A DNA stretch of 64,000 nt from Bacteriovoracia bacterium (GTDB lineage: Bacteria; Bdellovibrionota; Bacteriovoracia; Bacteriovoracales; Bacteriovoracaceae): assembly GCA_030431635.1 (NCBI GenBank), contig JAUIIL010000002.1:186001-250000 (forward strand), in the 5' to 3' direction. Both the position numbers and the translations under genes were made by a program. The notes beneath the pieces are model-generated. The model was not told the DNA's origin, did no database searches, and saw only the letters and a list, made by a program, of their open reading frames with translations. Positions 1-64,000 of the stretch are shown one piece after another (the stretch's first letter is position 1; each line of letters begins with the position of its first letter).

Positions 1-564
1 ATATCCACGAAGTTTGGCCATTGTATCTCCATTGGCCAAGTTAAACTTAAGAACTGCTTTATCTGATTCAACTTTAAAATGAACTCTTTGAATTTGAGCG
101 ATATTTTGAGAAATAAGACTCTTGGCCAGTTGAGGTCTCTTGAAATAATCAAGTAGATCCTCAGGTTTTGGAAGAGTTGATGTTTGTGCTTTTTGGCCAT
201 TTAACTCTTGCTCATTTTTAACAGAGGTTACGACTTCAGGGGCTTTAGGGGGTTGATTTTCAACCTGGACTACTTTTAAAGCTGCATTTTTTTCAATCAG
301 CGCCATCTTTTCTTTCTTAAGGTAAATAACTTCGTTTTCAAGCTCTTTAAGTTGTTGTTGTATTTGCTTGGACACACCTTGCTTGGATTGCAACTTTTTA
401 ATATAAGGAGCAACTAGAATAGCTCCTGTAATAGATAAAATAACAAAGATCCCTAGGATAAAAAGAATAAATTTTAATATTTTTTTATTAACCCTAAAAT
501 AACGAGGTGGGGTTGGTGAATCGTAAACAATTAATGTCAGTTCATTTCTAGAATCTTGAATCAT
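1..564 (-). CDS. Single-pass membrane protein with periplasmic coiled coil, 3' end outside window
   Basis: An open frame runs from the ATG at 564 to the window edge without a stop, giving 188 residues. The start is MIQDSRNELTLIVYDSP. A hydrophobic segment at about residues 30-52 is followed by a Lys/Gln/Glu-rich stretch (about 55-95) that looks like coiled coil, then a Pro/Lys/Glu-rich linker. About 30 residues face the cytoplasm if the segment is a simple N-in anchor. It lies 23 bases downstream of the L,D-transpeptidase gene on the same strand, so the two could be co-transcribed. The C-terminal domain is outside the window. I do not recognise the family. The gene call is fairly secure; the function is unknown. 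Confidence 0.7.
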   Translation of the reverse strand, partial: MIQDSRNELTLIVYDSPTPPRYFRVNKKILKFILFILGIFVILSITGAILVAPYIKKLQSKQGVSKQIQQQLKELENEVIYLKKEKMALIEKNAALKVVQVENQPPKAPEVVTSVKNEQELNGQKAQTSTLPKPEDLLDYFKRPQLAKSLISQNIAQIQRVHFKVESDKAVLKFNLANGDTMAKLRGY

Positions 565-587
565 TCCAGAATTATAGCTTTTTTTTT

Positions 588-1568
588 TTAATTCTTAAAG
601 AATCTCATTGAAGGAACAAAGGCAATATTTCTTTTTTCTTTATCTAGTTTTGACCACTGTTCTGCTACAATTTTCCATTCGTAATCGCTATTTTTTTGGA
701 GATAAAGCGTTTTCTTACCCAAATCGTCTATCGTCTCAGATTTATAGTCTTGCTGCATTTGAACGACTGCGTAATTTTGATGGACGAGTATTGATAGGTG
801 TTGAAACTTAATAGAGGGGGTTCCTGGTAATGAAAAGATGGCTTTCTTATAACGTTTATACTCTTCATACTTCCCTTTTCTAGGGTTATAAAAACGTGAG
901 GAGTCATAAAAAGAGATATATTTCTCAAAATTTTTCTCTTCCCAAGCTTTTTGCCACTCTTTAACGAGCCCAACTAAATCAGTTCTTAGTTCATTCCAAG
1001 AATCGTTGTTAAGATAGTTTAAATTTTCGACAATTACCATGGACGTATTTTTAAGATCGATATACTGAGAAATATCTTTGAGATCCTCATCAACAACCAC
1101 AACACATCCTTTTGAATCAAGGCCTTTGTTTATTCTAGAGTTGTCATTTGTTGAGTGAAGCCAAATCCCGCCACCAGTTTTGCCAAGACTACGATCGATA
1201 AAATTAGGATAATTACTAGTAAAAGCACCAGCTCCGTAAATCTCTCCCTGTTTTTGTCCATACTTTTTGATAAGTTCAGTGTCGGGTATAAAATCAGTAA
1301 GGTTATAAATACCTTCAGGTGTTTTTTTATCCCCTTCAACATACTTATTTCCTGAAAATTTTCCTGTGGCTATTTTGTATTTTTTTAAAAGTTTTGGAGT
1401 TGAATTACTATTTTCGTAAAGATAGAGGGTATGAGTGGATTTCTCAGCGATAACAACATGGTGAGAGAATTTGTTATCTAAAAGAACGATATTAGAAGGA
1501 AGAAAGTCTTGGGCCACGGCCCCTAAACTAATAATAGTTGACAAGAATAGTAGTTTGTACGCATTCAT
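588..1568 (-). CDS. Exported L,D-transpeptidase (YkuD fold) with C-terminal NTF2-like domain
   Basis: L,D-transpeptidases use a Cys nucleophile to make or exchange 3-3 crosslinks, or attach amino acids or proteins, in periplasmic peptidoglycan. An N-terminal signal peptide (MNAYKLLFLSTIISLGAVAQ) precedes a YkuD domain. The catalytic signature is visible as His138 and, 17 residues on, SKGC with Cys155; family members usually have S/T-H/R-G-C. From about residue 205 a segment starting LVKEWQKAWEEKNFEKY looks like an NTF2/SnoaL-type domain, as in other proteobacterial exported LDTs. I chose the ATG at 1568 because GGAG lies five bases upstream; a TTG seven codons earlier is less likely. In predatory Bdellovibrionota, LDTs act on self and prey walls, but nothing here says which wall this one uses. 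Confidence 0.88.
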   Translation of the reverse strand: MNAYKLLFLSTIISLGAVAQDFLPSNIVLLDNKFSHHVVIAEKSTHTLYLYENSNSTPKLLKKYKIATGKFSGNKYVEGDKKTPEGIYNLTDFIPDTELIKKYGQKQGEIYGAGAFTSNYPNFIDRSLGKTGGGIWLHSTNDNSRINKGLDSKGCVVVVDEDLKDISQYIDLKNTSMVIVENLNYLNNDSWNELRTDLVGLVKEWQKAWEEKNFEKYISFYDSSRFYNPRKGKYEEYKRYKKAIFSLPGTPSIKFQHLSILVHQNYAVVQMQQDYKSETIDDLGKKTLYLQKNSDYEWKIVAEQWSKLDKEKRNIAFVPSMRFFKN

Positions 1569-1718
1569 AGTGACTCCAAGCCTTAACAATTCTTAATAAA
1601 GTTTAATACTAACTGCATAGCAAAACAAGATACTGGAACTTTTTAAATGGGCAATAAAAGGCTTTCATTGCAGTAGGTTATCTATCTGATATCATATAAG
1701 ACATATGGGAGAGGGAAA

Positions 1719-3842
1719 ATGAGAGTCCTGATACTTGATTCGGATTCAGAAAGAACAAAACACCTAAGTTCGAGAATGCCTGTTGGGGTGGATGTTATTG
1801 TTTATGCTGAGCAAGAGGCTTTCTTTAAAGATCTTGAAGAAAATGAAAGTGAGAGTGTCGTTATTCTTGATATGGACGCCCTAGGGAATAATTTATCAAA
1901 AGTTAATGAAAGACTTCTTATAAACTTTGCCGAGGCCAAAAGATTTTTTGTCACAGAAAAGTTAGGGCCAAATGATTTAAGGGAGCATCAGCAATCACCA
2001 GATGGAGCTGATGGGTACCTAAAGCTTCCATTAACAAGTCATGTCTTATTCAATATTTTTTCCGCATACGGCATAGAAGGTATTGAAATATCAGAAGAAC
2101 CAGATAAAGACGAAGAAGAAGAAAAAACATTGTTTGAAAACGAAGGGATTAACCCTGATGAACCAATAGGTGATGAACTTATCAATCAAAAAGTTCAAAA
2201 TATCTTCGATGCAGCTTTTTCTCAAAGTCCTATGTTTGACTTAAGTAATGCAGAGGTGGGAGAAATTGATTTAGGGCAAGTTGGTGGAGTCGATGATACT
2301 CTCATTTTGAGTGATAAAGAAGAGACTGAAAGTAATGAACTAGATCTTTCAGGGATGGATGATGAAGGACTTTCGCTCTCTGATAAACTACCAGGAGAGG
2401 AAATTGATCTCTCAGGTTCAGATGATGAGCTTATTTTATCAGAAGAGACTCAAAGTGATGAATTAGATCTCTCTGGGATGGATATGGATGATGAGGGACT
2501 TTCGCTCTCTGATGAACTACCAGGAGAAGAAATCGATCTCTCAGGTTCAGATGATGAGCTTACTTTATCAGAAGAGACTGAAAGTAATGAACTAGATCTT
2601 TCAGGGATGGATGATGAGGGACTTTCGTTATCTGATGAACTACCAGAGGGTGAGATCGATCTCTCTGGTCCAGATGACGAGCTTATTTTATCAGAAGAGA
2701 CTGAAAGTAATGAACTAGATCTCTCTGGGATGGATATGGATGATGAGGGACTTTCGCTCTCTGATGAACAGCCAGAGGGTGAGATCGATCTCTCTGGTCC
2801 AGATGACGAGCTTATTTTATCAGAAGAGACTCAAAGTGATGAATTAGATCTCTCAGGGATGGAAGATGAGGGACTTTCGCTCTCTGATGAACTACCAGGA
2901 GACGATATTTCTTTTGATTCTCAAAGTGATGAGTCTATAGAAGAAAACGCTCTTGAGGCCCTCGTTGCAGATGAAACTCAGGGTGAAGATTTCAGTGCTG
3001 ATTTAAATGGAGAAAATGAGACAAGTGCTTACCTTCAAGAAGAAAATCTAGAAGATGATTTACCAAGAAACTATCCATCGGCTGAAGATCTTGAGGAGCC
3101 TTTACTACCTGAGAGAAAAGCTACAGAAAATTTAATTACTGAAGAAGAAGTCCATTCTCAAGAGCCAGAACGTGAAGAAGAGATTTCTTTTGATTTAAAA
3201 GAAAAAGAAGCTCTGAAGGAAATTGATGAATTTCATACTCAAAAACTCTCAAGTTTAGCACAAACCATCAGAGAATTAAGAGAAGATAGAGATGCACTGG
3301 CCAAACGTCTCTCCTCAGCAGAGAGTGAAAGTGATTTAACAAGACAAGAAGAGCTTGGTCTTAAGGCCCAATTAGATGAAAAGAAAATTGAACTTAAGCT
3401 TTTAAAACGTAAATATGAAGATCAAATCGATGAGTTTCAATACCGTTTAAAATTAAGTGAAGAGCGCAGAGATATTGCCACTGAAAAGCAAAAACTTTTA
3501 ATGGAAGAGGTTGGAAAACTAAACCAAAAAGTCCGTTTGGATTTAAAGAAAATCCAATCAAGAGAAAGAGAGTTAGAAAGTCAACTAGAGCTCATTAAAG
3601 CAGATGCTGACATTCAAATCAAAAATAGAGACAGGGCCATACTTGAACTTAAGAGAAAAATTGATTCTTTAGAGTTTGATATGGAAACAATGAGCCAACA
3701 AGAAGAAAAACACCTAAATACTAGAGTGGATCTTGAAACCAAACTATCAAGAGTCATGAAAACATTGCGTTCTGCTTTAACTTTACTAGATGAAGTTGAT
3801 ATAAAAGAAATAGAAGCTCTTAAGAAAGATCTCAATTTATAG
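1719..3842 (+). CDS. Receiver-like domain + acidic LS-rich repeats + long coiled coil (AglZ/FrzS-like layout)
   Basis: The 707-residue protein has three parts. Residues 1-120 resemble a response-regulator receiver: an acidic LDSDS start, an Asp in VVILDMD near 52, and a Lys in YLKLP near 102. Residues about 195-400 are acidic tandem repeats built from short DLSG, LSLSD and LILSEE blocks. Residues about 480-700 are strongly heptad-like and rich in Glu, Lys and Leu, so probably a long coiled coil. The layout recalls the myxobacterial polarity and motility proteins AglZ and FrzS (receiver plus coiled coil), but this is resemblance by architecture only. There is no signal peptide, so it is cytoplasmic. 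It leads a run with the diguanylate cyclase (7-base gap) and the phosphoesterase. GAGAGGG lies upstream of the ATG. Confidence 0.75.
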   Translation: MRVLILDSDSERTKHLSSRMPVGVDVIVYAEQEAFFKDLEENESESVVILDMDALGNNLSKVNERLLINFAEAKRFFVTEKLGPNDLREHQQSPDGADGYLKLPLTSHVLFNIFSAYGIEGIEISEEPDKDEEEEKTLFENEGINPDEPIGDELINQKVQNIFDAAFSQSPMFDLSNAEVGEIDLGQVGGVDDTLILSDKEETESNELDLSGMDDEGLSLSDKLPGEEIDLSGSDDELILSEETQSDELDLSGMDMDDEGLSLSDELPGEEIDLSGSDDELTLSEETESNELDLSGMDDEGLSLSDELPEGEIDLSGPDDELILSEETESNELDLSGMDMDDEGLSLSDEQPEGEIDLSGPDDELILSEETQSDELDLSGMEDEGLSLSDELPGDDISFDSQSDESIEENALEALVADETQGEDFSADLNGENETSAYLQEENLEDDLPRNYPSAEDLEEPLLPERKATENLITEEEVHSQEPEREEEISFDLKEKEALKEIDEFHTQKLSSLAQTIRELREDRDALAKRLSSAESESDLTRQEELGLKAQLDEKKIELKLLKRKYEDQIDEFQYRLKLSEERRDIATEKQKLLMEEVGKLNQKVRLDLKKIQSRERELESQLELIKADADIQIKNRDRAILELKRKIDSLEFDMETMSQQEEKHLNTRVDLETKLSRVMKTLRSALTLLDEVDIKEIEALKKDLNL
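2320..2920 (+). repeat. In-frame tandem repeat, alternating 123 and 129 bp units
   Basis: Units begin at about 2320, 2443, 2572, 2695 and 2824, each starting GAAGAGACT. Successive lengths are 123, 129, 123 and 129 bases, then a partial fifth. The 6-base difference is an extra Met-Asp pair (GMDMDD against GMDD). The alternation means the array probably grew by duplicating a 252-bp two-unit block. Each unit contains four shorter blocks: DLSGMD, EGLSLSD, EIDLSG and DELILSEE. Confidence 0.9.
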
Positions 3843-3849
3843 GGACTTT

Positions 3850-5175
3850 ATGAAGTTAAAGTACCACATTCTACTGAATTTAAAAGATTCAAAAACTGAA
3901 GAAAAACTCCTTCAGGCCTATGATGTCACAAAATATCCAGTGGAATGTACTCGAGACCACGCAAACTTAATAGAAATGTCGGATAATTTTCTGCACAGTT
4001 TTGATGTTATCTACACAGACTTAACAAAAAAAAATCTAAGCTTCTTAAATGTTTTGCAAAAAAAAAGACCTGAGCTCTTAATTGTTGTTTCTTGTGACGA
4101 CCAAAACCACTTAGAGTTAGATAGAAAAATTATTCATTTTACTTCAAAAGTTTCTCAAAAAAGAATCGAAACGATTGTTGCAGAAATAAATCGTCGGATG
4201 AGAGAACTTGGAGAGCATAACGAGTTACTAGGAACTTCTGAGCTTATTAAAATGCTCTCAAGTGATCTCAATGATTTGGATGAGCTTTTTGAAAAAATTC
4301 AAACATATATAGATACGCGTATTCCTGCAAGCTTCTTCCAAGTATGTAGCTTTTTAAAAAGAAATGGAGAGAAAAGAAAAATCTTTTATCAGTCTCATTC
4401 AAAAAAAAGTTTTGAGACTAAAGAGATTCTAAATGAAGTTCAAGACCATCTTGATAGCGATATAGATCATAAAAGTTCTTTCCTTAGTTTTTATGAAAAA
4501 AAATCTAAGCTTGTGGTGACTTTCAACTTAGGTCTCTACAACGAACAACCCTTACTGGGGCAAGTTATAACAGATAGAAGAGAGGTTGATAATTGTTTTC
4601 AAGTCTTTAACGAATTGTTTTATAAAGTTGTGAGTAGAGCATTAGGCTATCTTGATATGACTGAGTTTCAAATTCATTATAAGCAGTTGGCCCATCAAGA
4701 CGATGTAACAGGACTTTATAACCAACGAAAATTATTTTTAGACATCGATAACTTAATTGCGCAGAAGAAAATTTTTAGCGTTTTATTTGTCGATGTCGAT
4801 GACTTTAAAATTGTCAACGACAGATACGGACACTTAGTAGGCTCTGATATATTAATTAAGCTTGCAAGTTTGTTTAAAGACTCAATCCGACAGACAGATT
4901 ATTTTTATAGATATGGTGGTGATGAGTTTATTATTATTTTATCTGAAACAAATGCTCAGCATGCAAAGTCTGTGGCAGAAAGATTACTAAAAAAAATCAA
5001 AGATTACTCTTTTGCTGTTCCTAGTCCTGAAGCTTTCTATCAATTAAGCGCCTCCATTGGAATATCAGAGTATCCTAAAGATGCAAAAAGTGCTCAAGAG
5101 ATCATTTCTATTGCAGATGAGATGATGTATAATTCGAAAAAGGCTGGCAAAGGGCGAGTCATACACACAAAGTAA
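3850..5175 (+). CDS. Diguanylate cyclase (GGDEF) with N-terminal receiver-like region
   Basis: The C-terminal domain (about residues 270-441) is a GGDEF domain that should make cyclic di-GMP from two GTP. The active-site GGDEF is intact at 356-360 inside RYGGDEFIIIL. An allosteric I-site RxxD (Arg347, Asp350) sits exactly five residues ahead, so product inhibition is expected. Upstream, DDVTGLYNQR and the metal-binding FVDVDDFK match the family. Residues 1-100 look like a degenerate receiver, and about 110-260 may be a GAF-like sensor. There are no membrane segments, so it is cytoplasmic. It starts seven bases after the coiled-coil gene, with AGGGA upstream, suggesting translation from one message. 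The enzyme assignment is strong; the input signal is unknown. Confidence 0.92.
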   Translation: MKLKYHILLNLKDSKTEEKLLQAYDVTKYPVECTRDHANLIEMSDNFLHSFDVIYTDLTKKNLSFLNVLQKKRPELLIVVSCDDQNHLELDRKIIHFTSKVSQKRIETIVAEINRRMRELGEHNELLGTSELIKMLSSDLNDLDELFEKIQTYIDTRIPASFFQVCSFLKRNGEKRKIFYQSHSKKSFETKEILNEVQDHLDSDIDHKSSFLSFYEKKSKLVVTFNLGLYNEQPLLGQVITDRREVDNCFQVFNELFYKVVSRALGYLDMTEFQIHYKQLAHQDDVTGLYNQRKLFLDIDNLIAQKKIFSVLFVDVDDFKIVNDRYGHLVGSDILIKLASLFKDSIRQTDYFYRYGGDEFIIILSETNAQHAKSVAERLLKKIKDYSFAVPSPEAFYQLSASIGISEYPKDAKSAQEIISIADEMMYNSKKAGKGRVIHTK

Positions 5176-5184
5176 GAGAAAATA

Positions 5185-6273
5185 ATGCTTCTATTAGTTG
5201 TAAGCGATCTTCATATTGGAAAGGGCCGCTTTCTTGAAAATGGTCAGCTAAATATCTTAGAGGATTTTGAAGAAGACGAAAAATTCATTGAGTTCTTAGA
5301 ATACTATAGTACTGGGAAGAAGTACTTCAAAGATGTCCATCTCGTACTTAATGGAGACATTCTTAATCTCATTCAAATTGATGTTGATGGAGTCTTCACA
5401 CATCACTGGACGGAAGAACACACCGTGAAAGCTGTAGAGAGCATTATTGAAGGTCATCAACCTCTATTTCAGGCCTTGAGAACCTTTTTATCAAAACCCA
5501 ATAAAAAAATGACATATGTGATAGGTAATCATGACTTTGCAATGATTTGGCCTAAAGCCCAAGAGGTGTTAATCAGAGAGATTGGAGATGGTTTAAACTT
5601 TACAGAAGTTTTTCAAACAAATGGTGTTCATATTGAGCATGGACATCGGTTTGAAAAAATTAATTCTGTTCCTAAGAATAAGTATTTTCTTGAAGGAGTG
5701 AATAAAGAAAAAATTCTCAATCTTCCTTGGGGAAGTTTATTTTGTCTCTATCTAATGCCTCACCTTAAAAAAGAGAGACCTTATATAGATAAAATCAGAC
5801 CTCTCTCTGTTTATGTGAAATGGTGTTTTTTCCATGATTTTCGATTTTTTCTCTACCTTGTCTGGACTGTTGTTAAGTATCTAGTGAGAACGCGTTTCAA
5901 AAAAGAATTTATTGGAACAAATAAAAATTTCAAGACGAGCTTAAGGGTTATTAAAAATTTCACCGTGCACCCCAAGTACGATAAGTACGCGCGCAGAATG
6001 TTTGCAAGAAATAAGAATATAAACATCATCATTATGGGACACACTCATATTGCAGAATGGAGAAGATTTAAGGGGGGAAAAATTTATTTTAATACTGGGA
6101 CCTGGAACCCTGTTCCTTCAATGGATATAGGACTTCATAAAAATATTACAAAGCTCTCTTATGCGTGTGTTGAAATTGATTCGAAAAAACAAAGGGTATT
6201 CAACGCTTATTTAAACACTTGGAGGGGGAAGTGGCGTCCTTATCAGTCTGAAGTGTCCACATCGACTATCTAG
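5185..6273 (+). CDS. Calcineurin-like metallophosphoesterase (LpxH-like superfamily)
   Basis: The dinuclear-metal signature of the superfamily is complete over 362 residues: DLH at 8-10, GD at 57-58, GNHD at 114-117, HGH at 152-154 and GHTH at 285-288. These residues bind two metal ions and activate water for phosphoester hydrolysis. The closest general resemblance is to UDP-2,3-diacylglucosamine hydrolase-type enzymes, but the protein is longer than LpxH (about 240). It has an inserted hydrophobic/basic stretch at about 185-245 (CLYLMPHL, FFLYLVWTVVKYLV) that could associate with membrane. It begins nine bases after the GGDEF gene. The substrate cannot be read from sequence; lipid pyrophosphate, nucleotide or cyclic nucleotide are all possible. 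Confidence 0.82.
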   Translation: MLLLVVSDLHIGKGRFLENGQLNILEDFEEDEKFIEFLEYYSTGKKYFKDVHLVLNGDILNLIQIDVDGVFTHHWTEEHTVKAVESIIEGHQPLFQALRTFLSKPNKKMTYVIGNHDFAMIWPKAQEVLIREIGDGLNFTEVFQTNGVHIEHGHRFEKINSVPKNKYFLEGVNKEKILNLPWGSLFCLYLMPHLKKERPYIDKIRPLSVYVKWCFFHDFRFFLYLVWTVVKYLVRTRFKKEFIGTNKNFKTSLRVIKNFTVHPKYDKYARRMFARNKNINIIIMGHTHIAEWRRFKGGKIYFNTGTWNPVPSMDIGLHKNITKLSYACVEIDSKKQRVFNAYLNTWRGKWRPYQSEVSTSTI

Positions 6274-6382
6274 AGTCACAAAGGATAAAAAAAATTCATA
6301 GTTTTTCAATGAAGTGTTTATTGCTTTGAGTTAAGAGAGTAGGGTGTCCTCTACAGTAAATTCTTGATTAAAGGTTTATAAA

Positions 6383-7612
6383 TTGAAGTTTATCTTGTTG
6401 GTTCTTTTAACATCTATTTTGGGAAGAGCGAACGTTCTCTGTTTATCAAGTTTTAATGCAGATTCGAAGGTTTTAACCCAAAAGTTTATTGCCTTGATAG
6501 AAGAGTCGCATAAAGAGAATTTGCTCGATCTTGAGGATTTGAAAGATATTTTAGTTCACCTTGAAAAAAAAACTCCTTTTAATCCTTTTGAATTAAAAGA
6601 AATCAATAATGAAACACGTCTTTATGGTGAGGTTTATCAAGAGTATCTGGATGAGGCGCAGCTGATAGAAGAGGAAATAGGCCACTATCTTAAGAAAAAA
6701 ATTTCAGCGAGCGAAGAGCTAAAAAGAACTCAAAAAAAGATTTCCCAAGAAGTGAAGCAAAAAGCACTAAAGATAGAGTTTGCAGCAGTCAAAAGAGGAT
6801 GGAAGGTAAGAAGTAAAATAGCTAAAGTTCCACTATTCACCTCTGTTCCTTATTCTTTTGAAGTTATGGCGGCTCCCGTAACAAACTCCCAGTTTGAAGA
6901 GATTTTTGGGATTAGTTCAGGATCTTCAGAAAGTATTTCAAATGGGCTTATCGAGCACGCAGATCTTCCTTTTGTTGGTGGAAATCTAATTTCTGCGATG
7001 CTTTTTGCTAATAAATTATCAGAAAAGCATAACCTTCCACCGACCTATGTGTTCATCAATATGAAATGGAAGGTATCACCTCAAGAGAATATCTATCATC
7101 CCATTCCAGAGAGTGGAGAAATAAGAATAAATACAACGGGAAAGTATACCAAGACACTGGGGTATCGTTTACCAACGGCATTTGAGATGAGGTTTTTGCA
7201 AGATAAAACAAAACTTCAGATGAAGCAAAGTGGAGCTTCCGTTACCGACTTCGGTTGGTTTGCTCCTAACTCACAACTCCAGCTTAATCCTGTAGGGTTA
7301 AAAGCTGGAGTCAAACTTGATGATGGAGAGGTTTTTGATATCTGGGGTAATAGTAGAGAGATATTATGGGGGTTTCCTGAAAATGGAGAAGCTCAGTTTT
7401 GGGGACCTGAAACTAGATATAGATGGTTTTTTAAAGCAAAACAAAGAACACAGCTCATCTTTCCTTTTGATGAAGAGAGAGGCTTTATCTATACGAGTAG
7501 TAACAATAGTAGTTCTCCAGTTTTTAAGAGTGAAATATCTGCTGAATATTTAACCTGGTCTCTGGCCAGATATAATAAGCATTCTTTTAGGCTTGTAAGA
7601 ACTCTCAAGTAA
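6383..7612 (+). CDS. Exported SUMF1/FGE-fold protein, paralogue 1 of 3, lacking catalytic Cys
   Basis: It starts with TTG at 6383 (AAAGG eight bases upstream) and a signal peptide, MKFILLVLLTSILGRA. Just after it is CLSSF, part of a Cys-x3-Phe motif shared by all five proteins of this operon. Residues about 20-110 form a helical N-terminal domain also present in the two paralogues below. The C-terminal half carries formylglycine-generating-enzyme/sulfatase-modifying-factor motifs: PVTNSQF, GYRLPT, DIWGNSREI and the ending FRLVRTLK. True FGEs use cysteines or copper-binding cysteines to oxidise a sulfatase Cys; here the only Cys is the one near the signal peptide, so catalysis is unlikely. A structural or ligand-binding (C-type-lectin-like) role is more plausible. 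It is the first gene of the operon. Confidence 0.75.
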   Translation: MKFILLVLLTSILGRANVLCLSSFNADSKVLTQKFIALIEESHKENLLDLEDLKDILVHLEKKTPFNPFELKEINNETRLYGEVYQEYLDEAQLIEEEIGHYLKKKISASEELKRTQKKISQEVKQKALKIEFAAVKRGWKVRSKIAKVPLFTSVPYSFEVMAAPVTNSQFEEIFGISSGSSESISNGLIEHADLPFVGGNLISAMLFANKLSEKHNLPPTYVFINMKWKVSPQENIYHPIPESGEIRINTTGKYTKTLGYRLPTAFEMRFLQDKTKLQMKQSGASVTDFGWFAPNSQLQLNPVGLKAGVKLDDGEVFDIWGNSREILWGFPENGEAQFWGPETRYRWFFKAKQRTQLIFPFDEERGFIYTSSNNSSSPVFKSEISAEYLTWSLARYNKHSFRLVRTLK

Positions 7613-7718
7613 TTATAACTACTTAAAATTAAATGATTTTTATAAAAATTACAAAAAGAGAAAGAAAAAGTATTCAACTTGCTTGCAATGCGTTAAAAAG
7701 TGGCAACCAAGGATTTTT

Positions 7719-9239
7719 ATGCGCTTTATTGCTTTGTTTTTCATACTCACTCTTCCTCACCTTGTTCATGCACTAGGAAGAGGGGTGAAATGCGATACTA
7801 ACTTTGATGAACCACATATTAAGGTTGACCTTGAGAACGACGGGGCCTATCAGGGGCTGACCCAAAAAGGGATTGAGTTAATTCAAGAAAGTCGTGAAGC
7901 TCTTGATTCAAGATTAAAAATATTCGCTCAAAGAGTTCTTGGAATGCCTACAATTCATCATGCTGCCATGGTTGCACGTCTAACTAATTTCCATATGTTT
8001 TTATATGGCCCAAAGGGTGGGGCCAAAACGATGTTTGTAGAGGAGATGTTTAAAGCAGATCACGCAATAGATAAAGATGCCTTTAGACTACAACTTCATC
8101 AGATGATGAATGAGCAGCCTTTGGTTGGAGGGCAAACACTTGAGAGTGCTAAAAATGTCGATTATGAAATTAAAACTGAAGGGACAATGGTTGAGAGTAA
8201 ACTTGCTTCACTTGATGAGTTAGATAAAGGAAACCCGATTCTTTATGGCCCTCTTCTTTCTATCCTCAATGAGGGTAAAGTTCTCGCTGGTCAGAAAGAA
8301 ATAGAAGCTCTTGTTCAAACTGTTTTTGCCACAAGTAATGCAAACCTTCCCGAGTTTTTAGAAATTCTTGAAAATAGCGATTTAAAATCAACTGCTCAAG
8401 CTTTTTTAAATCGTTTTCAATTTAAAGTAATGGTTTATAACTGGTTACCTAAGGAGCAGCAAAAGATCTTAGATGAAGCGAAAAGACAGAAAAGCTATGT
8501 TGAGTCAGTTGCTAAATCATATCCTGAGTTAAAAAAGAAGAGTAAGTATTTTGTTGAATACGATAAAGTGGAGTGGAGAAAGCTCTCAGAACTAGCGGAG
8601 CAAGTTTTTGAAATAACTCCAGATCTTCAAGCTGTTTATTTAGATTTTATTGAAAAATACAAAATCAGTGTAAGCGAACGAGTGAAAGAATCACAAAAAG
8701 ATTTTATGAGTAATAAATTAGAGAGAGGATACCCTTACTTTCCAGCGGCGGATTTATCTGAAAGATTAAGAGGGCAATTTTATGATATCATTAAAGCTTC
8801 AGCGATGATCGATTTTTTAAAATCAGATCTCTCTTCTGCTGAAAACTTGGCCAAGATAACTCAAGAGAGAATTAAGCTAGGTCCAAGTTCTTTATGGAGA
8901 GCTTACTTAGGAGCAACTACACTAACTCAGGGAGATGTAAAGCTTGCCTTAAGAATTGAGGGAGAAAAACCTGTCATCTCTATTGATTTTGATTTTGATT
9001 TAGTGGCCCAGAAAAAACTAGCAAGAGACTTACGAGAAGAAGGAATGTTTGAAGATATCGCTTTCGAACAAACAACATTCAAAAGACTACTTGAAAACGA
9101 ACTGGCCTCAGCACAAGATTTATATAGTAACGTCGCTAAATTTGCTTTAAAACCAGATAAACTTAAAGAATCAGATGACTTTGAACTTAGGCTTTTTCTC
9201 GCAAGTGGTGGAGAAATAGAACATATAGATGCTAAATAA
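7719..9239 (+). CDS. MoxR/RavA-type AAA+ ATPase with apparent Sec signal peptide
   Basis: From the ATG at 7719 (AAGGA five bases upstream) the protein is 506 residues. The N-terminus MRFIALFFILTLPHLVHA looks like a cleavable Sec signal with a V-H-A site, followed by CDTNF at 25-29. The AAA+ core is intact: Walker A GPKGGAKT at 97-104, Walker B SLDEL with Asp166-Glu167, sensor 1 ATSN at 204-207 and an arginine-finger-like FLNRF (Arg232). The loop LVGGQ matches MoxR/RavA proteins. These ATPases are normally cytoplasmic chaperones that work with VWA proteins, so export is surprising because the periplasm lacks ATP. It may instead be a signal anchor, or the protein may act in another ATP-containing compartment. 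Its stop overlaps the next start as TAATG. Confidence 0.82.
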   Translation: MRFIALFFILTLPHLVHALGRGVKCDTNFDEPHIKVDLENDGAYQGLTQKGIELIQESREALDSRLKIFAQRVLGMPTIHHAAMVARLTNFHMFLYGPKGGAKTMFVEEMFKADHAIDKDAFRLQLHQMMNEQPLVGGQTLESAKNVDYEIKTEGTMVESKLASLDELDKGNPILYGPLLSILNEGKVLAGQKEIEALVQTVFATSNANLPEFLEILENSDLKSTAQAFLNRFQFKVMVYNWLPKEQQKILDEAKRQKSYVESVAKSYPELKKKSKYFVEYDKVEWRKLSELAEQVFEITPDLQAVYLDFIEKYKISVSERVKESQKDFMSNKLERGYPYFPAADLSERLRGQFYDIIKASAMIDFLKSDLSSAENLAKITQERIKLGPSSLWRAYLGATTLTQGDVKLALRIEGEKPVISIDFDFDLVAQKKLARDLREEGMFEDIAFEQTTFKRLLENELASAQDLYSNVAKFALKPDKLKESDDFELRLFLASGGEIEHIDAK

Positions 9240-12200
9240 TGAAAAAAATAATTTTAATTATTTTTCTTTTTCATTTGGAAATCGTTTATGGTTGTGGAGA
9301 GCATTTTACCTCTAGCTCAGATGAGCTCATCAATAACTATGATAGGACGGTCCAAGAATTAAGACAAAAGTATTCTTATCGGTTAGGAATGGCAAGCGAT
9401 CCTTTTGCACTCTCCTTTAGTTCAGCCAAGTCTGTTATTATTTACAATGACCTCCTAAAAATTAAAAAAAATGGGAAACTAACTGAGACATCTCTTTATT
9501 TTATTCATCATGAACTCATGAAAATAAATAAAGATTTTAATAATGAGTTAATCGAAAATCTCATTAGAGAAACTTCTCAAGCCTTAGAGAGCAAGTTTAT
9601 TTCTCAAAAGGAACTGCAGGCCAATATCCTTGCACTCGATTATATGCAAGAGTACATAAGCCCTTATAAAAAACCTGAAAAAATTGTTGATAAAAATGGA
9701 AATGAAGTAGAAGAAGCAAAATCTAACGAGGAAGAAAAAAAAGAAGAATCTCAAAAAGAAAAAAAGAAAACTGAGGAAGAAGAAGGACCAGAATCTTATC
9801 CCAAGTTACCAGAAGAGTATAAACCTCAAACATCTGACATTAATAATGGAGAAGATGGTAAGAGTCAAAAAAAGTTCAGAATAGCTGAAGTGAATACCAA
9901 GGTTAAGTATTTTGCCCAACGATATTTTACTAATATTAACCTTAATTCAACACATCCATTTAAGCAGAGTGAACTTCTTCAAGCTCCTCAGGTTGGAAAG
10001 TATAGAAAAGAAGAAATATCAATGAAAGTTTATCCTAAAGGGGAGAGAGAAATAGAGCTCTATATTCCATCCGGAATGAAACCTTTAGAGTCTTCTGATC
10101 CAAGAGTAAAAATTAAGCCGAATAAATTTGGAGGATATAAAGCTCAGATGAAAAAAGAAGTAGAGAGCTTTGATGTCCCCTTAGTAGAGTTGAATAATGT
10201 TAAACTCAATCCTGTTCATCGAAATATTCTGACCCGCCCTATTGGTATCCCTAGAGAGCAATGGCCAGATGAAATCCATGCAAATATATTTAATAAATTT
10301 GATCCGAGTAAAAAACATGATCCTTTAGAAGTTGCTAAGAGTATAGAATCTTTTATTCAAGAGCATTATCTTTATGCAACCAAAGAGAAGCCTGAAACTC
10401 ATCCAACTGATGCACTGAAAGCTGGTAGCTTTCAGTGTGATATGGCCGCATTTGCAATGGTGGCCCTATTAAGAGATCAGTACCAAATTCCTTCAAGAGT
10501 AATAGGAGGTTTTACTGGAAGTGTGTATAAAGGTGGTTCAGATAGAATGACTTACCTCGTTTATCCCACTGATGGACATGCTTGGATAGAAGTTTATCAT
10601 GATGGAAAGTGGCATACCTATGATCCAACTCCCAAAACAAAAGAGTCAAAAGAAGAGCAGCCTAAAACAGAGAGTGATTACTCACCTGTTGTTGATGAAG
10701 AGAATGACCAAGCCAGAGAGAGTCAAGAGCAGAGCGAGTCAGAAAAGAAAGAAGGAGTCAGTGAGCAAGAGGAAAAAACAGATTCTGAGAATCAAGAAGA
10801 GAGTGCTAGCAGTAAAGAGAAAAGTGAAGGGAAAAAAACTGAAGGAGAGGATGCTAAGGAAGAAGGCGAGGAGTCTAGAGATAAAAGTGGTTCTAAAGAG
10901 GAGGAAGGAGAGGAGAGCGCAAAAGTTAGAGAAATGTCTCAAGATGAACTTATCAAGCAGCTTGAAGTTGGTTCTGTAGATTTGCGGCCAAAAAATGAAA
11001 ATCGCTATCTTGTAAAAAGGGCCCTTAGAGTAATGTTTAGAGAGTTACTGGACCCTAGAAAATCAAGTTTTGATATTATTCAAAAAATAAATTTAGTCGA
11101 AAAATTGATGAAAGAAAGTGTTAATAGCAATTTCTTTGAAATTTTTCAAAAAGCTAAAATAATTCATCAAAAAAAACATCCACGCTTATCTGATTGGATA
11201 ACGGAGGTTGGGTATGACAGTAAAAAACAAGATGTCAACGAAACCTATAGAGAACTTAATCGTATCATTCAATCTATTGAGCTTTACTCAAAGCTTCTTG
11301 ATCAAGGAGGAAACGTTGATGTTCCTTATGAGCTTTTGGGTAATTTACGAAGAGCATTAGGTAATCTTGAAGAGTTAGCTCATCCCAATGCGAAAGAAAT
11401 GGCCATTGTTTCTGATTTTACAAAAAACTTTCAACAAGTCCCTCTGAAACTTCTTGAGCAAAAATTCAACTTCAAAAAAGTAGGGGATAATCAAGCTACA
11501 TATGATATTGCAAACAAACTTGTAGAGGGTAAACTCAACGATTTAAGATTGTTGTCAATACTAACACCCTTGACTGACTTTATTCTTGATTCCTCTCCAA
11601 AACCGGAGGGGAAAATCATTAAAACTTGGCAACGAAATTTTTCTCGTCCTATGGGAAAAGACTTCTTACCTCTAAGTCGTCCAAGTGATATTTATAAGGC
11701 CTTCAAAACTCAACCTCAAAAATCAATTGAAGAAAATATTAGAGAGGGTACTGCTTTTGTCAGAACAAGAAGAAGGCAACAAAAAATCTTAAATGGTTAT
11801 TCAGAAGAAGATTCAGAGAAAATTTCAATAGTTCTTTATGATACTTCTGGGAGTATGAGTGGAGATCCTGCGGCATTTCAAGCGGGTCTTATTGGTGCTT
11901 TTACAGGTAGGGCACTAAGCGATACTTCTCCAAATGGAAGAATTAGGCACAAAGTTGTTATTCTTCCTTTTGACAGTGTTCCTCAAACTCCGGTTGTTGT
12001 TGATTCGCAAGCAAAGGCACTTGAAATTATAGAAAACTACAAAAAGGAGTTATCAAATACAATGGGGGGCACTAATATCACTGCTGCTTTAAACCAGGCT
12101 TTTGCTTTGATCGCAGATGCACAAAATCGAAATGGAGATCCTCTAGCAAGTGCAAACATTATTCTCATGACTGATGGAGATGATTCTGTTGATATAGAGG

Positions 12201-12796
12201 CTTTAGAAGCTGCTAGAGGGGCAATCGACCGAGCAACTCCCCTTCAGATGATGTTTATTGCTATTAACAAAACCAACCCAAGCTTAAGAAATTTTGCGAT
12301 TGAGTCAGATAAAATCAATGTAAAGAGAGGGTTTTATGAAGAGTTTGATAGTCAAAAGATTAGAGAGATTTTAAAAGAGTCAGAAAAAGTTAATGTGGAT
12401 AAGGACTTTTATTATACCAATAAAGAAGCAGCATCAATACCATCTTCTTTTAGTACCTCTATCAAAAATGCTCAAAAAAGAGCATCAGATTTCCAAGCAG
12501 AATTATCAAAACTAGATTACCCCAGAACACCAGATGAGCACTATGAAGATGTTAAGAAAGTGAAATGGCCGAATCAGGAAATGATTGAAAGAGATCTGGA
12601 AAATAATTTTATTCGACTAAGGCAACTTATTATGCATCCAGTTTTTAAAGACAAGGACCTTCTTGCAAAAATTAATGACGATATTATTAAAAACTTTGAA
12701 ACAATTACAGGGATAAAGTTTTCAGAACTCTCAAAAAGAGAGCTTGAGTTATTAAGACATTTTATTAGAGAGTCAGGTGCCTCTCATGAAAAATAA
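9239..12796 (+). CDS. Exported transglutaminase-like + VWA domain fusion protein
   Basis: The 1185-residue protein starts with a hydrophobic signal (MKKIILIIFLFHLEIVYG) and CGEHF at 19-23. VYGC is a poor lipobox, so lipidation is possible but unsure. A transglutaminase-like core has the full catalytic triad: Cys400 (GSFQCDMAAF), His447 (DGHAWIEVY) and Asp462 (YDPTP). A Glu/Lys/Ser-rich linker at about 465-565 follows, with a second such patch at 145-185. The C-terminal VWA domain has a complete MIDAS: DTSGS at 868-872, Thr945 and Asp979 (TDGDD), so it should bind a divalent metal and a partner. Next to the MoxR-type ATPase it resembles the RavA-ViaA arrangement. The transglutaminase fold may act as protease, crosslinker or deamidase. 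It overlaps both neighbours. Confidence 0.85.
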   Translation: MKKIILIIFLFHLEIVYGCGEHFTSSSDELINNYDRTVQELRQKYSYRLGMASDPFALSFSSAKSVIIYNDLLKIKKNGKLTETSLYFIHHELMKINKDFNNELIENLIRETSQALESKFISQKELQANILALDYMQEYISPYKKPEKIVDKNGNEVEEAKSNEEEKKEESQKEKKKTEEEEGPESYPKLPEEYKPQTSDINNGEDGKSQKKFRIAEVNTKVKYFAQRYFTNINLNSTHPFKQSELLQAPQVGKYRKEEISMKVYPKGEREIELYIPSGMKPLESSDPRVKIKPNKFGGYKAQMKKEVESFDVPLVELNNVKLNPVHRNILTRPIGIPREQWPDEIHANIFNKFDPSKKHDPLEVAKSIESFIQEHYLYATKEKPETHPTDALKAGSFQCDMAAFAMVALLRDQYQIPSRVIGGFTGSVYKGGSDRMTYLVYPTDGHAWIEVYHDGKWHTYDPTPKTKESKEEQPKTESDYSPVVDEENDQARESQEQSESEKKEGVSEQEEKTDSENQEESASSKEKSEGKKTEGEDAKEEGEESRDKSGSKEEEGEESAKVREMSQDELIKQLEVGSVDLRPKNENRYLVKRALRVMFRELLDPRKSSFDIIQKINLVEKLMKESVNSNFFEIFQKAKIIHQKKHPRLSDWITEVGYDSKKQDVNETYRELNRIIQSIELYSKLLDQGGNVDVPYELLGNLRRALGNLEELAHPNAKEMAIVSDFTKNFQQVPLKLLEQKFNFKKVGDNQATYDIANKLVEGKLNDLRLLSILTPLTDFILDSSPKPEGKIIKTWQRNFSRPMGKDFLPLSRPSDIYKAFKTQPQKSIEENIREGTAFVRTRRRQQKILNGYSEEDSEKISIVLYDTSGSMSGDPAAFQAGLIGAFTGRALSDTSPNGRIRHKVVILPFDSVPQTPVVVDSQAKALEIIENYKKELSNTMGGTNITAALNQAFALIADAQNRNGDPLASANIILMTDGDDSVDIEALEAARGAIDRATPLQMMFIAINKTNPSLRNFAIESDKINVKRGFYEEFDSQKIREILKESEKVNVDKDFYYTNKEAASIPSSFSTSIKNAQKRASDFQAELSKLDYPRTPDEHYEDVKKVKWPNQEMIERDLENNFIRLRQLIMHPVFKDKDLLAKINDDIIKNFETITGIKFSELSKRELELLRHFIRESGASHEK

Positions 12797-14093
12797 CGTT
12801 TTCCTCAAAATTGTTTTGTTGTTTATCTCTTTTAATGCGTTTTCCTCCACCGTCTGTATACAGCATTTTCAGTCTCCACAAGAAACAAATGATGTTGTCC
12901 AAGTCTTTTTTTCTTTTCTTGACAAGCTTATTGACGAAAATATTATTGAAAAAGATGATCTGGCAGAGCTTTTAAATTCCATTGAGAATAATGAGGTTTC
13001 AAATATTTTCTTGCAAAAAAATATAAATTTAAAAAACGAAGTTTATGAAAAAATTTATTTAGATTATAGGGATTTTTTCAACGATGAACTTAAAAATAAT
13101 AACGGAATAAAAAAGAAGTTATTAGATGAATTAAAAGTTAGGTATCAAGGGGAAATAAAAACAGCTCAGGAAATGAAAGAAGTCTCTCAAGATGTTAAAG
13201 TGTTAGTCTCTCCACCTGAATTTATGACGGTTCGTCCAGGAGGTTATGAGGTTAGACGAGGCACTTGGCGTAGTAGAAAAGCTGAGTTAACTTTTTCTTT
13301 TGATGTAACTCAAACGCTTATCACAGAAGGGCAATGGGCCCAAGGTTTCGATGTAAATCTATCTTACTCCCATGAAAATGGTAATGTTTATTTGATGAGA
13401 AACAATGAAAAGATCCCCCTCGAAAATCCTGTAAGAGGTGTTACTTTGTATTCTGTTCTTGTCTATTTAAATAATCTTTCTGAAAAGCGTGGGTATCAAA
13501 AAGTATATGACTTAAGTGAAGTCAAGTGGGTACAGGGGACGAGTGCTTACGAGGGTAATTTACAAAAAGAGAGTGGTGAAATTCGTATCAATGCTCCTAA
13601 GGAGTATTATTATAAAACAGAAGGATTCAGACTGCCGACATTGGCTGAGCAAGAGTTTATGCTAAAAAAAGCTGTTGATGAAAATGGGCGCTTACTGTTT
13701 GAAGGGCCAAAGACAGATTCTTTTTTGAAAAAATTTGAAGACTACATAGTGAGTGGTAAGGTAGCTGTACAAAAAGTTGCAAGTAAACGACCTTTAATTG
13801 TAGATGGAAACGAAATTTATGATCTACTTGGAAATATTTACCAAATGGTGTGGTGGGGGCGTGAAAGTGAACTTAATGATTCTAAAGATTCAGGTTATTG
13901 GAGCCTTGATAGAAATAACTATCCTCAAGGAGTGAACCCTCTTAAGGAACATCACAACTGGCTCCATGTTAGCTTTGTTGGTGGGAGTGCAGAAGTTTTT
14001 GCAAGACATGATGACTTTCTTCATTTAAGGCATATTGAATTGAATAGGCCATTTCGCTTACTTGGTTTTCGAGCGGTAAGGACTGTTCGATGA
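12786..14093 (+). CDS. Exported SUMF1/FGE-fold protein, paralogue 2 of 3
   Basis: The ATG at 12786 lies inside the end of the VWA gene, overlapping it by 11 bases; a GTG three codons earlier is less likely. The signal peptide MKNNVFLKIVLLFISFNAFS is followed by CIQHF at 24-28. The shared helical N-terminal domain follows, then FGE-like motifs: TQTLITEGQW, GFRLPTLAEQ, DLLGNIYQMV, FVGGSAEVF and the ending FRAVRTVR. Of the three paralogues it keeps the most FGE-like core (VGGSA resembles the GGSW region). It has no cysteine there, so catalysis is again doubtful. The stop overlaps the next start as ATGA. At 435 residues it is longer than typical bacterial FGEs because of the N-terminal domain. 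Confidence 0.74.
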   Translation: MKNNVFLKIVLLFISFNAFSSTVCIQHFQSPQETNDVVQVFFSFLDKLIDENIIEKDDLAELLNSIENNEVSNIFLQKNINLKNEVYEKIYLDYRDFFNDELKNNNGIKKKLLDELKVRYQGEIKTAQEMKEVSQDVKVLVSPPEFMTVRPGGYEVRRGTWRSRKAELTFSFDVTQTLITEGQWAQGFDVNLSYSHENGNVYLMRNNEKIPLENPVRGVTLYSVLVYLNNLSEKRGYQKVYDLSEVKWVQGTSAYEGNLQKESGEIRINAPKEYYYKTEGFRLPTLAEQEFMLKKAVDENGRLLFEGPKTDSFLKKFEDYIVSGKVAVQKVASKRPLIVDGNEIYDLLGNIYQMVWWGRESELNDSKDSGYWSLDRNNYPQGVNPLKEHHNWLHVSFVGGSAEVFARHDDFLHLRHIELNRPFRLLGFRAVRTVR

Positions 14094-15256
14094 AATTGCT
14101 CTTATTCGTTTTTTTTTGCTCATTAATGGCCATATCAACGGAGCTTTGTGACCTCTCTTTTAATGCCACTTCTGAACAAATAACAACCAAGTTTATGGCC
14201 TTTCTTCAGGACAGAGTAGAGGCTGGGGCATTAAATGAGGACGATATTAATGATATGCTTATTGAACTAGAAAGAGGTGTTCTTATTAATCCTTTTGCCT
14301 CAAAAAGTATTAGCAAGGAGAACGAACTTTATGGCAAAATTTTTCAAGAATACTTAGAGGAAGCTAATTTAAGAAAAAAAGATGTCTTAAAATGGTTAGT
14401 TAAAATCATCAACAAAGAAAAAAATAGAACTTCACAAAAAAATGCTGTGAGTATGGAAGTGAAAGGAGCTTTTTTACAAATTCAGTTCGCTCCCATTTCC
14501 CCTGGAAGCGTAACAAGGAGAGTGGGACCAAATAGAGGTACAGCAAGGGTAACAAGACCAATTGAAGTAATGACCACTCCAGTAACGAATGCTCAATGGA
14601 GTGAAATTTTCAATTATGGCGAGAAAAGTGATTTGCCTCATACTGGTAGTACTCTTTATTCTAAACTTGTTTTTGCCAATAAGCTTTCTGAAAAAAAAGG
14701 TTTTAGACCTGTTTACAATCTTTCTCAGATGCAGCAAGAACCCTTAACATCAGCAGAAGAAGGAACTCTTAAGTTTAAACTTGAAAATGGGATGTTAGGA
14801 TTTTCTCATCAAAATTATTATGAGTCTGAAGGTTACCGACTTCCCACTCATGATGAACAACTTTTACTCATGAAGCTTGCTAACTTAGAACTTGGTCCTC
14901 ATGAATCTATTTTTGAGTACGCCTTTGTTGATCAAAACTCAGAAAAGAAAATGAGGGAGGTTGGAGAGAAAAAACCTATTTATATTGGAGATTTTGCTTT
15001 CTATGATGTTTTTGGAAACGTCTCAGAGCAATCAATGACAAGCGATTCAGAGCTTTTGACCGATTACCCCGCTTTAATGATAAAGACTCCAAAGTTTTTA
15101 TCGGACTATCAGTACTATAGTGATTCTTCTCCTGCTATTTATTCCACAGGAAGCTATAAAAATGGTGTTTATAATTTTTTTTCAATGCCCTCTCAAAGTC
15201 CCATTGCCAAAAATAAAGATATTGGATTTCGTTTGGTGAGAACTCTAAAAAAATAG
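14090..15256 (+). CDS. Exported SUMF1/FGE-fold protein, paralogue 3 of 3, last gene of operon
   Basis: It starts with ATG in an ATGA overlap with paralogue 2. The signal peptide MKLLLFVFFCSLMAIS is followed by CDLSF at 20-24. The N-terminal domain (about 20-115) is closest to that of paralogue 1: both have CxxSFNA, a KF pair, an acidic helix (EDDINDML here, LEDLKDIL there) and NPF. FGE-like motifs are PVTNAQW, GYRLPTHDEQ, DVFGNVSEQ and the ending FRLVRTLKK. No cysteine is seen in the FGE-like domain. A perfect inverted repeat right after the stop closes the operon. The three paralogues probably arose by duplication and then diverged, which fits a family of binding partners more than three copies of one enzyme. 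Confidence 0.74.
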   Translation: MKLLLFVFFCSLMAISTELCDLSFNATSEQITTKFMAFLQDRVEAGALNEDDINDMLIELERGVLINPFASKSISKENELYGKIFQEYLEEANLRKKDVLKWLVKIINKEKNRTSQKNAVSMEVKGAFLQIQFAPISPGSVTRRVGPNRGTARVTRPIEVMTTPVTNAQWSEIFNYGEKSDLPHTGSTLYSKLVFANKLSEKKGFRPVYNLSQMQQEPLTSAEEGTLKFKLENGMLGFSHQNYYESEGYRLPTHDEQLLLMKLANLELGPHESIFEYAFVDQNSEKKMREVGEKKPIYIGDFAFYDVFGNVSEQSMTSDSELLTDYPALMIKTPKFLSDYQYYSDSSPAIYSTGSYKNGVYNFFSMPSQSPIAKNKDIGFRLVRTLKK

Positions 15257-15262
15257 ATATAG

Positions 15263-15293
15263 ATCCACACTATTGAAAAACAATAGTGTGGAT
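15263..15293. terminator. Perfect 13-bp hairpin between convergent genes
   Basis: ATCCACACTATTG pairs with CAATAGTGTGGAT around an AAAAA loop. It lies seven bases after the stop of the last operon gene and eight bases beyond the stop of the convergent small gene. On the minus strand the stem is followed by a T-rich run, so it can act as a Rho-independent terminator there. On the plus strand the T-tract is short. Confidence 0.75.
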
Positions 15294-15300
15294 TTGAAGA

Positions 15301-15588
15301 CTATGCCACTTCTTTCTTTAAGGGTTCGTGTTTTTGACTCCATTTGGTTTTTAAACGATGAATTTGACGAATGATCGCTTGGTGGGCCTTTTGAAGACTT
15401 TTCTCTTTACTCTCTTCTTTTTTTATGGCCAGCAGGCTTTTACAATGGGGGATTTTAATTGAAATTTTTGTTTTGTAGAGCCCTTTTTTTAATCTCTTTA
15501 AATCAACATCAATTTTTTCGGATTGCGGAAAAACCTTTTCGATGTGATTTTTAACATCAAGAATAGAAATGCTTCTGTCATTTTTCAT
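15301..15588 (-). CDS. Small HPF/RaiA-like protein (ribosome hibernation type), second of pair
   Basis: The 95-residue protein has the pattern of hibernation-promoting factor / YfiA proteins: a beta-rich first part (IDVDLKRLKKGLYKTKISIKI), then a basic helix (KSLQKAHQAIIRQIHRLKTKW) like the helix that ends the S30AE domain. Those proteins bind 30S or 70S ribosomes in stationary phase or stress. Its ATG overlaps the stop of the upstream gene as TAATG, and AAAGGAGGT sits just before it, a nearly ideal ribosome site. It lies divergent from an Hsp20 gene, which supports a stress role. The match is weak in places, so the family call is tentative. Confidence 0.55.
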   Translation of the reverse strand: MKNDRSISILDVKNHIEKVFPQSEKIDVDLKRLKKGLYKTKISIKIPHCKSLLAIKKEESKEKSLQKAHQAIIRQIHRLKTKWSQKHEPLKKEVA

Positions 15589-15932
15589 TAGACCTCCTTT
15601 AGATTAGTTGGTTGATGATGAAACCTGACTTTTTTCCAAGAGTTAACTTGCTTTAAAATATCCTTTTCAAGTTGATTATATGCTTCCTCTAAATTGGTAG
15701 ATTTATTTTTGCTTGAAAAGCGATTAAAAAGAGAAAAAATTGATAATTTTCCTAAGTATTTTCCATTTCGATAAGCAAGACGAAGTGCTATGTTTGAATG
15801 AATAGGGACGATATCAAGCAGCTTTTCAATTCTTAGGTTTAGAAACGATTCTACTTCTTTTGTGGGAGCAAAACCTGAGTACGAAATAGTGAAATTTTTA
15901 TTATTTTCTTGCATAGGATAAATAATTTTCAT
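15588..15932 (-). CDS. Small HPF/RaiA-like protein, first of pair
   Basis: The 114-residue protein begins with a segment like the S30AE/HPF start: FTISYSGFAPTKEVESFLNLRIEKLL resembles a strand, then a helix beginning after a Thr-x-x-Val-type turn. A basic helical end follows (LEEAYNQLEKDILKQVNSWKK). I infer a ribosome-associated or stress protein from this pattern, from the neighbour of similar type, and from the divergent small heat-shock gene. AAGGAGG lies seven bases before the ATG at 15932. It is translationally coupled to the following gene (TAATG). Two short HPF-like genes side by side are unusual; normally one long or one short form is present. The alternative is an unrelated small basic protein. 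Confidence 0.5.
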   Translation of the reverse strand: MKIIYPMQENNKNFTISYSGFAPTKEVESFLNLRIEKLLDIVPIHSNIALRLAYRNGKYLGKLSIFSLFNRFSSKNKSTNLEEAYNQLEKDILKQVNSWKKVRFHHQPTNLKEV

Positions 15933-16008
15933 ATTTCCTCCTTGTTTTTTCTCTAAGCAAAAAAATGCTCTATCACTCTTAAATTAATATGGTTTTGATT
16001 TAAGTGAT

Positions 16009-16070
16009 GTCAAGGTTTGCTCAAAAATTTTTTTCAAGCCCTTGACACTCAAAAAATCCTACTCATTTTT
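16009..16070. promoter_or_regulatory. Symmetric divergent promoter region, heat-shock-like
   Basis: GTCAAGG (16009-16015) and CCTTGAC (16040-16046) form an inverted repeat, so each strand carries an outward CTTGACA. On the plus strand CTTGACA (16041-16047) is followed 14 bases later by CTCATTTT. On the minus strand CTTGACA is followed 15 bases later by CCATATTA, with TATTAA also usable as a sigma-70 -10 at an 18-base spacing. CTTGA with CCCATnT at 11-16 bases is the sigma-32 pattern, which fits the Hsp20 gene. Confidence 0.5.
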
Positions 16071-16110
16071 CTCATAGGTAAAGAATAATTGCTTTTTAAA
16101 GGAGGATGTT

Positions 16111-16575
16111 ATGAGAAGCGTATTATTTCCTTATTTTACATCAACCTCTCCATTCTCTATCTGGAGAGATTTAGATGATGAGTTCTCTGAACTTCAAAAG
16201 AAGAACTCATTGAAAACAGTACTGAGTTCTCATGAAAATGATGAAGCTTACCTTGTAAGTGTTGATCTACCCGGTGTTAATCAAGAAGACATATCAATTG
16301 ATGTGGCTTCAGATTCTTTGCAGGTTAAGGCCGTGAGAAAACATCATTTTGGCAAAAAAGATGATGCTGTTTTTGAATATAGTAAATCTTTTATTATTCC
16401 AAACGATGTGGAAAAAAGTAAAATCCAAGCACATTATGAAAATGGAGTTTTAATGCTTGCCCTTCCTAAAAAGGAAGAAGAAAAACCTCAGAAAATTGAA
16501 ATTTCAAGTGACGGGCAATCAAATAGCTGGAAAAGCTTGCTAGGTTTTCAAAAAAATACAGAAAAAGCTTCTTAA
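16111..16575 (+). CDS. Small heat-shock protein, Hsp20/alpha-crystallin family
   Basis: The 154-residue protein is an ATP-independent holdase that binds unfolding proteins in the cytoplasm. The alpha-crystallin domain spans about residues 40-130: AYLVSVDLPGVNQEDI, VKAVRKHH and the family signature ENGVLMLALPKKEE. The N-terminal arm (FPYFTSTSPF...WRDLDDEF) and a short polar tail are typical. The classical C-terminal I-x-I anchor is seen as IEIS. AAAGGAGGATGTT precedes the ATG, a strong ribosome site. It is transcribed away from two HPF-like genes across a symmetric CTTGACA region, which suggests shared stress control. Confidence 0.95.
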   Translation: MRSVLFPYFTSTSPFSIWRDLDDEFSELQKKNSLKTVLSSHENDEAYLVSVDLPGVNQEDISIDVASDSLQVKAVRKHHFGKKDDAVFEYSKSFIIPNDVEKSKIQAHYENGVLMLALPKKEEEKPQKIEISSDGQSNSWKSLLGFQKNTEKAS

Positions 16576-16585
16576 AAACAGTATG

Positions 16586-16614
16586 AAGGAGCGTCTAAAA
16601 AATAGACGCTCCTT
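16586..16614 (+). terminator. 12-bp perfect hairpin after hsp20
   Basis: AAGGAGCGTCTA pairs with TAGACGCTCCTT around an AAAAA loop, starting 11 bases after the Hsp20 stop. There is no clear T-tract on the plus strand, so it may end transcription inefficiently or protect the 3' end of the mRNA. The loop is the same as in the hairpin at 15263-15293. Confidence 0.6.
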
Positions 16615-16669
16615 AGTAAAAAATTCAAAATCACTTTAAAGAAACCCATGTTTAAAGCTAGAATTGGGA

Positions 16670-17410
16670 ATGCCTAAAGTTATCTTCTTCTTTTTTTTAA
16701 CACTTCTCTCTTCCTATTCGCAGGATTTTTCTGATTCTGAGAAAGTAGCGAAACATTTAAGTTCTGTGAATGTATTTAATCAAGAGGCCAAAAAGCTATA
16801 TGAAAGCTTTCAATCACTTTTAATAAAGAAGAAGAGCCTTGAGAAAGAAATGTTGAAATATGAAGGCAAGGTAGCCGATTTTCTCAATAAGGTAGAGGAG
16901 TCTTCTTTAGATGAGAAGCGAAAGAATAGAGAAGAGTTAATGAAGCTCTACAATAACTACTATGATCAGAAAACACGATTTCATTATCTTTACTATGAGT
17001 CAAAAATTCTTGTTCAAACGAGAATGGAGTCAATGTCATCACTGGTTAAGGCTGAAGTGATAAGTGACAAATATTATTTAGAAAAATTTAACTCAGAACT
17101 TAAATCTCAGAAAAACTATGAAGACTATTTAAAGAGAAAAAAGGAAAGAGAGAAAAAATATGGAGCAATAGATAAAGTGAAACTGTTCTTCAATGTGAAA
17201 GTTGAAGAGGATTCGGTGCCTGAACAATTTAGAGAGCAGTTTGAACTAAGAGATATACCTGTTATTAAATACACAAACGATTATTTTCAAGAGGGAGATG
17301 AGTGGGTAAAGAAAACGGGCCCCATTTATCATGAACTCAAAGATTTCTATTTAATTAACCTTGAAGAAGCTGTTGGTGATTTTTATGAACTTTTCTCTTT
17401 TGATAATTAA
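16670..17410 (+). CDS. Exported coiled-coil protein of unknown function
   Basis: About 246 residues with a signal peptide (MPKVIFFFFLTLLSSYSQ), so probably periplasmic. The remainder is highly charged, with long helical stretches rich in Lys, Glu and Leu (about 30-160) that look like coiled coil. No enzyme motif is visible. The start is uncertain: ATG at 16670 or a TTG two codons earlier, and neither has a clear ribosome site. The 3' end overlaps the convergent gene by four bases (TTAA). I do not recognise the family. Confidence 0.65.
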   Translation: MPKVIFFFFLTLLSSYSQDFSDSEKVAKHLSSVNVFNQEAKKLYESFQSLLIKKKSLEKEMLKYEGKVADFLNKVEESSLDEKRKNREELMKLYNNYYDQKTRFHYLYYESKILVQTRMESMSSLVKAEVISDKYYLEKFNSELKSQKNYEDYLKRKKEREKKYGAIDKVKLFFNVKVEEDSVPEQFREQFELRDIPVIKYTNDYFQEGDEWVKKTGPIYHELKDFYLINLEEAVGDFYELFSFDN

Positions 17411-18777
17411 AACAAATCCTCTTTTGTAAAAAGATTAATGGCCTGAATGCAATCATGTCCCCAAGGAGCAATCCATTTATCAGAAGGTTGAGTTGATCCA
17501 ATATACCTAAACCTTGAACTCCAAACCCAGCTCGCTCCAATTTGAGTTTGGGTAGGAGTGTGAATTTGTCCATATAAAGGGTAATCTGCCGGGCAAAACT
17601 CAAGTATTTTCTGTGCCGCATACTCTGTTGCTCCATAAGCAAGATAAGAGATAATAGGATGTCTAAAACGAACTCTTTTATTAAGTATTCTTGCTGCTCT
17701 TCTCACCAAACCAAGAGTAGCTCCAATTTTTGCTCTTATCAGTAAGCTTTCTGTTAAGAGTAAAGCGTTATAAAAACGTCCTTCACGTGAAGGAATTAAC
17801 TTTGCCTGGAGGATAATATTTTTTGAATCAAGCCAAAGAGCTTGTCTCATTTTCTTTAAAGCTTTTCGAGGTGTTTCTTTTTTATTAAATAGGCCGAGAT
17901 ATTTCCAAACATAAGCACTTAGGGCCCACATTCCTTGAGAAAAATGGCAAGTCTCTGAGTGCTCTCTTCCTCCAGGAGGACATACATTATACCCTTTTAT
18001 TTTTCTTAACAAGGGAACATCGAGTGTTCTTACTTTTTCATTTCTTAGAATAAAGTTCATCCATCTTTTGGCAAACGCTTTATCCTTTGTCCGAACGAGA
18101 TAGCCGAAAACTCCTAAGGCCATATCTCTACTGAAACTAAGTCCTTTAATAAATTGAGGGTTTCTCATCATATAAGGGTTTCTATAAACAGCTCCATACA
18201 AAGGGGATTGAGGGTCAGTATTTTGAGATAGAGCAACATCAAGACACCTCTCCTCGTCACCTAGTAAACAAGAAATACCGGAGTGCTCTGTATTATCACC
18301 TAAACTTGCTGAACCAGCGGCCATAAATTTAGGACCATCGATTTCACGACAAGCCTTAATATCTCCCTCCTTTGGAGGTGTCTCAAGGTTTGATGAACAT
18401 TGTACCCATTTTTCAATATTCTTTTTAAGGGAGAGGAGCTTTATTTTTGTGTCTGATGTAAGTTCTTTTTTAAAGTTTTTCTTGCTTGTATCTAAAAGAG
18501 AATCAACTTGGCATCCACATTGGTTCTCGACCTCAGAGATTGTAATAGATTTTTGACAACTACGCTTCATACTACAGCTATTGCAACCATGGGCCCTATA
18601 ATATAAACGGTAAACTTTAAGATTTTCTTTCTTTTGCTTAGTATAGAAGACACCGTCGCAATCATTATTGGTTTTTTTATTGCAAAAAGCGTAGCAGTCA
18701 ATTTGGTGCCCAGACCAAGCGCTATTTTGACTAAATAAAAGCAGAGCGAAAAAAACGATTCGAGTGGTGAGTTGCAT
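17407..18777 (-). CDS. Exported Cys-rich protein of unknown function
   Basis: From the ATG at 18777 (AAAGGA seven bases upstream) the protein is 456 residues with a signal peptide, MQLTTRIVFFALLLFSQNSAWS. The first 100 residues are Cys-rich (DCYAFC, GCNSCSMKRSC, CGCQ), suggesting disulfides or a metal site. The middle and C-terminal parts are helical, with aromatic pairs such as FSQGMWALSAYVWKYLG and SRDMALGVFGYLVR, reminiscent of alpha/alpha-barrel carbohydrate-active enzymes, but no catalytic pair can be assigned. An FNR-like box lies about 94 bases upstream, between this gene and the divergent CBS gene, so oxygen control is possible. I do not recognise the family. Confidence 0.7.
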   Translation of the reverse strand: MQLTTRIVFFALLLFSQNSAWSGHQIDCYAFCNKKTNNDCDGVFYTKQKKENLKVYRLYYRAHGCNSCSMKRSCQKSITISEVENQCGCQVDSLLDTSKKNFKKELTSDTKIKLLSLKKNIEKWVQCSSNLETPPKEGDIKACREIDGPKFMAAGSASLGDNTEHSGISCLLGDEERCLDVALSQNTDPQSPLYGAVYRNPYMMRNPQFIKGLSFSRDMALGVFGYLVRTKDKAFAKRWMNFILRNEKVRTLDVPLLRKIKGYNVCPPGGREHSETCHFSQGMWALSAYVWKYLGLFNKKETPRKALKKMRQALWLDSKNIILQAKLIPSREGRFYNALLLTESLLIRAKIGATLGLVRRAARILNKRVRFRHPIISYLAYGATEYAAQKILEFCPADYPLYGQIHTPTQTQIGASWVWSSRFRYIGSTQPSDKWIAPWGHDCIQAINLFTKEDLF

Positions 18778-18864
18778 GAGCAAATCCTTTGCTAATGGAA
18801 TTGATACTCATTTTATCATTTTCCCTTCTGCCTATTCTGGGTGGGAAAAAACTCCTGAAGGGAG

Positions 18865-18878
18865 ATGATTTTTATCAA
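18865..18878. promoter_or_regulatory. FNR-type box upstream of CBS gene
   Basis: ATGATTTTTATCAA fits the FNR consensus TTGAT-N4-ATCAA (TGAT-N4-ATCA core). Its centre is about 77 bases before the ATG at 18949. A -10-like CATAAT at 18923-18928 would place it near -62, a known activating position. Confidence 0.65.
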
Positions 18879-18948
18879 TAATTACCTTCTCTCAGGTCAA
18901 TGTTTTTAAGGCTAAAACAAGGCATAATAAGCACATGAGGGGGATTAT

Positions 18949-19365
18949 ATGAGGTTAACCCAGATAACAGTTGAAGAATATACGAGTCCATGTCCTATTA
19001 CAGTAGGACCTTATACTACTATTAAAGACCTCATATCGCTCTTCGAAGAAAAAGGAATAAGACACATCCCTGTTCTTGATAAGGGTGAAATTGTTGGTAT
19101 TGTAAGTCAGCGAAATGTAACTCAAGTTTACAAACACTTAGATGAGGGAGAGGAGATTTTTGCTAAAGACGTCATGATAAAAGAGCCTCTTACTGTTTAT
19201 GAGCAAACTCCTCTTGAGGAAGTCGCCTTTTTGATGTCGGAAAATAAAATAGGTTCAGTTCTTGTCCTTGATCAAGAAGGAAAACTATCTGGTATTTTTA
19301 CTTCAACAGATGCTCTTAATTCGCTATTTGAGATTATAAGAGGAGATTTTGAGCTATCTTCCTAA
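18949..19365 (+). CDS. Two-CBS-domain protein
   Basis: The 138-residue protein consists almost wholly of a CBS pair (Bateman module): first repeat about 10-70 (TIKDLISLFEEKGIRHIPVLD, IVGIVSQRNV), second about 75-135 (PLEEVAFLMSENKIGSVLVLD, LSGIFTSTDAL). Such modules bind adenosyl ligands (AMP, ATP, SAM) and regulate partners; no output domain is attached. GAGGGGG precedes the ATG. An FNR-type box lies upstream and the FNR-type gene follows, so it is probably an oxygen-responsive accessory or energy-sensing protein. CBS proteins of this size are common near cco or universal-stress genes in micro-oxic regulons. Confidence 0.88.
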   Translation: MRLTQITVEEYTSPCPITVGPYTTIKDLISLFEEKGIRHIPVLDKGEIVGIVSQRNVTQVYKHLDEGEEIFAKDVMIKEPLTVYEQTPLEEVAFLMSENKIGSVLVLDQEGKLSGIFTSTDALNSLFEIIRGDFELSS

Positions 19366-19410
19366 AAACAACGAGTTAAGAAGTAAAGAATACTAAATTC
19401 TCTTGTTTCT

Positions 19411-19424
19411 CTGATATTTATCAT
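19411..19424. promoter_or_regulatory. FNR-type box upstream of the regulator's own gene
   Basis: CTGATATTTATCAT has the TGAT-N4-ATCA core. Its centre is about 62 bases before the ATG at 19480. A -10-like TAAGTT at 19446-19451 would put it near -41, the class II activation position, which suggests autoregulation. Confidence 0.68.
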
Positions 19425-19479
19425 TAAAAAATGCATTTTCTCTGCTAAGTTAGAAAGAAGCTTAGTTCTGGAGAAAACA

Positions 19480-20196
19480 ATGTCAGAAAAATTAAAGAAA
19501 TATGAGCAGTGTGAAGACTGTCCCTCTAAAGGTAAGGGGGTTTTTTGCGATCTTGAAGCCAAGGCCTTAAACGATCTAAGTCATAAAAAAGTCACGAATA
19601 TTTTTAAGAAAGGGCAAACTCTTTTTGTCCAAGGAAGTCCACCATACGGGCTTTATTGTGTTAGTAAAGGAAATATTAAAATCTCTAAAACGTCCTCTGA
19701 TGGAAAAGAGTCTATTGTTAGGATTGCGACAGATGGAGACATCCTAGGGCATAGGAGTTTATTTACGGAGCAAAATTTTACGGCCACGGCCACTGCTGTA
19801 GAGGATACTTCAGTTTGCTTTATCGACAAAAAGTATATTATGAAGCTAGTTGAGCAAGAGCCTTCCATGGCCTATCAACTTATTTCAAAACTAGGCAGAG
19901 AGCTTGGAGCTGCTGAGAATAAGGTAGCTTCATTCATTCAAAAGAATGTTTTCGAAAGAACCTGTGAAGTTCTATTGTTACTTAAGGAATCTCATGGTGA
20001 AAAGGTCGAGGGGAAAACAAAGATTGTTTTAAAAATTACGAGAGAGGAACTCGCTTCCATCGTTGGGACAGCAACAGAGAGTCTTATTCGTATATTAACA
20101 GAGCTTAAAAACGAGAAAGCTATTTCTCAAGAGGGAAAAACCCTCGTTATTGAAGATGAGGAAAAGTTACTCTCGTTTGCCAATTTGAATGGATAG
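19480..20196 (+). CDS. FNR-type Crp-family transcription regulator
   Basis: The 238-residue protein has an N-terminal Cys cluster (Cys11, Cys14, Cys23) and another Cys in SVCFI near 113, the spacing expected for an FNR-like oxygen-sensitive iron-sulfur cluster. A cNMP-binding-type barrel (about 30-145) includes FKKGQTLFVQG and GDILGHRSLF. The dimer helix and a winged helix follow, with ITREELASIVGTATESLIR. Glu and Arg sit where FNR uses Glu209 and Arg213 to read TGAT, which agrees with the four TGAT-N4-ATCA boxes around it. I expect it to activate cbb3 oxidase genes under low oxygen. GGAGAAAACA precedes the ATG. Cluster binding is inferred from spacing only. Confidence 0.9.
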   Translation: MSEKLKKYEQCEDCPSKGKGVFCDLEAKALNDLSHKKVTNIFKKGQTLFVQGSPPYGLYCVSKGNIKISKTSSDGKESIVRIATDGDILGHRSLFTEQNFTATATAVEDTSVCFIDKKYIMKLVEQEPSMAYQLISKLGRELGAAENKVASFIQKNVFERTCEVLLLLKESHGEKVEGKTKIVLKITREELASIVGTATESLIRILTELKNEKAISQEGKTLVIEDEEKLLSFANLNG

Positions 20197-20212
20197 CTTA
20201 TCCCTTAATTTC

Positions 20213-20226
20213 CTGATAGTTATCAT
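20213..20226. promoter_or_regulatory. FNR-type box upstream of cNMP-barrel gene
   Basis: CTGATAGTTATCAT has the TGAT-N4-ATCA core. Its centre is about 42 bases before the ATG at 20262, so it is either too close for classical class II activation or serves a short leader. Repression is also possible. Confidence 0.6.
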
Positions 20227-20261
20227 TTTTATTTATTTGTTTTAAGTTTAATCTAGAGGAC

Positions 20262-20594
20262 ATGAAGGCTAAAACCTATAAACTCAGTAGCGAGTCAGTC
20301 AGTCGATTGCTTAAAAAACTTCAAACGTGCAGCTATGGTGAAGATTGTGTTGTGGCCTATAAAGGTCATGTTCCGTTTCTCTCCTTTGTGATTGTGAAGG
20401 GTGAAGCCTATATTGAAAATAGGAAAAAGCTTTCAAAACTGGATGAAGGCCATCTCGTGGCCTTTGATGAATTTTGCCAAAATCTGCCTCTCAAATACAG
20501 TATCGTCATTTCTAAAGGAGCGGTTATTCTTGCTATTGATAAGACTTCTTTAGGAGATGTTCTTGAAATTGAAGATTTGGTAAGCACAAGATAA
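20262..20594 (+). CDS. Stand-alone cNMP-binding-like barrel protein, no HTH
   Basis: The 110-residue protein resembles the sensory barrel of Crp/Fnr proteins cut off before the DNA-binding part: VPFLSFVIVKGEAYIEN resembles the strand-turn pattern of that fold, then LDEGHLVAFDEF (compare GdilG in the regulator upstream) and VISKGAVILAID. No HTH follows. It sits between the FNR-type regulator and the cupredoxin/oxidase operon and has its own FNR-type box. It may act as a partner or antagonist of the regulator, or as a redox or ligand sensor: Cys23, Cys29 and Cys72 are present. The family call is by pattern and is tentative. AGAGGA precedes the ATG. Confidence 0.6.
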   Translation: MKAKTYKLSSESVSRLLKKLQTCSYGEDCVVAYKGHVPFLSFVIVKGEAYIENRKKLSKLDEGHLVAFDEFCQNLPLKYSIVISKGAVILAIDKTSLGDVLEIEDLVSTR

Positions 20595-20605
20595 AGATTT
20601 TTTTA

Positions 20606-20619
20606 CTGATAAATATCAG
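20606..20619. promoter_or_regulatory. FNR-type box upstream of the cupredoxin-cco operon
   Basis: CTGATAAATATCAG has the TGAT-N4-ATCA core inside a longer perfect palindrome, TTACTGATA-AA-TATCAGTAA (20603-20622). It lies about 80 bases before the ATG at 20693 and probably controls the whole cupredoxin-ccoI-ccoS-ccoNOQP-ccoG operon. A 20584-20602 T-rich run precedes it. Confidence 0.72.
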
Positions 20620-20692
20620 TAAAGTGTAGGCCATTATTCACAGTATTTCATTCATTTCTTATTATTATATGAAAATAAACCGGAGGTTAAGA

Positions 20693-21121
20693 ATGAAGAA
20701 GGTTTTATGTCTATTATTTTTGTTGTCAGTTGCTGGTTTTGCTAAAACTCATGAAATTAAAATGCTCAATAAAGGTAGTGATGGTGAAAAAATGGTATTT
20801 GAACCAGCTTTCTTAAAAGTGGAAGTTGGCGATACTGTTAAGTTTATTCCTACTGATAAAGGACACAGTGTTCAAGGAATAGCAAAGAAAGGGGCCATGC
20901 CAGATGGGTTTAAACCTTGGAAAGGAAAACTCAATAAAGAAGAAGTTGTTCAAATTACAAAGGAAGGAGTTTATCTCTATAAATGCCAACCTCATGTTGG
21001 AATGGGAATGGTTGGTATAATTCAAGCTGGTAAAGCGGTGAACTTAGAGAAAGCGAAAAAAGTTAAGCTTACGGGTAAAGCAAAAAAACGCATGGAGAAG
21101 TTACTTACTCAGGTTAAATAA
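20693..21121 (+). CDS. Exported pseudoazurin/plastocyanin-like cupredoxin
   Basis: From the ATG at 20693 (GGAGG six bases upstream) the protein is 142 residues with a signal peptide, MKKVLCLLFLLSVAGFA. The type 1 copper ligands of a pseudoazurin are visible: His in GHSV, Cys and His in YKCQPHVGM, and Met in GMVG. It should carry single electrons in the periplasm; pseudoazurins commonly donate to cytochrome oxidases, nitrite reductase or N2O reductase. Position at the head of a cbb3 oxidase operon, with an FNR-type box upstream, suggests a donor to that oxidase. A Lys-rich tail (about 120-142) is unusual and could bind an acidic partner. The stop overlaps ccoI as TAATG. Confidence 0.88.
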   Translation: MKKVLCLLFLLSVAGFAKTHEIKMLNKGSDGEKMVFEPAFLKVEVGDTVKFIPTDKGHSVQGIAKKGAMPDGFKPWKGKLNKEEVVQITKEGVYLYKCQPHVGMGMVGIIQAGKAVNLEKAKKVKLTGKAKKRMEKLLTQVK

Positions 21122-23508
21122 TGGCAACACCACAACCAGTTCAAGCGAAATGTTATCATTGTGGCCTTCCTATCTTTTCTGAACAAAAATATGATGGGAA
21201 GGTCTTTTGTTGTTCTGGTTGTGTAAGTGTTTTTCAAATTCTCTCATACAACGGTCTTGAAAATTATTATCAAATAAAACAAAGTTCTAAAAATATAAAG
21301 ACACCCTCACCTGCATTTGAAAAACAAGAAAACGACTATAGTTATATTGAACAGGAGAGCTTTCTTGAAAAATTCTTTATCCTAGAAGATGGTATTTATA
21401 AGGGGATGTTTTTTTCTAAGGATATTCACTGTAGTGCCTGCGCATGGTTATTAAACCAATTGCCTCAAACTGTTTCAGGGGTGGAGTTTTTAAGAGTGAG
21501 TATTGAAAATTCAATATTGGAAGTTCATCTAAAAAGAGACAAGGGCAGTTTTAGAGCTCTTTTATCTCAAGCAGCTAAATGGGGTTATCATCTTGAGCCC
21601 ATTTTAACTAACGAAGAGGCCAATAAAAGAAAAAAAGAACAGAAGAAGCTAAAGCTTAAAAAGATAGCAGTCGCAGCTGTTTGTACTGGGAATATTATGA
21701 TGTTTTCTGTTGCGAGTTATGCTGGAGTGTCAGGTGATTTTCAACAACTTTTTCTAAAACTAAGTGCACTTTTTTTTATCCCTGTTTTATTTTATTCATC
21801 TCGTGATTTTTTCTTAAATACTTTCAATAGTTTTAAATCAAAACAATTCTCCATTGATATCCCAATTGCAATTGCTCTAATAATGGGTGGCTTTTATGGT
21901 TATAAAAATGTTATCTCAGGTCAGGATTTACATTATTTTGATACTCTCAGTGTTTTGGTCTTTTTTATTCTCTCTTCACGGTATATTTTAGATTGGGCCA
22001 GAGATAAAGGACAGTCCCAGCAAGAGCTCTTATCGCTTTTAAATTCTTCGATTGTTCAAAAAAAGACAGAGACTTCTTGGCAACCAGTTCACAGTTCTAC
22101 ATTAAATCCAGGTGATATTATCTTATTAAAATCAAATGAAATACTCTGTTGTGATGCTACCCTTCAAAAAGGGGAAGGGTATATTGATAAATCTATTTTA
22201 ACAGGTGAGAGTTTGCCTATAAAAGTTAAAGTGGGGGAAGCCTTATTATCTGGGATGAAAAGTTATAGCAGTGAGTTTGAAGTTCAAGTTCAAAAGACAC
22301 CAGCGGACTCTTATTTTGCTCAAATGACAAAATCTGTGATTGATCAACATTCCCCTTTTCAAGGTCTACTGGAACGTTACTCCAAGTTTTTGATTTTCTT
22401 TAGCCTTATTTCAGCCCTTGCTATATTGTTTTTTTCTTATCCTCAAGACTTACAAGAAGGTCAGTTTAGGGCCCTTGCTGTTTTAATTATTACCTGTCCG
22501 TGTGCTCTTGGATTAATTTCACCTTTAATTATTTATAATGCTATCAAAACATTGGCCCAAAAAGGAATCATCCTTTTTCAAACAGATGCCTTGGAGAGAA
22601 TTCCTCATGTGAAAAAAATTTACTTTGATAAGACGGGGACTCTTACCTATGGGAAGTTAAGTGTTGGATCTTGGTCAGGTGTTAAAAACCAAGAAGTTTT
22701 TAATGCTGTTTACTCTCTTGAAAAGTTTTCGATTCATCCTGTAGCAACAGCTCTCTCTCAATATTGCCTTGAAAATGATGCAGTAGAAATTGAAGTGGGA
22801 AGTTTTCAAGAAAATTTAGGGCAAGGAGTTCAAGGCTGGGTAGATGAAAAGTTTTGGGAAATCAAAGCTTCTAACCTACAATTGGCCAAAGAGAAAGAAG
22901 AGATTTCTTTAACAGTAAGTATTTATAAAAATAGAGAGAGAATCTCCACAATAGAGCTTAATGATAAATTAAGAGAAGAGAGCTACTCAATTGTTTCTAA
23001 GTTAAAAAAACGATTCCAAATCAAAATTTTATCAGGAGATAAAAAGCAAAATGTTTATAAGGTTGGGAGTCAAATAGGGATTACTGAAAGTGATTGCTAT
23101 GGCGAAGTAAGTCCTGAATCGAAAGCCGTTATTGTCAGTGAAAATTATCATGCTCTGATGATTGGAGATGGAATTAATGACTTACCGGCCATTTCAAAAT
23201 CTTTTGTAGGTATTGCAACGAAAGGGCAAATGAAAAACGCTATCAAACACTGTGATATTTATTTTTTGAACGAAGGGATAGGATCTCTTGATGTTCTTAT
23301 TAATGTCGCTGATGATGTGAATAAGCAAATTAAGGTGAACATCGGATTTGCTCTAGTTTATAATTTACTAGGAATAACTCTCGCAACCATGGGGCATATT
23401 ACTCCTTTATTCGCGGCCATTTTTATGCCGGTAACGAGCCTTGTTCTTCTGACTCATTATATTTATCGAAATAATCTTTTAGAAAAAAAGATAAGGGTCT
23501 TGACATGA
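21121..23508 (+). CDS. ccoI: Copper-transporting P1B-type ATPase for cbb3 oxidase assembly (CcoI/FixI)
   Basis: The 795-residue inner-membrane ATPase exports copper needed to build the cbb3 CuB site. The N-terminus has a Cys-rich element (CYHCGLPIF, FCCSGC) usual in CcoI, then an HMA domain with CSAC (DIHCSACAWLL). The TM metal site CPC is at 459-461 (TCPCALGL), the phosphorylation Asp503 is in DKTGTLT, and GDGIND contains Asp683. About eight membrane segments are expected. It is coupled to the cupredoxin upstream by TAATG and to ccoS downstream by ATGA. Gene order (ccoI-ccoS-ccoN) matches known cco assembly clusters. Confidence 0.95.
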   Translation: MATPQPVQAKCYHCGLPIFSEQKYDGKVFCCSGCVSVFQILSYNGLENYYQIKQSSKNIKTPSPAFEKQENDYSYIEQESFLEKFFILEDGIYKGMFFSKDIHCSACAWLLNQLPQTVSGVEFLRVSIENSILEVHLKRDKGSFRALLSQAAKWGYHLEPILTNEEANKRKKEQKKLKLKKIAVAAVCTGNIMMFSVASYAGVSGDFQQLFLKLSALFFIPVLFYSSRDFFLNTFNSFKSKQFSIDIPIAIALIMGGFYGYKNVISGQDLHYFDTLSVLVFFILSSRYILDWARDKGQSQQELLSLLNSSIVQKKTETSWQPVHSSTLNPGDIILLKSNEILCCDATLQKGEGYIDKSILTGESLPIKVKVGEALLSGMKSYSSEFEVQVQKTPADSYFAQMTKSVIDQHSPFQGLLERYSKFLIFFSLISALAILFFSYPQDLQEGQFRALAVLIITCPCALGLISPLIIYNAIKTLAQKGIILFQTDALERIPHVKKIYFDKTGTLTYGKLSVGSWSGVKNQEVFNAVYSLEKFSIHPVATALSQYCLENDAVEIEVGSFQENLGQGVQGWVDEKFWEIKASNLQLAKEKEEISLTVSIYKNRERISTIELNDKLREESYSIVSKLKKRFQIKILSGDKKQNVYKVGSQIGITESDCYGEVSPESKAVIVSENYHALMIGDGINDLPAISKSFVGIATKGQMKNAIKHCDIYFLNEGIGSLDVLINVADDVNKQIKVNIGFALVYNLLGITLATMGHITPLFAAIFMPVTSLVLLTHYIYRNNLLEKKIRVLT

Positions 23509-23672
23509 ATATTCTTATCTTTTTAATCCCTATTTCAATATTGCTTGGTCTAACTTTTGTGGCCCTTTGCTTTTGGAGTATTAACAACGAACAATACGAA
23601 GACTTAGATTTAAATGCGGAGAAAATTATATTTGATGATGAATCTTTAAGGAGATTAAATGACGACAAGTAA
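23505..23672 (+). CDS. ccoS: cbb3 oxidase assembly protein CcoS
   Basis: This small gene (55 residues) starts with ATG in an ATGA overlap with ccoI and overlaps the start of ccoNO by 14 bases. The protein has one N-terminal membrane segment (MNILIFLIPISILLGLTFVA) ending in CFWSINNEQYEDLD, then the conserved IIFDDE. This is the CcoS pattern, in which a single helix is followed by (W)xxxxxQ(F/Y)DDL and a FDD box. CcoS is needed to insert the haem b or copper cofactors of the cbb3 oxidase. Position between ccoI and ccoN supports the call. Confidence 0.9.
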   Translation: MNILIFLIPISILLGLTFVALCFWSINNEQYEDLDLNAEKIIFDDESLRRLNDDK

Positions 23673-25812
23673 ATTAGAAAGTTTTAGGTACGATGATAAA
23701 ATTGTGAAATTTTTTATCATTGCTACGATGGTTTGGGGAGCAGTTGCTATGCTTCTTGGAGTCACAATTGCTTTTCAGCTAGCTGATTGGAGGTTGAACC
23801 TTGGGCTTGAGTGGATGACTTTTGGTCGAATGAGACCGCTGCACACGAATGCTGCTATCTTTGCCTTTGCTGGAAATGGGATTTTTGCTGGAGTTTACTA
23901 CTCAATGCAAAGATTGTGTAAGGCTAGGCTTTTCAGCGATAAGCTCAGCCGAGTGCACTTCTGGGGTTGGCAGCTTATCATTGTAAGTGCTGCAATCTCT
24001 CTCCTTTCTGGAGCAACAACTGGAAAAGAATATGCTGAGTTAGAGTGGCCAATAGATATAGCAATTACAGTTATTTGGGTTGTTTTTGCTGTTAACTTTT
24101 TTGGGACGCTATTTAATAGAAGAGAGAAGCATATCTATGTTGCAATTTGGTTTTATATTGCCACTATTATAACGGTTGCGGTTTTGCATATTGTAAACTC
24201 TCTTGAATTTCCTGTAAGTTTCATGAAGAGTTACTCTATCTACGCCGGAGTCCAGGATGCCCTTGTTCAATGGTGGTATGGACACAATGCTGTCGCGTTT
24301 TTTCTCACAACTCCTTTTCTTGGTCTCATGTATTATTTTATTCCTAAGGCCGCTAAAAGACCTGTTTATAGCTACAGACTTTCTATTATTCATTTTTGGT
24401 CTTTAGTTTTTATTTATATCTGGGCAGGACCCCATCATCTTCTTTATTCTTCTCTACCCAATTGGGTACAAACCTTAGGGATGGTTTTTTCTGTGGCCTT
24501 ATGGGCTCCAAGTTGGGGAGGAATGATCAATGGACTTCTAACTTTAAGAGGGGCATGGGATCAAGTCAGAAGAGAACCGATGCTTAAATTCATGGCCGCA
24601 GCGGTTACTTTTTATGGGATGGCGACTTTTGAAGGTCCACTTCTGTCCATTAAATCATTTAATTCTCTCGCTCACTATACAGACTGGATTGTTGGCCATG
24701 TTCACTCTGGAACTATTGGATGGAACTACTTTTTAATAGCCGGTATTTTGTATTATCTTGTTCCTCAACTATGGAGAACTAAAATCTACAGCAAAGAACT
24801 TGGTCAAATGCAATTTTGGACCGCGACGATTGGGCTTGCTTTATACATTGTTTCGATGTGGATAGCTGGGGTAACTCAAGGTTTAATGTGGAGAGCTGTT
24901 GAACCAGATACCGGAAATCTTGTTTATCCTCACTTTATTGAAACAGTAGTAAGAATTGTTCCTATGTACTGGGTCAGGGCCATAGGTGGAACGCTTGTTC
25001 TGATTAGTTTTATCATGATGATTTATAACCTCTATAAAACAATTAAGAACGCAGGAGAGCATGAAGAAGAAGTTTTTCAAGCTCCTGCGATTGAAAAATC
25101 AAAAGGCTTTCTCTTTTTTAAGAAACACAGAGAATTGGAAGGACTCCCTTTAATTTTTACGATACTCGTTGTTATTGCAATCGGTGTTGGGAGTGCCATT
25201 GAAATTATCCCATCACTTGTTTCAACGAAGTTTATTCAAAAAAATGAAGCGATCACTCCCTATACTCCTTTAGAGCTTGCTGGACGTGATATTTATATCC
25301 GTGAAGGTTGTTATACTTGTCACTCTCAAATGATCCGTCCTATGGCCGCTGAAACAATGAGATATGGAAAGTATTCAAAGGCCGCCGAATTTGTTTATGA
25401 CAGACCTTTTCAATGGGGTTCAAGAAGGATTGGACCTGATATAGCAAGAGTTGGTGGTAAATATCCACATATGTGGCACTACAGACATATGTGGGATCCT
25501 AGAGAAGTGACCCTTGATTCAATTATGCCAAAATACCCGTGGCTTTTTTCTAAAAAGACAGACTATCAAGTCCTTCCTAAAAAGCTAAAGGTCATGGCAG
25601 CTCTTGGAGTTCCTTATGGAAGCGAACAGATAGAAAATGCTGTGGCCAATGCCAAAGAGCAAGCTGAAGAGATTATTGCTGCCTTGGAAGAAGGTGGTGT
25701 TGAAAATAAAATGAAAGACAAACAAATTGTTGCTCTCATTGCCTATCTTCAACGCTTAGGTGTTGAAGGAAGAGATATAGAAGATGAAAGTACTCAAGAG
25801 GAGGAAGAATAA
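23659..25812 (+). CDS. ccoNO: Fused cbb3 cytochrome oxidase subunits CcoN-CcoO
   Basis: The 717-residue protein joins two subunits usually encoded separately. Residues about 1-480 are the CcoN haem-copper core with many membrane segments and the expected His-bearing motifs: RPLHTNAAIFAF, WWYGHNAVAFF, AGPHHLLYSSLPNW and DWIVGHVHSGT. From about 490 a membrane anchor leads to CcoO, a mono-haem cytochrome c with CYTCH at 551-555 and axial-Met region MRPMA, ending with the family motif PKYPWL. The enzyme reduces oxygen to water with high affinity and pumps protons. Fused NO forms are known in some Bdellovibrionota and Bacteroidetes. AAGGAG precedes the ATG. Confidence 0.96.
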   Translation: MTTSKLESFRYDDKIVKFFIIATMVWGAVAMLLGVTIAFQLADWRLNLGLEWMTFGRMRPLHTNAAIFAFAGNGIFAGVYYSMQRLCKARLFSDKLSRVHFWGWQLIIVSAAISLLSGATTGKEYAELEWPIDIAITVIWVVFAVNFFGTLFNRREKHIYVAIWFYIATIITVAVLHIVNSLEFPVSFMKSYSIYAGVQDALVQWWYGHNAVAFFLTTPFLGLMYYFIPKAAKRPVYSYRLSIIHFWSLVFIYIWAGPHHLLYSSLPNWVQTLGMVFSVALWAPSWGGMINGLLTLRGAWDQVRREPMLKFMAAAVTFYGMATFEGPLLSIKSFNSLAHYTDWIVGHVHSGTIGWNYFLIAGILYYLVPQLWRTKIYSKELGQMQFWTATIGLALYIVSMWIAGVTQGLMWRAVEPDTGNLVYPHFIETVVRIVPMYWVRAIGGTLVLISFIMMIYNLYKTIKNAGEHEEEVFQAPAIEKSKGFLFFKKHRELEGLPLIFTILVVIAIGVGSAIEIIPSLVSTKFIQKNEAITPYTPLELAGRDIYIREGCYTCHSQMIRPMAAETMRYGKYSKAAEFVYDRPFQWGSRRIGPDIARVGGKYPHMWHYRHMWDPREVTLDSIMPKYPWLFSKKTDYQVLPKKLKVMAALGVPYGSEQIENAVANAKEQAEEIIAALEEGGVENKMKDKQIVALIAYLQRLGVEGRDIEDESTQEEEE

Positions 25813-25985
25813 TGAAGTCACTAGTTCTTTCTCAATGGGACTTACCTCTGTTACCAACAATTGCACTTCTCATCTTTATAAGTCTTTTTGTTGGAGTTTT
25901 ATGGTGGGTAACACGTGAAAAAAATAAATCAACTTATGAAGAAATAAAGTTTCTTCCTTTAAAAGAAGGAAATAACCATGAATGA
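25812..25985 (+). CDS. ccoQ: cbb3 oxidase small subunit CcoQ-like
   Basis: This 57-residue protein starts with ATG in a TAATG overlap with ccoNO and overlaps ccoP by eight bases. It has one membrane segment (about 14-33, LLPTIALLIFISLFVGVLWW) followed by VTREKNKSTYEEIKFLPL, the layout of CcoQ/FixQ proteins, which stabilise the oxidase. Sequence identity in this family is low, so the call rests on size, membrane helix, position between the NO and P genes, and tight overlaps. Confidence 0.8.
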   Translation: MKSLVLSQWDLPLLPTIALLIFISLFVGVLWWVTREKNKSTYEEIKFLPLKEGNNHE

Positions 25986-26562
25986 AATGAATGAAGAAGA
26001 TAAAGCAGTTTTATTAGATCATGATTATGATGGGATTCAAGAACTCGATCATCCCTTACCTAGATGGTGGGTGATGAGTTTTTGGGGTGGAATAATTTTT
26101 GCGATTATCTATTTTAGTTACTATGTCGTAGGTAGTGGTCCTTCACTTCAGTACGAATATGGTCTCGACCTAAAACACTTAAAAGAAGTGAAAAAAGAGT
26201 ACCTAAAAAACTTATCTCAGTTTAACTCTGATACTTATCATAGTTATAGTCAGTCTCCAGAAATGCTCAAGGTTGGTGAATCAAACTTTAATAAACACTG
26301 TGTTGCCTGTCATAGAGACAAAGCCGCCGGAGACATTGGTCCTAATTTAACAGACGAGTATTGGCTTTATGCAGAGGGAACTCCAGAGACTATTTTTCCA
26401 TTCATTTTAACAGGGAACCCGTCAGGAGGAATGCCTGCTTGGGCCGAGATGCTTAAAGAAGATGAGTTATACGCGATTACTGCTTATTTGATGAGTATTC
26501 AAGGAATTGAACAAGAAAACCCCAAGGCACCACAAGGTGAGAGGTTTGAAAGGATAAAATGA
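25978..26562 (+). CDS. ccoP: cbb3 oxidase subunit CcoP, short mono-haem form
   Basis: The 194-residue protein begins with the CcoP N-terminus (DHDYDGIQELDHPLPRWW) and one or two membrane segments (about 30-52). It then carries a single c-type haem motif, CVACH at 108-112, with an axial Met in GGMPAW. Canonical CcoP has two haem c motifs and about 290-300 residues, so one cytochrome domain is missing here. Electrons would pass from the cupredoxin or a soluble cytochrome through this one haem, with CcoO providing the second. The stop overlaps ccoG as ATGA. The function is secure; the haem count is read directly. Confidence 0.92.
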   Translation: MNEMNEEDKAVLLDHDYDGIQELDHPLPRWWVMSFWGGIIFAIIYFSYYVVGSGPSLQYEYGLDLKHLKEVKKEYLKNLSQFNSDTYHSYSQSPEMLKVGESNFNKHCVACHRDKAAGDIGPNLTDEYWLYAEGTPETIFPFILTGNPSGGMPAWAEMLKEDELYAITAYLMSIQGIEQENPKAPQGERFERIK

Positions 26563-27965
26563 ATCCATACGACCTACATCCAGAAAGACTGGCCACAACT
26601 GATGAGCATGGCAAAAGAGTTTATCTCTATCCAGAAGATGTACAAGGAAAGTGGAGGAGTCGCAGAAAAGCTGTTTTTGTTTTTCTTATTCTCATTTATA
26701 TCATAACTCCTTGGCTCTACATTGATGGAAAACAGTTGATGTTGTTTGATATTCCTAATAGGTATTTTATTATCATGGGACAAGAATTTTGGGCCCATGA
26801 TACGCCTTACCTCTTTTTCATTCTTGCCTTCTTTTTGTTCTTTATTGCTGCCGTAACTTCTGTCCTGGGACGTGTTTGGTGTGGATGGACATGTCCACAA
26901 ACTGTTTTTACTGAACTTTTATATAGGCCAATTGAAAAACTCGTTGAAGGAAAGGCAGTTCAAAGAAGAAAGCTTGATGAATCTCCTTGGGGATGGGGAA
27001 AATTCAGTAAGCGTTCACTAAAGTGGCTACTTTTTCTTTTTGTTTCTCTCGTTATCTCCCACTCTTTTTTAGGATATTTTTTAGGAACTCATTATTTGGT
27101 TAAGGTTGTGGCGAGATCTCCCTTCGAGCATTGGGAGAGCTTTATTTTTATGCTTGTTGTGACAGGGATTACTTTGTTTGATTTTGGTTGGTTCAGAGAG
27201 CAATTTTGCATCATAATGTGTCCTTATGGACGTTTTCAAAGTGTCATTATGGACTCAAATTCTTTAGTAGTTGCTTACGATTACAACAGAGGAGAGCCTC
27301 GGAGACAAAAGAGCATTGATAAAGAATCCCAAGGAGATTGTATTGATTGTTTTCATTGTGTACGGGCTTGTCCGACTGGGATTGATATACGTAGAGGAAC
27401 GCAACTGGAGTGTATTGCTTGTACAATGTGCATTGATGCTTGTGATAATATGATGGATAAACTCAAAAAACCATTTGGTTTAATTCGATATACAACTGAA
27501 AATAGTTTAATCAATAAAAAGAGTATCGCAAGAACATTTAAGAGACCTCTTGTTTATTTTTTTATTATGGGACTTATTGTCTCAATTGGTATTTATTCTT
27601 TGTCAGGAAGGCAAAAACTAAAAGCTCAATTTTTAAGAGGAGGAAACCAGGCTTATCAAGAAATTGTGTTGCAAACTGGAACAAAAGAAATCACAAACCA
27701 TTTTAGGATCGAATTAACCTATCAAGGAAAAAAAGAGTTAAACCTTGTTTTTGATTTAGATGGAGAGTTAAAGGATAGAATAAAAATTGTGACTCCTATC
27801 AAGCCTTTTTTCATGAAAAAAGGGAGAAAGAAAGTTGCGAATGTCTTTCTCAAGTTTAATCCTAAAATTCTACGAAATGGAGTCGTTAAAATTCCTTTTT
27901 TGATTAAACATGAAAACGAAATTATTTTTAATAAGGAGATTATTCTTGTTGGACCACTTAAATAA
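26559..27965 (+). CDS. ccoG: cbb3 oxidase assembly ferredoxin-like protein CcoG
   Basis: The 468-residue inner-membrane protein has several hydrophobic segments in its first 230 residues, including WCGWTCPQTVF (a CxxxCP motif of the RdxA/CcoG family). Two 4Fe-4S ferredoxin motifs follow at about 260-300: CIDCFHCVRACP and CIACTMCIDAC. The C-terminal 110 residues resemble the Ig-like domain of FixG. CcoG acts as a cupric reductase that supplies Cu(I) for cbb3 assembly. The start overlaps the ccoP stop (ATGA). No CcoH gene is visible between this and the next gene, where it is often found. Confidence 0.95.
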   Translation: MNPYDLHPERLATTDEHGKRVYLYPEDVQGKWRSRRKAVFVFLILIYIITPWLYIDGKQLMLFDIPNRYFIIMGQEFWAHDTPYLFFILAFFLFFIAAVTSVLGRVWCGWTCPQTVFTELLYRPIEKLVEGKAVQRRKLDESPWGWGKFSKRSLKWLLFLFVSLVISHSFLGYFLGTHYLVKVVARSPFEHWESFIFMLVVTGITLFDFGWFREQFCIIMCPYGRFQSVIMDSNSLVVAYDYNRGEPRRQKSIDKESQGDCIDCFHCVRACPTGIDIRRGTQLECIACTMCIDACDNMMDKLKKPFGLIRYTTENSLINKKSIARTFKRPLVYFFIMGLIVSIGIYSLSGRQKLKAQFLRGGNQAYQEIVLQTGTKEITNHFRIELTYQGKKELNLVFDLDGELKDRIKIVTPIKPFFMKKGRKKVANVFLKFNPKILRNGVVKIPFLIKHENEIIFNKEIILVGPLK

Positions 27966-28629
27966 TTATCATTATTCTCTATGGCCTCTTTTGAGTTTTG
28001 CTGTGGCCTTCATGGGAAGTTTTCACTGTACAGTAATGTGTGGTGGGATATCTGTTTGTTGCTCACAAAACTTAAAGCGAAATATTTTGTATCAAACGGG
28101 CAGATTACTAGGATATTTGATAATGGCATCAATAATGTATTTTATTGGAAGAGATATTTTAGCTAACTATATCGACCGGTTTGCGAACTTCTCTTTTACT
28201 TTCTTTGCTTTGACCATCTTTTTATTGGGAATAAAAATGTTGGCTTCTCACTATAAATTAAGATTTAACTCATTCCTAACTCCTTTTTTTGCAAAGTTAG
28301 TAAATAAAAAAGGAGGAAGCTCTTCTTTTTTTATTGGTCTTTTTACTTTTCTCCTTCCTTGTGGATTTCTTTATGCTTTTTTAGTGTCAGTATTATTTGC
28401 CCCGTCTTTTGGGCTCTCTCTTTTATGTGTTGTTTTTTTCTGGGGAGGGACTCTTCCCTCTCTTGTTTTCACCTCAGAGATTACTCATCGTTTTATGAAA
28501 CCTTTAAAAGTAAAGTATCCTATTATACTACCTGTTTTTATGATTCTTTTTGGACTTTATTCATTAATGCAAAGAGGGCACATACACCTAAGTGACCCTC
28601 ATAAAAGTTGCCATAAAGTGAAAAACTAA
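27946..28629 (+). CDS. SafE/TauE-type membrane protein of cco cluster
   Basis: I choose TTG at 27946: AAGGAG lies seven bases upstream, while the more upstream ATG at 27910 would overlap ccoG by 56 bases. The protein is about 227 residues with roughly five or six membrane segments and the motif SFHCTVMCGGI near the start. HCxxMCGG occurs in the DsbD_2/SafE-like proteins that sit next to ccoGHIS in many genomes and are thought to help copper or redox maturation. The end overlaps the convergent cytochrome gene by four bases. Function is inferred from family and neighbourhood. Confidence 0.78.
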   Translation: MLDHLNNYHYSLWPLLSFAVAFMGSFHCTVMCGGISVCCSQNLKRNILYQTGRLLGYLIMASIMYFIGRDILANYIDRFANFSFTFFALTIFLLGIKMLASHYKLRFNSFLTPFFAKLVNKKGGSSSFFIGLFTFLLPCGFLYAFLVSVLFAPSFGLSLLCVVFFWGGTLPSLVFTSEITHRFMKPLKVKYPIILPVFMILFGLYSLMQRGHIHLSDPHKSCHKVKN

Positions 28630-29714
28630 TGCTTAAGAAGAAGTTTTAATCTTTTGATTTCGTCTTTAATATCCTGAGGAATATGAGTTCCAGAAGAACC
28701 AGTAAAACCACTTTCAATTCTTTCTTGATATTCCTTTAGGCAAATTGGTGCTGCTTGAGATTTTGGATAGTTTACTACGCAGCTTTTTAAATAAAGATCT
28801 GCAAGACCACTAAAGAGAGAAAAGTTGAGACGATCATCAAGTTGAGCAAGCCATAAGAGAAGGAAAGGAATCTCTTCTTTGCTATTTGCTTGGTTTAGCC
28901 ATTTATAGATTGCTTGACGAGTATTCATGAGTTCTAAACTTAATATTTTGTTAGAAAACGAAAGTTTTTTAATACTATTAAGAGTTATACTTGCTTCAAT
29001 GAATTTTTTAAGCTCTTCAAATGTCTTAAATTCGAAGGGTTTTTGAAAAGACTGTGCACTCGTAATAAAATCGTTGAGATCACTTTTCATAAGCGAGTTA
29101 AAACTTTTCTTCTCTTTTATAAGTTTTAATTTTTTTGTAAAACTATCTTTTTGACCAAAAATCATAAGCTCAATATAAGTAAGATTCATGATAGCATTTT
29201 GAAAATCTTCATACTCAATATTTTGAGAGTTTTCTAGATACTGATAATAGTACTTTTTTGAAATGGGATAATTTCTAACCATAAAAAGATAGTGAGCATA
29301 TCCCAAATCATTATCAAATTTGTCTCTTGCTAAAAAAGGAAAAACAACGGCCTTCTTTTGATCTTGGTTGTGGCAAGAAATACAAAAGAAAGGAAGGGCC
29401 TTCAATGAGTTTTGGGCAAAAGACATATGTCCTTGTTCGAAAACATTAATTGAGAAATCAAGATGTTGTTGAAGAATGTCATATTTAATTTTTTTCACAG
29501 GATCGTTAAAATGCGTCTTAACTTTATGAAAAAGATCTTTTGTCTTGTGGAGCTCCTGTCCTAAAAATTTTTTATGATAAGCTTTAGAAAATTCAGTATC
29601 ACTATAGATAATAGGGATGATATTGTTGATAGATTTACCCAAGTTTTTCATTTTTGTATTAATACTTTGGGAAAAGCTTTGATGGCACAATAAAATAAAA
29701 ATAAAATACTTCAT
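28626..29714 (-). CDS. Exported mono-haem cytochrome c-like protein
   Basis: From the ATG at 29714 the protein is 362 residues with a signal peptide, MKYFIFILLCHQSFSQS. An upstream extension to 29834 is open but adds a non-signal leader, so I reject it. A single haem c motif CISCH near residue 110 (LPFFCISCHNQDQ) is followed by a long helical region (KKLKLIKEKKSF, KKFIEASITLNSIKKL) without other Cys-x2-Cys-His. It is convergent with the SafE-like gene of the cco cluster. It could be an electron carrier or a haem sensor in the periplasm. No clear ribosome site is seen. Confidence 0.68.
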   Translation of the reverse strand: MKYFIFILLCHQSFSQSINTKMKNLGKSINNIIPIIYSDTEFSKAYHKKFLGQELHKTKDLFHKVKTHFNDPVKKIKYDILQQHLDFSINVFEQGHMSFAQNSLKALPFFCISCHNQDQKKAVVFPFLARDKFDNDLGYAHYLFMVRNYPISKKYYYQYLENSQNIEYEDFQNAIMNLTYIELMIFGQKDSFTKKLKLIKEKKSFNSLMKSDLNDFITSAQSFQKPFEFKTFEELKKFIEASITLNSIKKLSFSNKILSLELMNTRQAIYKWLNQANSKEEIPFLLLWLAQLDDRLNFSLFSGLADLYLKSCVVNYPKSQAAPICLKEYQERIESGFTGSSGTHIPQDIKDEIKRLKLLLKH

Positions 29715-29921
29715 AAGAACAAGACTATAAGAAAGTAACGACTTTTGAAAACGAAAAGAGCTTTTTTCTTCTCTATCCCACTGGAAAAACGAAATATACT
29801 CAACCGGAATGCTCTGGATTAATCGGCTAGGCATTCCTTTCGTAGCTTGAGACCTAAATCATTGAAATTTATAATTGAATAAGAAGACCTATGGTCTTTT
29901 TTTAAAGATGAGGAAAACAAA

Positions 29922-31025
29922 TTGAAAAAGATACTTCTTTTTCTTCTATTTATCTTTTGTTGTGTGGAGATCTCTTGGGCAGATCTTGAGTTTGAAGATT
30001 GGGCTCAACCTGAATTTGTCACTTCTGCCAGAGCTCTTTCTATGGGAAACTCATTTTTATCTAAGGTGAATGATGAGTACTCTGCTTTTTATAACCCAGC
30101 GGGATTAGGTAGTGTTAGACAACCTAGTTTAAGATTGTTCAATATCCATCTAGAAACAAACAAGAACATGACAGATCTTTCTTTTCAAGGAAACGTCGTT
30201 GATAACTCAAGTGATCTTTTTAATTACTTTAAAGAAGATGGGATGAGAGAGTTACTAGAGAGCAACAGAGGAAACCTACTTCATAATCGAATTAACTTTT
30301 TTCCCAATCTTACTATGCGCTATTTAACGATCGGCTATTTCATGTCAAAGCAACTAAGGGCCTTTGCTGATGATGATGCTTCATCAAGTCTTGAAGTGGG
30401 TGATAGACTAGATTATGGGCCAATCGTTTCAACGAACCTCTCTATATGGGGGGGGGTATTTAAAGTTGGAGCGAGTGCTGCTTATTTAACTAGGAATGAA
30501 TATCTAGAACATGACTTAGATATAACTCAAGAACTTGAAATTCAAGATAGTGATTATAAAAAGGGTTCAGCTGTTATCATTACAACAGGTGCAAAGTTAA
30601 CACTTCCTGTCTTTATGCTTCCAACTTTTTCTTGGGTTTTGAGAAATAGTTCCCAGCAAAGATTTTCAAATATTAGAGGAGCAGGAGAGCCTGAGCCCGT
30701 GAAACAAACAACAGATCTGGGTTTTTCAATCACGCCTATACTTGGAAAAACATTCAAGTTTCACATTGAAGCAAACGTAAAAGATGTTGCTAACAAGCAT
30801 GATAAGATATTAGAGCGCCGCTCGATGGTAGGAACGGAAATGTCTATAGCTAATAAGTTTTTTGTCCGTTTTGGTTATGGAGATGGTTTTGGTTCCGCAG
30901 GAATTGGTTTTAGAACGAGACGTTTTTCTTTTGACTTTATTACTTACGCGACTGAAGCAACGCCCAACGGATTCAGAACATTAGAGGATAGACGGTTTGC
31001 TTTCTCTGTTTCTTCAGGAATTTAG
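29922..31025 (+). CDS. Outer-membrane beta-barrel protein (PorV/PorQ/FadL-like)
   Basis: It starts with TTG at 29922; GAGGA lies seven bases upstream. The signal peptide MKKILLFLLFIFCCVEISWA is followed by a barrel-like protein of 367 residues. The block SARALSMGNSFLSKVNDEYS and FYNPAGLG is typical of outer-membrane transport proteins of the PorV/OMPP1-FadL type, where it forms the first strands. Alternating hydrophobic strands continue to the end (RFGYGDGFGSAGIGF, FSFDFITYATEA). Its cargo is unknown. The gene is followed by a lipoprotein gene on the same strand with a gap of 120 bases. Confidence 0.8.
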   Translation: MKKILLFLLFIFCCVEISWADLEFEDWAQPEFVTSARALSMGNSFLSKVNDEYSAFYNPAGLGSVRQPSLRLFNIHLETNKNMTDLSFQGNVVDNSSDLFNYFKEDGMRELLESNRGNLLHNRINFFPNLTMRYLTIGYFMSKQLRAFADDDASSSLEVGDRLDYGPIVSTNLSIWGGVFKVGASAAYLTRNEYLEHDLDITQELEIQDSDYKKGSAVIITTGAKLTLPVFMLPTFSWVLRNSSQQRFSNIRGAGEPEPVKQTTDLGFSITPILGKTFKFHIEANVKDVANKHDKILERRSMVGTEMSIANKFFVRFGYGDGFGSAGIGFRTRRFSFDFITYATEATPNGFRTLEDRRFAFSVSSGI

Positions 31026-31145
31026 AAGAGTACGAACGTTCTCTTAGTAACTTAGTTTAACCTACATCTATAAAAAATACAGACCTTCTACATCATAATC
31101 AATAGCAATGGTAGCCTCGTGAGATCAATTTCAAAGAGGATTTTT

Positions 31146-32987
31146 ATGATGAAGTTTTTGTTTCTAGCACTTTTACCACTTGTTTCTTGTAAGATGATGG
31201 ATAACGCTGAAAAAGCGGCCAATAACTCAGAAAAAGCAGCATTTACGACAGAAGCACTCTCTTACATGAGTCAGTCAGGAGGTTCAGAAGACCAAGTGAA
31301 AAAGGCGATGGTTGAAGTTAATGAATGGGAAAAGTTTGATATGAAGGCCAGAACAATGGCCGCTTTTTTAAAGTCACTTCATAACCAAGTAAGTACAGAG
31401 GTTTATAAAACACGCTTTATTAACTACAAAGATTTTTATTACGCAAAGCTTGTCGATGATATCAAAACGGTACGAAGACTTGCCACTGAGTTCATGCCAG
31501 AAGATGGGAAATTTCATGTCACTAATACGAAAGGAAACCACGGAAATATTAAGGCGCTAGCAGCAGCTTTACATGAAAAGAACCCGTGGTGTGAACACGT
31601 TTCGGACTCGATTAAGCCAATTGCTTGTAAGAGTATGCTGGATCATATCCATGATGCTTTTGAAGCCCACTATATCCAAGGAATACCTCAAGAAGATCTT
31701 CCTGTTCATCAAAAGGTTGTTTTTAGATACGAAGGTCAAAAGGTTTTTCTTTATATGCTTGAGCTTAGAGTTAAATTTTTACCTTTAATCGGAATTGCTC
31801 ATGTTTCACGAGTGAAAGAAGGTTTGGTCAATAAAATAAAAACTCTTCTCACCGATTGGGTTCCTGATTTTTTTGGAGCTGATTTAATAACCAAAGAAGC
31901 AAGGGAATCTCAGCTTTTATTAGATGGACTATTTAAGGAGCAAAATACAATTAAGCAAGAACTTGCTGAAGTGAATAGTGAGCTCATTAGAATAGGAGAG
32001 CAGGGATACGAGCCAAATATTAGAAGAAAACTCAGAAGACTTGAAAGTATTGATTATCAAATAGATGAAGCGAATGTTTATTTAGGAATTTATCAGAATG
32101 AAAGTGCAAAAATTAACGATGAAATTTCCCTTCTAAATGAAAAGAAAATGAATGCAACTTTTAAAAAAGAGAGTTTTGAAAACCAAAGAGATAAATATTT
32201 GGCAAAATTAGAATCTTTAGAAGATAACTTAGAGAGATTTGGAGACAAGATGTCTCAAGATTTGCTTGCAATGGATAATGGTGAAGAAGTTAGCTTTAAG
32301 AAAAAAATGAAGAACTCTCAAAAAATTCTTAGACTGAATTTGAAAAAGAGGGATTTAGAAGAAGATATTAAAGAGTATCAAGACTATGTGGAACAAACGG
32401 AAGAAGTTTATGTTCCAGAATCTTCTTATCTAAAGCTTGCAAACGTTGAAAGAGGGTTAAGAGAACAGGAAAGCTTACTAACTCGCTTGGAAGATCAACG
32501 AAAAACTCTACTTGAGGGAAGTATTTTAAATATGCCTGATAGAAAAAAGCTTACAGAGAAGCTGGATAAATTAAGGGTGAAGGTAAATAAAGCTCATATT
32601 CATAATCAAGAAATGGTAAAAAAGACAGTTGCAAAAGTTGAAGATAACGAGTCTAAAGAGCTTGGCAAGCTTGCTCATTCAGCTGCCGATATCGATTACT
32701 TCGGAATTGTGACAGGCTATGTAGTTCAAGAAAGAGAGTTCTTAAGAGGGATAAAGGTTAATAGAGGTTATGGGATTTACAATGTTGAAGTTCCGCTTAG
32801 AAACGCAAACCTATCCCCAATTGTTCTTAAAATTTTGAAAAACTTAGATTTTCAAAAATTAAGACAAGCTAAAGACTTCGAACTAGAGTCCGCCCATATT
32901 GAGAGAAAGAATTTGGATTTATTCGAAGAGACGGTTAAAGACCTAATTGAAAATGCTCGCTATTCAGAAATGAAAAAGAGTTTATAA
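31146..32987 (+). CDS. Lipoprotein with long coiled coil, unknown function
   Basis: From ATG at 31146 (AGAGGA five bases upstream) the protein is 613 residues. The GTG at 31119 is less likely because the lipoprotein signal MMKFLFLALLPLVSC starts here, with lipobox LVSC. Residues about 190-520 are helical and coiled-coil-like, rich in Glu, Lys and Leu (EQNTIKQELAEVNSELI, ESFENQRDKYLAKLESL). No enzyme motif is visible. It is probably anchored in a membrane and faces the periplasm. I do not recognise the family. Confidence 0.72.
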   Translation: MMKFLFLALLPLVSCKMMDNAEKAANNSEKAAFTTEALSYMSQSGGSEDQVKKAMVEVNEWEKFDMKARTMAAFLKSLHNQVSTEVYKTRFINYKDFYYAKLVDDIKTVRRLATEFMPEDGKFHVTNTKGNHGNIKALAAALHEKNPWCEHVSDSIKPIACKSMLDHIHDAFEAHYIQGIPQEDLPVHQKVVFRYEGQKVFLYMLELRVKFLPLIGIAHVSRVKEGLVNKIKTLLTDWVPDFFGADLITKEARESQLLLDGLFKEQNTIKQELAEVNSELIRIGEQGYEPNIRRKLRRLESIDYQIDEANVYLGIYQNESAKINDEISLLNEKKMNATFKKESFENQRDKYLAKLESLEDNLERFGDKMSQDLLAMDNGEEVSFKKKMKNSQKILRLNLKKRDLEEDIKEYQDYVEQTEEVYVPESSYLKLANVERGLREQESLLTRLEDQRKTLLEGSILNMPDRKKLTEKLDKLRVKVNKAHIHNQEMVKKTVAKVEDNESKELGKLAHSAADIDYFGIVTGYVVQEREFLRGIKVNRGYGIYNVEVPLRNANLSPIVLKILKNLDFQKLRQAKDFELESAHIERKNLDLFEETVKDLIENARYSEMKKSL

Positions 32988-33004
32988 CTTCTTTACAGGG
33001 GGAG

Positions 33005-33769
33005 CTAGTACTCTCCCTTCATAATTTCAAGTAATGTTTTTGTTTTATGTTGAGCTTGCATGAGATCTTTTTCAATCTCATCTAAAGTACTCTTATATTG
33101 TCCAGGTACAGAGAGTTCAAGTTCTTGAATTCCATCTACTCTTTGTTCTATAACTTTTAAATCCCCAATAATAGTGTGATTCTTCATCTCTCCATTAATA
33201 TAAGATTCAAATTTAACTTGCCTGGCAAAATTCTCTGTATCTTCTAAGTTATTAATAAATAAAGTGACACTGAGATTTTCAATATCAATATTTAAAATCG
33301 TGCATTCGATATTCTCATTTGTGACTTTATGAAGAATAAAGCTTCGAACAAAACTATAAACTTCATAAACTTTTTCAGGTGAGTGTTTGAAGTTTCCCTC
33401 TATAGCATCATTGAGGTTGATGTTTTTATCCTTACCTTTGACTTGTTTATGAGCACGAGCATTGATGAACTCTTGAAGCTCCTCATAAAAATCACCTGCC
33501 ATGATAAGCTGATTGTCATTTAATAATCTTTTTTCTTTTCTTAAGATTTTAATGAAGTTTTGAGCGTCAGTATTAAATATTTTATAGTCGCATATACAAT
33601 AATCAAAAATTTCATCTCGGATAAGTTCATAGGCATCTTGAAAGTCATCGGCTTCAATGATAACAGCCGCTCCATTGACATGAAGAAAGTTTTTGACTTT
33701 ACTTCGAAGTGATTGATTGTCTTCTACAATCAAAATAACCTTATCTCTAAATTTTGTATCTAAACTCAT
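33005..33769 (-). CDS. Receiver-domain protein with uncharacterised C-terminal domain
   Basis: The N-terminal 120 residues form a response-regulator receiver: VEDN at 15-18 gives the acidic pocket and Asp61 (ICDYKIF) is the phosphoacceptor. The usual Thr and Lys are not evident (MAGD in place of the T/S strand), so signalling may be atypical. Residues about 130-254 form a second domain, with LSVTLFINNLEDTENFARQV and a helical tail. It could be PilZ-like, but no RxxxR or DxSxxG is seen. The start codon follows the stop of the FecR-type gene directly, so the two form one unit. A phosphorelay partner could be the CheA-like kinase nearby. Confidence 0.78.
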   Translation of the reverse strand: MSLDTKFRDKVILIVEDNQSLRSKVKNFLHVNGAAVIIEADDFQDAYELIRDEIFDYCICDYKIFNTDAQNFIKILRKEKRLLNDNQLIMAGDFYEELQEFINARAHKQVKGKDKNINLNDAIEGNFKHSPEKVYEVYSFVRSFILHKVTNENIECTILNIDIENLSVTLFINNLEDTENFARQVKFESYINGEMKNHTIIGDLKVIEQRVDGIQELELSVPGQYKSTLDEIEKDLMQAQHKTKTLLEIMKGEY

Positions 33770-36700
33770 TTAAAAACCCACTCCTGTTGTGAAGATGAAC
33801 CCGAGAGCATTAATAGAGGTCGTTGTTGACTGGGGAAGAGTTTCATCAAAACTATAATTTAAATCTTGCAATTCATATTTTACTTTAAAACCAAACCACG
33901 TTCGATTTTTTGTATATCGAATCTCAATCCAAGGTCTTACATAGTAAGAAGAGTTTGCTGACACTCCTGATTGAACTCCGAAGGAGTGATAAATGTTCTC
34001 TCTCTTTTGCCAGCGAAGCATAAAAGCAAACTCAGAGAAATTCTCTTCGGCCCAAGGGGATTGAAACACTCCTGAGTTTAAATAGGGATATGTTTTTTTC
34101 CATCTAGCGGCCCCAATATTAAATTCAAAACGTGTTTTTCTTCCCCAAGTCGTTCGATAGGAAAGAAAGGCCCTTGTTGCTTGTTGGCGATAGGCAAATT
34201 CAGATACTGAATTGTTAGTTGTATCATCAAATTGTAACCTTGTTGATGCTCTTTCTAGGCCTAATCCAAAACCCCACTTCCCACCCATTTTTCTTGGGTA
34301 CCATTTTTGAGTGAAGTTAAAATCTAGTCCAAGATTTTTTCCACTTCCTTCAACGATATGAGAAGTGGTTGTTGATGCCTTATTTTCTATCCCAAAGCTC
34401 GTTGTTCCAAGCTCTATTTCACTTTCATATCGATAACCTTTGTTAAGAACAAATTTGCGCAGTTTAGTAGGCTCTCCAATTCCTTTAGTGGGAACTCCAC
34501 TAATCTCAGAAACATTTTCGTTATGAGGGATAATAAAGGAAGAGCGAACTCTATAGTAATAGGTAGCTTTTGTTTTTAATTTGATAAGTGCGTTTTCATT
34601 TGATGCAAGATAGATTTTTTTTCCAAATTTAAATTTAGGGTCGAGTCCTATTTCAATAATGTAACTGAGGGCTTCCTCTACTTCATCCCATTCAAAATAA
34701 ACTTCTGCAATTTCATTGTTACCCTTAAAAACACTATTTGAGGGGTAATTGATATCAGGAATATCTAAGTTTTCATTAGAAATAATGTTAAAGCTTCGAA
34801 TCTCTGACCACGGTCCTTTTGAATAAGGATTTGTGGCCCTTACCCTCCAGAAAAATGTGTCTCTTAAAGGAGCTTTAGCGACAAACTTAACTTTGTTCTT
34901 TTCAATTTTTTGATTTAAGACAATAGATTCAAATGTAGGATCCTGTGATACTTCAAATTCATAATGATAGGTATAGGGGGCTTTACTCCAGTTAAATTCA
35001 ATAGGAGGGTGGGCATCTTCAGTATATCTAAAACGAGAAATTTCTTCTGGTTTTTTAAGGTATATAGGGAAATTGTTAATTGTTGGATTCATGCGAATGA
35101 CTTTTGTGTCAGAGTAATTACTCGCAATTCGTCCTCTTTTATCAATAGAGCGAACTCTCCAGTAATAGGCTTTATCTAATTTTAAATCAACTTCAGCAAA
35201 GTTTTTAGGTGTAAAAAAACGTTTGGAATTATTAAAGTCTTTATTGTCCGCAATTTGAACTTGGTATTTTGCTGCAAACTTTCCAGTTGTCCATTCAATT
35301 TTTCCTTTATGAAATTCTTGAATAAGCTGTTTTTCTTCTATCGGATACTGGTAAATAGCTTCTCCTATTGGGGCAGGCTTATCAAAACGCAATTTTATTG
35401 TCCCAGGTGAGCTTGGAAGACTCACAATTCCTTTTTTATCAATAGCACTTACTCTCCAATAATAAGTTCCTACTTGGTTATGTTTCCAAGTGAATTTAAT
35501 TTTATCAACTTCGGTTTTAAAAATTGTTCGAGAAAAACTCTTCGTTGTTGAAATCTCTAGTCTATATTTGACGGCTCTTTTTACTTCCTGCCATTCAAGA
35601 TCAACCGCCGTTACGATATCTTCTGCTGCATTTGCTGAGGAAATAAGAAAAGAAAGAAAATCCCAACTACGTTGAGAAGGAATGAGAGAGAATTCTTTTT
35701 CTAGCGTTTTATCCTTAATTTCAGGTGCTTTAGGTGGAGGAGGATCTTTAACCTTAAACTGCCTAATAGGAGAATATGGAGTAACAACACCGTTAATATC
35801 AACAGCTTTAATACGCCAATAAAAGTTTGTTTTATCGACAGTTTCCCACGTGAAAATATTATCTTCTGTGATTTCTTTTAGAATAATATCTTTCTCTTTA
35901 AATTCTGGAGAGGAGGAGATCTCAAGGTGATACTCTTTAAGCGAGGGATTATCTTCCCAAGCAAAGTCCATAACTAAAGAGAAGTCAAACATATCAAAAA
36001 CTTTTTTATTCTCGGGGCTTAAAAGTTTTGGCTTAAACTTTGATCTATTGAGATTAATTTGAAATTGAGAAACAGGGGACCAAGTTCTCTTAAGTGAATC
36101 ACTATCATTAAGTCTGACTTTCCAAAAGTATTTACCAGGCTTGAAATCTTTTTTCAAAAATGTTTCATCCATGGCGGAATCAAAGATAGATTTTTTAAAG
36201 TTCTTATCTTTAGAAATAACGATTTGTGTTTTATTAATATCATGAAATGTAAGCCATTTGAAATTAACTTCAAAAATGGCCTTAGAATAGTCATTTAAGT
36301 ATTCAGCTAAATAAGGAAAAGTTAAAACCTCCGCTTTATTAGGGAGAATGAGCTGAGGGGGTTTTTCATGAATAATAATGACTTTTCGAGGCAAGCTTTC
36401 AGAAATTAAAGTTCCTTGTTTGTAGAGTTTAACTCTCCAGAAATATTCACCCTGCTTTTTTGGTCTCGGAGTTTGGAACGTATTTTTTCGTGTTTTCTTT
36501 TTAAAGTATTTGCCATTAAATTTTCTTGATTGCGAAAGTTCAAATTGATATTCATCAGCTGAAGCTAGAGCTTTCCATTCATAAGATAGGCGTTGCTTGG
36601 GAGACATAATAACTTCTTGATTAACACCTGGAGCTTCAAGCTTAATAAGATGTTTTTTTACTTTTGCAATTTCGCCTTTACCGAATTCAACAGTTTGGTT

Positions 36701-37279
36701 CTGAGCAATTTTCTTTTTTCCTTTAGCTGTATTAAAGTCAGCGTCCCCTGATAAAACATCTACTTTAGGACCTTTTCCTCCCGCTAAGTTTAGGTTAATC
36801 TCAGCTCCACTTTCTGAAGAGAGTTCAAAGTCTTTATTTCCTTGTGCTTTTAATCTAACCGTTTTTCCAAGTTTTCCACTAACACCACCTCGTGCAATTT
36901 CAACGTTAGCGCTATTGGCCTTTTTCTCAATAATGACCATACTTTCAGGCTCAAGAGTAAACTCTGTTCCATCGTCAAACTTTACGATTGCAGTAGAGTT
37001 TGCTCCGGTGAATATCGTATCTTTTTCAATAACCCGAGTATTATTTGTGACAGGAATCCAAACGAGATCACTGGGAGATTTTTTTCTCACATCATTTACA
37101 GGAGAAGCAAGTGTTGCAATCGGATTTTGTTGGCTGAGTTGTTTGGCCACCATCATATTTTGAAATAAAAAAGTATCATCTAGAATAAGAAAACCAGAGC
37201 ACGCAAGAAATAAACCTGCTACCGATATCAGAATCGTATCAACCCGTTTGTCTTTGTCAGCAAAACTCAACATGCTCAT
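33770..37279 (-). CDS. FecR-domain, repeated fibronectin III-like, C-terminal beta-barrel protein
   Basis: The 1169-residue protein has an N-terminal membrane segment or uncleaved signal (about 15-38), then a FecR-like domain at about 70-210 (VKFDDGTEFTLEPES, ARGGVSGKL). Residues about 220-960 contain six to eight Ig/fibronectin-type units, each with a strand like YEWxxxxxADEYxFELS and an end like FYWRVRAxDKxG. The last 200 residues have barrel-type alternating strands (YRTTWGRKTRFEFNIG, YVRPWIEIRYTKNRTW), suggesting an outer-membrane anchor. The layout indicates a surface or periplasm-spanning protein. The receiver protein at 33005 starts directly after it. The exact number of repeats is by eye. 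Confidence 0.8.
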   Translation of the reverse strand: MSMLSFADKDKRVDTILISVAGLFLACSGFLILDDTFLFQNMMVAKQLSQQNPIATLASPVNDVRKKSPSDLVWIPVTNNTRVIEKDTIFTGANSTAIVKFDDGTEFTLEPESMVIIEKKANSANVEIARGGVSGKLGKTVRLKAQGNKDFELSSESGAEINLNLAGGKGPKVDVLSGDADFNTAKGKKKIAQNQTVEFGKGEIAKVKKHLIKLEAPGVNQEVIMSPKQRLSYEWKALASADEYQFELSQSRKFNGKYFKKKTRKNTFQTPRPKKQGEYFWRVKLYKQGTLISESLPRKVIIIHEKPPQLILPNKAEVLTFPYLAEYLNDYSKAIFEVNFKWLTFHDINKTQIVISKDKNFKKSIFDSAMDETFLKKDFKPGKYFWKVRLNDSDSLKRTWSPVSQFQINLNRSKFKPKLLSPENKKVFDMFDFSLVMDFAWEDNPSLKEYHLEISSSPEFKEKDIILKEITEDNIFTWETVDKTNFYWRIKAVDINGVVTPYSPIRQFKVKDPPPPKAPEIKDKTLEKEFSLIPSQRSWDFLSFLISSANAAEDIVTAVDLEWQEVKRAVKYRLEISTTKSFSRTIFKTEVDKIKFTWKHNQVGTYYWRVSAIDKKGIVSLPSSPGTIKLRFDKPAPIGEAIYQYPIEEKQLIQEFHKGKIEWTTGKFAAKYQVQIADNKDFNNSKRFFTPKNFAEVDLKLDKAYYWRVRSIDKRGRIASNYSDTKVIRMNPTINNFPIYLKKPEEISRFRYTEDAHPPIEFNWSKAPYTYHYEFEVSQDPTFESIVLNQKIEKNKVKFVAKAPLRDTFFWRVRATNPYSKGPWSEIRSFNIISNENLDIPDINYPSNSVFKGNNEIAEVYFEWDEVEEALSYIIEIGLDPKFKFGKKIYLASNENALIKLKTKATYYYRVRSSFIIPHNENVSEISGVPTKGIGEPTKLRKFVLNKGYRYESEIELGTTSFGIENKASTTTSHIVEGSGKNLGLDFNFTQKWYPRKMGGKWGFGLGLERASTRLQFDDTTNNSVSEFAYRQQATRAFLSYRTTWGRKTRFEFNIGAARWKKTYPYLNSGVFQSPWAEENFSEFAFMLRWQKRENIYHSFGVQSGVSANSSYYVRPWIEIRYTKNRTWFGFKVKYELQDLNYSFDETLPQSTTTSINALGFIFTTGVGF

Positions 37280-37421
37280 AATAGAAAAATCTTCTTTTAA
37301 ATCAAATATCTATGCTAATTATGCCTAGTGTTTATTTAAAACCTAATTACTTATAATTATATTATGAAAACCATTGAGAAAAAATGAGGTGGATATATAT
37401 TCATCCTAGGATTAAGTAAGA

Positions 37422-40004
37422 ATGTTTAAAAGAGTTTCACTAAAGTATAAACTCCTCTTGCTGCTGGTGTTAGCCCCGGTGCTGACTCTTATTTCCTATT
37501 TATTAATGGCAAAAAGTATTTTTGAAGAAGATAAGGTTGCTTATATCTATAATACCAACCTGACTAATACTCAAACTATTTCAAAGCAATTAGTAAGTGA
37601 ATTAGAGATCATTGAAAAGACAAGAGATGTTATTTTAACAGGTTATAAGAGTGAAAAAGAAGTATTTGACGATATTGCTATGGATACTTTTTATAGTGAT
37701 AAGAAACTTCTTTTGATTCAAGTCCTTGCTAATACTGGAGTCTCTAACTTTAATTTAGTAGGAGACCTAAAAAAGGATAAGCTACCAGCTGAAATTACAG
37801 ATTTTGTTGAAAGCAATGTAACCAGCGCTTTTTCTGAGGTTTTAACTCAGAATCAAATCGTTAAGGTTGTGAATGCTGAACAGGGGATGTTTGCTCTATT
37901 TAATATTCATAAAACAAGAGAAAATAAAGGCTTTCTCATCGCAACAGTCTTTAAATCGGACTTAATTTTAAACTCTTTTTATGGGGATGGTCTTTTCCAA
38001 AACTACCTTATCAATAATGAAGGAAAAGTTATTATGGGTAAAGGAAGTGTCTGGGATAACAAAACCAATAATTTTAATGCGCTTGATTTTTATCAAAGGA
38101 TTTTATCAAATAAATTTGATACCGGAACACTTGAAGCAATGAAAGAGAAAAAGGCAACGTTGTTAGTTGCTTACTCTCGTCTTCCTCTCCTGGGGTATAC
38201 GATTGTATCTATTATTGAAAAAGAGTTTGCTCTTAGGGCGGTCTATACATTAATTGTTAAATCTTTAATTTTCCTTATTTTTGTTGTTTCTCTTTCTATT
38301 ATTCTAAGTGTTATTGCTTCTAATAAATTAACTATTACCCTTAGAAAGCTGGTTAAGGGAGCTGATGAAATTGGACAAGGAAAATTCAATATTAAAGTTG
38401 AAACCAACTCTAAAGATGAAATTGGAAGGTTGGGGGACTCGTTTAATATTATGGCCCTCAAAGTTTCTTCTCTTCTTAAAGAGTTGCAAGCTTACAATGA
38501 GCAGTTAGAGCAAAAAGTAGAGGAGAGAACAGCTGAACTTAATAAAGCCCTCAAACTTCAGGAAGCAATGGTTGATAGTTTAGGACAAGGATTCTTTATT
38601 TTTAACGAAAATGGAGAAGTCCTTCCAGTTTATTCGAAGGCCAGTGAAGAGATCTTCGAAACAAATCCTTCTGGTAAGTTTATTGGAGAGTTACTTAAGC
38701 TACCAGATGAAGAGCAAGACTCTTTTAAGGATTTTTGTCGAAGTATGATCGCCGAAGATTTACCTTTTCAGGATATGGTTATTATGGCCCCAGAAAAAGT
38801 TAAGCGTGAAGATAAATCTATTTTCCTAGAATACAATCCTATTCGAGATGAAGAAGAAAAGGTTAGTGGAGTGGTTGTTGTCGCAACAGATAAAACGGAA
38901 GAGGTTAAGGCCCTTCAAGAAGCAGAAAAAGAGAGAAAATTTGTGGAAATGATTGTTAAGATGATGAGTAACAAAGGTCAATTTATTAAGTTTCTTCAAG
39001 AAACGAAAAAGTATATTACAAATACAAGAGAGTTCATTAAAAGTGGCAAGCATCCAGAAAATGGTGAACTTAAAGAAGATGTTCTCTTTCGTGGGATGCA
39101 CACCTTGAAAGGAAACTCTGGGCTTTTCTCGATGGCCGAAGCTCAAAAATATGCTCATGAAGTTGAAGGATTTATTACTCAAATTAAAAATACTCCAGAG
39201 CCTCAAAAACCTCCTCTATACGAGCAATTACTAGAGATGTTTGATAAAATGGAAAAGATTTTCATCGATTTTGTGGAAGGAAATAAAAAACTCATTGGTG
39301 TTAAGTCTTGGAACGATTTTTCAACAGGACTTGAAGTTCCGGTAGAAAATCTCCAGCATTTCTTTAATAAAATGAAAAAACACAACATTCATGATGAGCT
39401 ATTAGATGATTTTATTGATTCTATTTATTCAGAGCCAGTGACTCGTTTTCTCTCCCAATATATCGATTTAGCAGAAGAAGTGGCACTAAAACTAGGGAAA
39501 AAAATCAATCCTCTTACAATTGAAGGAGGAGAAGTAAGGCTTAATGGAAAAATTTATGATGAATTGTTTTCAAGCTTAGTTCATGCAGTCAGAAATGCTA
39601 TTGATCACGGAATTGAATTCCCTCATATCAGGAAAGAAAGAGGAAAGCCAGAGTTTGGAACAATTGGCTTTTTTGTTGAAAAAATCCAGTCAGACAAAGG
39701 AACTTTACTCCAGGTTAGAATGAAAGATGATGGAGGGGGAGTTAATCCTGAAATTATTAGAAAGAAAATGACTGAAAATGGTCATGAAGAAAAAATTAAA
39801 AATATGAATGATCAAGAAGTCATTCAAATGATTTTTTCAGCAGGTTTTTCAACCAATACAGCTGTCACTGATATCTCAGGTAGAGGAGTTGGAATGGATG
39901 CTATTATGAATGTCTGTAAACAACTTGGGGGAACTATTTGGGTTGAATCTAAAGTTGGAGTGGGGAGTGAATTTATTATTCAAGTCCCCTTCAAAAGACA
40001 ATAA
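37422..40004 (+). CDS. CheA-like histidine kinase with HAMP, PAS-like, Hpt and HATPase domains
   Basis: The 860-residue membrane protein has an N-terminal helix (about 10-28), a periplasmic sensor (about 30-275), a second helix (285-310) and a HAMP domain (GADEIGQGKFNIKV). A coiled coil and PAS-like segment (380-510) follow. An Hpt domain contains HTLKGNSGLF with His560. The catalytic domain is CheA-type: LVHAVRNAIDHGIE (N box), DDGGGV and SGRGVGMDAI. There is no CheW-like regulatory domain. Unlike orthodox kinases, His560 lies in a separate Hpt, so it phosphorylates like CheA. It faces a CheY-like gene tail to tail with a four-base gap, an expected partner. Confidence 0.85.
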   Translation: MFKRVSLKYKLLLLLVLAPVLTLISYLLMAKSIFEEDKVAYIYNTNLTNTQTISKQLVSELEIIEKTRDVILTGYKSEKEVFDDIAMDTFYSDKKLLLIQVLANTGVSNFNLVGDLKKDKLPAEITDFVESNVTSAFSEVLTQNQIVKVVNAEQGMFALFNIHKTRENKGFLIATVFKSDLILNSFYGDGLFQNYLINNEGKVIMGKGSVWDNKTNNFNALDFYQRILSNKFDTGTLEAMKEKKATLLVAYSRLPLLGYTIVSIIEKEFALRAVYTLIVKSLIFLIFVVSLSIILSVIASNKLTITLRKLVKGADEIGQGKFNIKVETNSKDEIGRLGDSFNIMALKVSSLLKELQAYNEQLEQKVEERTAELNKALKLQEAMVDSLGQGFFIFNENGEVLPVYSKASEEIFETNPSGKFIGELLKLPDEEQDSFKDFCRSMIAEDLPFQDMVIMAPEKVKREDKSIFLEYNPIRDEEEKVSGVVVVATDKTEEVKALQEAEKERKFVEMIVKMMSNKGQFIKFLQETKKYITNTREFIKSGKHPENGELKEDVLFRGMHTLKGNSGLFSMAEAQKYAHEVEGFITQIKNTPEPQKPPLYEQLLEMFDKMEKIFIDFVEGNKKLIGVKSWNDFSTGLEVPVENLQHFFNKMKKHNIHDELLDDFIDSIYSEPVTRFLSQYIDLAEEVALKLGKKINPLTIEGGEVRLNGKIYDELFSSLVHAVRNAIDHGIEFPHIRKERGKPEFGTIGFFVEKIQSDKGTLLQVRMKDDGGGVNPEIIRKKMTENGHEEKIKNMNDQEVIQMIFSAGFSTNTAVTDISGRGVGMDAIMNVCKQLGGTIWVESKVGVGSEFIIQVPFKRQ

Positions 40005-40008
40005 AGAG

Positions 40009-40407
40009 TTATTTATTATGCTTATCCCAACAAAAAACGATTTTTTCGGCCAAGCTTTGTTTCGTCCATGGTTTTAAAAGATAATTCGAAGCCCCTAGCT
40101 GAACACTCTGGATAACTGTATTTCTGTCATTTTCTGAAGTTAGTAGTAAAAAAGGGACAGACTTTGTTTCAGCTCTAAGCATTTTAAGAAATTCCATACC
40201 ATTTGTACCAGGCATCATCAGGTCACTAATAATGAACTTAATATTAGCAGCATCGGCTTTGAATTTTTCAAAAGCTTCAGCTCCGTTCTCTGCTTCATGA
40301 ATTGTTCCAGAAAAACCAAGTCCACGTAGATCCTTAATGAGGTTCGCTCTCATTGTCGCATCATCTTCAGCACATAAAAAAGTAGAATCTTCGGGCATTT
40401 TTGACAT
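40009..40407 (-). CDS. CheY-like single-domain response regulator
   Basis: The 132-residue protein is a receiver domain alone. The acidic pair is Glu14/Asp15/Asp16, the phosphoacceptor is Asp62 (SDLMMPG), Thr90 sits in LLLTSEND, and Lys112 is in LLKPW, so all catalytic residues are present. No output domain exists, so it works by binding a partner, as CheY does, or as a relay between Hpt proteins. It is convergent with the CheA-like kinase, which should phosphorylate it from His560. AGAGGTG lies upstream of the ATG. Confidence 0.92.
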   Translation of the reverse strand: MSKMPEDSTFLCAEDDATMRANLIKDLRGLGFSGTIHEAENGAEAFEKFKADAANIKFIISDLMMPGTNGMEFLKMLRAETKSVPFLLLTSENDRNTVIQSVQLGASNYLLKPWTKQSLAEKIVFCWDKHNK

Positions 40408-40572
40408 TTTTTCACCTCTTATTTCGTTATATCCATTCTAATAACCTTGGCGATTGCATGCAATACTTGTCTCAGCATTTTTACTTAAAATAGGGATATT
40501 TTAACACTTATAGCAAAATTCAAAAAATAGACTAAAATAATGTTATGGATAACTTTTGGGACTAAAAAAATA

Positions 40573-42666
40573 ATGGCACTGTCTTATGCATTAAATATTC
40601 CTTCTCAAGAAGAGCAGCCGGTTTATAAGCTTTCGGAAAGATTAACTATTGGGAGTGAGCAAGGAGAGTTAATACTTGATGACCCTAGTATAGATTCAAA
40701 GCATTGTACTTTTTTAGTAAACGATGATGTTGTCTCTGTCATCGATCACAATAGCGCTATGGGTACATTTGTTGGAGATGAAAGAATCCCTTCGGATAAA
40801 ATGGTTATTCTTGTCAAGGGAGATAGATTAAAGATCGGAGATGTCGATGTTGAATTGACAGCTCAAGACTTAGGAGGAGACAAAGATGCCAACGTACTAC
40901 TTTATACGTTAGGGAGTGCAAATTCAGAAGCTAAGTCTGTAGAGCAGCTTATTATCGATCAAATTATTGGAGACGCACAATCTTCGACAGGGAATATGGA
41001 TGAGTTATTTTCTAAGGCCGATGAACCAACTCGTGTTGTGAATATGAATCAAACTCAAGAGTTTGAAATGAACGAGCCTAGTCAGACACAGAGTATTCCT
41101 AAAGAGATAAGCCGAGAAGATCAAATAGAAGAAACAAGTGATGAAGAAGATGAAGAGTTAGACAAAGAAGAAATTAAAGAACAAGAGCATCAAATAAGAG
41201 AGCAGGTTTTTTACCGTATTTCTGCTTTTTTTATCGAAATATTTATCGCTTACTCCCTCAACTCTCTTTATTTGAGGGATATCATCAATCCAATAACGAT
41301 AGAATTAGTTGAGTTAGGAAATAGTATCCCTGGGTTAGGGCTTTTTATTGGAGAGATGCAAACATACTTTAATCTTTTTATTACTTATTCGATTCTTCGT
41401 ATTTTATCCTCTTCTCTTTTAGGAGTTTCTTATATTCAATTACTTCTTGGTTTCTATAGTGTTGAAGAAAGTAAAAGTGCACGGTTTTTGAGAGAATTAA
41501 TGGGATTTTTCATCGGACCATTTCTTTTTGGGGATATTTTTCTTATTCAAGGTAAGTATTCACTCAAAGAAAGAGTGAGTAAAAGTTATGTTCTTTTAAG
41601 AGATAAGAAAAAAGCAGTTGTTTATTCAATTATTCTTTTTCCTCTTTTACTAATGGTTGCTCTTGTTTCTCCTCTTTTTTATGGGTTTGAAATTCCTCAG
41701 GGGTATAGTGTTAATAAGGTTATTGCAAAAAAAACGACAACAGCTGAAAGTTATGTTAGTTCTCACGTTTTGGGTTTAAGAATTAATCATAAATTTGATG
41801 AACAAAATCTCCTTGTTCCTATTTATTCTTTATCTGGTTCAATGGAGGATTATTATCTCAAAGGTGTTCATCAAAAAGGTGTAAAAACATTTTCTTTAAA
41901 ACTTAAAAAAATGAAGTTTTTATTTCAAGTCATTAAAGATGTTTCAATCCACGATCCTTTATTTAGACTGCAGTATCCGACCTTAAATAGAGTTATTAAT
42001 CAAGGGTATAAAAATAGAATGGCTGCTGAGCAAGAGGTGGTTGATTTTCTTGTCTCCTCCTTTGAACTAGGCCTCTATTCATCTATTGATCATATAACAA
42101 CTTTAGGCCCTTTCTTAACTTCTTACTTAGAGCTAAGGAAAAAGGTTCTAGATGAACTATCAATTAAAGAGCTTACTTCTTTAGACTTAGTTAATATTCA
42201 GGGGAAAAAGTTTTTATCCTTTGTCAGTCAAGTCGGGGAAAAAGGGAGTCAACAAATTTTACTCCCATTAAGTTTAACTAACTCTGATGGGTATCAACTC
42301 TCATCACGAGAAATGCTTCCCTCTGAGTTAAGTCGTATTGGCGTTGTTCTATGGAGTAAATCTAAGGTGATTCCCAAAGTAGACTTTACCCAATTACAGA
42401 TACAGTTTGATGGAGCGTTTGCTATTTTGGATTACTTAAAACAAGCAAAAAGTAAAAAAGGTGAGCTTTCAACTAATCTGATTGATTATTATACTGTTTT
42501 AAAGAGAAAAATTTTAGATGGTAATAACCAAGAGTCAAAGAGAGTTTTTAATCAATCTTTGAATTCTATGTTAACTTTTCTTGAAAATTATAAGAAAAAA
42601 AATCCTTCACTACTTCAAACAGATGTCATTATTAATCAAATAAAAGAGTTAAAAATTAATGAATAA
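40573..42666 (+). CDS. FHA domain + RDD-type membrane domain protein
   Basis: From the ATG at 40573 the protein is 697 residues; an ATG 11 codons earlier (40540) is also possible and neither has a good ribosome site. The FHA domain at about 10-95 has the core GSEQGE, SKHCTF and HNSAMGTFVGDE; the usual RSxxxxH is weaker (Ser-Lys-His). It should bind phosphothreonine peptides. An acidic linker leads to an RDD-like membrane domain (about 205-365) with four or five helices (YRISAFFIEIFIAYSL, LRELMGFFIGPFLFGD). The rest (about 370-697) is soluble, unknown. The Ser/Thr kinase at 58859 could be a source of phosphothreonine. The end overlaps the next gene by eight bases. Confidence 0.75.
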   Translation: MALSYALNIPSQEEQPVYKLSERLTIGSEQGELILDDPSIDSKHCTFLVNDDVVSVIDHNSAMGTFVGDERIPSDKMVILVKGDRLKIGDVDVELTAQDLGGDKDANVLLYTLGSANSEAKSVEQLIIDQIIGDAQSSTGNMDELFSKADEPTRVVNMNQTQEFEMNEPSQTQSIPKEISREDQIEETSDEEDEELDKEEIKEQEHQIREQVFYRISAFFIEIFIAYSLNSLYLRDIINPITIELVELGNSIPGLGLFIGEMQTYFNLFITYSILRILSSSLLGVSYIQLLLGFYSVEESKSARFLRELMGFFIGPFLFGDIFLIQGKYSLKERVSKSYVLLRDKKKAVVYSIILFPLLLMVALVSPLFYGFEIPQGYSVNKVIAKKTTTAESYVSSHVLGLRINHKFDEQNLLVPIYSLSGSMEDYYLKGVHQKGVKTFSLKLKKMKFLFQVIKDVSIHDPLFRLQYPTLNRVINQGYKNRMAAEQEVVDFLVSSFELGLYSSIDHITTLGPFLTSYLELRKKVLDELSIKELTSLDLVNIQGKKFLSFVSQVGEKGSQQILLPLSLTNSDGYQLSSREMLPSELSRIGVVLWSKSKVIPKVDFTQLQIQFDGAFAILDYLKQAKSKKGELSTNLIDYYTVLKRKILDGNNQESKRVFNQSLNSMLTFLENYKKKNPSLLQTDVIINQIKELKINE

Positions 42667-43606
42667 GTTAATTTTGATTTTTTTTGTCATATCGGCTTTT
42701 GGAAGTGATCAAGATAAATTGTTTCCAACGGTAGACTTTAGTAGACCACATCCGAGCAATTCACTGCATAGACTTAATTTTATGCCAAGAGAAGGAAGTT
42801 TTAGTCTGCTATTCAAAGCTTTTGGACATACGGAGACCGTTGATTGGAAAGAGGACTCAGATTTAAATCGAAGTACTGAGGGTTCAGGAGGGCTTGTTAA
42901 TTTTACTTATGGATACTCTTCTCGTTTTTCTCTATTTTTTGAAACAGATTATCTTTCAGTTGATAAAGCAACTTATCGTGAAAGTTCATCAAAATATCAA
43001 AATAAATCTAGAGGTGTGAGCGATCCCATATTAGGGTTTAAGTGGCGCTTGCTCTATCAAAAAAGATCTCCATTCTCTTTAGATTTAGAATACTTTTATT
43101 CCCCTAACTCTGGAAAAGCCAAGGCCGCTGGTGATGGAGGAAATGGAAATCGCTTAAGAGGGGGCAAGAAAACAGGAGCAGCTTTATACTTAACAAGACA
43201 GTTTGATTTCTTTGAATATCAGTTTTTTGCAAAGCTAGCTCAACAAGGTGAATATAATCAAACTTATAGCCATGGAACCGAAGTTAGCTTTAATAGTTTT
43301 ACTCAAAGAGAAGTTGGATTTAGTACAATGTATATGACTTCCAATAATGCTTTTGGTGTTATCGGAGTTTCTCGTTGTGAGTTCGGAAATGACGCTTATC
43401 GAATGAATGGGAATTATTTATTGGCCATTAGCTCGTACTCTCGTGCTTGGGTAAAGTTAGGCTCTATTGTTGATAAAGGCAAAATCGTTTTAAGTTTGAA
43501 TGCTGATTATAGGAAAGGGGATGCTTTCATCTACAATAGCTCTTTATTTAATGCGACTTACAGAGATCTTATTATTAGTTTTGATGTTCTTTTAGGAAAC
43601 TTTTAG
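42659..43606 (+). CDS. Exported outer-membrane-barrel-like protein, unknown function
   Basis: The 315-residue protein has a signal peptide (MNKLILIFFVISAFGS). The mature part alternates short hydrophobic and polar strands, with aromatic girdles (FFETDYLSVDKATY, LSLNADYRKGDAFIY), as in outer-membrane barrels, and ends in Phe (LLGNF), a common beta-signal feature. Glycine-rich loops (GGNGNRLRGGKKTG) would be surface-exposed. It overlaps the FHA-RDD gene by eight bases, so the pair is probably co-expressed. I do not recognise a family. Confidence 0.72.
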   Translation: MNKLILIFFVISAFGSDQDKLFPTVDFSRPHPSNSLHRLNFMPREGSFSLLFKAFGHTETVDWKEDSDLNRSTEGSGGLVNFTYGYSSRFSLFFETDYLSVDKATYRESSSKYQNKSRGVSDPILGFKWRLLYQKRSPFSLDLEYFYSPNSGKAKAAGDGGNGNRLRGGKKTGAALYLTRQFDFFEYQFFAKLAQQGEYNQTYSHGTEVSFNSFTQREVGFSTMYMTSNNAFGVIGVSRCEFGNDAYRMNGNYLLAISSYSRAWVKLGSIVDKGKIVLSLNADYRKGDAFIYNSSLFNATYRDLIISFDVLLGNF

Positions 43607-43685
43607 CTTTCATGTTGCATTTCGTATTCATCTTTTTGAACTAAACTGGCACACTAAATACTTCAATAATTAAGCGAGGTATAAA

Positions 43686-45623
43686 ATGGATTATAAGCAG
43701 CGCTTTGATATTCCTCAAAGGTTAAAAAAAAATTCACATATTGATAAAGAACAATATGAAGAATTATATAAACAATCTATTCAAGAGAATTCTTCTTTTT
43801 GGCTAGAGCAATCCAAGCGAATCAACTGGATAAAAGAACCTCAGGTTGCTCAGACTGGAGATTATCATAATGTTGATTTTAAATGGTTTGAAGATGGTCA
43901 ATTAAATGCAAGTTATAACTGTATTGATAGACATCTAGAAGAGCGAGCAAAAGAGACAGCTCTTATCTGGGCAAAAGATGAGGCAGGAGAATATGAGTAT
44001 ATTTCCTACCAACAACTACATGATAATGTTTGTCAGGTGGCCAATGCTCTAAAAAGCTTAGGTGTTAAAAAAGGAGAACGTGTTTGTCTGTATCTTCCCA
44101 TGATTCCTGAACTCGTCTATACCATGCTTGCTTGTTCTCGCATTGGCGCTATTCATTCAATTGTATTCGCTGGCTTCAGCGCTGAAGCCTTAAGAGAGAG
44201 AATTATTGATGCTAAGGCCAAGGTTGTCGTGACGGCCAATGAGGGATTAAGAGGAGGAAAGACAATTGCTTTAAAGGAGATAACAGACAAGGCGATAGAA
44301 GGTGCTGATTGTGTCGATAAGATCTTAGTCGTCGAGAGAACGAGCCGTTCGTTTCAATTAAACTCAAGAGACATCCTCTTTAAAGAGTTAGTTTCCTCTC
44401 AAGAAACAACATGTGAACCCGTTTTGATGAATTCTGAAGACCCGCTTTTTATTCTCTACACTTCAGGTTCAACGGGGCGGCCCAAGGGGCTTTTGCATAC
44501 AACTGGAGGATATTTAACATACGCTTCATATACTCATGAATGTGTTTTTGATTATAATCCTGGTGAAGTTTATTTTTGTGCTGCTGATATTGGTTGGATA
44601 ACAGGACACAGTTATATTGTGTATGGGCCATTGGCCAATGGTGCAACAAGTGTTCTGTTTGAATCCACACCTCTTTATCCAGATGCTGGAAGGTATTGGC
44701 AAATGATTGAAGATTTAAAAGTAAATATTTTCTACACGGCCCCAACGGCCTTGAGAGCTTTGGCTTCGCATGGGGATAACTGGCCTGATAAATACGATCT
44801 CAGTTCGCTAAAAATATTAGGAACTGTAGGAGAGCCAATTAACCCAGAAATTTGGATGTGGTATTTTCAAGTTGTTGGAAAACAACAGTGCGCTGTCGTT
44901 GATACGTGGTGGCAAACAGAAACGGGAGGTATTCTTATTTCTCCTCTACCTGGAGCAACTGAAACAAAACCTGGGTCTGCGACAAAACCTTTATTTGGCG
45001 TAAGTCCTATTCTTTTGGAACCTGAAAAAGGAACTTTTTTAGAAGGTAATGAACAAAAAGGGGCCCTTTGTTTAGAGCACTCATGGCCGGGGCAAGCTCG
45101 AACAATTTATGGAGATCATAAAAGGTTTGTTGAAACCTATTTCTCTCAGTATCCAGGATACTACTTTACTGGAGATGGTTGCTATAGAGATCAAGATGGC
45201 TATTATTGGATAACAGGAAGAATTGATGATGTTATTAATGTTTCTGGTCATAGACTAGGGACGGCTGAAATTGAAGGTGCCATTATGGAAGGGGAGATGA
45301 TCGCAGAGGTTGCTGTTGTTGGTTATCCTCACGAAATTAAAGGTCAAGGAATTTACGCTTACGTCATTATTCATGATAAGGAACAAAAAAATATTGAAGA
45401 AGAAGTCAGAAATTTAGTGAGAAATTCAATAGGTCGTTTCGCTGCTCCTGATATTGTTCATATCACTCAAGGTCTTCCTAAAACAAGAAGTGGTAAGGTG
45501 ATGAGAAGAATATTGAGAAAAATCGCTTGTCTTGAGTTTGATACTTTAGGTGACATCTCAACCCTGGCCGATCCGGGTGTTGTTGAACAATTAATAAAAC
45601 AAAGAAAAGAACTTAAGAATTGA
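43686..45623 (+). CDS. acs: Acetyl-CoA synthetase (AMP-forming)
   Basis: The 645-residue enzyme converts acetate, ATP and CoA to acetyl-CoA, AMP and PPi in the cytoplasm. Diagnostic motifs are the P-loop YTSGSTGRPKG starting at Tyr258, ADIGWITGHSY, WWQTETGG and the catalytic-Lys region PKTRSGKVMRRIL with Lys604, the site that is acetylated to switch the enzyme off in Acs proteins. Length matches the family (about 650). It should feed acetyl-CoA into the beta-oxidation/thiolase set found at 48387-53883. AGCGAGG precedes the ATG. Confidence 0.96.
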   Translation: MDYKQRFDIPQRLKKNSHIDKEQYEELYKQSIQENSSFWLEQSKRINWIKEPQVAQTGDYHNVDFKWFEDGQLNASYNCIDRHLEERAKETALIWAKDEAGEYEYISYQQLHDNVCQVANALKSLGVKKGERVCLYLPMIPELVYTMLACSRIGAIHSIVFAGFSAEALRERIIDAKAKVVVTANEGLRGGKTIALKEITDKAIEGADCVDKILVVERTSRSFQLNSRDILFKELVSSQETTCEPVLMNSEDPLFILYTSGSTGRPKGLLHTTGGYLTYASYTHECVFDYNPGEVYFCAADIGWITGHSYIVYGPLANGATSVLFESTPLYPDAGRYWQMIEDLKVNIFYTAPTALRALASHGDNWPDKYDLSSLKILGTVGEPINPEIWMWYFQVVGKQQCAVVDTWWQTETGGILISPLPGATETKPGSATKPLFGVSPILLEPEKGTFLEGNEQKGALCLEHSWPGQARTIYGDHKRFVETYFSQYPGYYFTGDGCYRDQDGYYWITGRIDDVINVSGHRLGTAEIEGAIMEGEMIAEVAVVGYPHEIKGQGIYAYVIIHDKEQKNIEEEVRNLVRNSIGRFAAPDIVHITQGLPKTRSGKVMRRILRKIACLEFDTLGDISTLADPGVVEQLIKQRKELKN

Positions 45624-45690
45624 TAAAAGTATCAAAAAAAGAAAGATAGCTGAGGATAGATAAATATGTAAGATAAATGAGTTCTTTCAT
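45613..45690 (-). CDS. Possible small hydrophobic protein (25 residues)
   Basis: An ORF of 25 codons starts with ATG at 45690, preceded by AGGAGGAG at a six-base spacing, an almost ideal ribosome site in an AT-rich gap. The peptide starts MKELIYLTYLSILSYLSFF, so most of it is one hydrophobic helix. It overlaps the acs 3' end by 11 bases, convergent. The strong Shine-Dalgarno is the main reason to list it; translation is not shown. It could be a short membrane peptide, a toxin, or a leader. Confidence 0.38.
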   Translation of the reverse strand: MKELIYLTYLSILSYLSFFDTFINS

Positions 45691-45750
45691 AAAAGACTCC
45701 TCCTATTCAAAAATCTAACATCAGTGGCTTGTGGGTTCAATTAGGGATGT

Positions 45751-45772
45751 AAAAAAGATAGGCTTTTTAGCC
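45751..45772 (-). terminator. Weak hairpin and T-tract at end of TPM-domain gene
   Basis: On the minus strand GGCT-AAAA-AGCC is followed by TATCTTTTTT. The stem is only four base pairs and the TPM gene stop lies inside it, so the call is tentative. Confidence 0.35.
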
Positions 45773-46411
45773 AAAATGAACCCATCTAATTTGGTTAGAT
45801 ATATCTTCTTGAGAGTTTTGAAGAACTTTTTCTGGGAAGTATTCAATAAGCTCTTTCTCCCAAATTTCAATAGCATTAAGAATGCCTTCATAAAATTTTT
45901 TTTCTTTAAAAGAATTTCTCATACTAGCGATGAGTTCATTAAGCTCTGTTTGTGATATTTTCTCACTTAGTTTAGGGCCAATGAGAAGCTCAATTTTTCT
46001 TTCGTATAAAGAGAGATAGATCATGGCCGATGCTTGGTGAGAAGTTTGAGAGTTCCCAAAAGTAAAAAACATTTCAACTGCTTTTTCATGTGTTTCTCTG
46101 TTCACTTCGCTTTTAGTTAAAGCTACTTTTTTGAAAAAAGGGATTTGACATAAATAAAGCAAAGGAAAGAGCAGAACAAACTGGGAAATGACAAGATAGT
46201 AAGAATGTTCAAATTCTAAATAGATACTTGCCAAAAAACTCAGAGCTAGAACAATAAAAATGGCCAAGCGTAAAACAGCTCCAGGGTATGGGTCACTCGC
46301 TTTAGCAATACATAAAATAAGCTCACTGTGTGTGTTTTTTTCAAAAGTAGCTATCTTGGCTTCAATTTTTTGTTCTTCATCATGTGACAAAATTTTTCTC
46401 TTCCAACTCAT
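45767..46411 (-). CDS. TPM-domain membrane protein, second of pair
   Basis: From the ATG at 46411 (MSWKRKIL) the protein is 214 residues. The longer open frame to 46546 translates the Gly-rich tail of the upstream gene in another frame and is rejected. A TPM-like domain is visible: EEQKIEAKIATFEKNTHSEL, then AVEMFFTF with SAMIYLSLYERKIELLIGP. Two membrane segments (about 50-95) lie between. It follows the first TPM gene with one base between stop and start, and GGAGG in the Gly codons of that gene serves as ribosome site. The two plus LemA form a common three-gene set of uncertain function, often linked to membrane quality control. Confidence 0.8.
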   Translation of the reverse strand: MSWKRKILSHDEEQKIEAKIATFEKNTHSELILCIAKASDPYPGAVLRLAIFIVLALSFLASIYLEFEHSYYLVISQFVLLFPLLYLCQIPFFKKVALTKSEVNRETHEKAVEMFFTFGNSQTSHQASAMIYLSLYERKIELLIGPKLSEKISQTELNELIASMRNSFKEKKFYEGILNAIEIWEKELIEYFPEKVLQNSQEDISNQIRWVHFG

Positions 46412-46412
46412 A

Positions 46413-47279
46413 TTACCACCCTCCAGAGGCCCCTCCACCTCCAAAACCGCCGCCTGAGCCTCCCCAGCCTCCGCCTCCTCCGAAACTACCGAAATGACTT
46501 CCAGAGCCTCGAGAATAGTGTCCTCCACTACTAAAGCCCACGACATTAAAAAGTCCTATCAAGCTAAAGAACGAGCTAATAAGAGCAAATACAATAAGAA
46601 GGATATAGTTGAGCCCCACAAAGAAAAATCCTAAAAGAAGTCCGGCCAAAAAACCAGAAATAGCTTTTCCTATAAGACCTCGACCTAGGGCCCTCGAAAC
46701 AATAGGCATAATAAAAAAGAAGACAATAACTAAAAGAGGAATGATATTTTTAAAAGATTTTTTATTTTTCTTTAATCTTACGTAAGAAGAAGATTGATGA
46801 GTTTCTTTTGTTTGTATTTGAATAGAGAATTTTTGAGCGATTGCAATGATAGTATCTAAGACTCCTTGAAAATAAAGTCCTTGTTTAAAAGAAGGGATCA
46901 TAAAGTTTTGCATGAGATCATGGGTTTCTAAATCTGTTAAGTCTCCCTCAATTCCTTCACCGACTTCAATGCGTATTTTTCTCTCTTGTTTAGAGATTGT
47001 GATAATAATTCCATTATCTTTTACCTCATCTCCTATTTTCCATTTCTCTGCTACTCGAATGGAGAGGCTTTCAATGTCTTCTCCTTCAAGAGAATCTATC
47101 GTGTAAACCTGAAGATGAGGTCCATTGTTTTCTTTAATTTGCTTTATGGTTTCATCTAAAATTTGAGACTGCTCTGATGTAAAGATGCCCGCGGTATCCA
47201 TCGTTGGTCTTGCTAAAGAGGGAATTTCAACTTCAGCGGAACTAAGAAAAGCGAAAAAGAAAAGCAGCCACCAACGCAT
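46413..47279 (-). CDS. TPM-domain protein with Gly-rich C-terminal tail (YgcG-like)
   Basis: The 288-residue protein has a signal peptide (MRWWLLFFFAFLSSA), then a TPM domain (about 25-150): TSEQSQILDETIKQIKE, GIIITISKQERKIRIEVG. A membrane region (about 185-240) follows, and the tail ends in a Gly/Ser stretch (SFGGGGGWGGSGGG). This is the usual YgcG layout. It is the second gene of a LemA-TPM-TPM set; its start overlaps the LemA stop as TAATG. Proteins of this type are implicated in envelope assembly or repair; no specific substrate is known. Confidence 0.86.
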   Translation of the reverse strand: MRWWLLFFFAFLSSAEVEIPSLARPTMDTAGIFTSEQSQILDETIKQIKENNGPHLQVYTIDSLEGEDIESLSIRVAEKWKIGDEVKDNGIIITISKQERKIRIEVGEGIEGDLTDLETHDLMQNFMIPSFKQGLYFQGVLDTIIAIAQKFSIQIQTKETHQSSSYVRLKKNKKSFKNIIPLLVIVFFFIMPIVSRALGRGLIGKAISGFLAGLLLGFFFVGLNYILLIVFALISSFFSLIGLFNVVGFSSGGHYSRGSGSHFGSFGGGGGWGGSGGGFGGGGASGGW

Positions 47280-47845
47280 TAAAACTTAACTTCGGGATTC
47301 TGAGTTTGTGCTTCTTCTACCGTAAATTGTGGTTTCTTTTCATGATGAAAAAACAAACTGTTTGTTAAACTTGTAGGAAAGACTGTGACTAAGTCATTAA
47401 ACTGTTTCACACTTTCGATATATCTTTTTCTTGCAATAGAAATTCTATTCTCAGTTCCTTCAAGTTGAACTTGAAGACCTTTAAAGTTTTCACTCGCCTT
47501 AAGGTCTGGATACTTTTCAACAACAACCATCAGCTTCCCGAGGGCACTAGTTAAACCAGCTTGTGCTTGAGAGAAATTTTTCATTGACTCAGGGGAAAGA
47601 GAATTAGGATCAATTTTTACTTGAGTGGCCTTGGCCCTAGCTTCGACGACAGCTTGGAGAGTCTCTTTTTCGTGAGCAGCATATCCTTTAACTGTTGAAA
47701 CAAGATTTGGGATCAAATCGCTTCTTCTTTTATACTGATTAAGAACCTCTGCCCACTTGGCTTCAACTTCATTGTTGGCCCTTGGAATTGACTGAACTCC
47801 ACATGATAAAAGTATAAATGACATGAAAATGATTGAGAGTTTCAA
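47279..47845 (-). CDS. lemA: LemA-family lipoprotein
   Basis: The 188-residue protein has a lipoprotein signal MKLSIIFMSFILLSC with lipobox LLSC. The mature part shows the LemA signature: NNEVEAKWAEVLNQYKRR, DLIPNLVSTVKGYAAHEKE and ARAKATQ, with two to three long helices and the end NDLVTVFPTSL. Many LemA proteins have an uncleaved N-terminal helix; here a lipid anchor is more likely. LemA and TPM-domain genes commonly occur together. AGGAGG lies a few bases before the ATG. Confidence 0.9.
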   Translation of the reverse strand: MKLSIIFMSFILLSCGVQSIPRANNEVEAKWAEVLNQYKRRSDLIPNLVSTVKGYAAHEKETLQAVVEARAKATQVKIDPNSLSPESMKNFSQAQAGLTSALGKLMVVVEKYPDLKASENFKGLQVQLEGTENRISIARKRYIESVKQFNDLVTVFPTSLTNSLFFHHEKKPQFTVEEAQTQNPEVKF

Positions 47846-47864
47846 AGCATCCTCCTAAAAAACA

Positions 47865-47898
47865 AAAAGCCCGAAGATAAATAGAACTTCAGGCTTTT
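47865..47898 (-). terminator. Rho-independent terminator after rpsT
   Basis: On the minus strand AAAAGCCTGAAG pairs with CTTCGGGCTTTT (one T-G wobble) around a ten-base loop, followed by a short T run. It begins 28 bases after the S20 stop. Confidence 0.8.
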
Positions 47899-47925
47899 AA
47901 ATGTATCTGTCAATAGAAGTCTGGA

Positions 47926-48186
47926 CTAAAGAGCGTTAACTTGTTTAGCAAGACGAGATGTTTTTCTAGCAGCTGTCTGCTTTTTCATTGCACTAGTCTT
48001 TGAAAGTTTCCCAAGTAGTTTTTGAACAATGGGTAAAAGTTTTTGAGCTTCGTCTTTGTTGCTTTGCTCGATAGCACTTCTAAGTCTTTTAATAAAAGTA
48101 CGTGATTTCGACTTCTTAGAGCGGTTAGTGTTTCTAATTACCTTATTTTGTTTCGCTCTTTTTTCAGCTGATTTGTGATTTGCCAC
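47926..48186 (-). CDS. rpsT: 30S ribosomal protein bS20
   Basis: The 86-residue basic protein matches bS20: ANHKSAEKRAKQNK at the start, then SKKSKSRTFIKRLR and AMKKQTAARKTSRLAKQ. It binds 16S rRNA early in 30S assembly. The start is GTG at 48186 with AAGGAG six to seven bases upstream; E. coli rpsT also uses a non-AUG start (UUG), which is linked to autoregulation. A terminator follows and a good promoter precedes it. Confidence 0.96.
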   Translation of the reverse strand: MANHKSAEKRAKQNKVIRNTNRSKKSKSRTFIKRLRSAIEQSNKDEAQKLLPIVQKLLGKLSKTSAMKKQTAARKTSRLAKQVNAL

Positions 48187-48218
48187 AATTAATCTCCTTA
48201 AAACTTTCTAGAAAAGAA

Positions 48219-48247
48219 CTTATAAAACAGAACTTTGTTAATGGCAA
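48219..48247 (-). promoter_or_regulatory. Likely sigma-70 promoter of rpsT
   Basis: On the minus strand TTGCCA (48247-48242) and TATAAG (48224-48219) are 17 bases apart, giving a leader of about 25-30 bases before the GTG. Confidence 0.55.
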
Positions 48248-48327
48248 GCGTAAAGTAGGAAGGGTTTTTTGTTGAATAAGTTCTTTTTCTATAAGGATAA
48301 CACCTTGTTTTCTTTGCGTTACTTGTC

Positions 48328-48361
48328 TTGACCAATAGTTGTGAGAAAAGCATTATTGGTC
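48328..48361 (+). promoter_or_regulatory. Promoter with overlapping inverted repeat upstream of hydroxyacyl-CoA dehydrogenase
   Basis: TTGACC (48328-48333) and CATTAT (48351-48356) are 17 bases apart. GACCAATA (48330-48337) and TATTGGTC (48354-48361) are perfect 8-bp arms that cover both boxes, which is the layout expected of an operator for a dimeric repressor. No regulator gene of the TetR or GntR type is seen nearby. Confidence 0.5.
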
Positions 48362-48386
48362 GTATTTTCATCTTCAGGAGGCTTAA

Positions 48387-49238
48387 GTGGGTCAGATAAA
48401 ACATATTGGTATTGTAGGGGCAGGACAAATGGGTCGTGGGATTGCTCAGGTTGGAATTCAGTCAGGGTTTACGGTCACATTGTTTGATATTGGAGAATCT
48501 CCATTGACTAAGGGAGTTGATTTTATAAAAGCCCAATTAAATAAGGGGGTTGAAAAATCAAAATGGTCTCAGTCTGAAGCTGATTCAGCCTTTGCTAGAT
48601 TAAAGCCATCGACCGAGCTGAAGGCCCTCGCTGATTGTCATCTTGTCATAGAAGCGGCTACAGAAAATAAGCAAATAAAATTCAATCTTTTTAAACAACT
48701 AGATGAAATTGTTCAAAAAGAGGCCATCCTTGCTTCAAATACCTCATCTATCTCAATTACTGAGATTGCGGCAGTGACGAATAGGGCCTCAAAAGTAGCT
48801 GGAATGCATTTTATGAATCCTGTTCCAGTGATGAAGCTTGTTGAGGGGATTAGAGGTCTTGAAACTTCAGAAGAAACTTTTAAACAAGTTGAAGAAGTGG
48901 CCACTCAAATGGGAAAAACTTTTGTCAAGGCCAAAGACATGCCTGGTTTTGCAGTAAATAGAATTTTAATGCCCATGATTAATGAAGCTGTTTATGCTTT
49001 ATATGAAGGGCTTGCTACGGTCGAGGATATTGATGCCGCGATGAAACTAGGAACTAATCAACCAATGGGTCCTCTTACTCTAGCTGATTTCATAGGGCTA
49101 GATACCTGCTTGGCCATTATGGAAGTTCTCTTTGAAGGATTTAGCGATACAAAATACCGTCCATGTCCTCTGTTAAAGCAATATGTCGCTGCCGGAAGGC
49201 TTGGGAGAAAAAATGGAAAAGGATTTTATGACTACTAA
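48387..49238 (+). CDS. 3-hydroxyacyl-CoA (3-hydroxybutyryl-CoA) dehydrogenase
   Basis: The 283-residue single-domain enzyme oxidises 3-hydroxyacyl-CoA with NAD+ (or the reverse). The NAD-binding site is [15 protein letters not shown] at 7-21; the catalytic Glu-His region is [16 protein letters not shown], and [16 protein letters not shown] is the C-terminal helix signature. Length fits Hbd/PaaH/FadB2 proteins. It starts with GTG at 48387, with AGGAGG five bases upstream. It leads an operon with an enoyl-CoA hydratase (11-base overlap) and an acyl-CoA dehydrogenase. It is likely to act on short-chain CoA esters. The symbol hbd fits, but fadB2 or paaH would too. Confidence 0.93.
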
Positions 49239-50022
49239 TTTTAAAAACCTCAATTACATAGAACAAGAGAATCTAGGGATATTAACGATAGATAGAGAGA
49301 AAAAACTTAATGCTCTTGATGTTGAAGTCCTAATGGAGCTTCGAGATTTTTTGGAAGAATTAATGACGAAGAAGCTCTCAATTAAAGGACTTATTTTCAC
49401 GGGAGCTGGTTCAAAAGCTTTTATTGCTGGAGCCGATATTGCTTCAATGAGCAATATGGAGGAAAAAGATGGGGAGCAATTTGCTTCTTTAGGGCAACAG
49501 GTAACTTTGTTATTTGAAGCTCTTCCCATTCCAGTTATTGCCTGTGTTAATGGTTATGCTCTAGGGGGTGGGTGTGAAATGGCCCTGGCTTGTGACTTTA
49601 TTTATGCAAGCGAAAATGCTCTTTTTGGGCTGCCTGAAGTGGGTCTTGGTCTTATTCCTGGTTTTGGTGGGACCCAAAGATTGGAAAACGTTGTTGGACG
49701 TAATTTTGCAAGAGAGATGATCTATACCGGCCGTAGCATAAACGCCCATGAAGCGAGAGAGCGTGGACTTGTCAATCAGGTTTTCTCTGATAAAGAAGCT
49801 TTAATAGAAGCAGGAAAAAAATGTTTGAAAGAGATCATGCAAAAGTCCCCTCATGCTATTAAAGTTGCCAAAAAAGTAATGAACAGAGGAAATGATTTAA
49901 CTGTTGAAGAAGGCCTTTCAATTGAAAGACAAAAATTTGGCTCTATATTTTCTTCTTATGATATGAAAGAAGGAACTAAAGCTTTCGTTGAAAAAAGAAA
50001 ACCAGAGTTTAAAGGGAATTAA
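49228..50022 (+). CDS. Enoyl-CoA hydratase/crotonase family
   Basis: From the ATG at 49228 (AAAAGGATTTT upstream) the protein is 264 residues; farther starts lie in the previous gene. Crotonase motifs are [11 protein letters not shown] (oxyanion-hole region), [11 protein letters not shown] and the second catalytic region [16 protein letters not shown]. These contain the two Glu residues usual for hydratases (one in GFGGTQ's neighbour PEVGLG, the other in the GGGCEMALA segment). The reaction is hydration of trans-2-enoyl-CoA to 3-hydroxyacyl-CoA. It overlaps the dehydrogenase gene by 11 bases and precedes the acyl-CoA dehydrogenase by three. Confidence 0.93.
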
Positions 50023-50025
50023 AAA

Positions 50026-51165
50026 ATGTTATTAGATGAAAATTATCAAGAGTTGCGCGATCTTATTTCAAAATTCTCAGATACAGAGGTTGCTCCTCTG
50101 GCTGCTGAAATTGATTCCCAAGGAGAAATTCCTAAAGAGCTTATTTCCAAATTGGCCGAGAATGGTTTTTTGGGTAGTTTTGTTCCTGAGGAGTACGGTG
50201 GAGCTGGAATGGACTATATGTCTTATTCTATACTCGTAGAAGAGCTCTCTAGAAATTGTGCTTCAACTGGAGTTTTTGTCTCAGCTCACTCTTCACTATG
50301 TGTTTGGCCTATCTTAGCTTTTGGGACAGAAATGCAGAAAAAGAAATATCTTCCTCTCTTAGCAAGCGGACAAGCCATTGGTTGTTTTTGTCTAAGTGAG
50401 CCTGGAGCTGGTTCTGATGCAGGTTCCTTAACAACTACAGCTGTTGATAAAGGGGATCACTGGGAAATTAATGGTGTTAAAAATTGGATCACTAATGGGA
50501 AAGAAGCTGATATCGCCATTGTTTTTGCAAAAACAAAAAAAACAGATGACTACAAAGGCATTTCAGCTTTTATCGTAGAAACCAATTCTCCTGGGTTTAG
50601 TATCATTAAAATAGAGGATAAGCTTGGGATTAAGGGGTCATCAACAGCACAACTGGCTTTTGATAACGTAAAAATCCCAAAAGAAAATCTTTTAGGACCT
50701 CTCGAAAAAGGCTTTCGTGTGGCAATGGCAACGCTTGATGGGGGAAGAATTGGAATTGCTTCTCAGGCCCTAGGGATTTCACAAGGAGCTTTTAATTACG
50801 CGATCCGTTATGTGAATGAGAGAGTTCAATTTGGAGCTCCTCTCTCTCGACTTCAAGGAATACAGTTTATTTTGGCTGATATGAGTACTAAAATCTCTGC
50901 TTCTAGACTCCTTATCTATGACGCGAGTACAAGAAAAGATCTCAATCGTCCATATAGTAAAGAAGGAGCTCAGGCTAAATTATTTGCAGCTGAAGCTGCG
51001 ATGTGGATAACAACCAAGGCCATTCAATTATGTGGAGGGAACGGCTATACCAAGGAATATCCTGTTGAGCGCTTTTTTAGGGATGCGAAAATTACTGAAA
51101 TTTATGAAGGAACATCTGAGATTCAGCGTATTGTCATTGCTTCAAATGAGCTAAAACAGCTCTAA
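50026..51165 (+). CDS. Acyl-CoA dehydrogenase (short-chain/butyryl type)
   Basis: The 379-residue FAD enzyme introduces a trans-2 double bond into acyl-CoA. Motifs are FCLSEPGAGSDAG (FAD/acyl site), KNWITNG, LQGIQFILADM and QLCGGNGYTKEYPVER; the catalytic Glu of the short-chain class is in IYEGTSEIQR near the C-terminus. It is the third gene of the beta-oxidation operon and needs an electron-transfer flavoprotein, which is not in this window. The order dehydrogenase, hydratase, ACAD is common for butyryl-CoA or short-chain fatty-acid use. Confidence 0.94.
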   Translation: MLLDENYQELRDLISKFSDTEVAPLAAEIDSQGEIPKELISKLAENGFLGSFVPEEYGGAGMDYMSYSILVEELSRNCASTGVFVSAHSSLCVWPILAFGTEMQKKKYLPLLASGQAIGCFCLSEPGAGSDAGSLTTTAVDKGDHWEINGVKNWITNGKEADIAIVFAKTKKTDDYKGISAFIVETNSPGFSIIKIEDKLGIKGSSTAQLAFDNVKIPKENLLGPLEKGFRVAMATLDGGRIGIASQALGISQGAFNYAIRYVNERVQFGAPLSRLQGIQFILADMSTKISASRLLIYDASTRKDLNRPYSKEGAQAKLFAAEAAMWITTKAIQLCGGNGYTKEYPVERFFRDAKITEIYEGTSEIQRIVIASNELKQL

Positions 51166-51244
51166 AGGTGATTGGCAAACATTAAACCAAGTGATAATTT
51201 GACACTTCATGAAAATATTAAAACGTTTATTGGGGAAAAAAGAA

Positions 51245-52165
51245 ATGGCCAAGAAAAAGACTGCCAAAAAGAAGACGGCAAAAAAAGTGGCGAAAAAGAA
51301 TACTGCCAAGAAAAAGACTGCTAAAAAAGTGGCCAAGAAAAAGACTGCTAAAAAAGTGGCCAAGAAAAAGACTGCTAAAAAAGTGGCCAAGAAAAAGACT
51401 GCCAAAAAAGTGGCCAAGAAAAAGACTGCCAAAAAAGTGGCCAAGAAAAAGACTGCCAAAAAAGTGGCCAAGAAAAAGACTGCCAAAAAAGTGGCCAAGA
51501 AAAAGACTGCCAAAAAAGTGGCCAAGAAAAAGACTGCTAAAAAAGTGGCCAAGAAAAAGACTGACCAAAAAATAGAGAATAAAACTTCTGAGAAAAAAGA
51601 AGTTAAAAAGGCTGTTGAGAGTGTTGAAACTAAGGTAACGCAAGAAACAGCACCTAAGACAAAATCAAAACAATCTCAAGAAATGAAAGAAGTAGAAAAG
51701 AAGGTCCAAAAAGAAATTGGGAACCTTCAAAAAGAGTTTTCTTGGGATGAAATTCAAGAAGCGATTATTTCGATGGACTTCTTCATCGATGAAAAGTCTG
51801 ACGAGTGTTTAGATGGTGAATGTGATAACTTAAGAACGACTGGCCTCTACTGTAGACTTCACTATATAGCGAATTGGAATAGAATTAAGAGGACTCAAGA
51901 AATTTTGGCCAAAGGTAAACTGCAAGATTTTATTTTAGAACTTTTAGAAAAGTACCCGGCCAATCAAATTGAGAGCATTATTAGTGACCTCTCAGATGAT
52001 AAACAATTCTACAAAGTTCTTAATGAGCTTAATATTGCAACAGATGTGGACTTTGAAGAAGATGTGGACTTCGATACAGATGGTGATGACGATGATGATA
52101 TCGCTCTAGAGACTGGAAAATTTTCTACTGGAGTCACAACTGTTTCATTTGATGAAGAGAGTTAA
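51245..52165 (+). CDS. Lys-Ala-repeat histone H1-like protein with Cys/His-containing C-terminal domain
   Basis: From ATG at 51245 (GGGGAAAAAAGAA upstream) the protein is about 306 residues; the ATG at 51209 is less likely. Residues 1-105 are a lysine/alanine repeat of unit KKKTAKKVA, like bacterial histone H1-like or AlgP-type tails that bind DNA or RNA. A charged linker follows, then a compact domain (about 165-265) with FSWDEIQEAIISMDFF and C-x4-C-x9-C-x2-H, a possible Zn site. The end is very acidic (a DDDDDD-type patch). The Lys-rich and acidic parts may bind each other. The gene may package DNA or regulate it; the Zn call is tentative. Its stop overlaps the convergent gene by four bases. 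Confidence 0.8.
   Translation: MAKKKTAKKKTAKKVAKKNTAKKKTAKKVAKKKTAKKVAKKKTAKKVAKKKTAKKVAKKKTAKKVAKKKTAKKVAKKKTAKKVAKKKTAKKVAKKKTAKKVAKKKTDQKIENKTSEKKEVKKAVESVETKVTQETAPKTKSKQSQEMKEVEKKVQKEIGNLQKEFSWDEIQEAIISMDFFIDEKSDECLDGECDNLRTTGLYCRLHYIANWNRIKRTQEILAKGKLQDFILELLEKYPANQIESIISDLSDDKQFYKVLNELNIATDVDFEEDVDFDTDGDDDDDIALETGKFSTGVTTVSFDEES
51308..51550 (+). repeat. Nine tandem 27-bp in-frame repeats
   Basis: The unit reads AAGAAAAAGACTGCnAAAAAAGTGGCC, with n being T or C, nine times at an exact 27-base period. Codon GCT appears in units 1-3 and 9, GCC in units 4-8. An imperfect earlier copy (51260-51300) has other codons. Near-identity of the units means copy number is likely to change by slippage or recombination in frame. 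Confidence 0.92.
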
Positions 52166-52617
52166 TTGTTCTTATTATCTTTTGAGAGAAGCTTGTCGGC
52201 TTCAACGGTAAGAGCAATATTTTCTCTTGTTATTTTATAGTAGTAATCGTTTTTCTTGTGTAATGTTTCTTTCCAGTTTGGTTCAAAGTCGTTCCAATTC
52301 TCGTCTGAAAAATACTCATCAAAAAAGAGTCCCGCGATATCAACTAAATGATCAAGGGCTTCTTGTGTATTTTTTTGATTAAAAATATCTGCCGAAAGAA
52401 AAATAGTAATAGGGTAGTTATTGAAGTTTTCGTTTTCAAGCCAGGAAATGATAATGAGTAGTTCGTCTTGATAGATCTTACCAAAAACATCAAAGCTTTT
52501 TTTCTGCTCTAAGCAATGTTCTGAAAAATTCTGATTAAAAAGTGTTGCGACTTTTTCACTCCATTCAACCGGAAGATCTTTTCCATCATCAAGTTCGTAA
52601 TTTTTTCTTGAAAACAT
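52162..52617 (-). CDS. Small acidic protein of unknown function
   Basis: From ATG at 52617 (GGAGAAATAT upstream) the protein is 151 residues with many Asp/Glu and aromatic residues (FFDEYFSDENWNDFEPNW). It has no signal or membrane segment and no recognised motif, so it is probably cytoplasmic. It is convergent with the histone-like gene (four-base overlap), and divergent from the thiolase gene. I do not recognise it. Confidence 0.68.
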   Translation of the reverse strand: MFSRKNYELDDGKDLPVEWSEKVATLFNQNFSEHCLEQKKSFDVFGKIYQDELLIIISWLENENFNNYPITIFLSADIFNQKNTQEALDHLVDIAGLFFDEYFSDENWNDFEPNWKETLHKKNDYYYKITRENIALTVEADKLLSKDNKNN

Positions 52618-52722
52618 ATATTTCTCCAATAGATGCCGCACTGTTTTAATATTCCATCAATAGCCAAAAAGCTCAATAAAGTCTATAAGATTGTCAGAAG
52701 AATATATGAGAAAGGAGATTTT

Positions 52723-53883
52723 ATGAGTGTTTATATTTTAGCTGGAACAAGAACGCCAATTGGCAGTTTTATGGGTTCGCTATCAACAATCTCAGCACCA
52801 TCTCTTGGTGCGAAAGCGATAGAAGGAGCAATTTCTTTATCTGGTCTTGATAAAAATCTTGTTGAAGAAGTTTATATGGGTAATGTTATTCAAGCTGGTG
52901 TTGGCCAAGCTCCCACAAGACAAGCAGCTCTTTTCTCTGGATTAGATAAAAACGTAAAGGCCACAACAATTAATAAGGTTTGTGGCTCAGGATTAGAATC
53001 TGTTTTAATTGGTGGTCGAAGCATTTTATGTGGAGACGCGGAAGTTGTTATTGCTGGTGGAATGGAGAATATGTCTATGGCCCCAGGACTTCTTCCTCAT
53101 TACCGAAGTGGTTTTAAATTTGGTTCTTCAGAAATAAAAGATTCAATGCAGTGGGATGGGCTATGGGATGTTTATTCAAATAGACCAATGGGTAATTGCG
53201 CTGAAGAGTGTGCAAAAGAATTTAAAATATCAAGAGAGTCTCAAGATGAATTTTCGATTGAATCTTTTAAAAGAGCTCAAAAAGCTCAAGCAGAAGGGTT
53301 TTTTCAGAAAGAAATAACTCCAGTTATTCTCAAGTCTAGAAAAGGCGACGTCCTTGTGGAAGAAGATGAAGGACCACAAAAAGTAAAATTTGACAAAATT
53401 CCTCATCTTAAACCAGCTTTTGATAAATCAGGAACAATTACTGCCGCAAACGCATCAACTATTAATGATGGGGCAGCTGCTATTATTCTTGCGTCAGAAA
53501 AATATAAAGAGAAAGCAAAATTTAAAATACATAGTTGGGCTTCTCATGCTCAAGATCCTACTTGGTTCACAACAGCGCCCATCGAAGCGATGAAAAAAAA
53601 TCTTCAAAAAGCAAACCTCTCTGTTAATGATATCGATTTGTTTGAAATAAACGAGGCATTTGCTTTAGTAACAATGGCTGCGATGAAAAGCCTGGGTCTA
53701 TCAGAGAGTAAGGTTAATATTTTTGGAGGAGCTGTTTCTCTCGGGCATCCTATCGGATGTTCTGGTGCAAGAATTTTAGTCACTCTCATGAATGCTATGG
53801 AAATTAAGGCGGCAAAAATGGGTATGGCCAGTATATGTATTGGCGGTGGAGAGGCATTAAGTGTTATAATAGAGCGAGTTTAG
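52723..53883 (+). CDS. Acetyl-CoA acetyltransferase (thiolase)
   Basis: From the ATG at 52723, with AAAGGAGATTTT upstream, the protein is 386 residues; the open frame before it lacks a ribosome site. Catalytic residues are visible: Cys87 (NKVCGSGLES), His342 (GHPIGCSGAR) and Cys372 (SICIGGGEA). NEAFALV is also conserved. It condenses two acetyl-CoA to acetoacetyl-CoA or cleaves 3-ketoacyl-CoA. With the hydroxyacyl-CoA dehydrogenase, hydratase and ACAD upstream it completes a short-chain beta-oxidation or butyrate/PHB-type pathway; Acs supplies acetyl-CoA. Symbols atoB, thlA or phaA could apply, so I leave it empty. Confidence 0.95.
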   Translation: MSVYILAGTRTPIGSFMGSLSTISAPSLGAKAIEGAISLSGLDKNLVEEVYMGNVIQAGVGQAPTRQAALFSGLDKNVKATTINKVCGSGLESVLIGGRSILCGDAEVVIAGGMENMSMAPGLLPHYRSGFKFGSSEIKDSMQWDGLWDVYSNRPMGNCAEECAKEFKISRESQDEFSIESFKRAQKAQAEGFFQKEITPVILKSRKGDVLVEEDEGPQKVKFDKIPHLKPAFDKSGTITAANASTINDGAAAIILASEKYKEKAKFKIHSWASHAQDPTWFTTAPIEAMKKNLQKANLSVNDIDLFEINEAFALVTMAAMKSLGLSESKVNIFGGAVSLGHPIGCSGARILVTLMNAMEIKAAKMGMASICIGGGEALSVIIERV

Positions 53884-53906
53884 TTTTGTTCTATTAAGCA
53901 GGTAAT

Positions 53907-54965
53907 ATGGCCCAAGTAAAAGCAAAAGCGGCTGCTGGAAAATCAGGGATGAGAATCTTGGCACCTTCCGAGGTGCTATTTAATGATGGAGACCCCGCAG
54001 ATTCTTTGTATATCATTCAAAAAGGTCAACTTCGTCTTTATAAACCTAAAGGAAGAGGATTTGTAGAAATTGCTGTTCTTAGGGCCGGAGAAGTTATTGG
54101 TGAAATGGCTTTTTTTGATGATGATGGTGGTGGAAGAAGGAGTTGTTCTGCTGCAGCGATGGTAACATCTGAAATCATTGAAATTTCTTTTGCTGCTTTT
54201 GCCAAGACAATGTCTAGTCTGAATCCTTGGTTTAAAATGATTATTAACACTCTTGCCAATAGATTAAGAAAAACGAATGCGAGAGTGAAAGAACTAGAAT
54301 CAAACAGCGTGGCCATTAGTTATAATGGGAAGCAAGCAGAGTACGAATTTTTAAAACCTCTTGATATCGTTAAGATGCTTGGAACAATGTATCTTGTCTT
54401 TAAGGCCCATGCCAAAAAACATCCAATGGGAGCCTTCTTAGAGAAAAAAACACTGAGTTTTTATTCATCAGATATCTATGGTTTGCTGGATGTTAAAATG
54501 GATACTCTTTTACTTGTTATGCAAGAACTCAGCTATATTCATCCAGAAAAGGACGAGAAAACGGGTGATGAGAATATTATTGTTAAAAACCTAGAAATGA
54601 TTAGGGAAGTCTTTGTTCAGCTTAATGCAGAAAGATTTGTTGAAGAAAATAAAAAAGTTAAAGTTTCAGCTAAGTGTGAAATGTTTCTTGTTAAGATTCT
54701 TGAACATATAAAAGAGGTCAATCCTAATGTTGATGCGATTGAAATTGTAGCCAATAAAATTTTAGCTGATTTCAAAGAAAAGAATATTATTATTGGTGTC
54801 CAAGATTTAGCAGATGCTGAACACCATGGTTTATGTGGGGAGCCTTTAGTGGATGAAGTCGGGACGATTAGGCTTCAAGTTGATGTGGCCAAACTCAAAA
54901 AACTTCTCCCATTAATTAGATTCAAAGTCGCTCTGAATAAGAGCAATGCCGAAAAAAATAGTTAA
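53907..54965 (+). CDS. Cyclic-nucleotide-binding-domain protein with long C-terminal region
   Basis: The 352-residue protein begins with a Crp-type barrel (about 15-125): LFNDGDPADSLYIIQKGQLRLY, RAGEVIGEMAFFDDDGG and RRSCSAAAM. The cNMP-binding cassette has GEMAFF then Arg, close to the consensus G-E-(x)-R-S/T. No HTH is clear afterwards. Residues about 140-340 are helical and unfamiliar, with SSDIYGLLDVKMDTLLLVM in a region that may be a winged-helix-like domain. It follows the thiolase gene by 23 bases. It may be a transcription factor or an adapter regulated by cNMP. Function is uncertain. Confidence 0.8.
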   Translation: MAQVKAKAAAGKSGMRILAPSEVLFNDGDPADSLYIIQKGQLRLYKPKGRGFVEIAVLRAGEVIGEMAFFDDDGGGRRSCSAAAMVTSEIIEISFAAFAKTMSSLNPWFKMIINTLANRLRKTNARVKELESNSVAISYNGKQAEYEFLKPLDIVKMLGTMYLVFKAHAKKHPMGAFLEKKTLSFYSSDIYGLLDVKMDTLLLVMQELSYIHPEKDEKTGDENIIVKNLEMIREVFVQLNAERFVEENKKVKVSAKCEMFLVKILEHIKEVNPNVDAIEIVANKILADFKEKNIIIGVQDLADAEHHGLCGEPLVDEVGTIRLQVDVAKLKKLLPLIRFKVALNKSNAEKNS

Positions 54966-54968
54966 TTT

Positions 54969-56438
54969 TTAAAGAGGAGGAACACTCCAAGTCACCTCGT
55001 CTTGCTTACTTGGTGTGGAACTTCCTCTAAAGCGAATGAAGTGAGGACCATTATCAAGAGAAACTTCCGCCGGAGCTGAAACAAAGTCATCTGGAGCAGC
55101 AATATAAATATTTCCTGCAAAACTTCCTACATATTCCCATCCATTACTTGGATTACTACTTGAAATTCGAGGAATCACTTGTCCATTTACTTTGATGACT
55201 GCTTGGCTTATGTCTGGCGTATAGGCAACTTCTAAGTCTAAATATCCTCTATAAACAGGTGGGTTTTGAAGAGTAACGTGTAAACACTCTGGCCAAACAA
55301 CTTTACAGTTACCAAATAGTTCAATCAGATATCCGGTATAGGGTTCTGCTAGCTCTCCTGAGGGAGGCGCTGGAGACTCTCTTGTTTCGCGGTTGATGCG
55401 GTATTGATTATCGTATCTAAAACCATTTGAGAGATCATCTCTATTACAGACAACACCATTACTCTTTCTAACCGTAATATGATTTTGATCAAAAGAGTTA
55501 ATAGGAGCGAGTGGCCACCAGTTATAAACATGTGGAACAGTTATTGAACTAATATTATTACTAATTTGGGAAAGTAAATTATTGTAATCTCCTGAACATA
55601 TATCGACAGAATCAACAATACTACCACTTGGTAGAGATGAGTTTGTGACATAATTATAAATTTGCCTTGATACATCTCTATATCTTCTTGCATCGATAAA
55701 GCCTGATTTACACGAAGAATGAGGAACAAGGGTTAGAAAACGAAACTCCTCACTTCTTAAAGCATTATTTTTTTCTGTACCAGCAGGGAGAGTATCGTAA
55801 TACTTTCTGGTAAATTTCTTTAAGTCGTTAATACGTTGTTGAAGCTTGTTGTTAGTTGCGGCAACATCTAAATATCCATTAACGTAAACAGCTTCGTTAT
55901 CGTCACCATTAGAAATAAGAACGACTTGTGTATAGGCCCCTTTTCTAAAGAAACCAATATTGGCATTGATAATGTCATATGTTCTTTTAAGTCCCAATTC
56001 ACTAGCTCCACCAACAAGTTGAGTAAAAGGTTGGTAAACACTTGCTAGTTGATAAGCGGTATAGACATCATCATTTTGATCTGCATAAACACCGTCACTG
56101 GCAAACTTGAGAAAGCTGGTTAGATTTTGCTCGTTAGACTCTGGTATAAGAGGAGCAACGATGGCCCTATAGTCAAAATCTTGTGAAAGGTTGGCCATTG
56201 AACTAGCTATTGAATTTCTAAGAGTTTCGTTAAGAAAATTAACACTAGAAGAGTTATCAACAAGATATAGTAGATCGACAGGTGGTTTATTAACTGTTCT
56301 TGAAGCACAAGAGGAGACTTCATACGTCTCAACTGGGCTCGCAGCAATTGAGCCGTTTTTCTCTGAAGCAGAGAACTGCTCTCCCGAACAACCAACGAGA
56401 AGTAGAATAAGGTTTATAGCTAACAAAATATAATTCAT
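54969..56438 (-). CDS. VWA-domain lipoprotein
   Basis: The 489-residue protein has a lipoprotein signal (MNYILLAINLILLLVGC, lipobox LVGC), so it is membrane-anchored. A VWA domain (about 55-260) has the MIDAS start LLYLVDNSSSV (D-x-S-x-S), typical of cation-dependent binding domains. The C-terminal part is beta-rich with several Cys (CKVVWPECLHV). It faces a cNMP-binding gene tail to tail with a gap of three bases. The role is unknown; adhesion is possible. Confidence 0.82.
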   Translation of the reverse strand: MNYILLAINLILLLVGCSGEQFSASEKNGSIAASPVETYEVSSCASRTVNKPPVDLLYLVDNSSSVNFLNETLRNSIASSMANLSQDFDYRAIVAPLIPESNEQNLTSFLKFASDGVYADQNDDVYTAYQLASVYQPFTQLVGGASELGLKRTYDIINANIGFFRKGAYTQVVLISNGDDNEAVYVNGYLDVAATNNKLQQRINDLKKFTRKYYDTLPAGTEKNNALRSEEFRFLTLVPHSSCKSGFIDARRYRDVSRQIYNYVTNSSLPSGSIVDSVDICSGDYNNLLSQISNNISSITVPHVYNWWPLAPINSFDQNHITVRKSNGVVCNRDDLSNGFRYDNQYRINRETRESPAPPSGELAEPYTGYLIELFGNCKVVWPECLHVTLQNPPVYRGYLDLEVAYTPDISQAVIKVNGQVIPRISSSNPSNGWEYVGSFAGNIYIAAPDDFVSAPAEVSLDNGPHFIRFRGSSTPSKQDEVTWSVPPL

Positions 56439-56594
56439 GTACTACCTCATAAGTTTTATCGGCAAATCTATGAATTTATTAAAGATAAAATAAATATTGT
56501 CCAACAAAAGCACTCGGGAAAAGATTTCCGTCAGCTATTATTCAATATAACTATCTATTATTATTTAATTATTACATTAAAAAAGGAAAAGGCC

Positions 56595-57368
56595 ATGCAG
56601 TGGTATTATGTTGAAAATAATGAACGACGTGGACCGGTTGAGCAAAAAGAAATTGAAAGTTTTATCTCAACGGGGAAATTGGGTAAAGAAGATTATGTAT
56701 GGACGAAAGGGTTTGAGAACTGGGTTAAGCTTGGCGATGTGGAAGAATTTCAAACAGAACCTTCATCAAGCTCGTCCGATATTCCTGCTCCAATAGAGGA
56801 CGAGTCACCTTTTTATTTTAGTTCACTAGATTCTAAACAGAAGAAAATTTATGTGAGAACAGGAACGGACAGAGGAGGGATTTCAACTGATTATGGCCCT
56901 TTTAGTTTAGAAATGATGAAAAAGCTTTATGAAGAAAATAGAATCAATAGTAAGACTCTTATTTACGTGAACGGAATGGCACAGTGGACTTATTTAGGAG
57001 AAGTGAACGACTTTAGCGAACACTTCGAAGGAGTACCTCCTCAAATTGATCAAGAAGAAAGAAGAGCGGCCAGGAGAAAACCTTTTGTTGCAAGGCTGCT
57101 TTTAAGTGATAACTCATCTGTCTATGAAGGAATCTGTCGAGATATATCTATAGGTGGAATGCAGATATTAATGGCCGACTTCCCTGGAAATGTAGGGGAT
57201 GTTATTTCACTTAATGTTCACCCTCAAAATACACAACATCATTTTGTTGCTTCAGGAAAAATAGTTAGAATCTTAGAGGGGAAACAGGGCTTTTCATTTC
57301 GATTTATTGATCTAAGTAAGGAAGCTAAGAAGGCCATTGAAAGCTATCTCAATGAAGAAAATGGATGA
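56595..57368 (+). CDS. GYF_2-GYF_2-PilZ protein (c-di-GMP receptor)
   Basis: The 257-residue cytoplasmic protein has two GYF_2-like modules: residues 1-55 (WYYVENNERRGPVEQKEI, GKEDYVWTKGFENWVKLG) and about 83-142 (DYGPFSLEMMKKLYEENRI, GMAQWTYLG). A PilZ domain follows at about 153-255 with the c-di-GMP motif intact: RRAAR at 156-160 (RxxxR) and DISIGG at 183-188. Thus it should bind c-di-GMP, and the GYF_2 parts may bind Pro-rich peptides. Stop overlaps the alpha/beta hydrolase as ATGA. The GGDEF protein at 3850 could supply the ligand. Confidence 0.92.
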   Translation: MQWYYVENNERRGPVEQKEIESFISTGKLGKEDYVWTKGFENWVKLGDVEEFQTEPSSSSSDIPAPIEDESPFYFSSLDSKQKKIYVRTGTDRGGISTDYGPFSLEMMKKLYEENRINSKTLIYVNGMAQWTYLGEVNDFSEHFEGVPPQIDQEERRAARRKPFVARLLLSDNSSVYEGICRDISIGGMQILMADFPGNVGDVISLNVHPQNTQHHFVASGKIVRILEGKQGFSFRFIDLSKEAKKAIESYLNEENG

Positions 57369-58255
57369 CTAAATTTGAAGTACTTGATGGAAGCTTTGTA
57401 AGCCGTTCCCACGGTGAAAATATTTTCTATAAGACAATAAGTCCGAAGGCACCTGCTCATCAAAAAAAAATAAATATTTATTTTTGTCATGGTGCTGGTG
57501 AATATCATGACAGGCATCTTCCTTTTTTTCAAAAATTACTTGAAGCAGACATTGAATGTGATATCACACTCTACTTTTTTGATCTCGTTGGACATGGCCA
57601 TAGCTCTGGGAGCCGTGCCTATGTGAAAAACTTCACATATTACTGCGAAGATTATCTTCAATATCTCGAATTTATAAAGCAGGAGCATTCTTTAGAGCAA
57701 AATCAGAATGTTTTAAATATAATGGGAAGTCATAGTATGGGAGGGCTTGTTAGTTTAAAACTTTTAATGGAATTTAAAGAGAGAATTCCTTTTAAGTTTA
57801 ATGGGCTTTTTTTTTCAAATCCTTGTATTTCCCCAAAACTAAAGTTGCCAAATACTATTAGGCAGTTAATTTTTTCAGTTAAAAATGAATTAGGAAAAAT
57901 AAGAGTTCCAAGTTTTTATTCGCCTTCAGATATATCAACTGATGAAGAGAAGGCGAAGAGCTTTGTGGCCGATCCTTTGATTTCAAAGTTTATGACTCTA
58001 GCAATGGCCAGAGAGATCATAAAACAATCAAGAAAAGTACGAGGATATTCTTATTATATAGACACGCCGTGTCTGTTTCTTATAAGTGAAAATGATGCTA
58101 TTGTAGATTCCAAGACGACTAAACTCTTTGCAAAGAGCGTAGATAAGTCTTTAATAAGTATTAAGAATTATCAATCAAGTGCTCATGATTTATTGAATGA
58201 TAAAGAGAGCGAAGATGTGCAAAGTGAGATTATTAAATGGCTAAATTCACTCTAA
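57365..58255 (+). CDS. Alpha/beta hydrolase (monoacylglycerol lipase-like)
   Basis: The 296-residue protein has the oxyanion-region CHGAGEYHDR near 41-50, LVGHGHSSG and a nucleophile elbow GSHSMGG with Ser124. The Asp is probably in SENDAIVD and the His in SSAHDLL. This pattern and the HG(x)GE...R motif resemble serine aminopeptidase-S33/monoacylglycerol lipases, which hydrolyse lipids or acyl esters. There is no signal peptide, so it acts in the cytoplasm. The gene overlaps its neighbours on both sides (ATGA upstream, 19 bases downstream). The substrate is not clear. Confidence 0.87.
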   Translation: MTKFEVLDGSFVSRSHGENIFYKTISPKAPAHQKKINIYFCHGAGEYHDRHLPFFQKLLEADIECDITLYFFDLVGHGHSSGSRAYVKNFTYYCEDYLQYLEFIKQEHSLEQNQNVLNIMGSHSMGGLVSLKLLMEFKERIPFKFNGLFFSNPCISPKLKLPNTIRQLIFSVKNELGKIRVPSFYSPSDISTDEEKAKSFVADPLISKFMTLAMAREIIKQSRKVRGYSYYIDTPCLFLISENDAIVDSKTTKLFAKSVDKSLISIKNYQSSAHDLLNDKESEDVQSEIIKWLNSL

Positions 58256-58767
58256 TACTATTTTTTCTTATATCCTGTGCAACATCAAATATGCACCATA
58301 ATAGAATTGAGAAAGATAAGGTTATTTTTAAAAATGGAGTTTCCCAATCAAACACTTGGGAGGGGAGTTTAGTTTTTAAAAGAGTCTCTTGGTATAGTGG
58401 TCTAAGACTTAAAAATGATGTTATTTATTGGAAAGTTGATCAGTTCTCTGAGTTTGCTCAATGGTTTTCGGCCGATGAGAAAGAGTTTTTTTCTAGTTGT
58501 TTTCCTATGATGGTTGTTTTGTTTTATGCTGGGGATCATAAAGGTTTCTCCAACGCGATGATGGGTGCAGAAATAGAAAAAGCTGGATTTAAGGAAATTA
58601 CTTTGAATGATTTTAGTCGAAATATAAGTCAACACCCTGATTTTAATGTTTGGAAGCTCAATAGACATAAAATAAAGGGCTACTGCCGCTCTTCTGATAA
58701 GTCGCTACGTGGTCGATACGTTTATGTCGATGTTCCTGGTTTTAAGCAGACATTTTTAGATTTATAG
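58237..58767 (+). CDS. Lipoprotein of unknown function
   Basis: The 176-residue protein has a lipoprotein signal MAKFTLILFFLISC with lipobox LISC, followed by a soluble domain with many aromatic residues (WYSGLRLKNDVIYWKVDQF). Two further Cys (about 88 and 149) may pair. It overlaps the alpha/beta hydrolase gene by 19 bases, so the two are probably made together. No family recognised. Confidence 0.72.
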   Translation: MAKFTLILFFLISCATSNMHHNRIEKDKVIFKNGVSQSNTWEGSLVFKRVSWYSGLRLKNDVIYWKVDQFSEFAQWFSADEKEFFSSCFPMMVVLFYAGDHKGFSNAMMGAEIEKAGFKEITLNDFSRNISQHPDFNVWKLNRHKIKGYCRSSDKSLRGRYVYVDVPGFKQTFLDL

Positions 58768-58858
58768 TTATATAAATCATTGATTATTCATTATTTAGCT
58801 TTTTTTTCTACTCAAGTTTTTTCTTAAAAAGCCGTTAAGCTCTTGAGGAAGATAAAAT

Positions 58859-60769
58859 ATGTCAGATAACCAATTTGAAAGATTTGGGCGTTACTTAATT
58901 TTGGATCATCTTGTTGATGGAGGGATGGCCAAAATCTGTCGTGCAAGGTTTTTAGGTGAACAAGCAGCAAAAATTGTGGCCATTAAAATGGTTCAAGAAC
59001 AGTTCTCTAAAGACGAAAACTTTAAACAGATGTTTATGGATGAACTAAAGGTTGGTTTTAGTCTTCTTCATCCTAATATTGCTCAAACGTATGATTATGG
59101 AATGGTAAATGGTCAGCTTTATACCGCCATGGAGTATGTAGATGGAGCAAACCTTAAACAGTTTCTAGATAGATTAAAGTCTCACAACTATGTTTTTCCA
59201 GTAGAGATTTCGGTTTATATCATTTCTCAAGTATGTCAGGGACTTCACTACGCTCATACATTTACAGATAAACTCTCTGGAGAAAAATATAATATTATTC
59301 ACCGAGATATATCTCCTCATAATATTATGCTTACCTACGATGGAGCTGTGAAGGTCATTGATTTTGGTATCGCTAAAGCAGATACCAATAGCGAAGCAAC
59401 TCAAGCAGGAACAATAAAAGGTAAGCTCTCTTATCTTGCACCTGAGTATCTTGATGGAGAGGTTCTTGATCACCGTTATGACCAGTTTGCTGTTGGGATT
59501 ACTTTGTGGGAACTACTTTGTAGCCGTAAACTTTTTACAGCTGCAAATGATCTTGCTGTTTTAAAGCTCATCCAGGCTTGCAAGATTCCAGCACCTTCAT
59601 CAATTAATCCAAACGTGCCAAAAGAGTTAGATGAAATAGTTTTGAAAGCTTTGAGTAAAGATAGAAATAATCGTTATGAGAATATGGATAAATTTAACAG
59701 AGCATTAGTCAAATTCCTCTATGCTCAATATCCTGATTTTAATGCAACCGATTTAAAGTATTTTGCGGAGCAACTCTTTAAAAGTGAAATTAAAAAAGAT
59801 AGAGAAAAGCTAGCGGAGTATGGAAAAGTTGATATTTTACCTTTTTTAGACCAATTAAAAAAAGAAAGCACAGGAAAGCCAGCTGCCTCAGCAGAGCAAG
59901 CACAAGACGGAAACTTCTCCGCAAAAGCTTCTGAGCTAGAACTTGATATGGTTGAAGAAGGAAATGAAGGAATTTCTCTTGAAAACAATGCTGGCATTCC
60001 AGGTTTACCAAATACCCCAGAAGGAAAAACATCTACTTCTGTTAATAAAAATAGAACAGCAAGAAGAACAAATCCTAATAAAACATCAACGGGTTCACAT
60101 AAAACGAAAGTTATAAAATTAAATCAAAAGAAGAAAGTTGTTCAATCTCAAAGCTCTTCTGGTGGAGGATTTAAAAAGGTTGTTGGACTTTTTGTTTTAA
60201 CTTTAGGATTTGCTTATCTCAAACCAGATATGTTTTATGATTTAACTGGAGTTGATATTAATCCTTATCTAAACCCTGGTACAGCTCGTTCCGTTTCTTC
60301 TGTTGAAGATAAGAAAAATTCAATGGAAGAGAATTTAGGTGGAAAAATTCTTTTATCTGGCCTTGACCCTCTTGCGGAAGTTTTTGTTAATGGAAAGCTT
60401 GTGTCAAACAGTGTCTCTGGAATTGATGTTGCTTTAAACAAAGAGATTAATTTAAAAGTGACACTTGATGGGGCAACTCCTTTTGTCACTCACTTTACCC
60501 TTACTGAACAAGATGGAGGCATTAAAAAAATTAGAGTGCCAAAACTTCAATCACAAAAAGTGGGGCTTTTAACAACGTCTCTTAATTATCGAGATGGTTC
60601 TGTTTTAAAGCTGGTAATCGGCGGACAAGAAATTGAGAAAAAACTTCCAGTAAAAAATATGAGAATCCCTGCAGGGACTTACAACGCTTCCATTCTCGAT
60701 CCGACTCTTGGAACTGAAAAAAGAGTTCAGTTCACTATTGAAGAGAGTAAAAGACTTTTTCTTGATTAA
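58859..60769 (+). CDS. Ser/Thr protein kinase with C-terminal membrane segment and PEGA-like domain
   Basis: The 636-residue kinase is complete: Gly-rich loop region LVDGGMAKICRAR, Lys43 (AIKM), Glu62, HRDISPHN at 148-155, DFG at 168-170 and APE in LAPEYLDG. Residues 330-440 are a low-complexity linker; a membrane segment lies at about 445-462 (VVGLFVLTLGFAYL); beyond it, about 490-636 resembles a PEGA domain (FVNGKLVSN, LKVTLDGATPF). It phosphorylates protein Ser/Thr. The FHA-RDD protein (40573) is a plausible reader. The end overlaps the convergent PpsR-like gene by four bases. Confidence 0.92.
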   Translation: MSDNQFERFGRYLILDHLVDGGMAKICRARFLGEQAAKIVAIKMVQEQFSKDENFKQMFMDELKVGFSLLHPNIAQTYDYGMVNGQLYTAMEYVDGANLKQFLDRLKSHNYVFPVEISVYIISQVCQGLHYAHTFTDKLSGEKYNIIHRDISPHNIMLTYDGAVKVIDFGIAKADTNSEATQAGTIKGKLSYLAPEYLDGEVLDHRYDQFAVGITLWELLCSRKLFTAANDLAVLKLIQACKIPAPSSINPNVPKELDEIVLKALSKDRNNRYENMDKFNRALVKFLYAQYPDFNATDLKYFAEQLFKSEIKKDREKLAEYGKVDILPFLDQLKKESTGKPAASAEQAQDGNFSAKASELELDMVEEGNEGISLENNAGIPGLPNTPEGKTSTSVNKNRTARRTNPNKTSTGSHKTKVIKLNQKKKVVQSQSSSGGGFKKVVGLFVLTLGFAYLKPDMFYDLTGVDINPYLNPGTARSVSSVEDKKNSMEENLGGKILLSGLDPLAEVFVNGKLVSNSVSGIDVALNKEINLKVTLDGATPFVTHFTLTEQDGGIKKIRVPKLQSQKVGLLTTSLNYRDGSVLKLVIGGQEIEKKLPVKNMRIPAGTYNASILDPTLGTEKRVQFTIEESKRLFLD

Positions 60770-61614
60770 GAGTCGTTTTTAATAAAGCGGTTCACTTTTC
60801 TTTGATTAATAAGTTTTATAATCTCTGATGCGGTCTCTTCAAGAGCTTTGTTTGTCACATTGAAAACAGGCCATCTTTTGTTTTCTTTAAATAAAGAGTT
60901 GGCCCACTCTATTTCTTCGACAACTAAGTTCATGTTAGCATATTGGTCACTATCACTAGAAACACCTAAGCGACTTAATCGGTTCGTTCTAATTTGGTGA
61001 AGGGCTTCTGGATCAATTGTGAGAGCAAAGATTTTTCTCTGATCGACCTGGTGTAAAAGTTCCGGAAGTTTCATTCCTTTAATCAAGGGTATGTTAATGA
61101 CCTTAAGCCCCTCAAGGGATAAATAAAGAGAAAGTGGTGTTTTAGAAGTTCTGGAAACACCAACCAAGATAACATCTGCTTCATGAAGATTTTGGTAGTT
61201 TTGTCCATCATCATGATTAACTGTGAATTCAACTGCTGAAACCCGTTTAAAATATTCGGCATTAACTTCATGTAGTTTACCTGGTTTATTATCAGGCTCA
61301 ATCTTAAAGGCCGTGGAGAGTGAAGAGAGCATAGGCCCAATTAAATCAACGCATTTAACCTTATATTTTCTTGAGAGCTCGAGAATATAACCTCGAAGCT
61401 CAGAAGAAACGATGGTATGGGCCACAAGATGGTGGTGGAGAGAATTCTCTTCAAAAATAGCGAGAATTTGCTCTTTTTCTCGAATATTTTTGTAGCGCGT
61501 AAAATAAATATCTTTATCAGCAAATTGGGCCATCGCTGCTCTTACGAGGGAGGTGGCAGTCTCACCTGTTCCATCTGAGAGAATAATAATCTTTACTCGT
61601 TGTTGTGTGCTCAC
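60766..61614 (-). CDS. ppsR: Kinase/pyrophosphorylase regulatory protein (PpsR family)
   Basis: The 282-residue protein matches the PEP synthase/PPDK regulatory family: SDGTGETATSLVRAAM at 13-28 and the P-loop GVSRTSKT at 152-159. Members both phosphorylate and dephosphorylate a Thr of PEP synthase or PPDK, using ADP and Pi. Length matches the family (about 270-280). The start is GTG at 61614; its ribosome site is not obvious. The target enzyme is not in this window, so which enzyme it regulates is open. Confidence 0.92.
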   Translation of the reverse strand: MSTQQRVKIIILSDGTGETATSLVRAAMAQFADKDIYFTRYKNIREKEQILAIFEENSLHHHLVAHTIVSSELRGYILELSRKYKVKCVDLIGPMLSSLSTAFKIEPDNKPGKLHEVNAEYFKRVSAVEFTVNHDDGQNYQNLHEADVILVGVSRTSKTPLSLYLSLEGLKVINIPLIKGMKLPELLHQVDQRKIFALTIDPEALHQIRTNRLSRLGVSSDSDQYANMNLVVEEIEWANSLFKENKRWPVFNVTNKALEETASEIIKLINQRKVNRFIKNDS

Positions 61615-61652
61615 CTTTATGAATATAAACTTAAAAGAAAGGAATTGTCACT

Positions 61653-62987
61653 ATGAGTAACTCTCTCATTGTTTTAGACGACCCAGAAATTGCTAATCTT
61701 TATAGTTTGAATCTCAATATTTTTTTGGGGCTCGATGTTCTTATTAAAAAAAACGTCTATGAAGCAATTGCACTACTTAATCTGATAAAAAGTGCAGACG
61801 TTATTATCACGAGAGAGAAGTTAGGAAATGAGAATGCTTATGAGCAAATTAAAGAGTGGTTGCAACAAAATGATATAGAAATTCCTATCATTCTTTTAGA
61901 CCGAGAAAATAAGGAAGGGGAAGAGACTCACTCTTTAAATTCAAAAAATGATATAAAAAAGAATATCCAAGAAATAGCGAATATTTTAGGAATAAATCTC
62001 AGAGATTCTTCTCGTAAGATATTTTCAGAATTTTACCCAGTTCCCTTACATTATTTTGATTTAATAAAAAAAAGTTTTTGTCAAACATTTCGCAGAAGTT
62101 CTAAGGCCGCTATTGAAGATGACGCCGTTTATGTAAAACTTTTTGATGCGAATGAATTAGTTGTGAGAGAGAAAATTAGAGAGTTTAAAAAAATAGGAAT
62201 TAAAAATCTCTACATTCTCTCTTCAGCTCGTTCTAAATTTGCTCATCAATTTACGATGATGATTTTAGAGCAAATTGAAAAAGAAAAAAATAAAGATAAA
62301 CGTTTCCGTATATTTGAAGGTATCTCTCGAGTCATGACGCATGAACTTTTAAAATATGGCATGAACGTAAAAGTAATAAAACTGACTAAAGCCATGGTTG
62401 AGAGAATTTATGATGAGTTAAATAAAGAAAGATCAATTATGAAGTTTCTTCATTTCTTAAATGCCGAAACTGATTACTATTTATTTCAAAAATCAATTCT
62501 AACACTTATGATTTGCTATAAAATCATTGATAACATGGATTGGGGGACAGAAGAGCAGAAGAAAAAAATAACTTACGTTGGACTTTATAATGATATTGTT
62601 TTTGATGATGAAAAACTTGCTCGAATTACAGATGATGAAGAGCTAAATAACGCTATACTTACTGATGATGAAAAAGATTTAGTCCTTAACCATGCCCAAA
62701 TAGCTTCAGGTTTTTTAACCAAGCTTCCAGAAACTCCAATGGGGGTTGAGATTATTATTAAACAACATCATGGGACCCACAATGGAGTTGGATTCAAGCA
62801 TCCTCCTCATCATGATATTTCTCCTTTAGCTGCTGTCTTTATGGTAGCTGAAGAAATAGCAATTCCCTTATTAGAGAAAAACGTTGCTATTGATACTGAA
62901 GAGATTCTCTATAATATCGAAGAGAAATACCCAAACCATAATAAGTTTTTACAAGCAATAGAAGCTGCCAAGCTTATGACCCGTTAG
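61653..62987 (+). CDS. Receiver-like + degenerate HD-GYP-type protein
   Basis: Of 444 residues, the first 120 look like a degenerate receiver (LIVLDDPEIANLY, ADVIITREKLG). Residues about 290-440 resemble HD-GYP: GLYNDIVFDDEK at the position of the usual GLLHDIGK, VLNHAQIASGFLTKL, then KQHHGTHNGVGFKHPP where HD-GYP has HHExxDGxGYP. The first HD His is Asn here and GYP is GF, so c-di-GMP cleavage is unlikely; binding remains possible. A middle helical region (120-280) is unknown. It overlaps miaA by 14 bases, convergent. Confidence 0.78.
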   Translation: MSNSLIVLDDPEIANLYSLNLNIFLGLDVLIKKNVYEAIALLNLIKSADVIITREKLGNENAYEQIKEWLQQNDIEIPIILLDRENKEGEETHSLNSKNDIKKNIQEIANILGINLRDSSRKIFSEFYPVPLHYFDLIKKSFCQTFRRSSKAAIEDDAVYVKLFDANELVVREKIREFKKIGIKNLYILSSARSKFAHQFTMMILEQIEKEKNKDKRFRIFEGISRVMTHELLKYGMNVKVIKLTKAMVERIYDELNKERSIMKFLHFLNAETDYYLFQKSILTLMICYKIIDNMDWGTEEQKKKITYVGLYNDIVFDDEKLARITDDEELNNAILTDDEKDLVLNHAQIASGFLTKLPETPMGVEIIIKQHHGTHNGVGFKHPPHHDISPLAAVFMVAEEIAIPLLEKNVAIDTEEILYNIEEKYPNHNKFLQAIEAAKLMTR

Positions 62988-63921
62988 GTTGAGTAATAAA
63001 ACGTTTAACCAGGGAGTAAATTTGCTCTTTTTCATCAATCGGATGGTAGCTTTTTTTCTCTTTCGTTTTAAACCAAGTTCTTTGAGATTTTGCGAGCCTT
63101 CTTGTTGCAATATTGATCCTTTCCTCTAATTCATCTTCTGCTGAGTATTGGCCATTTAAAAAACTAAGAACTTGCTTGTATCCAATTGAGGCAAGAGGTT
63201 TTTCTTCTCCAGTGAATCCATCTGTTAAAAGTTGTTTAACTTCATCAATTAAACCGTTTTTGAGCATTTGCTTAGTCCTTTGATAAATAAAGCCCAAGTG
63301 CTCTTCTTTAGGAATATCAAGGTAAATATGTAAAAGATCCCATTTTTTTTTCTTATATAGAGGTAGGTTTTCTTCTTCTAGTTGTTTCTTAGCAGAAGAG
63401 AATTTTTCTTCCGTTGTCCAAAAATGTTCAACGGCCCTTCTGATTCGATAGTGATCGTTTTCGTGCAAACGTTGAAAAGATTCAAGGTCTTTTTCCTTCA
63501 ACTCTTTCCAGAATGGAGCGATTCCTTCCTTGAAATATAAATCATTAGATTTTTGTATAATTTCAGCTGGAGTAGTGACAGAAGGAAACATTCCATTAAT
63601 AAGTGCTTGTAAATAAAACCCACTTCCTCCAACGAGCAAGGGAATTTTTTTTTGTTGATGGAGAGATTCAATCAGAGGAAGGGCATTGTTAACAAATCCT
63701 GAGGCATCAATAGGAGTTGAAATAGAACAAATATCAATACAGTGATGAATAATGTCTTGCCTTTCTTCTATTGTTGGCTTTGCAGTACCAATATTAAGTT
63801 CTTGGTAGAACAAAAGAGAGTCAAAATTAATGATTTCAAGGTTATTTTTCTGGGCAAGTTCAATCGATAAACTTGTTTTTCCTGAAGCAGTTGGACCTGA
63901 AAGAATAATAATTTTGTTCAT
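62974..63921 (-). CDS. miaA: tRNA dimethylallyltransferase
   Basis: The 315-residue enzyme adds a dimethylallyl group from DMAPP to N6 of A37 in tRNAs reading U-starting codons. The P-loop GPTASGKT is at 9-16, INFDSLLFYQELNIGTAKP includes the conserved Asp and Gln-like recognition region, and LLVGGSGFYLQAL and ASIGYKQVLSFL are family signatures. Length fits (about 300-315). The start overlaps a stop-ended frame upstream as TAATG. Confidence 0.95.
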   Translation of the reverse strand: MNKIIILSGPTASGKTSLSIELAQKNNLEIINFDSLLFYQELNIGTAKPTIEERQDIIHHCIDICSISTPIDASGFVNNALPLIESLHQQKKIPLLVGGSGFYLQALINGMFPSVTTPAEIIQKSNDLYFKEGIAPFWKELKEKDLESFQRLHENDHYRIRRAVEHFWTTEEKFSSAKKQLEEENLPLYKKKKWDLLHIYLDIPKEEHLGFIYQRTKQMLKNGLIDEVKQLLTDGFTGEEKPLASIGYKQVLSFLNGQYSAEDELEERINIATRRLAKSQRTWFKTKEKKSYHPIDEKEQIYSLVKRFITQPNGS

Positions 63922-64000
63922 TAGTTTTTAAATAATTGAGAAAGGTTATTTGTATTTAACTCAACCGCAAGGTTTTCTTTAATTAGGTTATTGATTGTAT
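63921..64000 (-). CDS. C-terminal end of an upstream gene, truncated by window edge
   Basis: On the minus strand a frame without internal stops runs from the window edge to a TAA at 63923-63921 that shares its last A with the miaA ATG (TAATG). It encodes 26 residues ending LNTNNLSQLFKN. TAATG coupling is common in this window, so a real gene is plausible. Nothing can be said about its function. Confidence 0.5.
   Translation of the reverse strand, partial: TINNLIKENLAVELNTNNLSQLFKN

Follow-up and report, generated by a model that had tools for sequence, protein, structure and literature searches.

A five-residue tag centred on cysteine, C-x3-[F/L/Y], directly follows the signal sequence of every exported protein of a MoxR ATPase operon in the window (the whole 64,000-nucleotide stretch of DNA analysed) and recurs in homologous operons, where the residue four places after the cysteine (+4) usually agrees between the ATPase and its VWA partner. 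We put at roughly 0.55 the probability that signal peptidase I (SPase I) exposes these residues as a docking or sorting tag specific to each genome, which one common partner reads. No earlier description of such a tag was found in the open-access papers searched.

Tagged proteins of the window

The first-pass annotation had placed C-x3-F right after the signal sequence of five exported proteins, and the motifs proved to be present at the residues listed in Table 1. It had also held the five to be otherwise unrelated, such that common descent would not account for them all. Several unrelated families are indeed involved, but the proteins starting at 6383, 12786 and 14090 belong together as FGE-like homologues and have a helical N-terminal domain in common. 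The tag is therefore carried in the window by three independent families, not five, and common descent of all five is still excluded.

Table 1 Exported proteins of the operon and their tags (positions in the window)
Feature	Position	Strand	Basis
Exported FGE-like (C-type-lectin-fold) protein, 409 aa, TTG start	6383..7612	+	Homology to 12786 and 14090 proteins
CLSSF, residues 20-24 of 6383 protein	6440..6454	+	
Exported MoxR-type AAA+ ATPase, 506 aa	7719..9239	+	Pfam bpMoxR PF20030, E=9.7e-15
CDTNF, residues 25-29 of 7719 ATPase	7791..7805	+	
Exported transglutaminase-VWA protein, 1185 aa	9239..12796	+	Pfam Transglut_core 1e-12, VWA_2 1.6e-6
CGEHF, residues 19-23 of 9239 protein	9293..9307	+	
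Exported FGE-like protein, 435 aa	12786..14093	+	PF03781 match below cut-off
CIQHF, residues 24-28 of 12786 protein	12855..12869	+	
Exported FGE-like protein, 388 aa	14090..15256	+	Pfam FGE-sulfatase PF03781 4.9e-5, just above cut-off
CDLSF, residues 20-24 of 14090 protein	14147..14161	+	

The bpMoxR match of the ATPase is above the Pfam cut-off, and both its Walker A (GPKGGAKT) and Walker B motifs are intact. Alignment showed Cys400/His447/Asp462 and the DTSGSM metal-site motif of the 9239 protein to be intact too; a Pfam search of this protein gave only Transglut_core and VWA domains, with no beta-propeller of its own. The 6383 protein had no Pfam match of its own. An AlphaFold2 model of the 14090 protein has the helical N-terminal domain followed by an FGE fold, with TvpA (2y3c, E=1.5e-4) as best PDB match. 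The FGE-like proteins of the window contain no cysteine except in the signal peptide and tag, the catalytic FGE cysteines being absent, and their C-termini are soluble domain, ending for example in FRLVRTLK. The AlphaFold2 model of the MoxR protein, with only two sequences in the input, had a pLDDT of 37.

In all five proteins the tag cysteine is the sole cysteine of the mature protein, the catalytic Cys400 of the transglutaminase aside. A simple home-made rule for calling signal peptides and SPase I-like sites put the site 0, 3, 3, 3 and 6 residues upstream of this cysteine. Only the 9239 protein is lipobox-like (VYG before the cysteine) and the other four lack the small preceding residue, bearing out the first-pass annotation's view that four of the five have no convincing lipobox. 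The motif is also rare elsewhere, as that annotation's proposal implied: among 101 other soluble proteins predicted to be exported in this genome (window plus sampled stretches, 387 kb), none had C-x3-F and one had C-x3-[FL] within the first 20 mature residues.

The tag in homologous operons

We chose 26 operons of the phylum by MoxR/VWA homology alone, ignoring the tag (genomes are designated by G numbers). It was present in both core proteins in 24 operons, from 23 genomes across the phylum, in neither in two, and in only one of the pair in none. In these homologous operons it marks MoxR ATPases, transglutaminase-VWA proteins and FGE or beta-propeller proteins. Several operons comprise the two core genes only.

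The cysteine is retained throughout the tagged operons, while +4 is Phe, Leu or Tyr depending on the genome. MoxR and VWA proteins had the same +4 residue in 20 of the 24 (shuffle mean 7.8; p=5e-6), the mismatches being in G281, G170, G282 and G210. Agreement exceeded chance at +1 and +3 too; across the tagged operons the shuffle test found none beyond chance at +5 to +10, -1 or -3. A weak signal was seen at -2. The co-variation persisted when each genus contributed a single operon (p<=1e-5) and when only family f6 was considered (p=0.008), such shuffling controlling shared ancestry only in part. Coherence can extend to a whole operon: the entire syntenic operon of G094 has C-x3-L in 6/6 proteins, and two operons of G206 have C-x3-Y in all nine proteins listed. 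The core pairs can also be identical, as in G188 (CEDLF/CEDLF) and G204 (CEDFY/CEDFY). A contig search with a single MoxR protein gave no match, and one with an alignment returned the G094 contig only.

The motif had been taken for a signal, shared by these proteins and peculiar to this operon, for processing, anchoring or disulfide linking. It may act in any of these ways, and that it is common to otherwise unrelated proteins stands; however, 24 operons in 23 genomes, and unlinked genes besides, carry it, so it is not operon-specific. Orthologues keep the Cys but the Phe becomes Leu or Tyr, usually alike across an operon's proteins, and Phe itself is therefore not essential.

None of the several exported MoxR proteins of G024 is tagged, nor is its transglutaminase-VWA protein, so the machine can exist without the tag; the exported MoxR-VWA system of G343 is untagged as well. 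There is a hint, but only that, that coherence of the tag is tied to the transglutaminase domain: where the VWA protein has no such domain (G170, G282, G210 and G343) the tag is mismatched or absent. G277 and G024 break this rule, and the operons without the domain may be one clade. The analysis turned up no candidate for a reader or a modifying enzyme, an NCBIfam search matched no sorting-signal model, and MoxR and VWA proteins showed no common N-terminal domain beyond the tag.

Unlinked tagged genes and the FGE-like repertoire

Exported proteins encoded away from the operons carry the tag of their own genome: CEDLF and CFDLF in G188, and CEDFY, CRRYY and CVNFY in G204. A random 400 kb of G206 held C-x3-Y on four exported proteins and C-x3-F/L on none. 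G340 has CSSLL on a homologue of an unlinked G188 protein, although no MoxR/VWA operon was detected in that genome.

The source genome encodes 17 FGE-like paralogues, all with the tag cysteine, +4 being F in 15 and M in two. Across a 10-copy FGE array, identity is 80-90% in the tag and N-terminal domain and falls to 25-30% in the distal FGE part. The helical N-terminal domain, which has no Pfam match, is limited to FGE and propeller proteins; in other genomes the beta-propellers sit on separate proteins. No RVT_1 reverse transcriptase was found in the source genome, so the FGE diversity probably arose by gene duplication, and DGR diversification was rejected there.

Possible working of the tag and likeness to known systems

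From these patterns we infer a common reader, covalent chemistry and a purpose in assembly or anchoring. Removal of the Sec signal by SPase I would expose a short N-terminal tag, C-x2-x-[F/L/Y], on all components of one exported machine, namely the MoxR ATPase, the transglutaminase-VWA protein and the FGE/beta-propeller ligand-binding proteins. Some exported proteins that the same genome encodes elsewhere would bear it as well. One common partner would bind all of these after export, a hydrophobic pocket reading +4 and partly +1 and +3. The partner probably reads the tag through the lone cysteine, which may form a covalent bond, by disulfide or thiol acylation; of seven genomes checked, all encode a VKOR-type disulfide-forming enzyme and none DsbB. 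The ATPase, the VWA protein and exchangeable variable binding proteins would be brought together at a single site, either on the outer face of the inner membrane or at the cell surface, and co-evolution of pocket and tag would fix F, L or Y in each genome.

Lipoboxes and C-terminal tags are the usual means of sorting exported proteins. A tag after an SPase I site, with a recognition residue that changes in concert among unrelated proteins, would if confirmed be another route for addressing or assembling them, and would supply a sequence rule by which the tag's clients could be found in every genome across the phylum. More tentatively, and at somewhat under even odds, it may define a new class of bacterial address. 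On that reading, ordinary signal peptidase cleavage would uncover five N-terminal residues built around one cysteine, and these would bring dozens of unrelated exported proteins per genome to a single extracytoplasmic ATPase machine via a dedicated co-evolving reader. The system itself also poses a puzzle, an exported MoxR-type ATPase with intact ATP-binding motifs and a variable binding repertoire at a site without expected ATP.

That puzzle would dissolve if the tag were instead a label for a second secretion step, by which Sec-exported proteins cross the outer membrane or enter a neighbouring cell where ATP is available. The bacterial periplasm is not known to contain ATP, the tagged ATPase has an intact Walker A in every operon examined, the tag is on every component, which would suit a machine that has to leave as a unit, and the phylum includes predatory bacteria. 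Yet no translocon gene lies beside the operons, the exported MoxR-VWA systems of G024 and G343 do without the tag, and such labels need no invariant cysteine; we regard this explanation as unlikely. We are a shade more doubtful still of an unusual lipoprotein signal, in which Lgt or another enzyme would acylate the cysteine as a membrane anchor, as proposed for MYXO-CTERM. The cysteine is invariant, near the signal peptide and usually the only one outside an active site, and MYXO-CTERM shows that proteins with a Cys tag lacking a lipobox can be sorted to the surface (PMC11980579). However, only 20 of 79 proteins have G, A or S just before the cysteine (K, S, Q, R and E are commonest), an SPase I-like site usually lies 2-8 residues upstream, and +4 F/L/Y would be irrelevant to a lipobox reader; the preceding residues led us to reject lipoprotein sorting as the main explanation.

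The tag might also have been copied rather than selected, by recombination of signal-peptide ends between genes of one genome. FGE-family leaders are clearly copies of one another, and a pair of G204 sequences stays alike for a few residues beyond the tag (CEDFYKNDY/CEDFYRSDY). Between MoxR and VWA proteins, however, the likeness is confined to +1, +3 and +4, and weakly -2, with -3, -1 and +5 to +10 unmatched; this is contrary to recombination and largely refutes a reading that we consider improbable. Chance or common amino-acid composition could be entertained for so short a motif, but is refuted, and left with hardly any probability, by the background of 0/101, the co-variation and the identical five-residue tags of unlinked genes.

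In composition the system looks like an exported form of the MoxR-vWA ternary systems, equipped with a variable set of FGE-fold binding proteins. MoxR-vWA-centric ternary conflict systems, including a beta-propeller class, were described by Kaur et al. 2020 (PMC7159879), and the co-encoded MoxR ATPase, VWA partner and beta-propeller or FGE components are shared, the window ATPase matching bpMoxR, a Pfam family named after the beta-propeller ternary class. Here, by contrast, all components have Sec signal peptides ('signal peptide' and 'secreted' are absent from the text of PMC7159879), and the VWA protein bears a transglutaminase domain, unlike that class. The GxxxTAKS-type P-loop, reported to be frequent in the class, is absent in the window; most other operons have GPPGGAKS/T, GPPGTAKS or GPAGTAKS being confined to G170 and G277. 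Small adaptor domains (EADs) are common to otherwise different proteins of one such system, neighbouring copies resembling each other most (PMC7159879). The tag shows this within-genome likeness (p=5e-6), but is five residues rather than a folded domain; no small folded domain is common to core and effector proteins, MoxR and VWA sharing the tag alone.

DGR-diversified CLec/FGE sensors are variable C-type-lectin/FGE-fold binding proteins beside MoxR and VWA genes (PMC10907252). They and TvpA (Treponema denticola variable protein) share with our system a variable FGE-fold repertoire near MoxR/VWA, whereas here no RVT_1 was found and the proteins are N-terminally tagged. MYXO-CTERM, PEP-CTERM, LPXTG and GlyGly-CTERM are likewise short tags on many unrelated exported proteins, and MYXO-CTERM shares the invariant Cys without a lipobox (PMC11980579). 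Unlike these, the present tag is N-terminal, right after an SPase I-type signal, without its own membrane helix or basic cluster, has a genome-specific +4 and has no known sortase-like partner; the C-terminal Cys motif, transmembrane helix and Arg-rich tail of MYXO-CTERM are absent. With a lipobox it shares a Cys near the end of the signal peptide, but it puts no constraint on the residue before the Cys, follows an SPase I site and has a fixed residue at +4. RavA-ViaA also pairs MoxR with VWA, and a weak match to RavA was obtained (NF010054, E=1.9e-5). It is cytoplasmic, however, and lacks a signal peptide, a transglutaminase domain and a tag.

A cysteine tag behind the signal peptide of exported proteins

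The first-pass annotation had reported five exported proteins sharing Cys-x3-Phe right after the signal sequence. Checking positions in the window showed its placing of the five open reading frames and motifs to be correct. The FGE-like proteins, which make up three of the five, are homologous to one another, and the motif is therefore common to three independent families: these FGE-like proteins, a MoxR AAA+ ATPase (Pfam bpMoxR) and a transglutaminase-VWA protein. Each carries a hydrophobic signal peptide, with an SPase I-like site (simple rule) 0–6 residues upstream of the Cys, which is the sole Cys of every mature protein except that of 9239, which also has the transglutaminase catalytic Cys400. 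We refer to C-x3-[F/L/Y] at this place as the tag, its last residue being +4 from the Cys.

Features of the window and of the FGE-like array in the source genome
Position	Sequence	Feature
588-1589	window	L,D-transpeptidase (YkuD), C-terminal domain Cds6-type
1719-3842	window	acidic protein, many imperfect repeats of type ELDLSGMDDEGLSLSDE, lying between the N-terminal part and an end resembling a coiled coil
6383 (start)	window	FGE-like protein
7719-9239	window	MoxR AAA+ ATPase
9239 (start)	window	transglutaminase-VWA protein
12786 (start)	window	FGE-like protein
14090 (start)	window	FGE-like protein
7102-18360	L048 (G000 contig 1, 20102-31360)	ten tandem FGE-like genes

Background frequency was sampled in the window and 17 more stretches of the source genome (387 kb, ~12% of the genome), calling signal peptides by a purpose-made simple rule, not SignalP. 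Outside the operon, 101 soluble proteins were predicted to be exported; within their first 20 mature residues none had C-x3-F, and one had C-x3-[FL].

Co-variation of the tag within and beyond operons

In G094, a genome of the same family, the whole operon is present, with C-x3-Leu replacing Phe in all six exported proteins and beta-propellers instead of FGE in two; seven further unlinked genes with the helical N-terminal domain of the FGE-like proteins also have Leu at +4. MoxR and VWA alignments were used to search 369 genomes of the phylum, thus selecting by homology and not by motif, and gave further operons. Of 26 operons compared, 24 have the tag in both the MoxR and the VWA protein, two (G024, G343) have it in neither and none has it in one alone.

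The tag Cys was assigned automatically as the last Cys up to residue 75. On this basis, 20 of 24 operons had the same +4 residue in their MoxR and VWA proteins (7.8 expected by shuffling; maximum 18 over 200,000 trials; p=5e-6). This persisted with one operon per genus (17/21, 7.4 expected, p<=1e-5) and in family f6 alone (p=0.008). Agreement also exceeded chance at +1 (p=0.006) and +3 (p=0.003), was weak at -2 (p=0.03) and did not exceed chance at -3, -1 or +5 to +10 in the same comparison. Matched tags include CEDLF/CEDLF in G188 and CEDFY/CEDFY in G204; CSNIF occurs on three G168 proteins, and all nine proteins listed for two G206 operons have C-x3-Tyr. Since the MoxR and VWA families share no homology and their likeness ends at the tag, neither common descent nor exchange of leaders accounts well for the co-variation, which a putative common reader, a shared partner recognising the tag, would explain better.

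G188 and G204 were searched for DNA encoding their own tags, and exported proteins distant from the operon were found with CEDLF and CEDFY, respectively; near those genes lay CFDLF (G188, L230) and CRRYY and CVNFY (G204, L231). Four of these five unlinked proteins have no second Cys in the mature protein. The three unlinked G204 proteins (CRRYY, CEDFY, CVNFY) lie in a 19-kb region (contig 39) where no MoxR or VWA gene was seen. In 400 kb of G206 taken at random, C-x3-Tyr occurred on four exported proteins and the Phe or Leu form on none (Tyr versus Phe/Leu against other samples, Fisher p=0.015). No Pfam match above cut-off turned up in any of the unlinked proteins scanned. Small 200-kb samples of two operon-less genomes held no single-Cys C-x3-[FLY] protein.

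An exported MoxR–VWA system and a proposed role of the tag

The components of the operon have counterparts in MoxR-vWA ternary systems (Kaur et al. 2020, PMC7159879), and also in the FGE/CLec sensors placed beside MoxR and VWA genes (PMC10907252). Membership of the beta-propeller class fails on VWA architecture and P-loop, and the tagged operon is therefore better described as a related, exported system. MoxR has an intact Walker A throughout, and an intact Walker B in the aligned close orthologues; among operons whose tags match, nearly all retain the transglutaminase Cys. The Sec signal peptide and intact Walker motifs recur in MoxR orthologues of some 25 genomes, and it is a puzzle where an exported ATPase whose ATP-binding motifs are intact would obtain ATP.

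The Cys is invariant and usually the only one, whereas neighbouring residues drift, and for this reason we prefer to read the motif as a putative tag for docking or sorting in which the Cys would act covalently. Lipidation of this Cys is disfavoured by the absence of a lipobox. VKOR is encoded in all seven genomes checked and DsbB in none, so disulfide formation is possible. A label for a second step of secretion, a less likely reading, would fit the exported-ATPase puzzle.

Other arrangements were seen. G024 has eight matches to exported MoxR genes (L053-L060), most of which lack the tag and, within the stretches read, have no FGE or VWA gene beside them; one has an in-frame TGA. Several genomes (L135, L136, L167-L176) encode a MoxR protein with two AAA+ modules; in G188, G173 and G284 its gene and the VWA gene are transcribed divergently, and a C-terminal FGE domain is confirmed in G188 and indicated in G173.

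FGE-like copies in the source genome

The source genome has 17 FGE-like copies. Besides the three in the window operon there is a tandem array of ten on contig 1, and contigs 6 and 9 carry one and three more, respectively. The tag Cys is conserved in every copy, with Phe (15) or Met (2) at +4. Members of the array are 80–90% identical over the tag and the helical N-terminal domain, and identity drops to 25–30% in the distal part of the FGE domain. The copies resemble a repertoire of binding proteins whose attachment end is kept constant; no RVT_1 reverse transcriptase was found in this genome. The 14090 protein was modelled with AlphaFold2 from five sequences (mean pLDDT 61); the model, well predicted in the N-terminal domain and poor distally, places the tag at a low-confidence junction ahead of the helical domain. 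Its sole significant PDB match was TvpA, the variable protein of Treponema denticola.
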